64,000 nt of DNA from contig JAPWGK010000022.1 in NCBI GenBank assembly GCA_029641185.1, positions 62,001 to 126,000 of the forward strand, read 5' to 3'. A program made the translations under genes and the position numbers. This DNA comes from Pseudofabraea citricarpa (lineage: Eukaryota > Ascomycota > Leotiomycetes > Helotiales > Dermateaceae). A model generated the notes under the pieces. The model did not search any database, was not told where the DNA came from, and was given only the letters and a program-made list of their open reading frames with translations. This document shows positions 1 to 64,000 of the stretch, in pieces; within the stretch, counting starts at the first letter, position 1, and each line of letters starts with the position of its first letter.

Positions 1-515
1 ACATGTTGATGTTTTGAAGATTTAATGGTATATGCCAGTAATAGTCGATCAAGATCCTGTCTATCTATCCTCTTGCTTCTTAAGAGATTCGATAAGTGTG
101 TGTCTGTGTGTGTGTGCAGTCTTTCTTGGAGAGCTAGCTTTATTGCGGGTTAATATTATAGCAGAGTAGCTAGCATCGACTTATGTTAAAGTCTAAATAT
201 TATCTGCTGTGGTTTAGTAGCGCTCTTTTTCTTTTCTTTCCCTTTCTTTTTGTATGCAGAGTATTTTCCGAGCTGATAAACTACCGAAGCATACCTATAC
301 TGCCATAAGAGTTCTCAGACTATACTTTAAACTCATATTAGAACGTCGCTTCTGTTGCCTCAACTTCCCACTATGACGAGGAAGAAAGACCAAGTTGAAT
401 GATATCGGCATATCAACTATAAAAAAGTCCTTTCACAATCACGAAGGCCCATCCAAGATATCAAGTGGTAGTACATCATTTATTTATTTTATTACTTCTA
501 TCTCATCATACATCA
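1..515. other. Intergenic, no gene seen
   Basis: AT-rich flank downstream of the FAD oxidoreductase gene, which is transcribed towards it. It holds a short TG microsatellite near 99-117 and a pyrimidine-rich tract near 226-255. The short open frames at 395-577 and 465-803 are not supported: the first has no family resemblance and the second runs antisense into the oxidoreductase. Confidence 0.6.
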
Positions 516-2336
516 TTAAGCTCGGCACATTCTACCATTCGCCGCCACGTTCCACGCATCACTGCCGACAGCAGTAACGGCATAGAACAGGTTATTCGCA
601 TCGTACTTCTTCTTGATGCTCAACAGCTTGTTGTAGTTTGCACCAAAGAACTTCTCCTTGAATCCAGGCTGGCGGAAATCAGCCTCGTTCATGTACGTGC
701 CGGAGTTGGGGGTGACGGCCTCGATCTGAGGAACGATCGAGTTGGTCATCTTGTTCTGCAGCGCGATCATGTCGTTCCATGGCGCTGTGAAGTTCCATGG
801 TAAGGTCAGCGTGGCGTGTACAAGAGCAGTGCGCCATGCTGGGAGAACGGAGTTCGACACGCCTTTCGTGATGGCCGATGAAGAGACGTTGGTTCCGACT
901 CCAATGAAGGTGACGCCGTCCTCGGTGATGTTTCTGTATGCTTTGGAAAGGGCCGGGAGGTTGTTGGCTACGTTATCACGGGAGATCAAACGTCCTCCGT
1001 ATTGAGCGATTCCGACATTGATGTTTCCGAACGGTAGAGGTCCGAAGTACGTATCGTAGTGCTCGTAGTAGGTTGCAGATGTGGTGGAAGTCAATGTGTA
1101 GGTGATGTTAAGAGACTCAAGAACTGTGGTGAAGTTGGAGAGGACAGCAACGGTCTGCTCAGCGGTCATTCCGTAAGCGGTAATGGGTGCGATCTGGAAG
1201 AAGGCGTTGGTGAAGTAGTAAACGACCATGGTACCAGCATCAACCATTGCTGGCAAGAGAGAGTGGAATTGGTCGATGGCTTGGTAGAAGATATCGGCAG
1301 TGGTAGCGGTAGGATAGAAGACCAACATGGCACCTCCGACAATGGTATCTGGGTGAGCCTTTGCCGTCATGGAAACAACGATACCGTAAGTTCCTCCTCC
1401 GCCTCCACTGAGAGCCCAGTAGAGATCGGGGTTTTCGGTACGCGATGCAGTGACGAGGCATCCGCTAGCAGTGACAACCTCGAACGACAAGGTGTTATCA
1501 GCACCAAGTCCGAAGTTGGTGCTGAGTGCTGAGTGACCACCACCTTGAGTATAACCTCCAGCGACACCAACAGTAGAGCATTCCCCTCCAACTGTGACGA
1601 GTCCCTGTGCCTTTGAGGCGCTGAGTGCCTCATATCCTTGGACACCAGCGCCAACTTTCATGGCCTTGCCTTGGTAATTGCTGTCGGACCAGTCCAAAAA
1701 CTCAATGTCTTTCAAGTAATGGGTCCAGACTGACAGGGCACCAGCACCGGTGGATTTGCCGAGGTAGCTGTCAAAGATTAGTTAAAGTGCCGATCCTTGC
1801 CAAAGTCAATGTCAACATACTCATGTCCGGTGTTTCTGATCACAAATCTAATGTTGTTCTTCTGCGCGAAATTGACGGCCGCAATAACGTCGTCAGAGCT
1901 GCTCACGTTGACAGCATAGTTCACGTAATTGCCAAGGGTGCAGGCCCTCGATTGTGGTTGCCAGGGGTCGCAGCTCTGGTTTGCGAAGAACGGAGCCATA
2001 ACCGACGAGGATGATTCCATGCTGTCTCTAATTAACCGACGCACGTGAGAATGAGGGGAAGATCGCCACATACTGGAGAGAAGGATTCAGCCATCCTTTC
2101 TGCAGAGCGGCGCACTGCTCTGCGTTGTAGGAGGGGTCGTGGCATGGAGTACCCAATGGCACAGAGGCCACCAATCGTCCGCCGACGGTGGAATTCAGCT
2201 TGTTCCAGGTGGCAGTCGAGGGCCAGCAAGCATCGCCAGGGAGACAACGACAATTTGACACGGAAGCGGCGCTGGACAGGGTGAATTGATAGGCCAAAAG
2301 CGCCGAGGCGTAGAGGGAAAGGTTCAAGAACTTCAT
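516..2336 (-). CDS. Secreted FAD-linked oxidoreductase (BBE type)
   Basis: Exons 2336-2074, 2027-1821 and 1767-516 give 573 residues; both junctions keep frame and the introns are 46 and 53 bases. Residues 1-23 form a signal peptide (hydrophobic core ending SSAAS). A FAD_binding_4 domain follows, with RNTGHDYLGKSTGAG created exactly across the second splice junction and GGEC-STVG-GG-GGGHS after it. The C-terminal BBE segment includes NLFYAVTAVGSDAW. In this VAO/berberine-bridge family, FAD is held by a His (here about His156) and often also by a Cys (about Cys220), so bicovalent flavinylation is likely. Such enzymes oxidise sugars, alcohols or secondary-metabolite intermediates using O2; the substrate cannot be read here. 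Several N-x-S/T sites fit secretion. No partner gene is adjacent. Confidence 0.93.
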
Positions 2337-3461
2337 CTTCGTAGCGGTGGATGATGATGAGGAAAAAGAAAGGGCCTAGATGATCGAGGCATGGCCAATA
2401 CTTATCCTCCCAGCAAGATCTGTTGTACGACTCGAACTCCACCCTTACTCACCACACTATTGAAGCTCCCTGGTAGATTCTGTACCTCCAGGGGACCTCT
2501 TCTAGCCTCAATTTCCGTGGCGACGACGAAGGCTTAGTGCTTTTCAAACCGTCGTCGGCTACTCAGGCTGAAAGAATACTACTTGGGCCTCGTGTCAGTG
2601 CCAAAACGGCTGAGGGGAAAATAGCTTCGGAAGTTATGAAGATAAGCAATGAAGGAAGGAAATTGATTTTCGAAGATTGTTCTATGCATTATTGGGGTTG
2701 CCGTGTATTTCCAGGACTTCCGTACACAGACCCAGGGACGTGCCTCCGGCCTGACCACCGCCGACCCCTTTTCTGCTCTGATCCACTGATGGGCTGAGTT
2801 CTGTCGGATGCTGCCGCCAAACCCAGCGTTCAACAAACGTGCACCCAGGGTCTCTTGGCAGTGCTATAGAGATCCAATATCCCTTGCATTGCAGTACCGT
2901 ATCACCTGCCAGCCTACCAACGGTGCGGAGACAGAAAAACAACCCAGCGTCGCCAAAGTCCAAACTCTCCTGCAAAAAACCGTCATTCTTTGCTGCAAGC
3001 GAGCATCACCCATGTTCCCACGAGGGAGGTATCTTGGGAAGTATTGGAAATCTCTGACCCAAGCAAACGTTGTAACCGCCACGATACTTTTACTTGGTTG
3101 CTTCTCCAGATCTGGTGATGAATTAGAATGCCAACTCCGAAGCGGCGTGGGAGAGTTGCCTGAGGGGCTCCGGCAATGCCATCGGTACTTTCGGTGGCTT
3201 CGGCCAAGTTGTATACCGGAGACGAGGAGCCGGAATATGGGGGGCTTGAAGGCTGAAGCCACAATGTGACAGAGAGTCTGAGAGCTCGTGATGAGTGGGG
3301 GCACAAATAGAGTATGGAAAGTCAATTCACATCGAAGGATTCTGCATCTTGGGGTGCATATTAATTGTACATCATTTCGAGTTGGAAGAGTAGAGTGAGT
3401 TTTTCCTATTCCACCATTCAGAAAGAAACCCATGTCCTCGAGAGTTCAGAGCTGCGGCTAT
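2337..3461. other. Intergenic, no convincing gene
   Basis: Upstream region of the FAD oxidoreductase plus about 900 bases of unassigned sequence. Overlapping open frames on both strands (2808-3269 +, 2864-3433 -) mirror each other, start without context and show no recognisable domain, so I leave them out. The CT-rich stretch just 5' of 2336 is a likely promoter/5' leader. Confidence 0.5.
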
Positions 3462-3463
3462 TA

Positions 3464-3862
3464 GAGTGCTTTAGCAGCACTTGCAATGTCGATGTCTGCC
3501 ATAAGGTGGGGTTATACTAATCCTGATTTAGCTTACTGCCAACGAAGCGAGGCGCCAAGATACGCTTGCAAGGGCCTGAGAAGAGCTAAGCAAGGGTTTT
3601 ATAACTTTAATTCTTGCAATAATTTTATGCAAGTTATGAATCGGAGTTACTTAAAAGAGGAATTTGTGGGTCGATTATTACAACCGCTCTTGCAATGTAT
3701 TGCAACTGCTCTTGCAATAGCGCACGGACTTGCAATCCTGCCTAAATGAGCTTAGGCTAAATTACTTAGCCTATCAGAGCCTCTCCCTACGTCTCCCTAT
3801 CCTGAAAGGATACACACACCTGGGACCCACCTTACGACATTGCAAGTGCTGCTAAAGCACTC
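3464..3862. mobile_element. MITE with 28-bp terminal inverted repeats and TA duplication
   Basis: The ends are near-perfect inverted copies: GAGTGCTTTAGCAGCACTTG at 3464 continues to 3491, and its reverse complement occupies 3835-3862. TA flanks both ends (3462-3463 and 3863-3864), the target duplication expected for Tc1/mariner/pogo-class insertion. The 399-bp body has no coding capacity. The motif CTTGCAA recurs inside it (near 3567, 3614, 3690, 3710 and 3729), as expected for transposase-binding subterminal repeats. It is therefore a non-autonomous element moved by a transposase elsewhere in the genome. Length and ends are directly visible; the superfamily is inferred from the TA duplication only. 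Confidence 0.85.
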
Positions 3863-3864
3863 TA

Positions 3865-4542
3865 TTGCCCCCCGCTTCAGTTACTTATCTACATGGTACC
3901 CGTTACACCAAATCTCCTCGCTTGCGCAGGCCAACGAAAACGTAAGATGAATCTGGAGGGGCCACGCTGATAGGCTCTGCAATTCTCCGCCAATACAAGG
4001 TTCTGTATGGCAAGAGATTTTCTGAGATGCAGCAGCAGGCATATCATCGGAGGTCAAGGCCCTAAACGTGCAAAGAAGCAGGTACTTTACTTTTTTATCT
4101 TTAGCTTCATCACTTTGTCTCCCATGCCCGCAGGAAGCATCCCGGTCACCATGTTGAACTTCGACACGACAATACAATAGTAAAGTAACCCCAAGGCCAA
4201 AGCAGATGACACTTGGGATGGTTGCTCCGTCCTCTTCAAACTCTGTCGCTGGCTGGTAACGGCGAAGAAAAAAACGAGAGCGAGGGTAGATGTAACTTTC
4301 TTGGTTTTTTTCATCTAGGATAGATTGGGTTTGTAGCCCTTGCGCCATCGAAACGCTTCATGGCAGCATGATACAACCTAACGCTACTGTACCTTCTTGA
4401 CTCCCGCAGACCACGAACCCAGACGAACACATGGCACATAGATCTTATACATATCTCGCTCCACTCCCGTCCTTACGAATCCTATTGAGATCTTCTGTTG
4501 GATTCCTTTCTCGCTGATCCTCTTGAGCTTATATTCTTAAAA
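3865..4542. other. Intergenic, promoter side of the rhodopsin-domain gene
   Basis: Lies between the MITE and the next gene. A minus-strand open frame of 155 codons (3881-4348) and a shorter one overlapping it look like chance frames without signal or domain. The 100 bases before 4543 are C/T-rich, typical of a fungal promoter and 5' leader. Confidence 0.5.
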
Positions 4543-5995
4543 ATGGGTTGGACTTTTAACACCGTCAATCCCGACGCAGAGACCAATGCTCCGACGATCA
4601 CTGCCGTGGGGGTGAGCTTCAGCGTTCTATCTCTGATCGTCGTTTGCTTGCGAATGTACGTTCGAGGTTTTATGATCAAAGCTATTGGACTCGGTAAGTT
4701 TATACTTGAATATCTTATACTCAAGGCTAATGGATTTTGTCAGATGATTGGACCATCGTCGTCACTTGGGTATGAGACAGCTGAAACTAATGAGTTAAGC
4801 TCAGACTAACCGTATTATAGTTTCTCGCTCTGGGATTCATGATAGTCACCATTTTGCGTAAGTATCAGAAGGCTATAACGGTCGAGAGAAACTAACTGTC
4901 ATTAGAATCAAAATATGGACTTGGACTACAGAATCTGTCTGATATGCCAGACCAGAACATCTTCATGTTCGGCCTCGTAAGTTCTTAACACTTGATTGCC
5001 TGCTAGAAAAAACAGCTAACATAGACAGTATCAATATTGCGGTGCACCATTGTATGAATCCAATTCTTCTGTACCTCGACTTCACTAACACAGGTTAGCT
5101 ATATTACTAGCATATTAGGCTTCAAACTCAGTTTGCTCTTCTCATTTTTGCGAATCGCTGTCGAGCGGATTCATCGTATGGCGATCATGGTTATTATCGG
5201 ATTATGTACCGCCCATAGTTTCTGTTTCTTGATTGTACAGATCAACTTGTGCAGCCCAGTAAGCACTATAATCTCGTCAATCGCTGCGACATGTAGCTAA
5301 TCTATCATCAGATCTCAAAGCAGTGGGACCCTGCAGTCACGACAGGAAGCTGCCTGGTTGCTGTGCCATTTTACACTAGCATGGCCAGTTTGACAATCCT
5401 TTTTGATGTCATCATGTAAGTACATATGGTTGTGGCAGCTCATTGGCAATGTAGTAGCTAATAATCTATCAGCATGCTCACACCCTTCCCTATGTTATTG
5501 AAAGCACAGATTCAACCCAAGAAGAAGCTGGTCCTCCTCGGAATCTTTTCTCTCGGCACCTTCGTGACGATCATCCAGATCATTCGAATCCTGACCATCA
5601 AATCGCTTGCCAACTATATCGACAGCTCGGAGCTCATTATGTGGTCGATGGTGGAGAACAATCTAGGCATAATCGTCGCAAGCATCCCGCCTCTGTCGCC
5701 GCTCATCCGCTCCTTTCGCGACCATACCTCTTCTAGCCGGTCGAAAGGAAAGTCAAGCAGAGGAATGTCGTATGGGCTTCAGTCGATGAAAGCTGGTGCG
5801 AACGGACATGTGGTTCTAGGAAGTGGAAACGATATGAGAAGTGGGCATGACGGGATGCGGGACTCGAAGGAGAACAGCACTGTTGTTGTGGGAGGTGGCA
5901 TGGACAACAGCAGTGAGGAGTTCATCTTCCCAAGCTCCAACCATCAGATCTATCAGAAGACTGAGGTGACTGTCAGTCGGGAGGCGAATAACTGA
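4543..5995 (+). CDS. Rhodopsin-domain (PTH11-like) integral membrane protein
   Basis: Eight exons: 4543-4693, 4744-4769, 4821-4857, 4906-4976, 5029-5051, 5099-5258, 5312-5415 and 5473-5995, giving 364 residues with every junction in frame. The start is the ATG at 4543 with A at -3. Seven hydrophobic segments follow an extracellular N terminus. Hallmarks of the fungal Rhodopsin family (PF20684) are visible: DDW after the first loop, QYCGAP, the LRI-ER-HR cytoplasmic motif, NLCSPISKQWD in the third loop, FDVI and a final N-LGII-ASIPPLSPL helix. The C-terminal 90 residues are hydrophilic and Ser/Gly-rich, suggesting a cytosolic tail. The family is widespread in plant-associated fungi and includes PTH11-like putative receptors, but this protein lacks a CFEM domain, so a sensing role is inference. 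Confidence 0.93.
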
Positions 5996-8900
5996 GCTGG
6001 GATCGTTTTTCTAGGTGATGGGTTTGTTGTTGGTTTACGATGAATGAGATTATTCTTTTACGATTTACAAGTGGCACGATATTGTGTGTTCTAATGTGTA
6101 TTTTAATTCTGGTAGTCTACTGACTGCAGTCATTCTTTTGCTTTATTTTATTTTTATCTTACTCTCAATTCCAATATCAGTTTTGTTACAGCGACCACCT
6201 GGAACTTTAGAGTTTGGTCTATCCTCGTCTACCAACACTGCCTCCTATCCTTTCATCTCCTGATGCCAAACTCAAGCGGAGACGGAGACCAGCTCGCTTA
6301 CAGAATGCCCTCGTACCCCGTAACGCAACCGATAACGGGCAGAGCTTAATGGCATGGATCGGCGATAAGGCGCAAGAATCTTGCATATGAGGCCAGGATG
6401 GCAAGTAAGCTCGTTCATCTCGAGTCTCAGCGGGAACGATGTAACAACGGACGAAGAAACAAAAAAACAAGTACAGAACCAGTCTGCACTGGGGGTCAGA
6501 TCTGTGTAAGCAAGGATATCGCAACCTCTCCAGTTTCGCACCCGCGTCGTCGCGTTGAAGCGAAACAAAACGGCCGACTACTGTACGGCTTGTACAGAAG
6601 CGGAAAGTCATAAGGTCTTGGTTACAGTAGTCTTTGCTGGGGGCGAAATCTCTCAGCCTTCGATCGCTTAAGTCCAAATCTCGGGCCTTTCTTCTAAATG
6701 AGCATCTGCTTCCCGTAACCCTGGTGTGAGTCCTCAGTCCTGAAGTCGTGTGGCCGCGTCGGCCGCGGGCTGTCGTGGCGCTAGAGCGTGCCGGACATTT
6801 CAACTCCACGGTACTGACACTCCCCACTTTCCTGCCCTGCATATCCTGGATTCACAGGCTGTTGCACAGATGGCCAAGAGGTCGATGCCTTTTCATACCA
6901 TGGTGTGAGTGGCACGAGAGAAGCATTGTGGCTTACAACGATACGTTTTTGGGGAGACGCCGCTACCGGATTTTGAAGGCAAAAGAAATTTCCCTGCAAA
7001 TGCCCACCGTCCTATATTCTGGTTGTCGTGATGCTTTCCGCCGGTCCGAAACTCTGTTTGTGGTTGTCGTGGTAGACATTGTTTCGGAATCTTCCGACGT
7101 GGGCCAATACTTCACTTCTCCCAGATGTGGTAACCTCAATCTTGTGGCTTGGTAAAGTTCAGGGTTTGATCTTGGATATTCGCGCCTTTGGACCCTGAAT
7201 ATCAAAACTATTATACTACTGTACGTGCCGTTTTTCAACGGCAGCGAAGTACTAGGTGGTTTGCATTAGTGAATTCCACACTGATGCTACCTGACTATCG
7301 TATCATCGGAACCGCATTAAGTAATAAGTACAGTGCGAAGATTCTGTCTGTCACTTGATGGAGATGATATGGAATTTCAAGTCATAAGAGTACATGATAT
7401 TGCTAAGGACTACGACGACTACAGACTAAGTGACGTGGTGTTCAATCAGAGTACCACTTTTTCTGGCAACATGCTCTGGGTTTGCGAGAAGACCAAGTGA
7501 ATGCAAGAGTTTGTTGTAATCTCTTTTGTTAATCAGATAAATCTGATTCGGTGCGAAACTAAAGAAACTGGAGAGGTATTATGCTGTCGATTAGTTAGAA
7601 TGATAATTTCGGTGACTCATTAAACGAGATCCTTTCAAAATCTCCACTAGTAAAATGGACCTTTGCAGAAGGACTTAAATGTTGTAGGAGGGTAATCGCT
7701 GGTGAATTCTATTCACAGTTCTGAGTTATCTGAACAAGAAACTGTTTTGGTTTTTGTGTTGAATGTTGCCTTGAAAATGTTTCAAAACATTGTAGGTCGG
7801 CTGCTAAATAAAAACAATGGGCTTTTCAAATTAGAACCTCGGATGAAAGGTCCACTCAGTATCGGGGTTAATAATATTAGTTTCGAGTTATTTCACGTAG
7901 CCTTAGTGATTGGATATCACTCGTCTTTGCGGAATAGCAACTCTAGGGCTCTGACCGAATAACCTTTGTTATTTAGCGAATACAAAATTCACCACCAGCA
8001 CCAAATATAAAGTCGAATTATCTATAATATTCGTCTCAAATTAACTCTATTGGCTGAGCGATTACCAATGAATAGTATCCAAGCGAGCTTCGCCTGTCGT
8101 AAAGAAAAGGGAATCTACAAGAGTGTTTGCAATTGATACTTTACCAGATATTTGTTGACATGTTACATTAAACAAATTTCCTTGTTTCTCTTCCTCTTCT
8201 CTTCTTTGGTGGGGACATGATTCTGGCAAAAGTAGCAGATTCTCTAGAACGGCCCACCAAGAAAGACCAGTGCCATCGTCCACGAATTGGTTGGGGAAAA
8301 ATTACCTACTTACCTAAGCAGAAGGATTATTAAGATAAGAGGATAGTAGGCGCAGTCATTCTAGCGCACATCATATAAAGATAGGCTCTCAAAACAAAGA
8401 CGGACAATCGGTACTCACGCGGTGCGAACCCCGCACACCACAGCTTCTTAACAGCCCAATCAATTAGCATTCAGTTGCAATGCCATGTATATCGGTACTT
8501 CAAAGGATTCAAGAATGTGTGCTAGAGGTGGCGAGAACTTTAAAAATGTTACTAATTAGCCCCTTTTAAGCAAGTGCTCGTTTAGCGACTTAATGCGTTG
8601 TGAGTTAGTGCCTTGTAGGCGAGCGTAAGCACAACCACACCAACCAGATTTCCAATATTTGGCTTGTATATTGTTTACACAAAGCAATATGTATTGTTTC
8701 AGCAAATTATAAACTACAGTTTTCCCTGTGCGCGTGCTTGAGAGGCTTACAGAGATTAATATAAATCGTCCTTGGTAGGCTGACAGAATATGTGCTCTCG
8801 AGATATAAAAGGTTCTTCTTCTACCTCTGTCATTTTCGAAGCAGCATCTCATTATACTTTGGTTATTCAATATTCAGTACAGCATTCTTACAATCACAAA

Positions 8901-9744
8901 ATCCCTTCAAGAGTTGAGCCTTAGTATTGTTAGCAACAATCTGCCTTTGTCGTCCTTTTCGAAACTCTTGCATCATTCTTGCCAGTTCTTCAACAAACTT
9001 CCCCCAAGACTTTCCCGTCAATAGTACGTAAACAACAAACTAAAAAATCCAAAGAATTAAATTAACAGCCGTTTAGTGTACAGCGCCAAAATTTTCAGCA
9101 CCGCAATCGCGCTATTCGCCACATGTGCGATAGCATGTTGATTTCGAAATCCTTGTAGAGCAATCCCTATTCACTTTTGAAAACCGGCTTCTAAACCTCG
9201 TAATTTGAGTTTACTCAACCTCAGGCCATTCATTTTCTCTTGCAACAATTACATGGTTGTTTCGAAATTTGGGATTAGGACATGATCTAGCTATATCCTT
9301 GAATCAATCCATGCTTTTGCAACGTTTTCTGCTAATATTAATAGCAATGATGATCAAATCTTGAGTTTTGAAGTCAGCTAATTCATGTGTCACAACAGGC
9401 GGTGAATTGGACCCTCGAGGTCATGTTTTTCATTCTCTTTTTTGGGGGGAGGGGAATACAGCACCATAACCATTCGAGAAGCAGAAAAGTAGAGAAATAT
9501 GTTTTTTATACTATAAGTAATGTAAACTTTTGCCAAAGCCGTTCTATATACGTGTACATCTGTACCATATAATCCAGTAACCCCCTCCCAAGCACTGCAC
9601 TCCGTTGCTGTATATACAAGCAAGCAACGAAAAGTAGCTACCACCAGAGTCCTGCCCCCCTCCCCCGAGATATCCACGCCGGGTTGATAGAACAAAAGAA
9701 AAGAAAAGAAAAGGAAGAAAAAAACCAAGCATCACTCCACGCGC
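5996..9744. other. Long intergenic stretch without a supported gene
   Basis: 3.7 kb with no open frame I can assign. The first 1.2 kb is of average composition; a 207-codon minus frame at 6219-6842 is overlapped by frames on the other strand and has no domain or splice partners. From about 7250 to 9400 the DNA is AT-rich with many stops in all frames, which could be a decayed element, but I see no paired repeats. A 5-bp hairpin with 5-base loop lies at 8422-8436. The last 90 bases carry a purine-rich tract (9695-9725) just downstream of the next gene. Confidence 0.5.
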
Positions 9745-10481
9745 TTAAGTGCGGGTGCCCTTAGTAGTAGCGCTCCAGTCCGCAAAGTTGACGCGCTGGT
9801 TAGGGATCTCGGCGAGGGTCTTCTTGCAAGAAGCCGTGATGCCCAAGCCGCCCTTATTGGAGTTGAGCAGAGCCGGGGGGATGACCATCTGCAGATCCTG
9901 CGAGCCGTCGATGGTCGACATGCGGAGCGTCTTTGCCGGGTTCCACGTGCTATCGAGCGTCTTGATGTAGGCATCGATGGCGGCGTCGCCTTTGAACCAG
10001 AGCTCCTTGCCCTTGCTGGCTTTGGGAACCCAGGCTTTGGTCACGCGGCCGAGCGCTGCCGAGTCGGCGAGAATCACGCAGTACCTGCAGAGACGCGTTA
10101 GAGAATCTTCACAGATAAGTCTGCGATGTGGAGATCACGAACCAGTCAGAGGCGCTGCCTGCCCAGTCTCCCGCCCCTGGGGTCGTGTAGACGCCCTTGC
10201 CGATCTGTGTGCCGATTCGGTTTGGGTCGTTGGTGAGAGTACCGGCGTCATTGTACTTCTTGGCTTGGGCCTGTACGGAAAGAGAAAAGTCAGTAATGGT
10301 AATAAACAAGAGGGATTGTATGCCTCAAGAGAAGAAGAAAAAGAAGAAGACATACAGCGCTGACGGTTCGGTAGCCGATAATGATATTTTGAGCGCGGTC
10401 GTGCAGCTCAATAGGAGAAGCGGCAGTGCAACCGAACAAGGTCAAAGCCAAAGTCAAGAGCTTAGCGCTGGAGAACAACAT
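9745..10481 (-). CDS. Small secreted protein of unknown function, 197 aa
   Basis: Exons 10481-10356, 10270-10143 and 10084-9745. The second donor reads GTTCGT; it is the one that keeps frame and yields the sequence SDWYCVILAD across the junction, whereas the nearby GTGATC donor would break the frame. A signal peptide of about 20 residues ends at CTAASP. The mature protein starts with a GYRTVSAAQAK motif followed by GKGVYTTPGAGDW and a C-terminal half containing a single Cys near the end (SCKKTL). I do not recognise a named family with certainty. The early YR strand and the VYTT strand are loosely reminiscent of ADP-ribosyltransferase-like folds, but no catalytic Glu motif is clear, so this is only a speculation. 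Two cysteines in the mature part could pair. Confidence 0.75.
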
Positions 10482-11651
10482 ATTGCTGAGGAGCTGTGTA
10501 TAAATATATATATATATCTAGAGTGCCTGAAAAAAAGGAATGTATGGCAGAAGTAGGATATTGAGGATGTGATGCGTGGGATGAAGGAGTGTGAAGCTGA
10601 GCAGATGACTGGCAGAGTGAAGAGCACAATGAAGCCGACTGTTTATCCTTATATACCCAATGGCTCGAGAGAACATTGGCATCCAACTGCTTTTAGAATC
10701 GCCATAGGAGCACGAGTTGATGGAGAAGTTAGTTTGACGAAGGTTACATTAAGGGCGAACAGGAGCCTCAATCCTCCATCATTCTATCGTGATTCCTCCT
10801 CAGGAACGGCGAGGATAGAATGCTAGCTGTTCGTCCCATTTTCAGGGCGTCAGCTCACGAGTGCACGCTGTTAAGCATATTGGCAATCGCTTGTTGCCCA
10901 AAGGAATATTAATGAGCCTTCCTACGAGAGGGCCAGAACTTCTTGTACGGGCGAGATAATCTCTCGTCTTCGGATTCAAAGTTTCAATAGGAGCGCAGTC
11001 CTATAGGCGATGACATAACGACTTGCCAAAGTGAAGAAACGCGCTGGCAGAAGCAGCCCTATGAACATGCAGCATGGCTATCGAAACAAAGCTTGTTGCG
11101 TTTTGAAGTGTATATTTAGCAGCGTGCCGGCTTCTCAGGTAAAGTACCTGTATGCTGCCTGGATGAGTGGGAGAAGGAAGACACTGCCTTCCTGTTAGCC
11201 TGTTACAGGACGGGGAAACAAGACTTCGTATCACAAACAACCACGAGGCTGCCAAAGTATATCAGTCGCTTAGCATCCCAGCTTTTCTATCGCATCGCGA
11301 GCAAAACAAAAACATTTCCTCTCATTGGCCGCGCGAGAAGCGGGAAGGAGTACCGCCAAGACCGCATCCCTTCTTTCTCGACCTTTCATACTTTAAGGCT
11401 GTGTCCAGTACCACTACTCTATCTCTTGCTTATGACCACAATTTCCACCGCCATACAACCATCTTCATACCATCTTGTGATATAGATTCCTTCAATGACA
11501 TCCACCAAGCCATAAAAGAGCCAGGACCAGAATTAGAGTCAGAGCATAACACTTGATCACTTCAACCAGCGAGATACGGAGTAACCAAGCACCATCTCCT
11601 CCAGATAATTCACCACAGTGCCTCCATAGCTACCTTAGTGTGACAACAAAG
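10482..11651. other. Bidirectional intergenic region, no gene
   Basis: Separates two divergently transcribed genes, so it probably holds both promoters. A TATATATATA run at about 10504-10514 sits only 20-35 bases upstream of the minus-strand start. The plus-side 200 bases before 11652 are rich in CCA/CTC. Short frames here have no support. Confidence 0.5.
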
Positions 11652-12352
11652 ATGACCGAGACGTTACTATCTATCCTCTGCGGCGAGGAGCACTGGGACT
11701 GGGACCCCAACAACGCAAACACGATAAGATTCAAGCCAGACGGCACGGGCGAGGTAAGTGTATCATCCATGTTGCCCTCGACAGTCCCTTTCAAGAACCA
11801 GCTAAACGAAGCACATAGTTGATATGCCGGCACGAGCTCAACATCTGGATCGGGGCGGAATTTGAATGGAAAGCGCAGCAAGCGTCCGCCCTTTCCGAAG
11901 CCATCGATCCGAGCAGCAGCAGCAGCAGCGTGGCAAGTACGGAGACGGCGCATGTGCTGAGGCGATTCGATGTCGACTTGACGCTGCTGAAGCGCCGCGT
12001 CTTGAGATTCCAAACACCGGAGATGCAGAGCCGTCAGCTCAATGAGTCCCTCTTGACTGATGCTGCCTTCCAAACGAAAACGTACACGCTCACGCTAGAA
12101 CAAGGCAATTTCCTCACCCCGTATGATGCGATGGCCCCCGACGAGGAAGATCAGTATACGCCGAGATTTGCGCTCCGCCTTGCGTTTGACAAGTCGCCGT
12201 ACCCGCCGCGACAGGAGTGGAAGAACCCGGATGGAGCACCGGACGCTATGAAGATGTGGGAGTGGAAGGAGTTTTGTGGTCGGCAGCTACCACCAGGTTC
12301 GGGAGCGCAGGGGAGTAAAAGTTCGGCGTGGGGAAATTGCGTGGTTAGTTAG
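11652..12352 (+). CDS. Conserved fungal protein of unknown function, 211 aa
   Basis: Exons 11652-11753 and 11819-12352 joined in phase 0; the intron is 65 bases with GTAAGT donor and CATAG acceptor. Start at the ATG with A at -3. The protein opens with LSILCGEEHWDWDP and, across the junction, GELICRHELNIWIGAEFEW, i.e. alternating aromatic/hydrophobic residues suggesting a beta-rich lipocalin-like fold. A Ser homopolymer (AGC repeats) lies around residue 66. There is no signal peptide or membrane segment. I recognise the start-and-motif pattern as a recurrent uncharacterised fungal family but cannot name it. It is divergent from the small secreted protein gene upstream. Confidence 0.85.
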
Positions 12353-12738
12353 TTATTTGGAGCCATGGTTAGAATTATACCCTTTTCTGTCAAGAACTCT
12401 TTAACTGCATACAGAAAGGGTTTGAGTACTTGAACTGCTGTATCGAGATATTCAGGAGTTCTTGTGTGTGTTTTCACGATTCAAACTACAACTAAACCAG
12501 TCGAAAATGACCTCACAACCATATCTCCTTGAGAAGGAAACTAAGTTGTCTCACGACTGAAGAAAAGCACAGTTTCATACTCAAAGCCATTTTAAAAAGT
12601 CATAATACTATTTTTACATTTTTTCGCGCTGCGCTTCACATCACGCTTCGATGCCAATCATTAAGAAAAATATAAGAACACACACAAGACGACGAGTCTA
12701 AATGCTCATTACGTCAGAAGAAAACCATCAATCCCAGT

Positions 12739-14123
12739 TCACGACATAGCTGGCCAGACACCATTGTCAAGCAGCCTGAACAAATCCCACTCAGCGCTAG
12801 CCTCAGTCTTGAAATTCCAGAAGATCCATCCCTGGGCATAAGATTCAAAGGCCTCGATTTGCGCCTGGATATAGTTGCGAGTTGTCGTCTTGTTGTACTC
12901 GGTCCACTGATCGATAAAGTTGATGTTGGCGCACGAGCCCACGTATGTTGAACTCTGGTATGAACCATCTGCGTTACGCTTGGAGAAGGTTCCGTCGTAA
13001 CGAGCTCCAATACCGTATCCATTCTGTGAAGAATGTTAGTTTGGGACTGTGAGAGAGGATGAAAGTAAATAGACTTACGAGAGCAGAAGCACAATCTGTC
13101 ATGGCTGCTGTCCATTCTCCACAGAATAAGAATTTATCTTGTCCAGTTGCCCATCCCTGAGTACGGCCGGGAACAGCTGCGGCGTGTTGTTCTGGTGTTA
13201 GAGCAACATCGGCATTAGAGAAGACCTGGTACTCATGATGATCGACCAAAGCACCAGCACTACCCTGACCAGTCAAGAAGCCATTCCACGTGTTGGGAAT
13301 CGCGAATCCGTCATGGAAAACAACAGGAGTTTGGCCAGTTTCACGGACAATGTTGAATCCATCTTGGTAAAATCCCTCAGTCGCACCACGACCACCTGGC
13401 AGGGAAGCCATGAGAGGTTCATTGAGCAATTGGATACCAGCAACGACATCGGTGTATTCTGCCGTCGCATACTTTTGCGAAATGGCACGAATTGCGCTTT
13501 CCGTCACGGCGAGAGAGTCTCCTGATGTCCATTGTGGAGCATCGACTCTCTGGCCGGAATTATCAAATCCATTCTGAGAGAGTGGAGCGCCTTGAATTTC
13601 GTTAGCCACGATCTACAGTCCATTGAGATGAACATACCATGTAGATCAATCCAGACTTGCAATCCTGCCTGACGAGCCCACTGGATGCCTTGCTCGAGGT
13701 ATTCGGCAGCTCCTTGAATGTACGTATCACCCGGGTACTTCTCAAATGCCCAGTATCCTACAGGTATCCGGACAAGATTGAATCCAGAGTCTGCGAGTTT
13801 TTGAAAATCGGCTTGGGTCGCCCAGGTCTTCCAATGTGCCTCCAGAATGGATTGGGCGTTTGGTTGCTGGCTCAATGTGTACTCATCAACTACTGAGCCG
13901 GAGGGAAACTGTTGGAAGAGCGATGGAGTGATCCATGGTTCCAAGACCAACCAACCTCCAATATTGGCACCGCGGACTGGTGTGCTGCCATATGCAAAAG
14001 TTCTCTTTGGCAGTGCGGCTCTGTGATGCGGTCAGTCAGGTGGAAAGGCAGTCTACATGGCAGGACATACGACAAGGAGCTTCTTGCGGCGAGGGAAGTG
14101 AGGAGTAGGTTTTTCAGAAGCAT
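12739..14123 (-). CDS. Secreted GH5 exo-1,3-beta-glucanase-like hydrolase
   Basis: Four exons, 14123-14071, 14020-13638, 13590-13079 and 13023-12739, encode 410 residues; all junctions keep frame. A signal peptide is followed by a KR dipeptide (Kex2-type site) after ALP. The GANIGGWLVLEPWITPSLF opening is the hallmark of the yeast EXG1/GH5_9 group. The acid/base Glu is in QLLNEPL (about Glu203) and the nucleophile Glu in FCGEW (about Glu304); HDGF and DHHEYQVF supply other conserved active-site residues. The expected role is trimming of cell-wall or exogenous beta-1,3-glucan outside the cell. Length matches the family. No adjacent wall genes were seen. Confidence 0.95.
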
Positions 14124-14964
14124 TTTGGATTCTTGGTTCAATTATCTGGGTTTGAGATGGGCATCAAGAGTGATTCCATGAAAATTTCAGATGGGGGTTG
14201 GAGAACAATGGAAAATGAAAAAAGCCCATGTTGGAAGAACCGCGATTGTTATGTACCTGTGAACCCTGAGCGATGAGCAGACTATGATGTCGTTGCTGCA
14301 TACGGATTGGGTCATCACAGGCCCAAGCCCAAAAAGTCACATCCACGTGAGGAAACAAAGATGGACTTGTTTCCGAGCGGGGTCGAGTAAACACAACAAA
14401 GAGCCCAGGAAGAAAGTAGCAAGTAGCAGGAACCCTTGAGCCTCGATGACGATGATGAAGATCGAAATCCAGGTCCAAGACATGACAGCGTCGCTGGTGG
14501 CTGACGGAAATGTAGCTGCTTTGGACCTAGTGAACGTTGTCTGTCTTCCATTGGCCGTCGGCAAAGCCCAATACGTCGTGGCGGTGCCGATCGCTAAGCT
14601 TGAATAGCTGGCATCGCGGTGAAAGGCTTGTGAATGGCTCGCGGCTTCCGCCTGACAAGCTCTATGGGGAATTGACCATGCAGCTAGCAGAGTAAGGCTG
14701 ATTCCCCGCATTGGAGAAATTGTCATGTCCATGTCCTGGTGTTCCCAATCTAGAACGTAATCGAGTCTTTTTGTTTACGCTGATCTTTGGCTTCTGTGGC
14801 TCACCCGAACCTCGCAATTTCGCCAAGTCATCTCCCAATTTCGAATGGCCGGGACTGTGCTGTATGTGCTTTGATAATGTGAGTCAAGTTCAGTTGTTAA
14901 GGGATGCGAAATCAACTTTTCAAGTAACTTTATGATCCGTCATCTATTTTTATTGGGGTCCACC
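14124..14964. other. Intergenic, no gene
   Basis: Lies between the 5' end of the glucanase gene and the 3' end of the ABC transporter gene. Overlapping minus frames at 14164-14732 contain no domain and are read in several frames at once. The region therefore most likely contains the glucanase promoter. Confidence 0.5.
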
Positions 14965-17900
14965 TCAGCTTTCTTCCGACACTACTGATGGCGTCTCCGA
15001 ACCACTCTCATCATCTCTTTTGTTTTCATACGTCTCATACAATTCCCTGAAAGCCGAGTCCGTGGCCAGCAAGTTACTTGGACTATCACACTCCTTCAAA
15101 ACGCCCTTGTGAAGAACAACAATCCGATCAAAATCGAGGATCGTTTCGAGCCGATGCGCAATCACGATGATTGTATGATGAGAAAATTCTTGTCGAATGA
15201 TGCGTTGCATCAAGTTGTCAGTCTTGCGATCCACACTATTGCTCGCGTCAGTCAACATGGCCAGTTGTGAACGTCACATGCACTTACTTGCTGGTTGCCT
15301 CGTCGAGAACAACGATCTTTCCTGGTCGAAGGATTGCTCTTGCCAGACAGAATAATTGTCTTTGTCCGTGACTCAAAAAATCAGCATCCATTTCAGCATC
15401 TAAGCCGCCCTTTCCTTCAATCACCCCCCATAGTTCAACTTTTCGTAGCGCATCGATAAGTTTATCATCTGTTTGCGCGTCCCAAGGATCTATGTTTGTT
15501 CGGATTGTGCCGTACAAGAAGTATGGCTCTTGGGGAATGGCATTCAATCGTGCTCGAACTTCCTGACGAGGCAGCTGGGAAATATCCACGTCGTCAATGA
15601 CAATGCTCCCACCTGAAATTTCGATCATGCGAAATAATGCGAGAACCAGAGAGGATTTTCCACTTCCACTTCTCCCACATATTCCTACTTTTTCTCCTGG
15701 TCGAATTGTGAGATTGAAGTCATTGACAACATTCTTCCCTGACTCGGGTTTGTATGAAATGGCAAGGTCCTTTATCTGAACATGGCCGATGCTGGGCCAA
15801 TTAGACTGGGGTTGGACAGTTTCGGTTGGGAGATCCTCTGGGGTTGTAGTGCCAGCAAAGGCCTTAACACGACTCACAGCTCCAACAGCTGTTTCAAGCA
15901 AGGTCCTAGAACAGAGTAAGTACAGAAACTCTTTTAAAATGGGAAGACCTCATTTTTACTCACCATTGAATTACAACCCACTTTACCGTTTCTCCAAAAG
16001 AAATAATACTTACAAGAGAGACTGCCGTAAAACCTAGAAGATGATGTTAGCAATGTCTCAAGAGTTATTTGACATCTACATACCTATACTGACAGAATCT
16101 CTCAATTTCAACGAAAGACCAACGACCACTAATGCCAATCCCATTGATATAAAATCCATAACGAGAGTGAGCCACCTCTGAATCATGTACAGGAGGTACA
16201 CAGGTTTTTGAGATGAATCCAGTAATTCGTTGTTCAACAAGTGATTCGCCGACTGCCATCCAAATGCCCTCAACGTAGCAAGGCCACTTAGACTCTCGAT
16301 GAATTGCGTGTATAATGGGCTCTTGGCTTCCAAGTCCATGAATCTCAATTGGCGTGAAGTTCGAAGGTAGTATTTTTGAACCAGATAAAAGATAGTCAGC
16401 AAGAACGGGAACACAATCGCAATATACCAAGTCGCACTCGCAATCAAGATGGCTTGGCCAACGGCTTGTAGCGCATTACTGGTCACATTGAACAGAGAAT
16501 TAGGCAACTCGCCGTCGATAAGTTGCATATCCTGGGAGAAACGATTGATAGTTTCGCCGGTGTCAGTACTGGTAAAGAATGCCAGCGGTGCCGACATTAC
16601 AGTTGTGAGGGTTGTTAAATGTAGCTTGGCTCCTGATTTTACTTGCATGGTATTGAAGACGTGACTTGAAGTAGATGTTAGTATGAAAAACATGCGGATT
16701 GAGTCGTCGACAAACTTACATGGCAAGAACGAAGAGAGCAATCAAGCTACCAAAATTCAATGCAGCATAAACCCCAAGATACTTTGCAGGCGAGGGGTTC
16801 TCGTTGTTGGTTATGGCTGATGACCACCATTTCAGCCAGACCGAAGGAAACGTCTCTAGCCCAACCCATATCACCTGCATGATCCAGAAGAATATCATAG
16901 CTGGTCTTCCTGTTGCCGCAAAGTAATATCTGTAGACTGAGAGGTCACCTGCTTGTCTGGCTTTGTCTTCCACGGAGCTTTTTAGTGCAGCAGCTTGACT
17001 AGTAGCAAGCTTGTAAAGGCCTGCTGTCTTTTCGGGCACCTCTTCAGAACGTTTGGAGGCTCCACTTAAAGCAAAACTGTGAACATACGATCCATCACGG
17101 GCGTTGAGTTCTAAAAATGTGCCTTGCTCGAGAATTTGGCCATTTTGCCCGAGTGCCACGACTTGATCAGCCCATGGAAGGAGATTCACTGAGATGGATT
17201 AATACGAGAACTTATCACAGCAAGTATCCACCTACCAGCATGCGTAGCAACAATAATTGTAGTATTTTTCAATCTGAGCAGACCTGTGGGGCCGAATAAA
17301 CGATCAAATACGTGCCGTTCAGTAGTAGCATCAAGACCGCTAAAAACATCGTCAAAGATAGCGACCTGTGAAAATTAACTAGAAATTCAATACAGGATAT
17401 GTGTTGATAATACCTCTTTCTTTGCGTAGACCGCTCGAGCAATCGCCTACGATAATTAGTTTTGTAATTGGATCTGGTCAAGAAGACTTACCAAACGTTG
17501 TTTTTGACCACCGCTAAGAGATATCCCATTGCTTCCAATCAAAGTCTGGTCTCCCATGGGGAAAAGTGCAACATCCTCATCCAAAGCACAAGCATGGAGA
17601 ACGGAATTGTACCACACAGAATCGAACGTCCCGAAACCAAGGATATTTTTCTGCACAGTTTGACTTAGCAGCCAAGGGGTCTGATCACAGAACGAGAAGT
17701 CGAGCGTTGATACATGGACAAATCCTTTCGAACTTGGCGTTTCTCCAAGTAATGCCTTGAGAAGGGTGGTTTTCCCACTGGCAACAGGACCAATAATGAT
17801 CGTAAAACTTGAACGTGGGATGGTTAAATTGATCTCTTGTAGAATAGGAGGCTCCTCCTTTTTCCAGCCAAAAGCAGCATCACGAACATGTATGACCTCG

Positions 17901-20106
17901 GAATTCAGATCAGAACACTCATGATTAAACTATAAGCTAAATTAAGTCATGCAGCGGTTTGAAATAGAACAATGAAAACTTACTTCTGTTGAGTAGACTG
18001 GCAGACTTGATGCCGGTTTAAGGTGTTTAAGCTCAATATCATCCGGTACCTTGACTCTCTTTGAGCTACCTCTCGTTGCACTTGGACGCAGAATTTCTTC
18101 GGCGATAGACGCTGCAGGTTTCAGAAGACGATGATCTTCCCTAGACTCTGCACTTAGGAATTTCTGAATACGATCAAGGCATCCAACAGCAGACATCAAG
18201 CTTGGAAATGACTGAAATATTAGCGAAAGAGGCTGGTTGAGGAGAACAAGCAATGAAACCGACGTGAAAAGCCTGGCAGTGTCGAGAGAGCGACCATCAG
18301 AGCTTTCGATACCGATGAATGTCCCGAAAGTGACAACAGGGGATATCTGCTGTGGAATAAAGCCAAAAATGGCGCAGTAGATGATAACCATTCTGAAAGC
18401 CGCCATATCGTTCAGTTCAAGGATGCGAAGTCTTTGGATGAGAGCCGATAGCTTCGGTGTAAGACCACTCATCTTGACGCCTTTCATGCCAGCCAGCATA
18501 GTTGAGGTAATGCCTGTATAGAGTCAATAAGACCTTGGGTCTGTCGGAAAATTACAACTTACCAACACGTTTTTGAATAGCATCGACCCAGAGTACCTGC
18601 CGCTTCCCGGCACCTTTAGCAACATATGCAGATCCACCAGCACTCACTTTAAATTGTCAGTAAAAGATACAAGGGGTCATCAGTCTGAGTGTTAAAAACC
18701 TACAGGTTGCAATTATTAGAGGCGCGATACATGCCAGACCCAATTCTCGCTGCAACAACCAAGTAGCTAAACCAATTTGAAGTATGTTTGCCCACAGCTC
18801 GTGGGTCAGACGAAGGCCAAGTTCAATTCGTGCTATATCCGCACTCATAAGAGTAACAGCAGCGGAATTATCAAGCGCAGTTATGGAGATATCTGTGGTC
18901 TTGTGGTAAATGGCCGATACAAGACTACCACGTACCATGGTAATCCATCTATAAACACGATGCCAGTAAAAGCCCGTCGAAATCTATAATTTCATGTCAA
19001 ATTAAACTAGCACAAATATGAATTTACTATCACTTACAGCAATGCCAAAATATACAACAGCGTACGCACTGAGCAGACCATATCCTATGCTTTTATCCTC
19101 TGCTGGATTTTGCAAGAATTTTAGGTACCGATTAAGTAGCAGAGGCTGACAAAACGTGAATCCAACCAGAAATATTCTAGGAATGATCGGATTGATCATT
19201 TGCCACCAAAACTGGTTCGTGAGTGCGAAGATAAGACGGTATTTAGGTCCCTCGTGAGCTTTTTGAATTAGCATAGAATCCCAATCAAAAGATTTTGAGA
19301 ACCTCACAGGCTGCCCAGACTTGACGAAACTCCCTTCCAAGCTTTTCTGCAGTCATTTCCTCGTCCATTGGATACAAGTCATCCATCATCAACACCTTTG
19401 AGAAACCTTCACGAATGAGTCTATTTAGCCACCAAAACACGCCTTGATTAAAGACGCTGCTTGTTTCTTCTGGACTTCTCATTCGATCACTGGGATTGAG
19501 ATACCTTCGCTTCTCACGCCCTTCCAGGAACAGTATTACAATCTTCGTTGCTAGCGAGGCCGTAAACAAGCCCCGAATAGCGCCATCATACGGTATCATC
19601 CAAAGAGTTCGCACCCTCACAGCATCAAAGAGGGTGGAGAAGAATAGATATGCTCCCAACAGAGCAGATGGTCGCAAAGATCTAGAATGCTCCGTGTAGG
19701 ATAGGGCGCAGAATAAGAAGGAATCAATGAACGAGAGAACAGCAGCCGATATGGACAGGGCGGTCCGCTGGCGACTGCGAACAGACCATAGTATCAAAAG
19801 AGCAAACTGCAGAACAGCATATAGCCCAATTGTTGACTAGAAGCAGCCATTAGCATAGTATAGCCGAAGAATAATCGGTCAGCCCGGTCGGCTTACCAGT
19901 TTGGCTATCTGAAAACCTCGGCCACCAACACGCCGACGCTGTGCCTTCAATTGCAACACACGAATGGGAGCAAGGAAAATCAAGACGGCCGATGGCAAAA
20001 TAGAAAGGATGCTCTCTTCAAAGGCGAGGGTAAAATCAAAGGTACGGCTGCAATCGCTGACTGCAGGGCCAAAGGAGCCATCAGCACAGGATTGCGTAGA
20101 GTTCAT
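14965..20106 (-). CDS. Full-length ABCC (MRP-type) multidrug transporter
   Basis: Fourteen exons: 20106-19897, 19836-19308, 19258-19038, 18983-18704, 18646-18563, 18513-17984, 17929-17492, 17446-17414, 17365-17236, 17188-16720, 16664-16084, 16033-15964, 15905-15288 and 15235-14965. They give 1487 residues with all 13 junctions in frame. Architecture is TMD0-TMD1-NBD1-TMD2-NBD2. NBD1 has Walker A GPVASGKTT (about 665), signature LSGGQKQ and Walker B VAIFDDVFSGLD. The Asp at the catalytic-Glu position is the usual MRP asymmetry. NBD2 has GRSGSGKSS (about 1269), LSHGQRQLFCLARA and VVLDEATSNVD. NRFSQD and DTGE mark TMD2 coupling loops. It should export organic anions, conjugates or toxins across the plasma or vacuolar membrane. 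The next gene, an FAD monooxygenase on the same strand, could supply an oxidised substrate. Confidence 0.97.
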
Positions 20107-20508
20107 AGTGCAGTCTTGACAAGCTTGAGTGACTACCGTTCCCTTCAGTAACAGTACAGATAAGAAAAAAGAGAGCCATGTTGAAGTTATATCAACTCTA
20201 ACTGTCTAGGCCCATGGCGTACACATCATATCATCTTGACAGTGGATACTACCACGCGTTGCCCTTGACTCAAGGGAGAGCGATAATTGTCCACCTCGTC
20301 ATTGGTTGCGTACATTGATGCCTGGGTAATGGACCTGCCTTTTGCAGCCGACTTTGATCGTATTGTGTTGGTGGTGGAAATAAGCGCGGCAGAATCTCCA
20401 GCCGGCACAAGCTTTGTGAATGTGAGGCCTTGGCGATTGAATTTCGACCAGGATGTGTTTTTGGGGGATGAACGATTGCGTCGTGTCGCGACTCGCAAGC
20501 AACGCAGG

Positions 20509-20859
20509 TCAGCATCTCTGCTGTACTCTGTGCCCAACGACATCATGGCTTCCTCTACCAATGACCCATCTGATCCAAATGCCGCTTACAAACGCACGAG
20601 CAGATCCGTCTTCAATGTTGCCCCCGTCCAGCCGGTCAAATGAAACGAGGAAGCAGATGCCTCGACAGAATCCACCGTGACGATACTCTATCCCAAGCAC
20701 GTATACATTGTCGAACGACACCCTAGCAGGCGGAACATCGTAAGCTTCGATTCGATTATCTCCGATGCCAATAACAAAGCGATTGAATCTTGGGAGGAAT
20801 GACGCCCCGAAGATGGAGAGGGGGGTGGGCATAGGTTGGACATTGGAATCGCAGGAAGG
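20509..20859 (-). pseudogene. Unresolved gene or gene remnant
   Basis: The minus frame from 20859 reads as ordered protein (for example PLSIFGASFLPRFNRF and DNRIEAYDVPPARVSFDNVY) and is preceded by a good intron 3' end, branch CACTAAC and acceptor CATAG at 20862-20860. Upstream, a frame starting at 21063 hits TAG immediately before the likely donor, and a second frame holding a hydrophobic VVPIVLVVLLL segment is closed by TGA. Downstream, another plausible exon (20561-20226) cannot be joined in frame with the obvious GTAAGC donor at 20589. I could not build an intact model, so either the gene is decayed or it uses splice sites I have missed. No family recognised. Confidence 0.3.
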
Positions 20860-21337
20860 CTATGATGACAATGTTAGTGTCAGAGTAAAAGAGTTTTAAA
20901 TGCTGGACCAACCTAATGGAAAACCGGCAAAGGTTTTTCATCCAGACCCTGTTCAAGAGGAGGACAACGAGAACGATGGGGACGACGAATGGCGGAGGTG
21001 GGAATCAGCTGCAATACAGGATGACCGGCTGTGCCTCTAGGCAGATATACGATCGCCTCCATATTTCATCGAGACATATTACGGCAGATTGGTGAACATG
21101 TAGAATAAATGTAAGTGAAGCAAGTAGGTACAGATTATATCAGTGAGGTTGGATCAAGAGTGACGAGTAAGACAAAGTTTCCCACCATGCACGCTTATTT
21201 GGCCCAATGGTTTCACCACATTACTAGCAACAATTATCAGTCAGGTGGATAGAGTAAATATAGCAATTGTAAGTCTATATATAATTGGTATTCATAACAC
21301 TCTATTGCAGAGTCATTCAGCCACGAAAACATCAAGC
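20860..21337. other. Intergenic
   Basis: Downstream of the FAD monooxygenase and upstream of the unresolved remnant. A plus-strand frame at 20900-21040 encodes a 46-residue acidic peptide; I see no transcript context for it. Otherwise nothing recognised. Confidence 0.4.
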
Positions 21338-22785
21338 TCACAGCGATGGTTGTATACTCTGCGCTTTCTCCCAGACTTTCCCAATATGATTTGCATAAAT
21401 CCACTGCATATCTCCACCACCGTCGGTTATCAACTTACTCTTGACTTTATCATCATAGGTCGGTTCGCCCAGCTGCTTCAAGCCCGCTGCCCGTTTGGTA
21501 CCCTGCGACTCGAGATAGGCATACATCCTCGAGTAGTAGGGAACACGAATAGAGTCAAATATGGGCACGGCTTTGTGCACATCATTGTTCGAGATGGCCA
21601 GGGCTTGAGCTAGTATCCAGCCATCTTCCATTGCGAACCCAGCTCCAGATCCGAAAGCTCCAGAGAGGGCATGTGATGAATCACCAACAAGGACGACTTT
21701 GTTGTTCCACGCTACGAGATGCGGCAATTCAGGGCCAGCGAAAGCAGCAAATTCCCGCCATCCTCCTTGGGGGACTCTCTTTAGCGCCTCTTGTATCTCA
21801 GGGATGTATTCCTGTCTCTCGTTAACAGGTGACACTTGCCTTTGCGTGTTATGGGAGTCCACTTACAGTAAAATTCGACTCGACGACTTCATTTGTCACA
21901 GGAGTACCCCAACTGACTTTGCTTGCACCATGCGTCGCTGGGTTCTGCCAAGCTCGTGCAGCAATCTCCCAGAGTCCTTCACCAACGGGAGAGAAATATA
22001 CGTGAGTCGTCGGGCCATGCCACCAGCCGCATATCTCAAATCTCGGATCCAGATCTTTCACCTCGTCCCAAGGAAGAAGCGTTCTCCAAATGGTGGTGCC
22101 CGTGAACTTCAACTCATAGTTCTCCCAGGCCGAGTCTCGCACAACCTATAGTTCATATTTATGAATTTCAAAACAGGTGATGTTTTTCGTTGCGAGTCAC
22201 TTACAGAACGGATCCCATCAGCGCCGACTACTAAATTGGCCGTTGCAATCTCCCCATCTTCGAACTCTAGCTTCACGCCTGCATCTCCCTCATCCGTCAT
22301 GCGTCGGAGTTTCTTGGATAATTTGATAGTCCCCGGAGCGACCTTACTCAGAAGTGCAGATTGCAATTTTGTCCGCTGGGTACGAGTTGGTGGACGCTGG
22401 TATGAATCTATCGGTTTCTCAACACGATGTAATTCTTCGCCGGAGCGAGCATTCCTATCATTTTCCAATCAGTACCATAATGACAAAACCGAGTATACAC
22501 CACACGTGTCAAGAGGAAATAAGAGAAATCAAATCACATGTTTATCACAGTCAGTGTCGGATGTCCCGTATCCACCGCATCGGCAACCCCAAGCAACTCC
22601 AGCACATTCCAGCTATTCTGCGAAATGCTGATGCCCGCCCCGACTTCTCGAAGGACACTCGCTTGCTCGTAGAGCGTCACTTCGATGCCAGGCACGTCCT
22701 GGAGGGCAATGGCCGTCGCTAAGCCACCTGGGCCACCACCTACGATAGCGACCTTGAGTTTACGAGCTGGCTGGTTTTCCGTCAT
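21338..22785 (-). CDS. FAD-dependent monooxygenase (salicylate hydroxylase-like)
   Basis: Exons 22785-22538, 22454-22205, 22145-21867 and 21811-21338 encode 416 residues in one frame. The Rossmann motif VAIVGGGPGGLATAIAL binds the FAD ADP moiety and ends with the Glu of LYEQ. The mid-protein GADGIRS is the DG motif for FAD/NAD(P)H contact. LVGDSSHALSGAFGSGAGFAMEDG is the GD motif contacting the FAD ribose, with Ser-Ser in place of the common Ala-Ala. This class A flavoprotein family (PF01494) hydroxylates aromatic or polyketide-like substrates in the cytosol using NAD(P)H and O2. No signal peptide. It sits on the same strand 1.2 kb upstream of the ABCC pump gene; no polyketide or peptide synthetase is in the window. 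Confidence 0.94.
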
Positions 22786-23417
22786 GGTATCTAAATTTTG
22801 TATCGGGTGGTGAAATGGATAGGTAGATTGGTTATTGTGTCGTTGCTTCTGCGATCACCCCATTTGGTGGTGTTCGAGTGCTTGTTACAAAGCATTCTCT
22901 AGCACGTCAGATTTTGGCTATGTTGCGTGCGATTCGCGGTGCGGAAACACCAATCAGAATAGCTGAGATGGGGATGTGTGTGAGTTTCTCGGGCGATAGA
23001 TAACAGGTTCTCGATAGCTCTTCATGGTGAAATTCTAGTGGCTATCTGGATGGAAATTGGAAGTACAAGCTTTATTGGCGTCCGGCTGGGGAAAAACTGG
23101 TGTGCTTGGTTTCGCTTGAGTAGGGACCCATGTAAATAATTCTAGCGATCGCTAAGTTGGTTTTACTGTAGCACACAAACTTTGTTCAGATGTGCCATGA
23201 CCGAATTCAAAGGTCATTTGGTTAGGTACACCTGAATCTCTAACCAGTGAATCTTGTTTAGACTAGAGGAGTCAGCTGGTGTTTATTGATAACCGGCGTC
23301 GGAATTACTTTTGTACGACTTAGAACATAACAAAGTGCTTGCTTTGGTTCAGCTTCGAACAAACTACATATCTTTGCTATCGCAGCAATCACAGCGCCGG
23401 ATCTTGCGCTCCTCAGC
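22786..23417. other. Bidirectional promoter region
   Basis: 632 bases between the divergent monooxygenase and kinase-like genes. No gene-sized open frame. CCAAT-like and GATAA motifs occur (for example GATAA near 23289) but none is distinctive. Confidence 0.45.
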
Positions 23418-24565
23418 ATGGAAAAGAGAAAATACAGTCAAGATGAAGAGGCTAATGCCGTTGCCTCCAACAATTTAGGCTCTTCTAACCCAATCGCAAA
23501 GCAACGACACCAACCACCAGAAGCATCTCCATTACGCATAATCTCACTACCATCAGCACAGGAAGAATTGCCACCACCAGGCTCACTGTCTTCTTCCGAT
23601 TTCTCAGGCCCATCTTTACAGTCTGCTCAAGATGGAACTTGTCATAAGCGGCGCAAGTCCCGATGGGCGAAAGCCAAAAACACTCTTCCTCAGAGCGTAT
23701 TGGTGAATAATGCAGAGCACATTTTGGCTAGCAGCCTACCGCAGTTCGAGTACCCAGAGTCCGAGATTCAGATTTTAGGTATTATTGGTCATGGGGAGCA
23801 TGCGCTTGTGTTTCGCATCGCTGCGGGTGGTCGCACGTTTGCTATGAAAGTGGTAAGCGTCCACTGCCCTGTACCATCCACTCTTCGTGATGCTAATAGA
23901 GATCGTTATCGTAATAGCATAAATACGAGCTTAATGATATATCCTCGTCCAGATATCCCAAACCGAATCAATACTATAATAATGAGTCAACGGCCTACGC
24001 AAAGATGGCATATCTCCAGCACTCATCCCAACCGCCTATCCCGGAATGTTTCGGCTATGTTGATTTGACCACACCACCACAGGCCGTTTTGGAAGGAAGG
24101 AAACCAAGGGCTCTTTTCAGATCAGCCAGATACCGACCGGCAGTATATTTGGACTTTTTGATAGTGCCAGATTCGGAAGACGAATGCATAGCGCCTGAGG
24201 AGCTCGACAAAGATTTCCGATGGCGAGACTATTTCAAAAACGAATCATCCAAGTGTGTCCTGCGCGGCCTGGTTCTAGAGGAAGTCAATTTTCGGGTCGT
24301 GTCAGACAATGATCTTATAAAAGGAAAGAACAATAGCCTCGCTACTTCAGGATCGAAAAGTCTCGCTCTCATTCACAAATCTGGTATCTTGCATGGAGAT
24401 GTGAAAAATATTGACAACGCGCTAGTTGCCATTCCGTATGAGCGAATTGTCTGGATCAATTTTAGCTTGGCTAGGAATTGCTCGAGAATGGACAAGCGTA
24501 CTTTTAAGAAATATTCTGCGCAAGAGATTTCGCGCTGGAACTCCTTCTTGTTTTCTCCTCGGTAA
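23418..24565 (+). CDS. Degenerate protein-kinase-like protein, 360 aa
   Basis: Exons 23418-23852 and 23918-24565 joined in phase 0. The first 100 residues are Ser/Pro-rich and disordered with a basic KRRKSRWAKAK patch. A kinase N-lobe follows: the glycine loop is GHGEHALVF and the Lys strand is FAMKV. The C-lobe has ILHGDVKNIDNAL in place of HRDxxxxN and IVWINFSLARN in place of the DFG strand. Fungal kinases of this HGD type usually keep an Asp in WIDF; here it is Asn, so Mg2+ binding should be impaired. There is no APE motif and the chain stops soon after. I infer a pseudokinase or a decaying member of the fungal lineage-specific kinase expansion; the catalytic HGD Asp remains. Confidence 0.75.
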
Positions 24566-25567
24566 TGTATTATCGCTCACAGCTGGACAACACAAAATGG
24601 GAAATTGTTTATGCCGACCGGGGACGAATTGCACCTACTCTACAGAATACATTTCGAGATAAGCGAGTCGGATTCTCAAATATCAACGAGTAATCACTCA
24701 ATAAAGACCAGAGATGTCTCTTGCTTTGTCTCTTTTTACTCGAGAACTACAGATAGATGTCTAGGGGATAGAGAAATGTTGAGCATGAGTATCTCTCTCT
24801 ATGGTTCTGTCATGTCACTAAGCGCGAGTGGACAGCCCATGCGAAAATAGAACACTCTTACTCGTCCTTGCCGTAGCTTCTGACAGATGTGATTGCAAAA
24901 ATTAATCGAATGGTAGGGTAGCTAATCAATCTCTAGCTAGAATTTCAACCCTTGCCCAAATGGTCTTTCCTTCCACATGTCATCTGCTGGTGGTCACTTA
25001 GCTTGTACCTTCACTTGTACCTTCTTGCCTGACGCTGACTTCCTTCCCTTCTCTAGTCGCCCTCGTCCTCGCCCTCACCTTTGAATACCTTCCCCTCCCC
25101 AGATATCAACTCCCATCTTCTCTCAACCTCCATCTTCTCTCAACCTTCGTCTTCTCAACCCTCATCCTCTCTCAACCTGTATCTCTTCTAGGTCTCATAT
25201 TACACTGCACAGGCCTTTATCCGACCACCGAAACTGATGCTGGCCTGACTGAGGTCGAGAGCACCGGGGAGAACTTCAGATGATTGACAACACGCAAGGA
25301 TAGTTGTAAGCTCTTCCCTTTCAACATTTTCAAGCACTGTCTAACTCTCTTTGTCAAGGACTCTTCATCTTTCGATCACTCTACGATCACTCTACGATCG
25401 CTCTACTCATACGCCATCGGTTTTCACCTCCAGTCCCAGCAATTGGGCAACAACAGTTCCCATCCTCCTCAAATATAATCCTCCATCAACCTTCTTCAAA
25501 CACCCATTCTCCTCGCGGAACACCCAACTTCTTACACAAGCCCTATCTTCCCGAGGTTCAGACCAAG
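24566..25567. other. Intergenic with pyrimidine-rich promoter
   Basis: Contains a duplicated CTTGTACCTTC (near 25003-25024) and a CT-rich block at 25100-25175 built from repeats of TTCTCTCAACCT, followed by three copies of a CACTCTACGAT-like unit at 25377-25405. Such C/T blocks are common just upstream of fungal transcription starts, here for the gene at 25568. Small open frames in this block are repeat-driven and not called. Confidence 0.5.
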
Positions 25568-26094
25568 ATGGCATCCAAACGACCTGGCGACGAGTAAGTT
25601 TACCCACGCCTATCAATCATCTCCCCAACTTCCTTGAGCTCGATCGCTGACTACTAGTAGCATGGCAGGCGAAGGTGTGCAGGACTTGAAGAAGCATTGT
25701 AGGTGTCACTCAATCCTGGAGTACAACTAGAATTGCATACTGACGCGAGATGCACAGGTCCGCACGAGTACGACGACGACTACGATTCATGGAATGACGA
25801 TGACTTTTTCGGAAATCGGGGGTACGAGGATTACTACGAAGCAAGGAGCTTCAATGACCATAGCAGTATGTCGTTGATATCCTAGTTTGCCTTTGAGATA
25901 CTAATGCAATCAGCAGTTCCCTCGTTCACCCGACCACAGATGAACAAGGTAATTAATCTCCTATTCTATCTTGGGATGATAAGATGCTCATTGGATTGAT
26001 ACAGGATAATTCAAGCAAACGCGGTTCGGGACGTGTATCGCTCCCAGACTCCATCTTCGGAGGCGAGGCAATCTCCCAATGCCCAGAGGTCTAG
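25568..26094 (+). CDS. Small acidic protein with duplicated exon units (tentative)
   Basis: Proposed exons 25568-25593, 25658-25698, 25758-25865, 25917-25948 and 26005-26094 give 98 residues beginning MASKRPGDDSMAGEG. The third exon encodes a very acidic Tyr/Asp-rich stretch (EYDDDYDSWNDDDFFGN). Two acceptors are tandem: TAGTAG at 25655-25660 and CAGCAG at 25911-25916, each allowing one extra codon. The intron 25949-26004 and the one at 26105-26161 resemble each other along their length (both end ATTGGATTGATA-AG), and their following exons share a CTCCCAGACTC-ATC..GGAGGCGAGGC core, so an intron-exon unit was duplicated. The true 3' end is uncertain: frame 2 of the fifth exon is also open and could read on. 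No family recognised. Confidence 0.45.
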
Positions 26095-26195
26095 AACTGA
26101 GAAGGTAAGTAGATTGCTTGTTCTATTTTGGGGGTTTGAAATACTTATTGGATTGATATAGACCACCTCCCAGCATGGCGATACAAGGTTGAAGG

Positions 26196-26606
26196 TTGCC
26201 ATCTCTCCCAGACTCATCCTGGGAGGCGAGGCGATCCATCAGCATCAGGGATTCTCAATGGGACTTCCGATGCAACAGAGAAGATACAAGACCATCTGAG
26301 CTGGTGGCAGCATTATCTGCCAGTTGGGGGCACAAAGCGCCACCAAAAACATTCCGCCCATTCGTATGTCCACTATGCGAAGATGACGATGCGATTCTCA
26401 ACAAGACATCGGACTCAACCGAGAAGATGCAGGACCACCTGAACTACGTCCATCAGAGACGTTTGACCAAAAATCAATCTGGGGGTTTGAGGGCGTACAT
26501 CTTCAAGATTTGCAACGTCTTGCATCTATGGCTGGGTAATTTTGGAGCTGCAGTGATAGAAATTTGGAGGGCTTTACTGTATCAACGGCTGGCTGGGCAA
26601 TTTTGA
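26196..26606 (+). CDS. C2H2-like zinc-finger exon, gene model incomplete
   Basis: An open frame without its own ATG, so it must be an internal or terminal exon or a remnant, probably of the gene starting at 25568. It encodes PFVCPLCEDDDAIL followed by DHLNYVHQRR, i.e. Cys-x2-Cys and His-x4-His spaced like an atypical zinc finger, then a hydrophobic tail. The upstream stop at 26190-26192 means an acceptor near 26194 would be needed, but that junction is out of frame with the exons I can place. Related, out-of-frame zinc-finger-tail sequence lies upstream (see the repeat entry). A decayed finger array is as likely as a working exon. Confidence 0.35.
   Translation: MPSLPDSSWEARRSISIRDSQWDFRCNREDTRPSELVAALSASWGHKAPPKTFRPFVCPLCEDDDAILNKTSDSTEKMQDHLNYVHQRRLTKNQSGGLRAYIFKICNVLHLWLGNFGAAVIEIWRALLYQRLAGQF
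26248..26444 (+). repeat. Diverged direct repeat, about 53 bp, copies 143 bp apart
   Basis: Copies at about 26248-26300 and 26391-26444 share the pattern GATTCTCAA..GACnTC.GA....AC.GAGAAGAT.CA.GACCA.CTGA. Translated in their better frames they read ILNGTSDATEKIQDHL and ILNKTSDSTEKMQDHL. The second copy lies in the zinc-finger-like exon; the first lies in another frame of the same region. A further pair, around 26527 and 26584, shares GGCTGGG.AATTTTG and GTGATAGA. Local tandem duplication is evident. Confidence 0.7.
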
Positions 26607-27393
26607 GACGGTGGTGATAGATATCTTCTCCTGGCGTTGTCAATCAACTCACATTAATCTAAATCAGTAGCATCAAAACTTCTTTGCTTAGTGATATCAG
26701 GGCTGTGACAGCGACCCGTAACAATTCAAAATCGTGTGGAGAAGAAAAGAAAACATGTAGCGGGATTCTCAACATAGACGAGACAGACCTTCAATCGAAA
26801 AGAATCAGAGTCAATTCCAACTTCTCATGGAGGTGCAGTGAGTGGAGTGTAAGTTTGTTGTAAATGGCATGATGCAATACATAGTAACCAGCAAGTATCA
26901 CGAAGTACTTCTATACTCCACCTACTGCTAGATCTTGTGTATTAAAGCTCGGGTGTATGGCATGGTTGGAAGCCGTCGACTTGCGGAAGCCTAGCTCACC
27001 AGTGAATAACTGTGTTATTCTTTTGCGCAATATGTCCTTTCGGAAACAGATCACTTTTCAGGAACAGTCAGTTAGGAGTTCAGCAAAACACCCATCACCT
27101 TAAGTACCCACGTACTCGAGTACCTCAGCATGCAACTCACCTCAACTACCCACATGTCTCAAATGATAGCACGCAAACAGTGTAAGGTAATTTTCTTTTA
27201 GTATTCAGGAGTGAATAAGTAAGTGCGTGAAAATACAAGGTAGTGATCGTTAAGTCATTTCATGAGACTCCATTCCTTCCCACACGCCCAACCTTTCCCA
27301 AGTACGCCAACCATCATGACAAAAGCAGAAGACCATCCCCAAAGAATTTTATAACTAAGGGTAGGTATATTCGAAGGTTACCAGTACTTTGAT
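26607..27393. other. Intergenic, no gene
   Basis: Lies between two convergent genes. No open frame worth calling. A CACGTACTCGAGTACCT near-palindrome sits at about 27108-27124. Confidence 0.45.
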
Positions 27394-29496
27394 TTAAGCA
27401 TCGGCGGCGGCCTGTTTCATGCATCAGTTCTTATTCTTGTAAAACATTTGCCAGGAGTATCAAAGACGTACAGCATCGCTGGCAGCAGCGGCCTTCGCTG
27501 CTTGCTTAGCTGCTTTCTTCGCTGCCTTCGCATCGCCAGCCGTAGCGTCGGTTGCTGCTGTGGCATCCTGTTGAAATATATCAGCTTTCTGCTAGAGTCG
27601 AGATAATTACATGTGGGAAAAGAGTCAAAGACGTACAGTTGCATCCGCGGTATCGGCCGTTGCTGCGCTATCGCTGGCGTCTGCAGTGTCAGCAGTCTAG
27701 AATGGAGTCAGTAAAGAGCCAATAAATAAAACACAGAACAAGGCTCACGGCAGCATTCGCACCGCCCTTAGCGCCCTTAGCAGCTTTTCCTCCAGTTGCG
27801 CCAGTTGCGGCCTATTTAAGACATCAGCTTTGCTCCCTGAGATATCTTGAAGGTGAGAAGACTTACATCAGCGGTGGCATCAGCGGTGGCATCAGCAGCG
27901 TCCTATTCACAAATTGTCAGTTAGGATGTCAAGATACTTGGTAGGACAAGGCCAAGAAAACGAACATCAGTGGCGGCGTTTGCAGCGTTAGCAGCCTACA
28001 ACAAGATCAGTAAAGGACTCGTGAAGATACACCGAGATCCTCGAGTGTATAAGGGAAGAGGGTCAATTTACATTGGCAGCATTTGCCTTTCCAGCCTTCT
28101 TTCCTGTTGCCCCAGTGTTTGCGCTAGCAGTACCATTAGCGGCTCCCGCATTAGCATCGACAGTCTAGTAAGATATTAGCGACTTTCGTCAAGATGGGTG
28201 TTTTTAGATCCGAATTTGGACATGAAAAGAGCAAAGACGTACGGCATCAGCAGCATCAGCAGCATCAGCAGCATCAGCAGCATCGGCAGCATCAGCAGCA
28301 TCGGCAGCATCGGCAGCATTGGCGTTTCCCTTAGCAGCTTTTCCAGCTCCAGTTCCAGCAGTAGCAGCCTAGGAATGAGATCAGCAAGGCTTATTAAAAC
28401 AGACAGATCCGAATTTAGATATCGAAATAAGCAGGAGAGACATACGTTAGCTGCATTTGCGTTTGCCCCGCCAGCATTGTTGTTATTGCCAGCATTCGCA
28501 GCCTAGAGAGTGATTAGTAAAACTCAATGAAATGGGCGTTCAGACTTGGGCTTGAGGATGGGCATTCGGTATAAAAAGGATAAGAGAACGTACGTTTCCT
28601 GCATTCGCGTTTGCGGCTCCAGCATTGTTATTACCAGCATTGGCAGCCTAGAGAGAGATCAGTAAGCCTTATTAAGAAAGTCTGCACAACTTGGGCTTGA
28701 GGAGAGGATTCCGGTTAAAAAGGATAAGAAAAACGTACGTTTCCTGCATTTGCGGCTCCAGCATTCGCGGCCTGGAAAGAGATTAGTGAGAATTAAGATA
28801 GGCGTTGAGAGTTGGGCTTCAGAATGGGATTTTGATATAGAAATCGCAGAGAAACGTACGTTATTAGCCGCATTGCCCTGTCCAGCAGCGTTTGCATTGT
28901 TGCCAGCTCCGGCTCCATTGCCCTGTGAAAGTTAGAGAGAATCTATCTCGTAATATGATAAAGAACTCACTGCCGCGTTTGCATTGCCAGCTCCGTTGCC
29001 CTGAGAAAGTCAGAAAGAATCCATCTCGTGATATAATACAACTCACTGCTCCGGCACCGGCCCCGGCCGCGTTTGCTCCGTTGCCCTGTGAAAGTTAGAG
29101 AGAATCTATCTCATATTATGATGTGACTTACTGCACCAGCACCGGCTCCCCCAGCTCCAGCTCCATTGCCCTAGGAAAGTTAGCAAGAGTATATCATAAC
29201 ATGATGTGACTTACTGCTCCAGCACCGGCTCCCCCAGCACCAGCACCAGCTCCTCCAGCACCAGCACCAGCTCCCCCAGCTCCTCTGCCGGCCCCCCCAG
29301 CCCCACCGGCACCGCCTGCACCTCCACCACCACGTTGTCTTCTCTCTAATTCATAATCCCGAGCATGTACAGACTCAACATCGCGTGTGGCGATATCAAC
29401 AAGGCTTAAAGCGGAGGAAGGGACAGGCGAGGTATTGACTGCTACCAATGTGGAAAGGATAAGGAGAAGCGAAGACTTGGGAATGTTGAACTGCAT
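27394..29496 (-). CDS. Secreted Ala/Gly/Asn/Asp-rich repeat protein from 16 mini-exons
   Basis: Exons: 29496-29215, 29170-29132, 29085-29047, 29000-28971, 28922-28860, 28771-28739, 28647-28594, 28502-28446, 28368-28243, 28164-28072, 27995-27966, 27902-27867, 27811-27749, 27696-27637, 27567-27472 and 27411-27394. They join to 372 residues; every exon but the first is 18-126 bases, all multiples of three, and every intron is phase 0. Residues 1-23 are a signal peptide, and ELERRQ just before the first Gly run is a Kex2-type site. Composition shifts along the chain: Gly/Ala, then Asn/Ala/Gly (GNGAGNANAA), then (Ala-Ala-Asp)x8, then Ala/Thr/Asp and an Ala/Lys-rich end. There is no Cys or Trp after the leader. 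Early parts resemble silk-like flexible sequence and the AAD part should be helical. No named family recognised; an extracellular structural, ice-binding or matrix role is possible but unproven. Confidence 0.85.
28244..28317 (-). repeat. 9-bp in-frame repeat encoding Ala-Ala-Asp, eight copies
   Basis: Eight consecutive copies of GC(T/C)-GC(T/C)-GAT inside exon 9 of the mini-exon gene. The pure codon register and synonymous T/C variation at third positions suggest replication slippage tolerated by coding. Copy number is expected to vary between strains. Confidence 0.9.
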
Positions 29497-30494
29497 GTTT
29501 GCGGTTTTGTGGAAGGAATGAATTAACTTGAAGAAATTCGGTTCTGTGAAATGATGGTTGAAAAGATAGAAGTGATAGACCAGCTAGAGAATGAAGTGTA
29601 TTATGCGATGGGCGTTCCGGACGATGAGGAAAGAAATCTTTTTGGAGAAGGTAGAGGGCCTTTATGTAGCTCTCATAGCTATGCCCCTTTTCCTAACCTG
29701 TTGAATCACAAAGTTAATCCTACAAAAGAGACCACAGCCAACAAGTGAAACTGTCATGTTTTCGAATCCGGCTGAAATGTTTGATGGACATAAAAACATA
29801 AAACGAACAGGTTCGAGTACCGGCGTGCACAAATGACTTGGATATTCTTGGTGATGGTTGGCATTAGAGGCGTAAACTCTCGTGAGACCGGATGAGAACA
29901 TCGGATGTCGCAGTGACGGGGATTAAAATGCCTCAGCAATGAAAATAAACTTGTGGGGGAGGCTGAAGCGAGAATGCTTGTCCGATTTCAACGGGGTTGT
30001 GGGGTTGGGACATCGGAATGAGGGCGGTGCCTGACCCTGCGCTGACCAGTGATAATATAACTTCATCTTGTCTAAGCGGTATTCGGACTGCACTTTAAGC
30101 CTAAACTCGCCCTAGATGCACACCTTAAACAACATTATACTTTAGAGTGAGGGGCCGAGAGGGAAAAGTGGGCATACCAAACAACTTCGGAAGATCAAAC
30201 AGTCTGATCAAACGCCGGCTGCTCAATTCAGTAATTAATTGCCGAGACGGCGAGGACCAAGTCTTTGACAGCGGCTCTAACAGCACTTGTCGGAGAGTTA
30301 AGCCTGCCATCTCATGATCTCGTCACAATGATTTTCATGCTTAAAACGTAACAAGCTTAAGATGACTGCCGGATCATCTCGCATGGGATTTCTAGTCGAA
30401 GCGCCTGCTGCAATGCTTTGACCCCACGAAACCCTTTAGCTCTGGGCAGAAAATCGCTCGGGCTCGATCATCGCAAGTAACCATGACTCGACGA
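29497..30494. other. Intergenic, promoter of the mini-exon gene
   Basis: No supported gene. Short frames at 29551-29748 (+) and 29662-29939 (-) overlap each other and lack features. Immediately before the minus-strand start there is a purine/pyrimidine-mixed leader without clear TATA box. Confidence 0.5.
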
Positions 30495-31862
30495 TCAGTT
30501 ACCATATTGCTTCCTGAGAAACATTCCTGAGCTGCCTTTCTCTCTCCATTCTTCCAGGAGAACTTCTATCTCAACTCTGGCATCTGCGACGATAGCATCC
30601 ATCTTGATATCGTTTCTGTCAAATCCGAAAGGGTCTTCTAATTGCTGTCCGATTGCCTCGATGCCATACAACATGAAAATGACGAAACTCGTCAACGGAA
30701 CTGCCCACCAGCCCATTTCTGCAACCATGGCAAATGGCAGCACGGCTCCGAACACGGCCAAAACTTGCTTCTGGTGTATCCTGCTTTGATTAGTAGGATT
30801 CGAAGAAGAATAGGGGTTGATCTTACAGATGAGCAATAGGTATGGGAGTAAGACGAATGGTCTCCATGCGTCCGTATGCGTCAATAAGCGTGTTCAACTG
30901 AACTTGCATCTGACTTGCCTGGGGAGCATGAAACCAAGCCCGATCAGCACCACGCATAATATACCGCTCCACAAAGAAGCTCAGCTCCAAGGCCAATCCC
31001 AGTCCCTGCTCTTGACAACTCTCCAAACCTGTTGGAAGGAAATTCGAAAACTCGTGAGCATTATCTGGTACTGTGCTTGCCATGCTCAGTGTGCTATAGC
31101 TTGGTAGCAACATCCGAGATAGTAGTCCAGAAGAGCTGCGACTCAAAGTGCCATCGCTGAATTCCAGCGGCGCAGTCTCACCCCATTCTGCACGAAGGTG
31201 GTTCTTCACAGCGTATAGTATGCCAATCAAACACCCCACCACTTGTTGTACCTCCATGTCCTCCGCGGGTGTGTTTGGGCGGGGTTTTGACCCGGATGTG
31301 AGGGAGGAGCAAGTCAGGAAGGATCGCGCGAGATTGCGGCATGATGTGCTGATCGTCGTGAGATAGTTTCGACCCGTCCAGAATCTCTCGTATGAGGTTT
31401 GGTTTCGGAACACGAGCATCAGGCCCACGACTATTGACAGACTGGGCATCTACATTATTATTAGTATGGTGCAATCACCTTTGGAGTATCGGCACTCACA
31501 ATACTAGCAGGTAGACTCAGGTTGCCGTCGATTTCCTCATCAATATACACTACAAGAGCTGCAAAGAGCGCATGGAGTACCGTGGGAACAAGAATAGCTA
31601 CAAAGGGAGATTAGTTGAAGTACACCAGACTACATGAGATCTCGTAACATACCCCCATGGACAGCACCTTTGATGAAGCGCAATACCAGAGGCCATCTAG
31701 GGAAATCAAATCAGCTACTTTCACGGAAAAAACCAAGCTCCTTAAGGTGACAGACCTTCGAGGCTTGTGTCTGCTGGCATTTGGAAAGGGGTAGGTTCTT
31801 CTCCTCCTTGGTATGCCGTCAATGTTTCCTGTGGGAGTATTGTGGCCTGAAGGACTCGACAT
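30495..31862 (-). CDS. Bestrophin-like anion channel
   Basis: Exons 31862-31756, 31696-31653, 31597-31500, 31449-30827 and 30780-30495 give 385 residues, all in frame. An N-terminal Arg-rich cytosolic segment precedes the first membrane helices (LVPTVLHALFAALVVYI and SIVVGLMLVF). The signature NQTSYERFWTGRNY follows, the Bestrophin/UPF0187 family motif (PF01062). A pair of C-terminal helices (VLAVFGAVLPFAMVAEMGWW and PLTSFVIFMLYGIEAIG) leads to the conserved EDPFGFDRNDI stretch before an acidic tail. Members form pentameric chloride/anion channels; fungal ones are little studied and probably sit in plasma or vacuolar membrane. Neighbours give no hint of its role. Confidence 0.94.
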
Positions 31863-33467
31863 ATTGGTGCAAGGGCAGTATTGAGCAATTTGCTGAGGTG
31901 GTAAAGGTGGTGGACAGAGTAGTGTTGTGGTGACTTCACATCAAGCCATGTTGATCGCGATTGAGGGGTTTCATCCGCGCGGATCCCAAGTCGCGGTCAA
32001 GACCCTTGTCATCGTGGCTGGCCAATTGCGACAGTGCGGAATCATATTTGTGAATTCTTTGGAAGGAGCTTCTTCATCACAAAAGGTACCTACGTAGTAT
32101 GATTTAGAAGGTACAACCCATTTATTTATCTGAAATTGTTCCAAAAGCGCTGACATCATCCTGAGATGACGCGGGTTGTAGCTGTTGTGCGACTCGCGCT
32201 GTCATGTGATTTGTCGTCATGATGAAAGTCTGAGTATAAACAAGCCTTTTTAAGTTTGAAGAGTGCTGGTACATTTACATATATCAGGGTCTGACTTATT
32301 TTTGGTTGTATTTATCTAGGCATCGTCTGGGTTTAATATACTCCAAGGCCAATGTGTTTGTCCAACCTCTGAGAATTCTTTTATGCCCCGGGAACCAAAT
32401 CCAAATCTCATTTGAAAATTAAAATGTATATTTTCCGTTGAATTTCAGCTCTCCGTCCATGCCACCATCTCTATTAGAAGGAAGAAAAATCGAGCAACAT
32501 TACAATTCAATTCATATCCTTGCAGTAGTAGACTATAGCTCAATAGTTAAAACTAGGAACTTAACGCTTCTATCATCATATGACGTAAGTTAAGCGACCA
32601 ATTAATTAGAACCGAGGGACATGAAGGAAATAGAGAAGTTGGAATGATAGCGGTCTACCAAGTATTCCTAGATTAAAAACACCTAGTCGAAGTCTATAGA
32701 AGAAATACCTTAATCCTCACTAACTAAAAACTTTGGACAGTCATTAATGTCACAATTTGTCATTTTTATGACACCCTTTCGCTACGTTAAAATTAATAAC
32801 CGGCATTCAGAACTCTCAAAATCACGATTTTGGATTTGAAAACTGCAGACCCGTTTACCAGAGTTCACTTATATAAGAATGTTTGTTGCTAAGAATGATT
32901 TAGTAGATAGAATGAACTCGAATTCCAGAAAGTTCCGTCTAATTTACGAAAACCGCATGACCTTCACCTTTCATACAATCAAATAAAAAGATCAAGTCCA
33001 TAGAGACTTGAGAGATTTGGCATTGCTTAATAAAATCAAGCATTGTTATAGTCACTATACCCAAGTAGAAAAACATACACTGGTACTCAGATCACCAGAA
33101 TCGGGAGTGAGGAGTCATAATTTGTGTTGCATAAACGAGATAGCACTAGTGATTTAGTGACATGCCCTCTGCTACCTAGGCACCATCCCAAACAATGCTT
33201 TCGCATCCACAACTAAATATTCGAGCGCAGGCATTTTTCTTGCACTGCCCAAGCGATTTAACTGCCTTCAGTCAGCTGAATTTGTGCTGTCTTCGTCTAA
33301 GTCAAGCTGTCAGCACACACCTTCAAATCACTGCAGGCTACGAGAACTTACAATTATCATTATTGACTTTGTCGCAATCGGTTTTTGATCAATCCCTTGT
33401 CCAAAGTACCTAGTATCGTTAGATTCAACGATGGATCGAAGAGCAATTGATTCACAAGCATACCCGA
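31863..33467. other. AT-rich intergenic stretch
   Basis: 1.6 kb lacking a convincing gene. The first 300 bases probably serve the bestrophin promoter. From about 32200 the DNA is AT-rich with frequent stops. No long inverted or direct repeats were found by eye. A plus frame at 33195-33413 has no domain and lies antisense-adjacent to the next gene's 3' end. Confidence 0.45.
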
Positions 33468-33884
33468 TCAAAGCCCGACGTCTTTACACTTGCTCATCCA
33501 CTCTGTTTTGATCTCGCCACCATCAAACAAAGTAGCACCCCATCCTTCCCAGCCACTTTGAACCTGCTCTGGCTTCAACTGCTTGCAACTGTTGTTATCA
33601 ATTCCGATATTCAGTCGGAAGCCAAACGCATCAGCATCTCCACCATATTTTAATGTGACGTTCGCCTGTAGAAAGTTGTTTGGTGTTGTGTAGCTGTCGA
33701 CGGAACATGTTGTTCCATTGGGATATTGTCCACTGGTGGCGCACGTGAATGTATCGGTATCGCTTGCCCACTTTACACACAGATCTTGATTACCGACATG
33801 ATGACAGAGGCAGCAATCTTGGTCGGCAGCAGCGAAGCTGACGAGAGTCGCGAAGAAAAAAATGAATGTGTTGATTGGCTGCAT
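33468..33884 (-). CDS. Small secreted eight-cysteine protein, 138 aa
   Basis: Single exon. Residues 1-20 are a signal peptide ending FAAADQ. The mature protein of about 118 residues contains eight cysteines beginning with a CCLC cluster, followed by Cys in DLC, FTC, TTC, NSC and KC, an even number that could form four disulphides. Asn-x-Ser/Thr sites are present (NGTT, NVT, NNSC). It has the size and cysteine content of effector-like or extracellular signalling proteins, but no catalytic motif or named family. It stands alone: AT-rich intergenic DNA of more than 1.4 kb lies on both sides, which is typical of effector candidates in plant-associated fungi. Confidence 0.85.
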   Translation of the reverse strand: MQPINTFIFFFATLVSFAAADQDCCLCHHVGNQDLCVKWASDTDTFTCATSGQYPNGTTCSVDSYTTPNNFLQANVTLKYGGDADAFGFRLNIGIDNNSCKQLKPEQVQSGWEGWGATLFDGGEIKTEWMSKCKDVGL

Positions 33885-35329
33885 GATGATTAAGGACTGT
33901 ATAATTAAATATTATCGATCAAGCTAAAAAGGAGTGACTTGTATGTGGTGGTGGTGGCGTGCCTGGTGGCATGGAAAGTCGTGGGGACTCCATCATATAT
34001 GAACTATCAGCTCAGGGCTGAGCTGCTTCCGCTATCTGAGGAGGATAGTTAGGGTATGATTGGGTCGCCCAAACCGTTCGGCAGCCACGGGCTTCCATAA
34101 GGATTCCGATTCCAATTCCTTCAAGAACAAATCTCGTCGCTCAAAATTATCTGATTGGAGATCGTGGGGTTCATCCTTTTGCCCCAGCGGCATAACTTTG
34201 GAGAATGATTACGAGTGCCAAGATGTCTGTGCTACCCTAGCTCTCGGCATCCCTCAGCACCTACCACGTTTAAGGATCAAGCTGTCGTGGAATGTTCTAC
34301 ATGACCAATAGACTGACCATGACCATTGTTCTTCTTGCTCCTTCGACTGTTCTCCAGATTGTTTAATAAAGGAATGAACAAACATAATCATGCACCCAGT
34401 CTTCCCCGAAGTGCGAGTAAATACTCCAATTTCTGCAATATGATCCCCTAACATCACCGCGCCCCGTGATACAGATATGTCAACCATGTTAACCATTTGG
34501 TTTGAGTTTGAGACAATGGAGTGGTAGGGCTGACAAGCAGTTGGACTCGAGCCTCCATGATGAAGCAATGTACTGAATGGTAAGCGAAATTAGTGGCGCA
34601 TGGACTTAGTTAAAGCAGTTTGGTGGACATTGGACATCGACTTGTTGCGATCCTAATCAGTCTCTTTTTATTGCCTATTCTGTCAATTTAAAGGGGCTTG
34701 TATTTAAACACCAAAGCTTAGCATATACTGAGCTGAGGCAGGTGCAACGATAAACCTGATTGTTGCTCGCTAATGCTGCATTATCATTTCATTATTTAAG
34801 CGAGAGATCCTTCTACCAGCCAAGCCGGTTGATAACCTTGAATAAGAAGGCGATTGAGATAGGCAAACCAATGACCTGCCTTCTGTGACCTCGCCTTCTT
34901 TCTGCGAAGGTAACCATCTAATTATGATCCCTCTCGGTTAGCTCCCAGGTGAAGAGTAATCTTCACGGAATTTCTTTCCGGTTATTTTTGGGGATCTTGG
35001 CGATCCTCGGAGACGACCCGAGATCTTCTGTTTGATTAACCTTAACTGCGCAGCTGAGAGTCGGGTTGGCCGGGCCATCGCGTATGAAACGGTGCTAACA
35101 GCCTTCAACTCGTATAGTCACCGAATTCTATCAAGGGGGTAAGCAATTGGTGAGCTCATAGCCGCTCGCCTAATTCCTAAAGCTTTGGAAGGATCAACTT
35201 TGAGATGAACATGAGTTCGCCGTCAGCTATAATAACGATGCGAAGCCGTCGAGATGTAGGGACAGGCCAACCTTCCCGGTCACTCACATTCTTTACGTTC
35301 TTTTTCGAGTTCTCACATTCTTTTTCAAG
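33885..35329. other. Bidirectional intergenic region
   Basis: Lies between divergent secreted-protein genes. A 104-codon minus frame (34254-34568) and an 83-codon plus frame overlap it but show nothing recognisable. Direct repeats of TTCTTTACGTTCTTTTTCGA-like pyrimidine motifs appear at 35286-35330, just before the next start. Confidence 0.45.
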
Positions 35330-37693
35330 ATGCATTCTTTTTCGGTTGTCGTGCTTCTGTCCGCAGTCAGATCGATTGCGGCAGTTCCTTATAATTACGG
35401 CCCAGTCTCAGACGCTGTAACAAGCAGTTCGGCAGTCGCATATGATTACGGTTCGGTTCCCGAATCGGCTGCTACCACTTCAGTAGTTGATTACAATTAT
35501 GAGCCCGTCACGGAATCTGCCTCTGCATCAACCACTTCAGCAGTCCCATATGCATATGTTCCGATTACTAATACTACGTCGACCATTTCAATCTCTGAGC
35601 AGACTACAACAGCTCAAGCCACGGCTACTCCGATCTATAACCTTAATAACTCGACTTCTTATCCCCAAGTTGATAATACCACAGCCATCTCATGGCTTAA
35701 TGACACAACAGCTTTCCTCAACCCCGATCTTACCATCGAAGATTGCGCTTTTAACAGCACTACTGGGTGAGTGGATCCGAGGCTTACATTGCTAGTCGCC
35801 ATACTTACTTTGCCTCAGAATCCACGCAGAATGCTGGGAGATCTTGAATATGACAGAGCACCTAAACGTAAGCAATTAAATCTGTTAAAACCTTTTACGT
35901 TGCTAACACGTAATAGACCTGGTGGTCCGAGAATGGAGCGCAGTGCGGTGATTCTGGTTTCGCAGAATGTTATTTGAACGTTGCCGTAAGTTTGAAGCTT
36001 AATTCAGGCTTAATGATCGCCCACTCACAAGTTTCAGGGCTTCATTACCTGGGACTGCGATATCATCTCACTCAGCACTTGTATCCCTCCCCCAAGTGGA
36101 GACAACGCAGGCTATCAGTCTTATCAAGAGTTCTATGTAAGTCCCACTGCTCATATGCCCTTTACTCAAGCTAATAATCAACTAGACTATTTGGAATATT
36201 TATGGTAAGCTCTTCGAATTTTGGTTCAGGACCAATCACTAACAGACATAGCCATCAATCAGTTCTTCTCTACTTATCACCAAGCTATTATCAACGGTCA
36301 AGCAGAGGCAATGTAAGCAATAACACTATCTAGCGACTCGAGTACCTATACTGACTTTGATCAACAGTGGTGCTGTATCCGAGATCATCCGAGTTGTAGC
36401 ACCTCCTGTGACAACCAACGTTGAGACACCAGTGAGTCATAACAATCTCTACTCTAACCATTGTATCGTTCTAAATCTTACCGTGTAGACCGTCGGTATT
36501 GTCTTTGCTGTATCTATCGGAATCCTAGCAGTAAGTAATCCAGAAAAAACGACAGTACTCAACCCTCCTAACACAAAACAGGGCCTCAGCGCATTTGTGC
36601 CAAGTGGAATCCCCGCTTTCGTTTTCGGTTCAGTGTTTGGAGCACTTGGTGGAGCAACCGGACTCGGTGATCTTCTGTTCCCATCTGAGGAAGTCGAGAT
36701 CATCCCATGGTCTGGTGTTGCTGCCCGCATGTCACAGCAGGTTGATGATTACCAAGTCGGTGTTGGCAATGTTCTTACTGCAGTCATGAACAACTTCGAT
36801 GCTTTCTCTGATATGGCCAGTGGTGGTGGTTTCAGCCAGGTATGAGCCACGAGTACTTATTTCTCTCACTCTGCTAATAAGCCGATAGAAAGTCGCTACT
36901 CCTTTACCAGAGCAAACGAGCTTCATGTACCACGACCTTCTCAAGTGGACCTTCACTCAGGCAATCCAAGCCCGCGAATGGTTTGTCGTCAAGAAGTGAG
37001 TGAGGATCTTAAGAGTTCGTGATCTAAACTGACTGGATTCTAGCACTGGTGTCGATCCTCAAAAGATCGATTCTAAAGATTTCAAGTGCGAGTCATACGA
37101 TGAGCACAATGTCTGCGGATTGATCTGGTATGACGGTCAAGACTCTTACGGTCTAGCACAAGCAAATGGTATGCCTCAATATTCCTCGTTCCCACCAGCT
37201 TAAGCTAACAAAATAATAGATTTGACTGCCGATGCATTCCCAGACATTCTCAAGGTCGCTTTTGATAACAACTGGATTACTCCCCAAGAGCTCTATGTTG
37301 ACTCTCAAGCATGCCGAACGCGAAACAGCCAACAGGGATTCAAGCCCGATGATCTAATCTTGAGCTGCGCTGTAAGTCATCACTAGAAAATCCTCTTTTA
37401 GGATGCATACTTATGTCGTTTTAGTCAAACACTCCCGTTTGTGAAGTTAATGATGGCTTTGACGCCAAGGATTATGTCTCACAGAGAAACAGCGGACCAG
37501 AATTCAAGAACTGCCCAGATCAGCGAGGCTGGGGTCTGGCTCCTCACGGCAGCGCACATTTACACAAAGAGAAAGCCAGAGTCCCAATGTCTTATCTTGG
37601 CCCATTCATCGTAAGTTTATCCAATTCAGCCTACTTCAATGCTCATTACTAATACCACCATAGAGCACTGGTGTGGAGTACAAGCCGCTATAG
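35330..37693 (+). CDS. Secreted repeat-bearing protein of unknown function, 14 exons
   Basis: Exons 35330-35766, 35819-35867, 35917-35985, 36038-36136, 36186-36204, 36252-36312, 36368-36431, 36489-36530, 36582-36839, 36889-36995, 37044-37168, 37220-37371, 37425-37610 and 37664-37693 give 565 residues with all junctions in frame. A signal peptide of about 18 residues precedes four imperfect repeats of 17-19 residues: AVPYNYGPVSDAVTSSS, AVAYDYGSVPESAATTS, VVDYNYEPVTES.. and AVPYAYVPITNTT. A Thr/Ser-rich N-glycosylated linker follows, then a Cys/Trp-bearing domain (HAECWEIL, WWSENGAQCG, WDCDIISLSTC). A strongly hydrophobic stretch, VGIVFAVSIGILAGLSAFV plus GIPAFVFGSVFGALGGATG, could be one or two membrane or pore helices. 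The C-terminal half has paired Cys and polar sequence. I do not recognise the family. Confidence 0.85.
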
Positions 37694-38076
37694 AAGCTTT
37701 TCGTATGTCATATAATGTCAAATCATAAGTAGAATTCACAAAAAAAGTCAATGATCATTTTCCATTTCATCACTCATTTTTTTCTGCTTTAAGTGACATC
37801 GCTGTACAAACTCCCGGGTGACTGTTGTTTCAAGTTACTAGCCCGTAAGCAGTATTTTAAGGCTGCAAGCTAAAACCACAAAGAAAAATTCGCCTTAGAC
37901 CTACCTCTATACAGCATGTGCTTAAGAGGAATACTATTTAGGTGAAATTTGGCCGCAAATGATGTTCATCAATTGGTTTCGCGAAGTCTATGACAGAGAC
38001 AAGTATTCTCCTGTTATAAAACGACCTAATTTAAAAGAGGGAGATGCACGAGCAATTTCTTTCGTGGAGAGGATAC
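37694..38076. other. Intergenic between convergent genes
   Basis: 383 bases of AT-rich 3' flanking sequence for two convergent genes. Nothing recognised. Confidence 0.5.
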
Positions 38077-39560
38077 TCAAGATCGATTCTGCATGAAAGT
38101 ATCAAGCAGATCAGCAATGCGCTCAAGTGCTAAAGTTTGACGATCGGTCGCCTCAACAACTTCCTTCATCGACTCTCCCAAGCCACAAAGTGCTTGACTA
38201 GAAGAACCTTCTGTATCATAGGGATTTGGCAGGACGCCATGTTCGTCAAGTCGAGTAGAGGTTGCAGCTACGCCTTTGCGCTTCTTTGAAGGAAGCTCGC
38301 ACATTTCTTTGGGGCGAAAGAGATCTGCAAAGGAAACGCTGGCTTGCTTAGATGAAGGTAGGACTCCATGTTCTTCAAGCGCAGTGGGGTTTCTGGCTGC
38401 GACCTTGCGCTTCTTTGAAAGAGGCTCATTTGTGTCTTTAGGGCGAAAGAGATCCGCAAAAGAAGGCTTTGCCTGCTTGGGTGAAGTATTGGTAGAAAGC
38501 CCGTCCTCCTGAGGTTCATTTCGCTGTTTATATATCTCTCTCTTCTCGGCAGAAACGCTTGCAGAAGAATCTGAGGTTGTTGGGGAAAAAGCGAGAGCAC
38601 GGCTAGAACTCATCGATAAAACGGGGTTAGAGGAAATAAGGGCAGCCTTGTCGGTGATGGTCGATTTGTAGCTCAAGTCAATCTGATTTCCAAGATTTGC
38701 AATTGTCGTTGCTTGCTTAGACCCAAAAGTTAGCCTTGTTCTTACGGAAGTCCTTAAAGAGGGCTAGATGGAATTTGAGGATGTATCAGGCTTAATCTTA
38801 CCGGAGATTCGCAAGCAAGCTTGATGGTTTCGTGAAAAACAATGACATCGTTTTTGCCCTTGAAATCTATGCCCTTATAGCGGTGAAGTAACCGAGCTAA
38901 AACGCATTCCACTCCATGAGGGTTGGTAACATCACGAAGGTAACCTACAACCAGACCCTTAATAGTCTCCGAACGCGACATAGCGAGACTTCGAATAACA
39001 TCCCAAGAAACCTTCAGGCTTCTATTGATATCATCGATCTCAGATACCTGGACACGAGAACGGAAAGCATCTTTCATTCGAAAGAATAAATTGTATAGAC
39101 CCAATCCCAACGTCTTAGTACTGGATAGCATAATGGCGCATTCGCAGAGAACGAAGGGAACCCATACACGAGTTGGAAGCTGGTCCTTGCGATATATGTG
39201 TTGAAGTATGCAAGCAACATCGTCGGACTTTGAAGATTTATGAAGAATTCTCAAGTCTTGTCGTGAGAGGCTGTAAATCTCTGTCATCATCTTTGTATGA
39301 TCGGAGAACTTGTGATAAAGGGATGGCTAGTTAAGTTAGTGTCCTGTATACTCATTATGGACAGAAGAAAGATACAATAGGTAGCCAGGGAGAAAACAAC
39401 TTACCAAATCCATATCTGCCTCATGAAGGTCAACCAACACATGGTCAATCTGAGTTAGAAGTCGGGCTAAGGAAGGTAACGGAACACGAAGCGCTTGCTG
39501 AGTACTCGGCTCATTTGGGTTGTCAGATCCACGAGGATCGTTGCTAGAATTGTTGGCCAT
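38077..39560 (-). CDS. Probable nuclear protein with duplicated KKRK module, 439 aa
   Basis: Exons 39560-39405, 39326-38802 and 38715-38077, all phase 0. The N-terminal 230 residues are mostly helical without recognised domain (KVSWDVIRSLAMSRSETIKG and similar). The C-terminal part carries a tandem duplication of about 44 residues, each copy SFADLFRPK followed by E-L/P-SKKRK and LEEHGVLP/LDEHGVLP. The KKRK clusters are monopartite nuclear localisation signals. The tail, ATDRQTLALERIADLLDTFM, looks like a short coiled coil. There is no signal peptide or membrane helix. Function unknown; the repeated FADLFRP may be a short linear docking motif. The last intron has its acceptor close to the branch point, so its boundary is slightly uncertain. 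Confidence 0.75.
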
Positions 39561-40033
39561 GATGCGCAGTTGTGTGCTTGAATGTGGACGGTCTGCAGCA
39601 AGAGTCTGGAGGTTATATTAACCGTTACAGAGTAGCTTAGAAAGGGCGAAGAAGGATGAGTTTCGAGGCTCTACGCAGAGTGGCAGTGGATGATGGAGGT
39701 GAAGAAGAAAAGGTTGGTCAGAAGAATATACGAGTCCAAGTGAAATCCTCGCTAAGATAGGCAGGCACCTGCGCAACTTCCTTCTTTTACTCAAAGCACA
39801 GGGAGCCAGTTCAGTAACGATTATTGAATTCTCAAATATATGACCACCAACCACGAGTCCTAAACGATTGAACTTGCAGATATTGGGCTTCAGTAAAAGA
39901 TATATATCGAGTAACATGGGGTATACCTAGCCTCCGATCTACAACTTGAGCTCTTGAAACCTCCAGGAGCTTAGAATATATGGGCTAATTGTCGCATAGT
40001 AACCTCAATCCTCAGCAAAGAAAGGCGAACAAG
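39561..40033. other. Intergenic between divergent genes
   Basis: 473 bases carrying the two promoters. A 99-codon minus frame at 39618-39917 shows no feature and is not called. Confidence 0.45.
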
Positions 40034-40540
40034 ATGGCAAAGAAGAGAAGAAAGAGATTGAAGGCACGCTTAGCAAAGAAAGACAAGCTCGAAGAGACAG
40101 AGAGGGACAAGCCCAAGGAGGAAGAGAATGAGACTAGACTCAACGAGGGAGAGAAAATTAACCTTATGGGTGAGAGAGGTACTTCCAACAGTCTTGGTTA
40201 CTTTTGAAGCCTGAAGCTAATGTTCATAGATAATGGTAAACATTTGCTGCTTGAGGACTCGAAGAATACCTCCATAGACGAGCCATCAACAAAAAGGCGA
40301 AGGTCGAAGAGACTGGAGAAGGAAAACACACAAGAGCCCGAGGTTAAGCACGCTTTCGATGGAAATCAATCCATACCACAGGACTATAAGAGGCGCGAAT
40401 TGATGAAAGAATTGAAAGAATTGAAGGCAGGTCTGTTTTCACACACTGGACTTTGTATTCATGGCGATCCAAACTGATACAATCATATAGAGGAAACTGA
40501 GTATTCGCTCTATGGGGTTTTTGCAGGCATCTCGGATTAA
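40034..40540 (+). CDS. Small highly charged Lys/Glu-rich protein (tentative)
   Basis: Exons 40034-40169, 40230-40430 and 40527-40540 give 116 residues. The protein is almost entirely Lys, Arg and Glu (AKKRRKRLKARLAKKDK at the start, KRRRSKRLEKE in the middle, RRELMKELKELKAG at the end), predicting charged helices or a coiled coil and nuclear localisation. The second junction is uncertain: two donors (40431 and 40458) keep the same frame. No domain recognised. It faces the KKRK-module gene in divergent orientation, so both could be charged nuclear proteins under shared control, but this is inference. Confidence 0.45.
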
Positions 40541-40649
40541 CAAGAAGCTGAGGTTTAAGGACAAAGAGGATTCTTCAGCTACAATCACTCTACGATGTAC
40601 TTGTTTTACCATTGAAAAATTATTCTCTTGTAGTTTTTCATGAATACAA

Positions 40650-42393
40650 TTATATCGGAACGCTATCTGCTACTTGTCTCCAGAAGCCACAGCGTTCATT
40701 GAGTGTATCCACCTTTCCCGTCGCGAACCCATCAGCCTTCACGACGAACTCCTCGCCAGTTCTCCAATTCTCAGGGACCCCAGGCTCCTCGGGCCCCGTC
40801 AACTTTCGCGCGTTCGGATCTCCAGTCTGGAAGAAAGACGCAAAAGCGCCAGCATAGCCATTGTAAATCAGAGGCTGTGTCTTCTGCACAGCATTGACTT
40901 GATTCCACTTTCTCACAATTAATCGACGATGATCTCGAAGAGGCATACAAGACTTACATAGATTGTGTCACTAGCATGCTTCGCAGGGCTAATTGTGTAC
41001 TGTCCGATATAACTCTTCTTGTGCGCCGCCCTTGCCATCCAATATGCGGGACAGGCAAGAGTGATATCTCGGAATATCAATCCTGCCCTGATGTACGTGG
41101 TATTGTAAGTTGGTAACTCCTCAGAAATACCGGCAGGTGGGTATAGTGCCTCGACGCGAGCTAGATTGCGATCTGAAAAGTCTGGGAGAAACCCCCGGAG
41201 CCATTTTTCAAAAGACGCAGCACTGGAATTGAAAGGAGGGGTTCCAGAATTGGCGGTATTTTGGAATCCGGGTGGAATGAAATTCTCGCCTGGCTTGTAT
41301 TAGTCTGAGTGAGTTTCTAGGGGGCATCGACTGACCTTCATGTTGATTGTACATGGAAAACCCGTAATCTATGTTCACTTGTCCCTTGATAGTCGCTTGA
41401 CTTAATGGTTGTGTCAAGAATGTACCATCGATTACAGGACCCCAAGTAAAGGAGCTGGTGGTATACTGATGACTGGTAGTCAGTGCCAGCGAAGCCGTTC
41501 TTAAAGTCTGTACATCAGCTGCCTTTAAACAATTCAAAGATTCCGGCCCAGCACAGCCAGAAAGATTGGCAAATGTATTATACAGCTCTTGCGCTTCCGG
41601 TGCATCATACTTGTACGTCTTAGGCCAGAAAGGTGAAGATGCAAGAGCTTTGCTGAATAGCGGAGGGTCTGTCTTTCCACCGTTCGCAATGACCTGTGCT
41701 ATAACACTCCCTCCACCAGCTGATTGTCCCCAGATGGTCACATTTTTTGGATCGCCACCAAATTTGGAAATGTACTTATTCGTCCAGATCAACGCGGCTT
41801 GTTGGTCGAGCAAACCGGGATTTAGGTCTGATGTTGGCGACGCCGCTATTTCGGCGCCAGGTAAAAGACCGAATGCGTTAACGCGGTAATTGGGGTACAC
41901 AAAGATGAAGTCATTATTTGATGAGACGTTGAGAACCGGATATCCCGAGGGCGGAAGCGTAAATGAGGCACTACCTTGAATAAAACCTCCACCATAATAG
42001 GTCACGACGACGGGTCGAAGTGGCTGGTCTGAAGTCCATGGTCTTGAGAAGAGTCCAAGATAGAGACAATCTTCAGTACCATTCACCTTGGAAATGTCAA
42101 TGAACATCCCAAGAGTCACCTGGGATACTTACAGTTCTTTGAGGACAGAAATCAAAACTCTGGTCGGAGTTATATGTGCCATTGAGAATTGGCTGTGGAG
42201 GTTGTGGTGCACGGAATCTGTTCTCGCCTACTGGAGGAGCCGCGAATGGGATTTTTCTCCAGTAGCTGATATTGTATTGCTGCGAGTAAGATCCTTGAAA
42301 TGTTCCATAATCGAGAGAAGCGAGCAGATCCTGTGCGGTGACGAGGGAGCAGAGCAGAGCAACCAACCAAAAATGCGTACAGAAGAGAGCCAT
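40650..42393 (-). CDS. Secreted type-B carboxylesterase/lipase
   Basis: Exons 42393-42133, 42086-41336, 41289-40958 and 40907-40650 give 533 residues in frame. A signal peptide of about 20 residues ends VTAQ. The family motifs follow in order: IPFAAPPVGENRFRAPQPP, EDCLYLGLF, YYGGGFIQGS (oxyanion hole), FGGDPKNVTIWGQSAGGGSV with the nucleophile Ser, and HASDTIY near the C terminus, which matches the position of the catalytic His. GDPNARKLTG is the usual late motif. The acidic triad member cannot be assigned with certainty. Secreted members cleave carboxylic esters, lipids or plant-derived esters. Cys pairs such as CPQR/EDC and CAGPESLNC fit an extracellular fold. Confidence 0.95.
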
Positions 42394-43116
42394 GCTCGAA
42401 TAACAGAGACCAGTCAAACTGGAAGAAGCTTTAGTAAAGTCATGGATCTTAGAGCTCTTATAGGAACAACCGGAGATTGGCTCAAAGATCCATGACGATA
42501 GAACAGGAGTTCGCAGCTACAGGCCTGTCTGGATCGCGGGGTAGATTCCGAGCCTTTGGTGGTTGCCCATGGGGTAGACAGCTTTACCGAGATGAAGAGA
42601 GCCAATGTGAAGTTCCTGTTAAAAGCCTAACATCGGCTCCTCTTCAACTTCGGGCGATGTTATACCGAGCCGAAACATTTCTCCGTTCAATTTAAAAAGA
42701 CATCTGTCGCATGAAAGGAAGTTGAAGAGCTTATAAAATTTATGAGGAGCTTGTCTAATACTTTACAGACTTACCTAAATCTGATAACCAATCATGAGCA
42801 AACATCGTCACGTGCTAGATATTCAAGCTCAAGCAAAAAGACCTGCGAGGTATATTAGAGGTACTTGGCTATTTGATCCTTGAAGTTAGTTCTTTTAACT
42901 ATATCATTTTTGATTATCAGACCGGGTGCAAGATCTGTTAGCTGAGTTAGAGCGCACTTGAATATAATTGGTGAATATGCTCTAGGCCACCACTAAAGAT
43001 AAGCGAGCCATGTCTTTCTTTCACCCCCTTTGTCTCAAACAAAGCACATGATGATCTAGGCACGTATATAAATTAAACTTTCGACCTTTGAGCCTCGCAA
43101 GATCGTACTACTCTTC
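42394..43116. other. Divergent intergenic region
   Basis: 723 bases between divergent genes. A TATATAAATT box lies at about 43066-43075, some 45 bases before the plus-strand start. Otherwise nothing recognised; the 72-codon frame at 42477-42695 has no support. Confidence 0.5.
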
Positions 43117-45117
43117 ATGGTACGCCATAGTGCAATCATGGATGAAGGACGCCTCGGAAGTTCAGCCAACATGATGCATAGCGAGAGTGTTGAAGAGACA
43201 CTAGCTCCTCTTGGCTCTATGGACGAATCCAGTACCTTACCTGGAAGTGTTACGGATCCCAAAACTGGAAGACCAACGAGAGAGATCATCCTTGGTGAGT
43301 CTGGTGTGCATTCTATGCCTCAAGAGTCGCGTGCAGATGAGGATCAAGGTAAGTTATATCCTTTCTGCCTGAAAGCGCGCCTCCTAATGAGACATAGCCT
43401 CTTTCAACATCAACTCTATGGCTAAGACGTTGGTAAAGCGCCGCACAGTGCGTCGCGCAGCAGATGGTAGAGCTGAGTTGGCTATCATCACTACCGAGGA
43501 GGATATTCCTGTTCACCGATGCCCAGAGGAAGGAAGACAAGAAGTACAGATTCAACAACCTGACGATATTCCCGAAGTCATTCAAGCTGCTCGCGAGGCT
43601 TGCAGTGATAAGCGCATACCCATGACCCGTATTCGCAACCTTGATGGTATTCGTAGCCGTGGAAACACAAAGGAGGATGCAAATCTAGACCACGATCGGG
43701 ACACGCTCGTCTTCCTCGACAACATCCAGTACTGTGAAGCGAGTCTGACCATCCGATTCCAAAAGCATACAGGTATTCTTTTCCCATCAGCCTCTTTTTG
43801 TCGTTGTAACTAACATATCATCAGAGCACATTTATGCACACCCTGCGTCGGTGCCGAGAAATTCCCAAGTCTGCGTTCTGAGATCCCTACCGACAGAAGT
43901 TTTGGAGAAGATTTTCTATTTCTCTATGCTGATCGAAACAACACGCTGGAATAAACGTAGCAGCCAAAGCTGTCCTTTTTATGGGTATCCTGCTCGTGCG
44001 CGTACTGATATCAGCATCTCGGGAATGGAACGTCGTGACAGTTGCTTGAGTCCGAACCCTAAGAGAGTCCCTGCTGCTGCTGTCTATGATGTCCCAGGGA
44101 TCACTCCATATGCACCAAATATGGAGATTGCCATGATCCCCGAAGCACGTCTGTACTTGATCGCGCTCTCAGTACGAATCAAGACATCACCCTTCGTGGT
44201 TCGACCGTGGAGGCTCGTGGACGAAACACTCTTTCCATCCGACTGGGAGATCTTCTACATCAACTTCGAGAAAGATGTTTCCCCTTTTGTCCGTAAAAGA
44301 GTCAGGGAAGTCATCGTTGTGTCACCGTACGTCTACCCGGCTTGCTTGTCTTGAATGATGCGTTATTATTAACACTTTTTTTAGGGACAGTAAGCGTGAG
44401 ATGGAAGCATATAACCCTGTTGATAGATGTTCTGGATGGCTCCAAAACTTCGCTGACATGAGTCACAGAGGAAGAACTGAAATTGGTGGCTGTATTGCCT
44501 CCTTGGTCTCCAGCAAATACAACACCAAAACTAGAGGAAGAAGTTGCGATGAGGAAGACCAGCCTGGTCTTCATTCTTCAGAGCGCCTCCATCTCCAATC
44601 CATCAATGAAGAAGCAAGGCAATCTATCCGTGGCGGTGTTGTCAGCGCTCCTGACTTATATTCTGGCCGGTCTAGCTATTGCAAGACCTTTCCTCGCTCA
44701 GAGAAACTTGTCATCCAACTGGAAAGCATTAATGAATATTACAGATGGATAATGGGTAGTGATGGCACTGGCCTTCGCCATAGCATTCAAGCTATGATTA
44801 GACAGATGAATAAGGTTGAAGGCATCGGCATCCGAGAACTTCAAGTGCGAAAGTTTGACTATTTTTTAAATTCTGACCTCCAGCATGAATTCGATAGAGC
44901 TAAGCGCCTTGGGACTTTTTACGTTGCCGGAAGCCCGTGGTTTCAAACAGACACCCTTGATCTCAGAGAGACCATAGGTTATCCACGATTAGAGTATTTT
45001 GTCCTGAAGACGCCTAACGGCTATTTCGAAGAGGGGTTTGGGTTTATCGAGACCTATACTATCAACGATTCCACTAATCCGTTACATGGCAACACTCCTA
45101 TGGCAACTACACTCTAG
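43117..45117 (+). CDS. F-box-like protein, 613 aa
   Basis: Exons 43117-43348, 43398-43772, 43825-44326 and 44385-45117 give 613 residues with all junctions in frame. The first 200 residues are polar and acidic. Around residue 223 the segment VLRSLPTEVLEKIFYFSM has the LP-E-L-IF pattern of an F-box, the helix that binds Skp1 in SCF ubiquitin ligases. No leucine-rich or WD repeats follow; instead a long substrate-like region of several hundred residues, characteristic of lineage-expanded fungal F-box proteins. The ATG at 43138 is an alternative start seven codons downstream. The assignment rests on the short motif alone. Confidence 0.75.
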
Positions 45118-45611
45118 ATGATTAAGTTCGCAATTCTAGAGGATTTGCTTTTCTCATTAGTCTGCGTTATTTTTCGCTACGGTATCCTCCTACTTCATAG
45201 TAAGAACGAACGGATTGCATGGGAGTGGGTATCGATAAAAGATTCTCGAATGGGAGATTGATGGCAAGAAGCAAAGCTAAAGCTAGGGCATATATTATAT
45301 TCAGATAGAACAGCACGAGACATGTTTATCCCGAATCAGAATTCATACTCCTAGTAATCATTGATCCAACTGTGATTCATCCCTTGAAAAGCTTCAGTAG
45401 CAGAGGTGCTCCTTTCGAATAACCCTTCAAAGCACCTGATAGGAGAACTTGAGCCCTGCAGTAAGCCAAGAGGAATCTTAGACTCTTGATATCTCTAATT
45501 AACGGGCATCTAACCGTCCAACTAGACAACCTTACCTCCCCATCGCTCTACATGCAAAATCAAGCTTACCTCGCAGACAAATTCTCCCTCGGCACAACCA
45601 GCGAGGGACAA
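45118..45611. other. Intergenic
   Basis: 3' flank of the F-box-like gene up to the inverted-repeat element. Nothing recognised. Confidence 0.45.
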
Positions 45612-46677
45612 TTAAATTAACGGTTAATTACTCAGATGGTACCCAAAACTATTTGAACTTACTCAAATAGCACCCACAGGGTGCCATGTAGGTGTTATGG
45701 TCCGTGGTATAGTGCTAAGCCCTCGATATAAAGTCGGCTATCCTGAATTAGGTGTTAGCCTATATAAAATAAGATAATAGTTTCGGGGAGGCCTATGTAT
45801 ACATACCTATGTGATCGACTTACCAACTTATCACATTACCCACCTATGTATTCTACAAGAGTGAGGTTATTAAAAGGTTCCATATAATTAATTGATTGAA
45901 CTAGATACGTCTCTGCAGTAACTGGCGGCGATAAAAGATCGATTATGAATCTCTTAGCTCATCAGCAGCCCTATACAGAAGCATGCTAAGAAAGAGAGTC
46001 TTCGCAGACAGAGCCTTTAGCATCCAAGAAATACACGTATACGAAAACAGATACTATAACGAGGCTGCTCTCGACGAGGTCTGGGGAGGAGGAGATCCGT
46101 ATAATATGAAAGTACTCGGCGGCCCGGCTTTCGTAAGCTATCAAGATAGCTCAAATAACTCCGAGGCGAATAAATCTCCCGAACCCCCCCCTCCTCCTTA
46201 ATAAGAAAACCCGCAAAACTGCAAAGCCTACAAAATATACGAATTAATAGTCACAGGATATACCACGCTTGCCTACCGAAACTATTATAACAGAGAGCGT
46301 ACTAGTAATTCGTAGTTCGATCCCCTTCTATTCTGGCTTCTAGTGGTAACATAAACTCTCTAATAGACAAAGTCTAAGAACAAAAAAGAATCTCACTGCC
46401 GATTATTCTCTTAGCGATAATAACTATATGACAGCAGATAGTAGAGCTCAGATAAAACCCAGGATTATTATATCTATAAGATTCAGGTACAAGGATATCT
46501 AAGTTTTAGTAAATTAGCAGCTAATCTAAGGTAGGCGGATACCTCGATCACCCGTGGTGTTAGTATGAGAGCCAAGGCACTCACGGGCTATAGCACCTAT
46601 ACAGAACCCTGTGGGTGTTTATTTGAGTGAGTTCTAGCAGTTTGCGGTGCTATTTGAGTAATTAAGCGTTAAATTAA
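45612..46677. mobile_element. 1.07-kb element with long terminal inverted repeats and TTAA flanks
   Basis: The left end (from 45612) reads TTAAATTAACGGTTAATTAC and goes on through ACTCAAATAGCACCCACAGGG. The right end, read on the minus strand from 46677, gives TTAATTTAACGCTTAATTAC and ACTCAAATAAACACCCACAGG. Similarity continues inward (GTAGGTGTTATGG against ATAGGTGCTATAG; GCTAAGCCCTC against CTTGGCTCTC), so imperfect inverted repeats extend to about 150 bases. TTAA occurs at both outer ends, as for piggyBac-type target duplication. The 72-codon frame at 45983-46201 ends in a Pro run and shows no transposase. I infer a non-autonomous, diverged element. Confidence 0.75.
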
Positions 46678-47387
46678 TCCAGTCGATACTTGATAGAACT
46701 AAAAACCACTAAAAACACGTTAGCAAATCGAGACCAAGTTCATTTTAGCCACAAGAATCTCCATCAAAGTTTTGAACCTCAACAAACCATCCCTCCTACC
46801 TACCCAAGGTAAAATATTCCACCCCAAATAAGCGAGTCCCCCCTTTTTTGTTTTTCATTTTCGCTTCTTTTCTTTTCTTTTCTTTTCCCGATCAAACCAA
46901 TACATCAAACCACAGCCCCACCAGTCATTCAACAATTCAACAGTCTACAAATATCACCTTTGTCCATCCAGCCCCTTACAAAGTCACAAAGCCAAAGACA
47001 AAACTAAAAAAGAAAGAAAGAAAGAAAGCCTTTCATCTCTTCAGCTACAAAGCCAGATGACAAAGGCCAAAGAAAGATACAAAGAGAGATTAGTAGACGG
47101 ATGAACAAGGGAATTGTTCGATAGACAATGAACAAAAAACAATAGGTCCCTAGATAGGGGATCGAATCAGATCAGAGGTTCAGAAGAGTGAAGATCACAT
47201 CAAGTCACATCACATACACACACATCGGAAAAGAAGGAAGCAGATAAAACAATGCATTGACAAAGAGGCGGAACGTGGATAAATACCAACAGGTACTCGA
47301 TCCGATTCCAATTGCAATCGCACTCGCACTCCCGCTGTCCACAGCCAGAAAAGGGCTTTCAGAATAAACCCAGCAACCCAGCCAAAC
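46678..47387. other. Intergenic, promoter of the CPMH gene
   Basis: Contains a TTTTCTTTTCTTTTC tract near 46862 and an AAAG repeat near 47008-47028 (AAGAAAGAAAGAAAG). The 70-codon frame at 46848-47060 is driven by these tracts and not called. Confidence 0.5.
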
Positions 47388-48515
47388 ATGGACAGCAACA
47401 CCAACCCGATCCAGTGCCCGATGCACGGGAACGAGCCGGAGCCAGGCGCGTGCCAGATCTGCTTCCAGGCGGGTATGTACGAGCAGCGACGAGGCACGGC
47501 GCCTGGGGCGGACCAAGGGCTGAGCAGCCGCAGCCGGCCGATCCACTGCCCGATGCACGAGGGCGAGCCGCAGCCAGGCGCGTGCCAGATCTGCTTCCAG
47601 GCTGGCGTCGACGAGCAGCAGCGACGAGGCACGGCGCCTGATGCGGACCAAGGGCTCACCAGCCAGCCGGACCCCAATCCCCATCCCAATCCCCATCCCA
47701 ATCCCAATCTCGTTGCCTGGAGAGCCGTGGGCCTCCAGCCCAGAGCAATCAGCACGGCGTTTGGAAACCCATACGCGACGGCAGGCCAATGGCCAGGGAG
47801 AGGAAGAGGGAGAGGGAGAGAGAGGGGAAGAGAGAGCAGCAGGAGTGAGCCGGGCTCGTCAATGCCGCAGAGACCTAGCCTGCTGCAAGGGCCAACCAGC
47901 AATCCATATCTCAATCTCACCACTAATCCCAGCGCCGTCCCATGGCGAGCCCAAGCCCTACCGCCGCAGCCCAGAGCCACGACGGCATTTGGAAGTTATT
48001 CATACGGGACGCCAGGGGCAGGTAGCGGGAGCGCGAGTGGGAGCAGTAATACTCACCTGTCGGTGCCACAGAGGCCTGATGCGTATCAAGGGCTCGCTAG
48101 CTATCCGAATCTCAATCTCAATGCTGGTCCTAGCAGTACTCCTAATACCAATCCCACAGTAAGGGGAGCACTCTCAAACTCCGCACCCGAACCCAGCGCA
48201 GCATTTCGAAGTAGTCAATTAGCGAGCGCTGGTTATAGAGGTAGACAGAGCGTGAGAGAGGGATCGAGCGTGAGAGGGGGTTCGAGCAGTAGCCGAAGCC
48301 AGTCGGGGCCGCCAGGAGGTATGCTTCCACTACCGGGGGCCACTAACGTGAGAGTCATGGTGATCGAGCCTAATAGTGCAGTGAACTTCGATGGCCGGGA
48401 ATACCCAGAGCGGTTCGCTTTAGACCCCGAAGAGCAAGAAGATTACGAGGCTGATGACGAGAGTGAGCGCAAGCTTCATTCTAGAAGAAACTGCCAGCCG
48501 CTCCCAAACAAATAA
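47388..48515 (+). CDS. Protein with two CxxH-x8-CxxC zinc-knuckle-like modules, 375 aa
   Basis: Intronless. Residues 10-25 and 54-69 each read CPMH..E..PGACQICF, so the ligand set Cys-x2-His-x8-Cys-x2-Cys is duplicated with a 44-residue period; the linker (EQRRGTAP-ADQGL) is duplicated too. This arrangement could bind one zinc per module and does not match a C2H2, RING or CCHC spacing I know. The rest is low complexity: repeats of PNPHPNPHPNP, PYATAGQW with a GRGRGRGRERGRE run, and QRPSLLQG/QRPDAYQG units. The C terminus, RVMVIEPNSAVNFDGREYPERFALDPEE, is more ordered and acidic. No signal peptide. RG and Zn modules suggest nucleic-acid binding, but that is inference. Confidence 0.7.
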   Translation: MDSNTNPIQCPMHGNEPEPGACQICFQAGMYEQRRGTAPGADQGLSSRSRPIHCPMHEGEPQPGACQICFQAGVDEQQRRGTAPDADQGLTSQPDPNPHPNPHPNPNLVAWRAVGLQPRAISTAFGNPYATAGQWPGRGRGRGRERGRESSRSEPGSSMPQRPSLLQGPTSNPYLNLTTNPSAVPWRAQALPPQPRATTAFGSYSYGTPGAGSGSASGSSNTHLSVPQRPDAYQGLASYPNLNLNAGPSSTPNTNPTVRGALSNSAPEPSAAFRSSQLASAGYRGRQSVREGSSVRGGSSSSRSQSGPPGGMLPLPGATNVRVMVIEPNSAVNFDGREYPERFALDPEEQEDYEADDESERKLHSRRNCQPLPNK

Positions 48516-48762
48516 GGCACTGATGCTGTCGCCAACAAAAGAGCGTAGCCAGAGTACCAGTAACGCAGCTTTGCTATTCTACCATGTCGAAAGCGAAATT
48601 GAGGTAGGTGCCTAATTTTGTAGAGAATATTGATAGCCTGGCGTACACGTAGACATGCACATGTAGAGTAGTAGGAATCTGACGTTGACCACGATTGGTG
48701 GGATAAGCATATATTGATACATAGTATTTCCAGTGAGACCAAAAGAGCCTTTGTGTATATGA

Positions 48763-50582
48763 CTATTGATGGCGAGTACGGACTTCGCGATAGATGCCGG
48801 CTCCGACGCCAATAAGAAGCAATATTGCATTGAAGATTGCCATCATGTAGAACGGTGCACCCGTAGAAAGAGAATCGAATAGGAAACCACCCAGCTTTGT
48901 CAGGAGCAGGATTGCCGCACCTCCTGATAAGGAGTACACACCGGCGATAGAGCCCTTGAGGTGGTTTCTTGAGACAGAAGTTGGTGATGCTGCTCCGACT
49001 AGAGGTGCGGTTTCGACGGCATCATTGGGAACCGCGCTGGAAGGTCGACGGAGTTGAGAAGATAGGGTATAGCCACCTTCATCTCCGAGAACACCGCGAC
49101 CAAGTAGACCCAGACTACACACGATCGCTCCAATCTGACTGATGCCAATCATAGATACAATCAGGAAGACAACCGGACTTCCTCCACGACCTTCAACATC
49201 CTTTGGCTCTGGGCTGACAAGGCGCGCAAATGCAGTGTATCCAATTATACCAAAGATGCTCGCTACCAAAAGAGGTACATTGAAGCGTCGATATCGATCA
49301 GATAGATAGCCAAACAGTGGAGCGCATAGCAAGGCAATTAGTTGTGATACTCCTGTCAACTCTGCAGCAAGAACGTATGCTGCTCTGCATTCCTTCTTTA
49401 GCTCAGGTGAAGGGTCATTCGGAGAACCTTGACAGAAGCCATTGCGAATGAAGTACGCATTAATGTAAAGGGGTATAAAAAGAGAGATGCCAACAGATGA
49501 AGCGCGTGCAACGAAACCTCCTAGGTAGCCCAATCCAATTTGCGCATCCTTGAAGCCCAAAACAGTGGAATCTAGAAGTAGTCTCCAATATGGCAAAAAC
49601 GGAGCTGCTGTAGTCGGTTGTTCTCCCTCGTCAGCACCAATGGGTTGGTAGTGGTGTTGATTTGTTTTCCCGATCAATAAATGCCAACCCTTCCCTTCTT
49701 CGCCCTGCAGACCACGAAGTCCGAAGAAGCAGAAGATTGCAACGAGTATTGATACACTTCCAACGACATAGAAGCTATCGGCAACCGCTTGTCCTTGCGT
49801 GACCCCTTCCATGTGTGAGAATTGTGCTGGCAGAGGGAGGAAGACTGCCAAAGCAACCAAAGCTCCACAGCCGGTGAAAACTCCCACTAAACCAGCAAGT
49901 CTCGGGGGGCTCGAGCCAGACTTTTTCTTAGACTTCTTCAATTCCCCATTGACCCGCGCAAGCTCTGGCTGGCCCCCATGCACATACCGATCTTGAGTGA
50001 TTGTGGCTTGAGAATCTAGAGACGCGGCGACGCTGTTCCGCGCATGGCTGGACAGCAGAGGCGACACAACTCCTTCAGCACCATTCTCAGCCTTCAGTTC
50101 TCGGTCGTTGCCGGTCATGGATGGTAGGATAGCTGTGACCATAGTAGCGCTGCAAGAGTCAGCCAAATTCCCCCGCTGTGCCCGGATCGCTTCACTTACG
50201 TTGCAGCACCACCAACACTGAAGAACAGCCTTGCGAGCAACAGCTGAGGATAGACGTTCCTCGCTTGTACGAATAGAATGAGTGCCAATCCAACAATTGT
50301 ATAGCCCATCACGCATACCGCGCGTACGCCCAACCGATCCGACAGTATTCCCCATACGGGACATGCTACCAGAGCGACAAGCTCATCGACAAATCCCAGT
50401 GTGCCAACCAGATCTCCAACGCCATCTTTGATGCCAATTAGGTCGGTGATAACAAATGACACACTGCTGTTCAGGAAGACGAGAAAGGATATCGAAAACA
50501 AACAGACGGCGAGGAGGTACGTTGAAGCTTGTAGTGTAGTTGTCGCAGACGCGAAGGGGAGATAGTTGGATACGGTAACCAT
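48763..50582 (-). CDS. MFS transporter, 589 aa
   Basis: Exons 50582-50200 and 50149-48763 joined in phase 2. The N-terminal half has helices around LLAVCLFSISFLVFLNSSVSFV and the MFS motif A GILSDRLGVRAV after helix 2. A long hydrophilic loop of about 70 residues (RELKAENG..KKSKKKSGSS) follows, then helices LAGLVGVFTGCGALVALAVFLPL and SVSILVAIFCFFGLRG. The second half repeats the motif (FGYLSDRYRRF) and ends with helices to the C terminus. Twelve membrane segments are plausible. The substrate is not evident; there is no sugar-transporter PESPR or drug-antiporter motif C. Located in plasma or internal membranes. Convergent with the CPMH-module gene. Confidence 0.88.
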
Positions 50583-51536
50583 TTCGGAGATTCCACGAGC
50601 CTCCTGCTGATCGAATGTGACTTGTTTCCCCTCAATCGATATGGGCTATCATGGTTTGTTGTCGTGGTTCTGCTGTGTGATACTGATACGAGCTTCCGTT
50701 GGTCGCTCCCAGATCGGTGACGTTTCGGGCTCCACTGTCGGAGCTTCTTTCGTGCCTGAAATATCGACCACGTGATCAGCGAATAGAAATCTAGAATTGG
50801 ATTTAATTGGAATCTGAACTTGAATGTGAAAAGTTACCAGATGCGTTGATCTATAGATATTATACTATGTATATTCTAAGTATTATTAAACGGCTTTATG
50901 CTGTTTGTGTTTGTGAACTAGCTTGGTACAAAGAAGAAGACTAACAGATCTGCCAAGAGATGTTAAATAACTCTCGAGTTAAACATTAATAGATTAGGTG
51001 CAATTATTACTTGTGATCAAACGAAAGACGTGCAATTATTACTCTGAAGCCACAGTTGATACATAGAGGCAATTGCTATATTACGGAAAGAATTAGCAGA
51101 ATGAACCACTTTGCTATTTATCAGACAAACAAAACATCCCAAGAGACAAGCAATCACTTACCCTCATCATACACTTTATCATCTCAATCACATACATTCA
51201 GAGCGTATCGTTTTTAATCAAGAGAAATTTTTGATCTACCGGTTACAAGCAAATGCGAGAGAGTCCTTTTTTCCAGAGCCCAAGGGACAAGATCGAGTTT
51301 CCACACCAATTGAGATCCGGAATGACCTCTGCAAGTAAACGAGCTGCGAAAACATGCTTTTCAAGAGAAAAGACACAGCATGTTTGATAGACTAAAGACT
51401 CCACCACTTCCACCAATGTACTTTTTGCATCATCTCATCCCCTGTAATTACCACACATAGCACAATTGTTATCCTCAAATCGTTCAAATGCTGTGCAAAC
51501 ATGAGAAGATTATTTGGGAGGGTCCATGGACCGTAT
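50583..51536. other. Intergenic, no gene
   Basis: AT-rich between two minus-strand genes. It holds the MFS promoter and the 3' flank of the Stm1-like gene. The 75-codon frame at 51111-51338 is not supported. Confidence 0.5.
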
Positions 51537-52862
51537 TTATGATCCGAGGCTGGGGAATGCCTTGGTGTCCTCGGTGTTGATGGGGGCGCCACCTCTTGGG
51601 GCACCTCCTCGTGGAGGACCTCTGAAGTCACCACGTCCACGGCCTCGGGCTCCATCACCACGGCCACGGAATTCACCACGACCTCCACGGGCTGGTCCAT
51701 CTCCACGGCCACGTCCGCCACGGAATCCACCACCACCACGGCCACCACGTTGCTCGGGTGCCTCAACGAAACGTTGATCAATCTCGAGGAGTTGCTTTTG
51801 CTTGCGCTCACGCTCGCGCTTAGCCTTTCCACCGGATCCAGCGACGAAGTCCTCCTCTTCCTCCTTGGCGATAGCCTTAGCATTGGCCCACTTCTTGTCC
51901 TGCTTGCTGCCCTCATTTGGCTTACGGGCCTCAGGGACACCAGCACCAAGAGCGAGCTTCTTCTCAGCTTGCTGAACAAGGTAATCAGCATAAGAGATGC
52001 TGTTGTCTTCTGGCTCGGCCTCGGCCTCAACAGCGCCATCAGCTTCCCCATCACCAGTGAGTGCCTCCTTTTGCTCAGTCTTGGCAATGGCTTCACCAGC
52101 TTCCTCATCGTTAAGCTCGGCTGTGCCTTCAGTGGCTCCCCATCCGTGAGCGGCTTGCTTCTCAGATTCGCTATTAAAATCAGTGACGTGACCTTTTTGA
52201 AAATGTGTAGATTTCTTACCCTCCTACACCTCGGCTGTGTCGGTCAAAGTTGCGAGGTCCTCCTCGGCCACGTCCACGTCCACGACCATCATAGGTTCCT
52301 GGAACACGAGCATCCTCAGTGGGCTTGCCACGATTGTTGGCACTACCAGCATTGCGGTCGCGGAAAGCTGGGGAGAAATCAGTACAAGTTCAAGAGCAAA
52401 CAATGCTGGAGTATCCAAAGACAATCGCGTCACATGGGTTTGGACTATGAAAGTTTGTCGCACTAACCTCCCTCATTGCCGTTGTAGCCACCACGGCGAC
52501 CTCCACGTCCTTCAGAGCCTGCGGGAGCCTTGGTAGCTGGTGCTTCACCAGTGGCATTGCGCTTGATGGTTCGCGCAGGTGTCTTATCAATGACCTTTAC
52601 AGGTGCATCAGGCTCCCTGTCGGAATCCTGGTCGTGATCATTGCCTATATGTTACTTCGTCAATTGCTGAATGCAGAGTTTTGCCATCATCATGGCCATA
52701 GGTGTAATCGTACCGAGAAGCTCGTAAAGGTTCTAAAACGGAGGGATTAGCGCACGAACGGAGAAGCTGATAAACGGATGATTTTGAGTCCTGCCGGAGC
52801 CTGCAGAAGATGGGAGGTGGTTTGAGGGGATGAATTACCTTTGATACAATGTTGTCCGTCAT
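51537..52862 (-). CDS. stm1: Stm1/HABP4-family ribosome-associated RGG protein
   Basis: Exons 52862-52839, 52732-52714, 52644-52468, 52367-52220 and 52170-51537 give 333 residues with all junctions in frame. The first exon is 8 codons and the second only 19 bases, completing the Stm1_N signature NLYELLGNDHDQDSD. Central motifs RTIKRNATGEAP and YDGRGRGRGRGGPRNFDRHS are followed by a conserved helical part (ISYADYLVQQAEKK). An RGG tract ends in the C-terminal TEDTKAFPSLGS. In yeast, Stm1 occupies the mRNA channel of dormant 80S ribosomes and influences telomeres. Expect a cytosolic, ribosome-bound protein regulated by methylation of RGG repeats. The short 5' exons are typical of housekeeping genes with introns near the start codon. 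Confidence 0.93.
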
Positions 52863-53487
52863 CTCGTCCACCTATTCAATCGCCTCCGAAGAAGGCGGTA
52901 CTATCGAGGGAACAATTCGGGAGGGGAGGTCTTAAAGATCGAGATAGACAGATTCCTATACGCTAGGATGGCTGTCTCTCGAGAATTTGTGGTTGAGATG
53001 GGTCTGGAAGGTAGGTTCGTTTGCAGAGCTCAGGTTGGAAAATCGCGAAAGATGCCACAGGCTCGCAGATTCTACATTCTGCGCTAAGGAAATCTTGGCA
53101 GGCTGATTTAACCGAACAAGGGCTTTGACCTTCCAACATATTCTTTTTTTCTTTTTCCTTCTCTTTCTCTGTTGTCGCATTCCATGATTATGCAGACTTG
53201 TGCGCAACTGTGTAACTGTGTTAATTCAAGATCATAGTGCGCAACAACGGAAAAATTCTACTGCACGCGCGAAAATTAACTTCGTCTGGGGTGAGCTGGG
53301 TCTTTGTATTTTTTTTTATTCGGCCAGAAGGGCTTGCGTGCGCTATGCTCGCCAGTAAGAGTGCTAGTGTGACATTATGTTGTTGTTAAGCTATCGGGTA
53401 AGGTAGCCAAGTAGTCTGTTGGGGAATTTACACTTGAATAGGGGGCCAGAATCAAAGACACCTGAAGCTGAACTGGTGATCTTTCAT

Positions 53488-53519
<32 letters not shown>

Positions 53520-53805
53520 CACCAACGAAACTCCCTAGGGCTTGTAAGCACTTGCTCCATCTTCAAAAGGTTACTGGACCTTCCTTCAGACAGAACATAC
53601 CCCGAAGCTCGTTTCCTTATTCTCATCCACCAAAGCAACAAATGCGTGATGATCCATCCTGATCAAAACGAAGAAAAACAAAAGCGCCGTAGTGATTGAT
53701 CCGCTCACTATGAATGCAATGCCGCCGCAACAAACGCCCAAATATAATCGCAAACAATACCATCCCCGTCCTTTCCCATGGGTATCAACCATTTCAATAA
53801 CTTTT
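52863..53805. other. Intergenic, promoter of the Stm1-like gene
   Basis: Promoter side of the Stm1-like gene and 3' flank of the bZIP gene. Contains TTTTTTTATT (about 53311), CTTTTTCCTTCTCTTTCTCT (about 53151) and the dinucleotide repeat listed separately. No gene. Confidence 0.5.
53489..53514. repeat. (CA)13 microsatellite
   Basis: An uninterrupted run of thirteen CA dinucleotides in the 3' flank of the bZIP gene. Length is likely to vary between strains. Confidence 0.95.
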
Positions 53806-55239
53806 TTAGCGCATCGAGCTTGTATCAAAAGAAAATGCTGTGGGGAATTGCATAGATGCAGAGAGCCCGAACGGATCCATGTCTAGCATCGGGTCATACG
53901 GATCCATAAGTTGTTGGGTCATCGAGTTGTATCCTTGGCCGTTGTCGCCCATCTGTGCCGGTTGGCCAATTTGTTGCTGCTGCTGTGCGGGTTGTTGCTG
54001 CTGCTGCTGTTGCTGTTGGTGTAGCGGCTGTTGTTGTCCGATCTGGTGAGATCCTTGTGGGAAGGATTGTGGATAGGGGCCCGGCCCAGCGGAATCGGAT
54101 GGGTCTTCGTCGACCATATCGGCTTGCGCATCGTACTCCTGTTCTGTACTCACGAAATCAACCTAGGACGAACATAGTCCATAAAAATGAAAAAGACAGG
54201 GAGGGAAGGGGGCGGGACAGCTTGCCGAGTTGCTCAATATGATTCTGGAAGGGGGACGGGTAGTACGCAGCAGAGACCGGAGTGCCTCCCGTACCACCAA
54301 CCCCACGACTTCCCGGTCCTTTGGCTCCCAGAGCGGTTCCTAGTATCCCAGCGTTGACCAGTCCAGAGGCTCCTGGTAATCCATGGGCGGGCTGTGTTTT
54401 AGCAGGTTGTAATCTTTGTTGTTGATGATGCATCTGTTGCTGGTGGTGCATTTGCTGTTGCTGTTGTTGAGCCAGCGTGTCAGAAGCGGGCGGGGTCATG
54501 ACTCCCGGATTTGGGAAGCCTGGTGAGTTTGAAGTTGGTGAAGAAGCGTGCGATGAGGGAGTGGGTCTCGATTGCGGGGATTGGTGGTTGTGAAGAGGTG
54601 GTGCTCCCGGTTCCAACTTGGGAGCAATACTCGAGTTAGATCTCCTGGCTTGCTGATGCCTATTCATGATGGCTCTCTGCACGGTAGGCTGAGCCATGTT
54701 TGGTTGCATATGGGTAGGTCCCAAGTGAGGACTCCCCGTTTTGGCACGCAGCTCGGCTTGAACGTCGATCCCTTGGGTGGTGATTAGCTTCGCTATTACA
54801 AAATTTGGCTACCAAGTGGCACATACCTTTCTCTAGCAGTATCCGCTCCAAGAGAGAATTCTTATACCGCAGCATCAGGCACTCGTCCGCTGCACTCCGG
54901 TGGGCGGTTTGCAGATTGTGTAGGTTGGTCTCATGAACTCGGATGGTTTCTTCCAGTTGTTTGATGTACTCGGTTCGCCGCTCTCTAAATGCAGCCTGGG
55001 CTTGACGATTCCGCTGCTTGCGCTCCTCGGAAGTAGCATATATCTTTGAAGCTGTTAGCCTTCTGCGCACTTTGGCGGGGTATATGACCTACGGGCTTGC
55101 GACCACCCTTTCTCTTCTGCTGGACCCCATTGTCTTGCGCCGTGCCCGCTTCCACCTCAGCTTCCGGCGTGGACTCCATGGACTCTTCCGAGGCGCCTCG
55201 GACGGTTTCCTTCTTGTCAATGGACATGTTGTCAGCCAT
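53806..55239 (-). CDS. Yap-type bZIP transcription factor
   Basis: Exons 55239-55093, 55043-54827, 54771-54219 and 54148-53806 give 419 residues. The start is the ATG giving MADNMSIDKKE. The basic region, NRQAQAAFRERRTEYIKQLE, has the AP-1/Yap pattern N-x2-AQ-x2-FR and leads directly into a leucine zipper (LEETIRVHE.. to LLERILLEK). The zipper is followed by Pro/Ser/His-rich and poly-Gln stretches (QQQQQQMHHQQQ), typical activation regions. The C terminus ends PYDPMLDMDPFGLSASM. No Cys-rich domain of Yap1 is visible, so it may not be a redox sensor. The last intron is the weak point: the frame-keeping acceptor follows GTGAG rather than the stronger-looking CTAG twelve bases before. Expected site: nucleus. 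Confidence 0.88.
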
Positions 55240-58154
55240 TGCTCTGCTGCGACTCTGACTCTGTTGATCAAAGGCCCCACTAAGCACGGGCTATGGCGAC
55301 AGTGAGAGCAAAACCAATTACTTGGACCAGCTCTCGTAATAGAAAGGTGAAGTGGCAGTAAGTAAGTTGGCTCTCGGCGCGTCTATAGCGATTACATGTG
55401 CACCCTGGCTCTCAATGACCGTGTGAGCGCGTTTAAAGCGTCTAAAGGTGTTGCGTGCTTGAGGCAGGCGGCGGGTGCTGGGCAGATGGGCAGATAGGAA
55501 GGTCGTAGGCAGGCGGGCGTGGATGGATGGATGGATGTGATGTGATGGAGTAAGTAAGTGTGTGTCGAGTATCAGATGGGGGATAAGATGGGGTTGCGTA
55601 ATGAGGACGGGCTTTGTAAAATGTTCTGTCATAGATCTTTGGGGGAAGAGTTTTGCAAGAGAAGAAGAAAAGGCAGCTGCTAGGCTGAAGAGCAGTAGTA
55701 GAGTGGTGAGGAGGAGAAACCTTGACGGGCTTGGGCTTGGGTGCTTGCTGGGTGCTTGTGGTCCTTGAGAAGCTGGTGTGATCGGTTGCTTGCCGGACCC
55801 GCACAGGCTTTCGCGAGGGAGGTTCTTTTGGCCTTCTAGCGCTTCTATGGGACCCGTCGAGGGCTGTTGAACAGGGTGGTCGAGGGTGGTCGAGGGTGGT
55901 CGAGGGTTGTACAGGGCCGTAGGTACAGGGCCGTCCAGCGCTCTCTGGCAGGCAGTAGCAGGCGGTGGCAGCCTCTCAGGCCCTGGACCGGCTGTCGACA
56001 GCGCACCGTCCAGGGCCACCACGCTCGATCCGATGACTGGCATCTAGCTACCGCCTTCTGCCATTGGTTTCTCCGCATTTTCCTGGTCCACGTCGGCGGA
56101 TGAAACGTGCAGCGAAAAATTTTCATCATCATGCACCTGCAAAGCCCGCGATGCCCACCTCGACCACTTTTTCTCCCTCTTCCCTGTGTGTCTTGGCCCA
56201 ATCTCTGAGAGTCAAGAACCGCTCCACGCCCCCGTCCAGGCACCGCGCATCATCATCATTGCTACGGTACGGTACAGTACGGTATTGTGTTTCTGGCCAT
56301 CCAGATCTACCGACCGTTCGCTCGTTTCTTCACCCTCTCTCTACTCTCTCCTCAACACCACCGCCATCTTCACCTCCAGATCCACCACAACCACAACCAT
56401 CACGACCACCTCTCTCTCTCCCTCTCTCTCACACATCGTCATATGTGCACTTGATCACTCACTCACTCACTCCCTCACTCACTTCCCGCGGAGTTGCCCG
56501 AGAGGTGACGTTACGCCTCGCCAACCTCACAACCTCACCTGCCAGAAAAACATGAGCGAGGACCAGGCCTTGATTGGACTCCCGCTGCAGTGGCTTCTGC
56601 GCGCAAGGAAGACAAAGCCTCGGAGGGGGGGCCCAGCAAAAAATGAAGAAATACGAGGATAGAAGTGCCTCTTTGGGAACAGAGTTTGCGAGACACGGGC
56701 TGGTGATTGGCCGTGTCGGCCTCCTTTAGACGACCGACCTTCTCCTCGTCTCCTCGGGACCAATTTTTCACTGGCCGAGGATTGCACCATGCCAGTCAGT
56801 GATGCACTGATGCACTGATGCACTGATGCCACCATGGGCTCAGACTTTGGTGGTGGTGCTGGTGGTGCTGGTGGTGCTGGTGGTGTGGAATCTGTGGATG
56901 CACTGGATGGATGGATGGATGGATGCACGCACCCTGCTACCCTGCTACCCTGGCTGTGAAATGCCGAGCGACGGTCCCCCGGCGGCGGACATGCAACTTG
57001 CATCTCCTCGGAACCTGGTCGCCCTCTCGAGGCTTGATCCGCGCGTCGTCGACATGTCTTCCTTGACCCTTTCACTCGCTTGGAAGCCTTGCGACAACAT
57101 GACACTTTCCACAAGGCTGAAGATAACTCCTTATCATCGACAGCAGGTGTCGGACTTCCGATGCTCATTGATATGATCGCCCGCTGCAGCTTCCTCCAAG
57201 ATGCTCAGAGGATCCTCAGCCTCCTACCCGTTCTCTCCAAGATCGTGTACCGCCGTGGTGTCGAGGGAGCCGAAGGAGGAGCCTCCGGATGCAGGCTGTG
57301 TGACCGACCCCGCAGTGTGTGCACTGTGCAGAGATCCATGGCGAGTGACACACGGACGACCAGTATTTCTGAACCTGGACCCCTCGACTATGACAACGAC
57401 AAGACAATAAGCATCCTTAGCTACAGTATGATCAAGTGAGTGTGTTCTGACTTGTGCAATGGGACACGACACACGATAGCGTCTTCCACAGCTCCCTCAA
57501 CGATGCAGACCACCTTCCCTGCCCCCGAGAAGGTGATCCGAGAAGATGGAAAAACATGTCTTGCAAGAGAATAGCGCATAGAACAGGTGTTTTCCTGCAA
57601 CCGCCATGAACGCCATCTGCACACCGATATTGTTTTGCGACATTAATTATTACCCTGCAGGATGACTGCATTCGTGTTCTTGCCATTTCCACGGCTGTCA
57701 AAATGGAAACCTCGCTTTCTATCGAGATTTCGCTCATAGCGAATAAACTTCATAAAAGAAGCCGTGTAAGAACACCATCTTGGAGTGGGCAGATAACACC
57801 GAAGACTTGGTGGCCAACTCCAGCCGCTCCTCCGACTACAATACAGGTCACATGATATGACTATATGATCATGTGCTAGTGGTTCCATCTACAAGTGTGG
57901 AAGTCCAACAACTCCTTGAGTATGTTCATGTATCCTATACCACATGCTGAAGGTTAGTGCCCCTACTTGCTGCTGGCCTGTATATATACATGGCTAAATG
58001 AGATATGGAAGGCTCATGAGTGACCTGCCAGGGATTCAATCTCGTCTCAGCACATCAGCACACATCATTGAGAATGACCAAGAAGAGTACCCATACGAAG
58101 TGTTGTCTCTATAATATTCAACATTTTAAAACCTCTAAATTCCTGAAAAGGTGT
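55240..58154. other. Long microsatellite-rich upstream region, no gene called
   Basis: 2.9 kb between the bZIP start and the GH3 stop. Several frames stay open because of GC-rich repeats (55318-56043 -, 56064-56555 +, 56527-57168 -), but they overlap on both strands and read as low complexity. It probably includes a long bZIP promoter and leader; fungal transcription-factor genes often have these. Repeats: GGTGGTCGAG x3 (55875-55904), GATG runs near 55520-55537, ACTCACTC near 56456-56483, TGATGCAC x3.5, GGTGGTGCT x4 and GGAT x5 (listed separately). From about 57200 the DNA is ordinary and contains nothing recognised. Confidence 0.5.
56799..56924. repeat. Cluster of three adjacent microsatellites
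   Basis: TGATGCAC repeated three and a half times (about 56799-56829), GGTGGTGCT four times (about 56849-56885) and GGAT five times (about 56904-56924) lie within 126 bases. They explain the apparent long frames in this region. Confidence 0.85.
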
Positions 58155-60914
58155 TTACAGTCCTAGCCAATAGCTAGTTTTCTCAATCTCGAATTCTCCC
58201 TCGATAAATTCACCTGTGCTGCTCCCTCCCACCATTACCTTGTATACACCTTCCTGGCTACACCATTTGTCATGATACTCATCCCAGAAACTGGTAGCAC
58301 CCGGCAAGTCAAGTATGATTTCTACCGTGGCGCTTGCACCCGGTTGCAAGTACACCTTTTCGAATCCTTTCAATTCCTTTGTTGGCCGCTTAATCCGTGG
58401 CGAGGTGTGCGCCACATAAACTTGTAGGACTTCTGCACCTCCGACGGTGCCGGTATTTGTCACAGTAGTGTGAACAGCAACTTCCTGCGAGGATATCTTC
58501 TTGACAACAATGTTCGAATGCTCAAAAGAAGTGTATGATAGTCCGTGTCCAAAAGGGAACAGTGGCTCAATGCCAACTTTCTCAAAGTACCGGTATCCAA
58601 CATAGACGTCCTCGCCATAAAGAACTCGGCCCCCTTCAGAGCGGTAGTTTAAGTATGCGGGGTTGTCTTGGAGACGTCGAGGGATTGTGAGGGGTAGTCT
58701 ACCTGACTATATTTCTCTGTTAGCAACCGAAGGCTCAGTCGGAGGTGCAATACTTACAGGGTTCACATCACCATAAAGGATGTCTGCAATACCATTTCCA
58801 GTCTCATTTCCCCCGTACCAGGCGTGCAGAACAGCTTTCGCTTTTTCTGCCCAAGGCATAGTTACTGGTGTTCCACTTTGAACAACTACCACCGTGTTTG
58901 GGTTTGCCTCTAATATCTTCTCAACTAACTCATCGCTGTGCTCGGGGAGGTCCATGGTTTCACGGTCTTGTCCTTCAGTTTCCCACTCGCCACTAAGTCC
59001 AACAAACAGAACCACCTGGTCGACGGTCTTTGCTAATTCAGCTGCCTCTGCTATCGCATCCTTAGGATTCAAGCGTTTGCACCCACTAAATCTGAAGCCA
59101 CCGTGTCCAAAATCAACCACTCCCGGGGCCTTCAACTTGCTGGTCTTGGCGCAACCCCATTTCACGACTATCTTATAAGGCTTTCCGGCTTCCAGCTCCT
59201 TAGTGCCTACTTCTTCCAAGGTGCCAGACCCAAGGAAGCTAGGACCTGATCTTTGGTTGTCAACGTTGCTTACGATAAGCTCATCGTCAATATACAAACG
59301 GCCTGTACCTTGCAGACAGAGTCCAAAGTCATATGCACCACTCTCCTCAGGCGTGAATATTCCTTCGGCATCGGCATACCATATTGGGGCAAGGTCTGGA
59401 TGGCTGTAATCGATGAAGAAGATCATCGAATCTGTCAATCGTCGCTCTTCAATCGACTTTCTAGTTGTTATCTCTGGAGATTCGTTGTACACTTTCAACA
59501 TGAATCCATCCTGTCCATCAATGGTTTTAAGAAGTTTGCCAAGCAAAGGAAGAGACTGGTGACCGTAAACACCCTGCGCAAACTCGACCCCTACTTCTGA
59601 CTTGGAAGCTACACCATCGAAAGGAGTGACAGTGTAATAAGGATTCAAGCTCGCGCTCCCACCGCCACAGTAGGTTGTGATTTTCGAGTTGGGACCAATA
59701 ACTGCGATTCTCTTATCTCTTTTGAAGGGGAGAATGTTTTCTTCGTTCTTGAGCAAGACTAACGAGTTTGCGGCCACCTTTCGTAATAACTTTCGATCTT
59801 GCTCTCGGTCTAATTTGTGTTCTGGAGCATTTTCTGGTATTCCCGACTTGCTGGACAATTTAACGAGTTTGAGGACTGCACGAACTCGATCGTCTAATTG
59901 TGACATTTTTACTTTGTTCGAGACCACGGCGTGCGTTAAGGCCGAACCACGCCAGCGTGTTGGGCCTGGCATCTCAAGGTCTAGACCGGCCTTGATTGCG
60001 CCTGTTGTGCTGTATGTTCCGAACCTATCGAGTCTCATTCAGCACTGCTCTTCAGCGAGCAATAATTCGCGTCCACATACCAATCTGACATGACAAGTCC
60101 ATCCCATTTCCACTCTTCCCGAAGAATCTCCTTGAGTATATGCGTATTTTCAGCAACATGTGTTCCATTTACCTGGTTATATGCTGTCATGATGGCTCCC
60201 GGTTGGCTGAGCTTGATGGCGAGCATGAATGGAAGGAGATAGATCTCTCGGAGGGCTCTCTCTGTCAGTATGGAGTTGACGGCCTGAAAGAATGAGGTTA
60301 ATTTTATATCATTCTCAGGAAAGCCGAAAGCTGGTGTACTGTAAATGATGAGTACTTACCATGCGTTCGTGCTCCTGATCGTTGCACACAAAATGTTTCA
60401 GTGTGGCAACGATATCTCCTTCCTTGATACCTCTACAGTAATACCCAGCAAGAATTCCAGACAAAAACGGATCTTCTGAATATGACTCGAAGCCTCGTCC
60501 ACCTAATGGAGCTCTTTGAATATTGATTGTCGGGCCTAGAAGTACGTGTGCTCCCTTTGCCTTTGCTTCTGCTGCTAACAAATGGCCAATTGATAATACC
60601 AAATCTTTATCAAATGTAGCTCCAATTGCTGTACCACACGGCAGACAAGCAGCTGGGACGCCATCGAAAAATCGTGTTCCTCGAACCCCGTTTGGTCCGT
60701 CTGAGAGGCGGATGGAAGGAATATTCAATCGAGGGATTGGAACTGTGTGCCAAAAATCCTTTCCTTGGACCAATTAGTATTTTTACTTCTTTTCAACTTA
60801 CATTCTCAAGGAAGTGTGGGGGGTTTTACCTGCTGTGAGAGCTACCTTTTCTTCAAGTGTCAACTGCTCGAGCAGCTCGTTTACGTCGAATTCTGGTAGA
60901 GATTGTGAGCCCAT
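58155..60914 (-). CDS. Intracellular GH3 beta-glucosidase with PA14 domain
   Basis: Exons 60914-60830, 60763-60360, 60283-60081, 60024-58758 and 58706-58155 give 836 residues; all junctions keep frame. There is no signal peptide ([18 protein letters not shown]), so the enzyme is probably cytosolic. GH3 motifs: [63 protein letters not shown] and GLVMSDW with the nucleophile Asp (about Asp230, split by an intron next to it). A PA14 domain of about 140 residues interrupts the GH3 C-terminal domain at roughly 405-545 ([20 protein letters not shown]). The end has [12 protein letters not shown] and a fibronectin-III-like domain. It should hydrolyse short beta-glucosides such as cellobiose inside the cell; the divergent sugar transporter supports that. 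Confidence 0.96.
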
Positions 60915-61594
60915 ACTGATCAAATTTTACAAAAACAATGGCATGGAATTGAATGAATAACAGATGGGAAGAGCAAAAGATGAGACGGATCTTTAACATT
61001 TGTTAAGACCGAGGTTTCGAGGCTAGCTATGTCATCGGGACCCAGAGATACGGCTCTGCGTCTGAGATCGGGGAAAAGAGGAGGCTCGCTAAAAGCATGG
61101 TCCAACAACAATACGATCTTCAATACGAATCTGGTACGAAGCGACAGTGGGATTTCGCCGCGCAAACTCCGCAAGCGGGGATATTTCGCCGCACTTTTCA
61201 TGCAGTTAGCCCCTTCAAACCTCACACGCCATTTAGGGTCACGAGTCTGAGTTTTCGTTGCCTGACTCGGCGTCCACGCCATGCTTTGACATTGCTTCTG
61301 GCTCTAGCGACGCTCATCGGCAATCCTCTCCGTCGGCGAATTCGCCAAGGGGCGGAGAAATACAATTCCCCTTTAAACTTTTCCACACTTTTTGACTGGC
61401 CGTTCCCCATACATGACTCCATGGGAAAGAGTGTGGGGACTACACATGGTCTGGCATCTGGGGTGTTGTTGATTGTGAAGAGCACGATATAAAGTCTTGC
61501 CATCGTGCCTGTTAAGGGTCCATTCTCAACATCCCACTCGACTTTGTCATTCCTCCCCCATTCTGTCTTCTTCTCGCTGCCCCTATCTCCCATC
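60915..61594. promoter_or_regulatory. Shared divergent promoter with CreA-type sites and CGG palindrome
   Basis: 680 bases between the GH3 and sugar-transporter starts. Three matches to the CreA consensus SYGGRG are present on the plus strand: GCGGGG (61175-61180), GCGGAG (61352-61357) and GTGGGG (61433-61438). A symmetric element, CTCCG at 61328-61332 and CGGAG at 61353-61357, brackets the palindrome GGCGAATTCGCC (61335-61346); CCG/CGG half-sites of this kind bind zinc-cluster activators such as XlnR or CLR. ATTTCGCCGC occurs twice (61152 and 61183). Role in carbon-source control is inferred. Confidence 0.6.
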
Positions 61595-63304
61595 ATGGCG
61601 ACCACGGGCGATGTCAGTCGAATTGAATCGCCAGTAACGCTCAAAGCTTATGCTCTAACGGCATTTGCAGCTTTTGGTGGAATCCTCTTTGGTTATGATT
61701 CTGGATACATCTCTGGCGTTCTCGGAATGGACTACTTCAAATACCAATTCGGCAATGTCGTCTCTGCAGACTACGACAAGACGTCTTTCTTCTTCGAGGG
61801 CAGTTATTACATGTATCAGACATGGGAGAAATCACTCATCACATCCATCTTGTCGGCCGGGACGTTCTTCGGTGCCCTTGGCTCTGCCCCCTTCGCAGAT
61901 TGGATTGGCCGTAGGACAACAATCATTCTTGGGTGTCTTATCTTCACTGTTGGGGTTGTCCTCCAGACGGCTTCGACATCTGTTGATCTCCTGATCGGAG
62001 GCCGAGTCATTGCTGGCGTGGGAGTTGGTTTCGTTTCAGCTGTTATCATTCTATACATGTCTGAAATTGCTCCCAAGGGCGTGCGTGGTATGCTTGTTGC
62101 AGGCTACTCCTTCGCCGTGACAGTTGGTCTTCTTCTCGCCTCCTGCGTAGGATATGCTACACAGAACCGCATGGATACCGGGTCATACCGCATCCCTATC
62201 GCTATCCAGTTCCTGTGGGCTATCATCCTTGGGATGGGATTGTTGTTCCTTCCAGAGTCACCGCGGTGGTATGTCAAGAACGGCAAGCTTGATAAGGCTG
62301 CGAATGCTCTCAGCAGACTTCGTGGCCAACCCGAGGATTCGGCATATATCCAGGACGAACTGAACGAACTGATTGCAAACTACGAGTACGAGGCCAACAA
62401 CATGAATAGTGGTTGGTTAGACTGTTTCAAGGGTGGATGGAGCCCGAGTGGTAACTTACGAAGAGTCATTGTTGGAATTGCTATGCAAATGATGCAACAG
62501 TGGAGTAAGCCAAACATACCCTTACACGTCTGATAATTCAAATGCTAATATGAATCATCAGCTGGTGTGAACTTCATCTTCTACTACGGTACAACCTTCT
62601 TCCAGCAGGCCGGAGTTCCCCAGACACCTTTCATTATCGGTATCATTACAACCGTGGTCAATGTTGGATCGACACCTCTTTCATTCTGGACAATTGAACG
62701 ATTTGGTAGACGAGCCTTGCTTATCTACGGAGCTCTGGGCATGCTGTAAGAACTCCATCTACACCAACAACGTCTTCTCTTTTCCTAACATCTGACTAGT
62801 ACCTGCGAGTTCATCATCGCCATCGTCGGCACCGCAGCGCCAGACTCGGGCGCCGCAGGCTACGTCCTCGTCGTGTTCGTGTGCATATACATCGCCTTCT
62901 TCGCGTCGACATGGGGCCCAGCATCGTGGGTGATCATCGGGGAGATCTTCCCGCTGCCCATCCGCGCAAAGGGCGTCGCGATGGCGACGGCGTCGAACTG
63001 GCTGTGGAACTTCGTCATCGGCTACATCACGCCCTACATGGTCGACCAGAACGAGGGCAACCTCGGCGCCAAGGTCTTCTTCGTCTGGGGCTCGACGTGC
63101 ACGGCGTGTGCCGTCTTCGCCTACTTCATGGTCCCTGAGACCAAGGGCCTCAGCCTCGAACAGGTCAACAAGATGATGGAGGAGTGCACCCCTCGCCAGA
63201 GCGCCAGGTGGGTCCCGCATTCTACCTACGCGGCTGAGATGGGTATGGATAAGCATGCGGTTACGCCGGCCGAGGGCGTCGAGCATGCTGAGTTGAAGGT
63301 CTGA
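61595..63304 (+). CDS. MFS sugar transporter (hexose/oligosaccharide permease)
   Basis: Exons 61595-62504, 62562-62745 and 62800-63304 give 532 residues in frame. Start at the first ATG; the upstream open frame begins without one. Sugar-transporter (PF00083) motifs appear in order: GGILFGYDSGYISGV in helix 1, DWIGRRTTI after helix 2, GRVIAGVGVGFVSA in helix 4, LPESPRWYVKNGK, QQWTGVNFIFYYGTTFF in helix 7, ERFGRRALL and a late PETKGLSLEQV. Twelve helices are plausible. Substrate could be glucose, lactose or cellodextrin. The divergent neighbour is an intracellular beta-glucosidase. The third exon is much more GC-rich and uses G/C-ending codons almost exclusively, unlike exons 1 and 2. Confidence 0.95.
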
Positions 63305-64000
63305 TCTTGTTGCAAGAGCTCGTGTCGATTTTAGAAATCGTTCGCTGTGAGATAGTAGACTTGTATGTGTATGTATGACTGCAAGAGAGTAATTGTATTT
63401 TAGTCTTCATCCCCTGTAGCTGGTACATATACATATACATATATATACATAGATACGATAAACATGAATGTCCTGGTTCTCATCGCACGATCTTGTTGTT
63501 CTCTACATGTAGAGGGAGCTGAGGTAGAACAGCCAGCATGTTTTCAGCCTGTCTTCGGGATATTGGTAGGTAGTAAAACTCTCACTCATTCTGCTCATGT
63601 ACAACCCCGTCCGCTTCTATACGCGAGTGTATATGAGGATGAAGACGATATCATGTAATATACGTCGGTATCATCAGCTGGAGTCGTTCGTTCGACCAGT
63701 GAGTGTTGCAGAAGTGATGAATTGTTTTTCTTTTTTTTGTTCTTTGGTGGTTTTGGTAGTGGTAGTTCTTTCCGCTTAGTAGGTAATTTGATATCCCAAC
63801 TGAGAATCCGATTCGAGATGAGTCTGATTACACATGTACAGGCCCCAAAATAATCGACAGTGAAAAGTGGGAAGCGAGAAGTGTTGATTTTCCCGCTACC
63901 TAGCTACTTCGTGGTGGATTGACGGGCTGGCTACCTCGAGGGCAAATGGCTGTGCAGTTTTTTTTTGGGTATAATATCTTCGGGTGTATCTTCGCCCGAC
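63305..64000. other. Intergenic flank, no gene
   Basis: 3' flank of the transporter. A TACATATACATATA tract lies around 63424-63451, perhaps part of the 3' UTR. Short frames are not supported. Confidence 0.5.

Follow-up and report, generated by a model that had tools for sequence, protein, structure and literature searches.

A many-intron fungal gene probably grown by tandem duplication of phase-0 exon-intron units

How does a gene come to be divided into 16 exons by introns that never interrupt a codon, and does such an arrangement serve splicing or record the way in which the gene was built? The question is raised by a minus-strand locus in a 64,000-nucleotide stretch of contig JAPWGK010000022.1 of Pseudofabraea citricarpa (hereafter, the window), in which a first-pass annotation had seen a secreted protein diversified through its exons. 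In a scan covering 30 of the 51 stop-to-stop frames in the window, neighbouring frames matched a fungal bestrophin (30823-31449), a fungal rhodopsin-domain protein (5465-5995), GH5 and GH3 proteins, an ABC transporter, MFS transporters and a carboxylesterase; together with short introns and a genome of 44 Mb, these matches point to a filamentous ascomycete. The window also includes, at 35330-37690 on the plus strand, the beginning of a further secreted-looking gene that combines Y-[ND]-Y repeats with numerous short introns (at most seven strict introns per 2.1 kb); a chain search there returned no introns. A 5.8S rRNA found no match in the 44-Mb assembly, from which the rDNA was perhaps left out.

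Re-modelling of the locus placed an ATG at 29496 and the end of the stop codon at 27394, with 16 exons, 15 GT-AG introns and a product of 372 amino acids (Table 1). All 15 introns are in phase 0, the internal exons are all symmetric, and a CTRAY motif is present in every intron, its first base 13-18 bases before the intron end. A phase-blind chain search returned exactly these 15 introns at weights of 40 and 80, so that the model first proposed (15 GT-AG introns, phase 0, 372 residues) is confirmed by re-modelling and at two of three weights; the 372 residues had, however, been counted as following the signal peptide, which they include. At the lowest weight, 20, the search gave 13 introns, with introns 8 and 14 left unspliced and the frame abandoned at intron 8, and a cruder earlier scoring gave 12, with introns 8, 14 and 15 read through.

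Table 1. Coordinates of the window gene and of a second gene of like build
Feature	Position	Strand	Basis or remark
Exon 1 (94 aa)	29215..29496	-	signal-peptide-like N-terminus, pro-region, dibasic LERR|Q, then Gly/Ala repeats
Intron 1 (44 bases), family A	29171..29214	-	gene model and intron-core comparison
Exon 2, GNGAGAGGAGAGA	29132..29170	-	gene model; 28/39 bases identical to exon 3
Intron 2 (46 bases), family A	29086..29131	-	gene model and intron-core comparison
Exon 3	29047..29085	-	gene model and exon alignment
Intron 3 (46 bases), family A	29001..29046	-	gene model and intron-core comparison
Exon 4	28971..29000	-	gene model and exon alignment
Intron 4 (48 bases), family A	28923..28970	-	gene model and intron-core comparison
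Exon 5	28860..28922	-	gene model
Intron 5 (88 bases), family B	28772..28859	-	gene model and intron-core comparison
Exon 6, AANAGAANAGN	28739..28771	-	gene model; 31/33 bases identical to exon 7
Intron 6 (91 bases), family B	28648..28738	-	gene model and intron-core comparison
Exon 7	28594..28647	-	gene model and exon alignment
Intron 7 (91 bases), family B	28503..28593	-	gene model and intron-core comparison
Exon 8	28446..28502	-	gene model; 46/54 bases identical to exon 7
Intron 8 (77 bases)	28369..28445	-	weakly related to introns 6 and 9 (z 3.0 each); left unspliced at lowest weight
Exon 9, (DAA)n run	28243..28368	-	9-base minisatellite at 3' end
Intron 9 (78 bases)	28165..28242	-	weakly related to introns 8 and 14
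Exon 10	28072..28164	-	gene model
Intron 10 (76 bases)	27996..28071	-	weak donor GTAAAT; no clear relation to intron 8
Exon 11	27966..27995	-	gene model
Intron 11 (63 bases)	27903..27965	-	weak donor GTTCGT
Exon 12	27867..27902	-	gene model
Intron 12 (55 bases)	27812..27866	-	gene model
Exon 13	27749..27811	-	gene model
Intron 13 (52 bases)	27697..27748	-	gene model
Exon 14	27637..27696	-	gene model
Intron 14 (69 bases)	27568..27636	-	start GTACGTCTTTGA common to intron 15; read through at lowest weight
Exon 15, DATAGDAKAAKKAAKQAAK	27472..27567	-	peptide common to the second gene (contig 43)
Intron 15 (60 bases)	27412..27471	-	gene model
Exon 16 (5 aa and stop)	27394..27411	-	gene model
Second gene, contig 43	L017 4570..3652	-	237 residues, 5 exons

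A strict splice scan (donor GTRNGY, branch CTRAY, acceptor YAG, 40-100 bases) found 14 non-overlapping introns in the gene region, 13 of them those of the model. The remaining candidate, 27999..27903, stands where the model has introns 10 and 11, both with weak donors; choosing it leaves most of intron 10, with an in-frame stop, in the message. When introns 8 and 14 are kept, a second frame with a Leu/Met/Pro-rich tail is open from 28445 to 27378 on the minus strand, probably as a by-product of the repeats. With this alternative frame also available beyond intron 8, openness alone is no proof of frame 0 in that part of the gene and other support is needed; it is provided by exon 15, which encodes in frame 0 a peptide, DATAGDAKAAKKAAKQAAK, that is shared with the second gene. 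The minisatellite of exon 9 (28311-28243, minus strand), a 9-base (GAT GCT GCY)n, is a place at which strains are likely to differ in length.

One could suppose that the locus is not a gene at all and that a satellite-like repeat has acquired splice signals by chance: its complexity is very low, it includes a minisatellite, and its conceptual product has no database relative among the candidates scored. The number of splice signals argues against this, 14 strict introns in the gene standing against a mean of 0.59 and a maximum of 4 in 500 dinucleotide shuffles, and against a mean of 0.91 and a maximum of 7 in 239 other windows of 2103 bases, taken on both strands and not touching the gene. Chance signals also fit poorly with a frame that stays intact through 16 exons, a hydrophobic N-terminus, a third-position bias among exon copies (below) and the shared peptide, and we regard a satellite origin as highly unlikely. 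Judged from these features of the sequence, the locus is very probably a real protein-coding gene.

The relationships among the introns were analyzed by comparing their cores, after removal of the donor hexamer and of all bases from the branch site to the intron end, in 105 pairs with 300 shuffles, the best 25 pairs being listed. Seven pairs (6-7, 5-7, 2-4, 3-4, 2-3, 5-6 and 1-2) beat all 300 shuffles, and each falls within introns 1-4 or within introns 5-7. Inside the first family, pairs 1-4 and 1-3 are weak (reached by 4 and 24 of 300 shuffles, respectively). Pairs 14-15, 8-9, 9-14 and 6-8 have a z of 3.0 and were reached by one to three of 300 shuffles (14-15 by two), a level that is partly attainable by chance with 105 tests. 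Among the best 25 of the 105 pairs, introns 10, 12 and 13 show no clear relation to other introns, and intron 11 is weakly related to intron 14 only (z 2.5).

The grouping proposed in the first-pass annotation was upheld in part. Its third group, introns 8-10, does not hold together, as intron 10 shows no clear relation to intron 8 (z 1.7, reached by 19 of 300 shuffles), whereas the sequence AAATTCGGATCT ascribed to introns 8 and 9 is present in both. The sequence CTAACTTTC, said to be common to introns 1-4, is exact in three of the four, intron 3 having CTGACTTTC, and CAAGCCCAA/TTATCC, said to be common to introns 5-7, is found in introns 6 and 7 but is not exact in intron 5. CTAAC is a general branch-site form.

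The adjoining exons are alike as well, as can be seen for exons 2-3, 6-7 and 7-8 (Table 1) and for exons 3-4, which agree at 21 of 27 aligned bases. Differences between exon copies fall at codon position 3 in 29 of 40 cases (75 codon pairs in six exon comparisons), a count in which alignment on residues leans toward position 3 and the six comparisons share exons. Within families, the introns of the window gene are 0.66-0.87 identical (seven within-family pairs measured); the identity of introns 4 and 5 was set aside, being inflated by gapping, and one alignment of units has an overlapping row (drop_E2toI3), with unit 3 counted twice. Since the intron cores are related and the adjoining exons are also copies, exon and intron were evidently duplicated together in the 5' half of the gene. 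The earlier proposal that the gene grew by duplication of exon-intron units thus stands for introns 1-7, on both intron cores and exon copies, and is strengthened by unit copies in the second gene; in the 3' part, introns 8, 9, 14 and 15 lend it weak support, and it is undemonstrated for introns 10-13.

Families of related introns would also be expected if introner-like elements had multiplied by insertion into coding sequence that was already repetitive. Such insertion does not account for adjoining exons that are copies too, and a search of the 44-Mb genome with all 15 introns, in which very common words were skipped, retrieved no intron copies elsewhere and hence no near-identical introns in many unrelated genes. 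Intron insertion of this kind is therefore very improbable.

Because all internal exons are symmetric, every skip would keep the frame, and the first-pass annotation had concluded that exons can be skipped in frame as a built-in means of diversification. The frame arithmetic is true, and schistosomes do have secreted micro-exon genes (MEGs) with exons mostly in multiples of three (PMC10526429, excerpt), for which the skipping of symmetric micro-exons in varied combinations to yield many isoforms is claimed. Unit copying alone, however, predicts the symmetry. Averaged over 23 fungi, exon skipping accounts for 3% of alternative splicing events and intron retention for 61%, and a prevalence of intron definition is proposed as the cause (PMC3925392, excerpt); the introns of the window gene, at 44-91 bases with donor and branch signals, also differ from those of MEGs, which measure from 100 to almost 5000 bp (PMC10526429, excerpt). 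Retention of any single intron leads to an in-frame stop (11 of 15) or a frameshift (4 of 15). Skipping as a diversification device is thus unsupported, and we consider a splice-diversified secreted protein distinctly unlikely. Unlikely, too, is a fungal counterpart of micro-exon genes, in which variable use of the symmetric duplicated exons of a secreted disordered protein, through skipping and through frequent gain or loss of units between strains, would diversify the surface or secretome, two such genes of one genome sharing a Lys/Ala module. As uniform phase follows from the copying of phase-0 units, it does not speak for programmed exon skipping, and unit duplication at the DNA level is the better supported of the two.

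The predicted protein contains 147 Ala, 69 Gly, 43 Asn and 27 Asp among its 372 residues and is probably secreted, judged from its hydrophobic N-terminus, where hydrophobicity peaks at residue 10. The RR of LERR|Q (29343-29338) corresponds to residues 52-53, and the chain that follows is 87% Ala/Gly/Asn/Asp; after the N-terminus there is no Cys, hydrophobicity is low, and Pro, Phe and Leu are almost absent. No Pfam family was matched at E 0.1 by this protein or by that of the second gene. Against a database of ~5.8 billion proteins, in which the representation of spliced fungal genes is uncertain, the full-length protein found no match at E 0.001 among the 7992 candidates sharing most words that were scored, and its 56 N-terminal residues found three candidates, none at E 10. 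Protein and DNA matches in the organism's own genome on contig 40, at one contig 4 locus and on contig 1 were rejected as simple repeats or composition matches.

The second gene lies on contig 43 and shares the exon 15 peptide. Its product is Ala-rich and probably secreted; N-A-T or N-G-T sequons lie in its modules, and the protein has five of them. It has a signal-peptide-like start, basic cleavage-like sites (EAR|APVYP and NRSPKKK) and the C-terminus SGIDAILSNLGIDLGNL, and consists in part of three tandem near-copy exon-intron units, with exon copies 0.83-0.86 and their introns 0.74-0.88 identical; introns 2-4 are in phase 0 and intron 1 is in phase 1. Its signal-peptide-like start, basic cleavage-like sites and tandem phase-0 units are thus features in common with the window gene, from which it differs by having five exons, a phase-1 first intron, N- and C-termini of its own, sequons and database relatives.

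The peptide DATAGDAKAAKKAAKQAAK, 19 residues long, occurs exactly in window exon 15 and twice in the contig 43 gene (exons 3 and 4). Differences between the coding sequences at codon positions 1, 2 and 3 number 0, 0, 11 and 0, 0, 12, respectively, the zeros being largely a consequence of having chosen identical peptides. The two genes may nevertheless be unrelated, each having drifted to Ala-rich repeats, so that the shared KAAKKAAKQAAK would be a generic Lys/Ala helix. Consistent with such convergence, the 54 N-terminal residues of the window protein matched only themselves at E 10, the similarity of the genes over their whole length is barely above that due to composition (local score 254, reached by 0 to 9 of 500 shuffles depending on the scheme), and an order-3 Markov resample, which copies long stretches, gave a 19-residue match in 4 of 300 cases. 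In local shuffles and in order-1 and order-2 resamples (300 each), by contrast, the longest match had maxima of 9-12 residues, and both genes combine a signal-peptide-like start, a basic site and phase-0 units in a like layout. Convergence, which concerns the link between the two genes only, is accordingly possible but the less probable account of that link.

Three database proteins (P0001-P0003) share the N-terminus of the contig 43 product, at 60-63% over 51 residues, among the 7992 candidates sharing most words that were scored. Their sources are recorded as jgi, lgn and ena, the contigs being 2.8-4.4 kb long, and they are probably metagenome-derived; P0002 had no match to viral contigs. 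The N-terminus of the window protein differs from that of this family (MKNFGSIL...EAR.PYP...R.PKK). As P0001-P0003 carry only similar Lys/Ala stretches, the DATAGDAKAAKKAAKQAAK module of window exon 15 and contig 43 exons 3 and 4 may not define the MKNFGSIL family. In P0003, two copies of a module seem to flank a read-through intron, which the residues suggest is probably in phase 1 and not 0.

The genome was scanned for further such genes with two acceptor-context patterns. The first had 14 matches, four of them in the window gene; none of the other ten lies at a predicted strict acceptor, nine having no strict intron within 1 kb and one having one. The second had three matches, all in the contig 43 gene. 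This screen is weak, two of the three true contig 43 acceptors and the acceptor of window exon 11 having scored negative, and since it rejects true acceptors, more genes of this kind may have escaped it.

Although the first-pass annotation knew no named family like this one, and indeed no Pfam family was found, the architecture has named parallels in schistosome MEGs, MaSp2 and flagelliform silk genes, and tropoelastin. In MaSp2 genes, short related introns delimit the repeat units and are thought to aid duplication and homogenization of these units (PMC9779670, excerpt). Like the window gene, MaSp2 and flagelliform silk genes encode a low-complexity, secreted, Ala/Gly-rich protein and have short related introns between repeat units, and they differ in that MaSp2 introns are on average 97.6% similar within a gene (PMC9779670, excerpt), as against 0.66-0.87 here, and in that silk proteins are very large. 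As in spidroin genes, exons and introns were duplicated as units, here for introns 1-7 and their exons; homology of the window protein to spidroins, elastin or any other Pfam family was not detected at E 0.1. The silk genes show that introns can delimit repeat units, a precedent in favour of the unit-duplication reading. The tropoelastin gene ELN likewise encodes a low-complexity secreted protein, with one domain per exon and Lys-Ala domains in exons of their own, and is alternatively spliced (PMC7947355, excerpt). The window gene lacks Val-Pro-Gly repeats, has tiny introns and no known cross-linking partner, and no homology to ELN is claimed. MEGs share a signal peptide and many short, mostly symmetric exons, with secretion predicted here from the hydrophobic N-terminus. 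MEG exons of 6-81 bp, however, lie among long introns, their products are rich in Pro, Phe and Leu, and, unlike in MEGs, many exons of the window gene are visible duplicates (PMC10526429, excerpt). The architecture is thus of a known kind, while the protein itself is unnamed; searches of the open-licence PMC literature brought up no fungal example.

The structure of the window gene, the unit copies across introns 1-7 and a second gene of like build can all be read from the DNA itself. The reading that we favour, with a probability of roughly 0.7, is that the gene grew by tandem phase-0 unit duplication and encodes a secreted, disordered surface or matrix component. Each unit would comprise one short phase-0 exon and its intron, and new copies would probably have arisen by unequal crossing over between existing ones or by slippage. 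Phase-0 introns in the founding units would make every copy symmetric, and the uniform phase would be inherited and not selected for splicing choice. The product would enter the secretory pathway, where a Kex2-type protease would probably cleave it at LERR|Q, releasing a chain of ~320 residues, cysteine-free and, from its composition, presumably disordered, with Gly/Ala, Asn/Gly/Ala, Ala/Asp and Ala/Lys/Thr/Asp blocks in this order. A surface or matrix role, for which composition and length would matter more than exact sequence, appears most likely. Variation would then arise at the DNA level through changes in the number of units, a number that may still be changing.

The locus offers a compact fungal case of gene lengthening by duplication of exon-intron units, in which related introns record the steps, and the contig 43 gene adds a second example of unit duplication within one genome. 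Loci of this kind could easily be mis-modelled by gene finders whose training relied on ordinary genes. Since the surveyed fungi seldom skip exons (PMC3925392, excerpt), a gene in which any skip would keep the frame provides a clean natural test of that rule.
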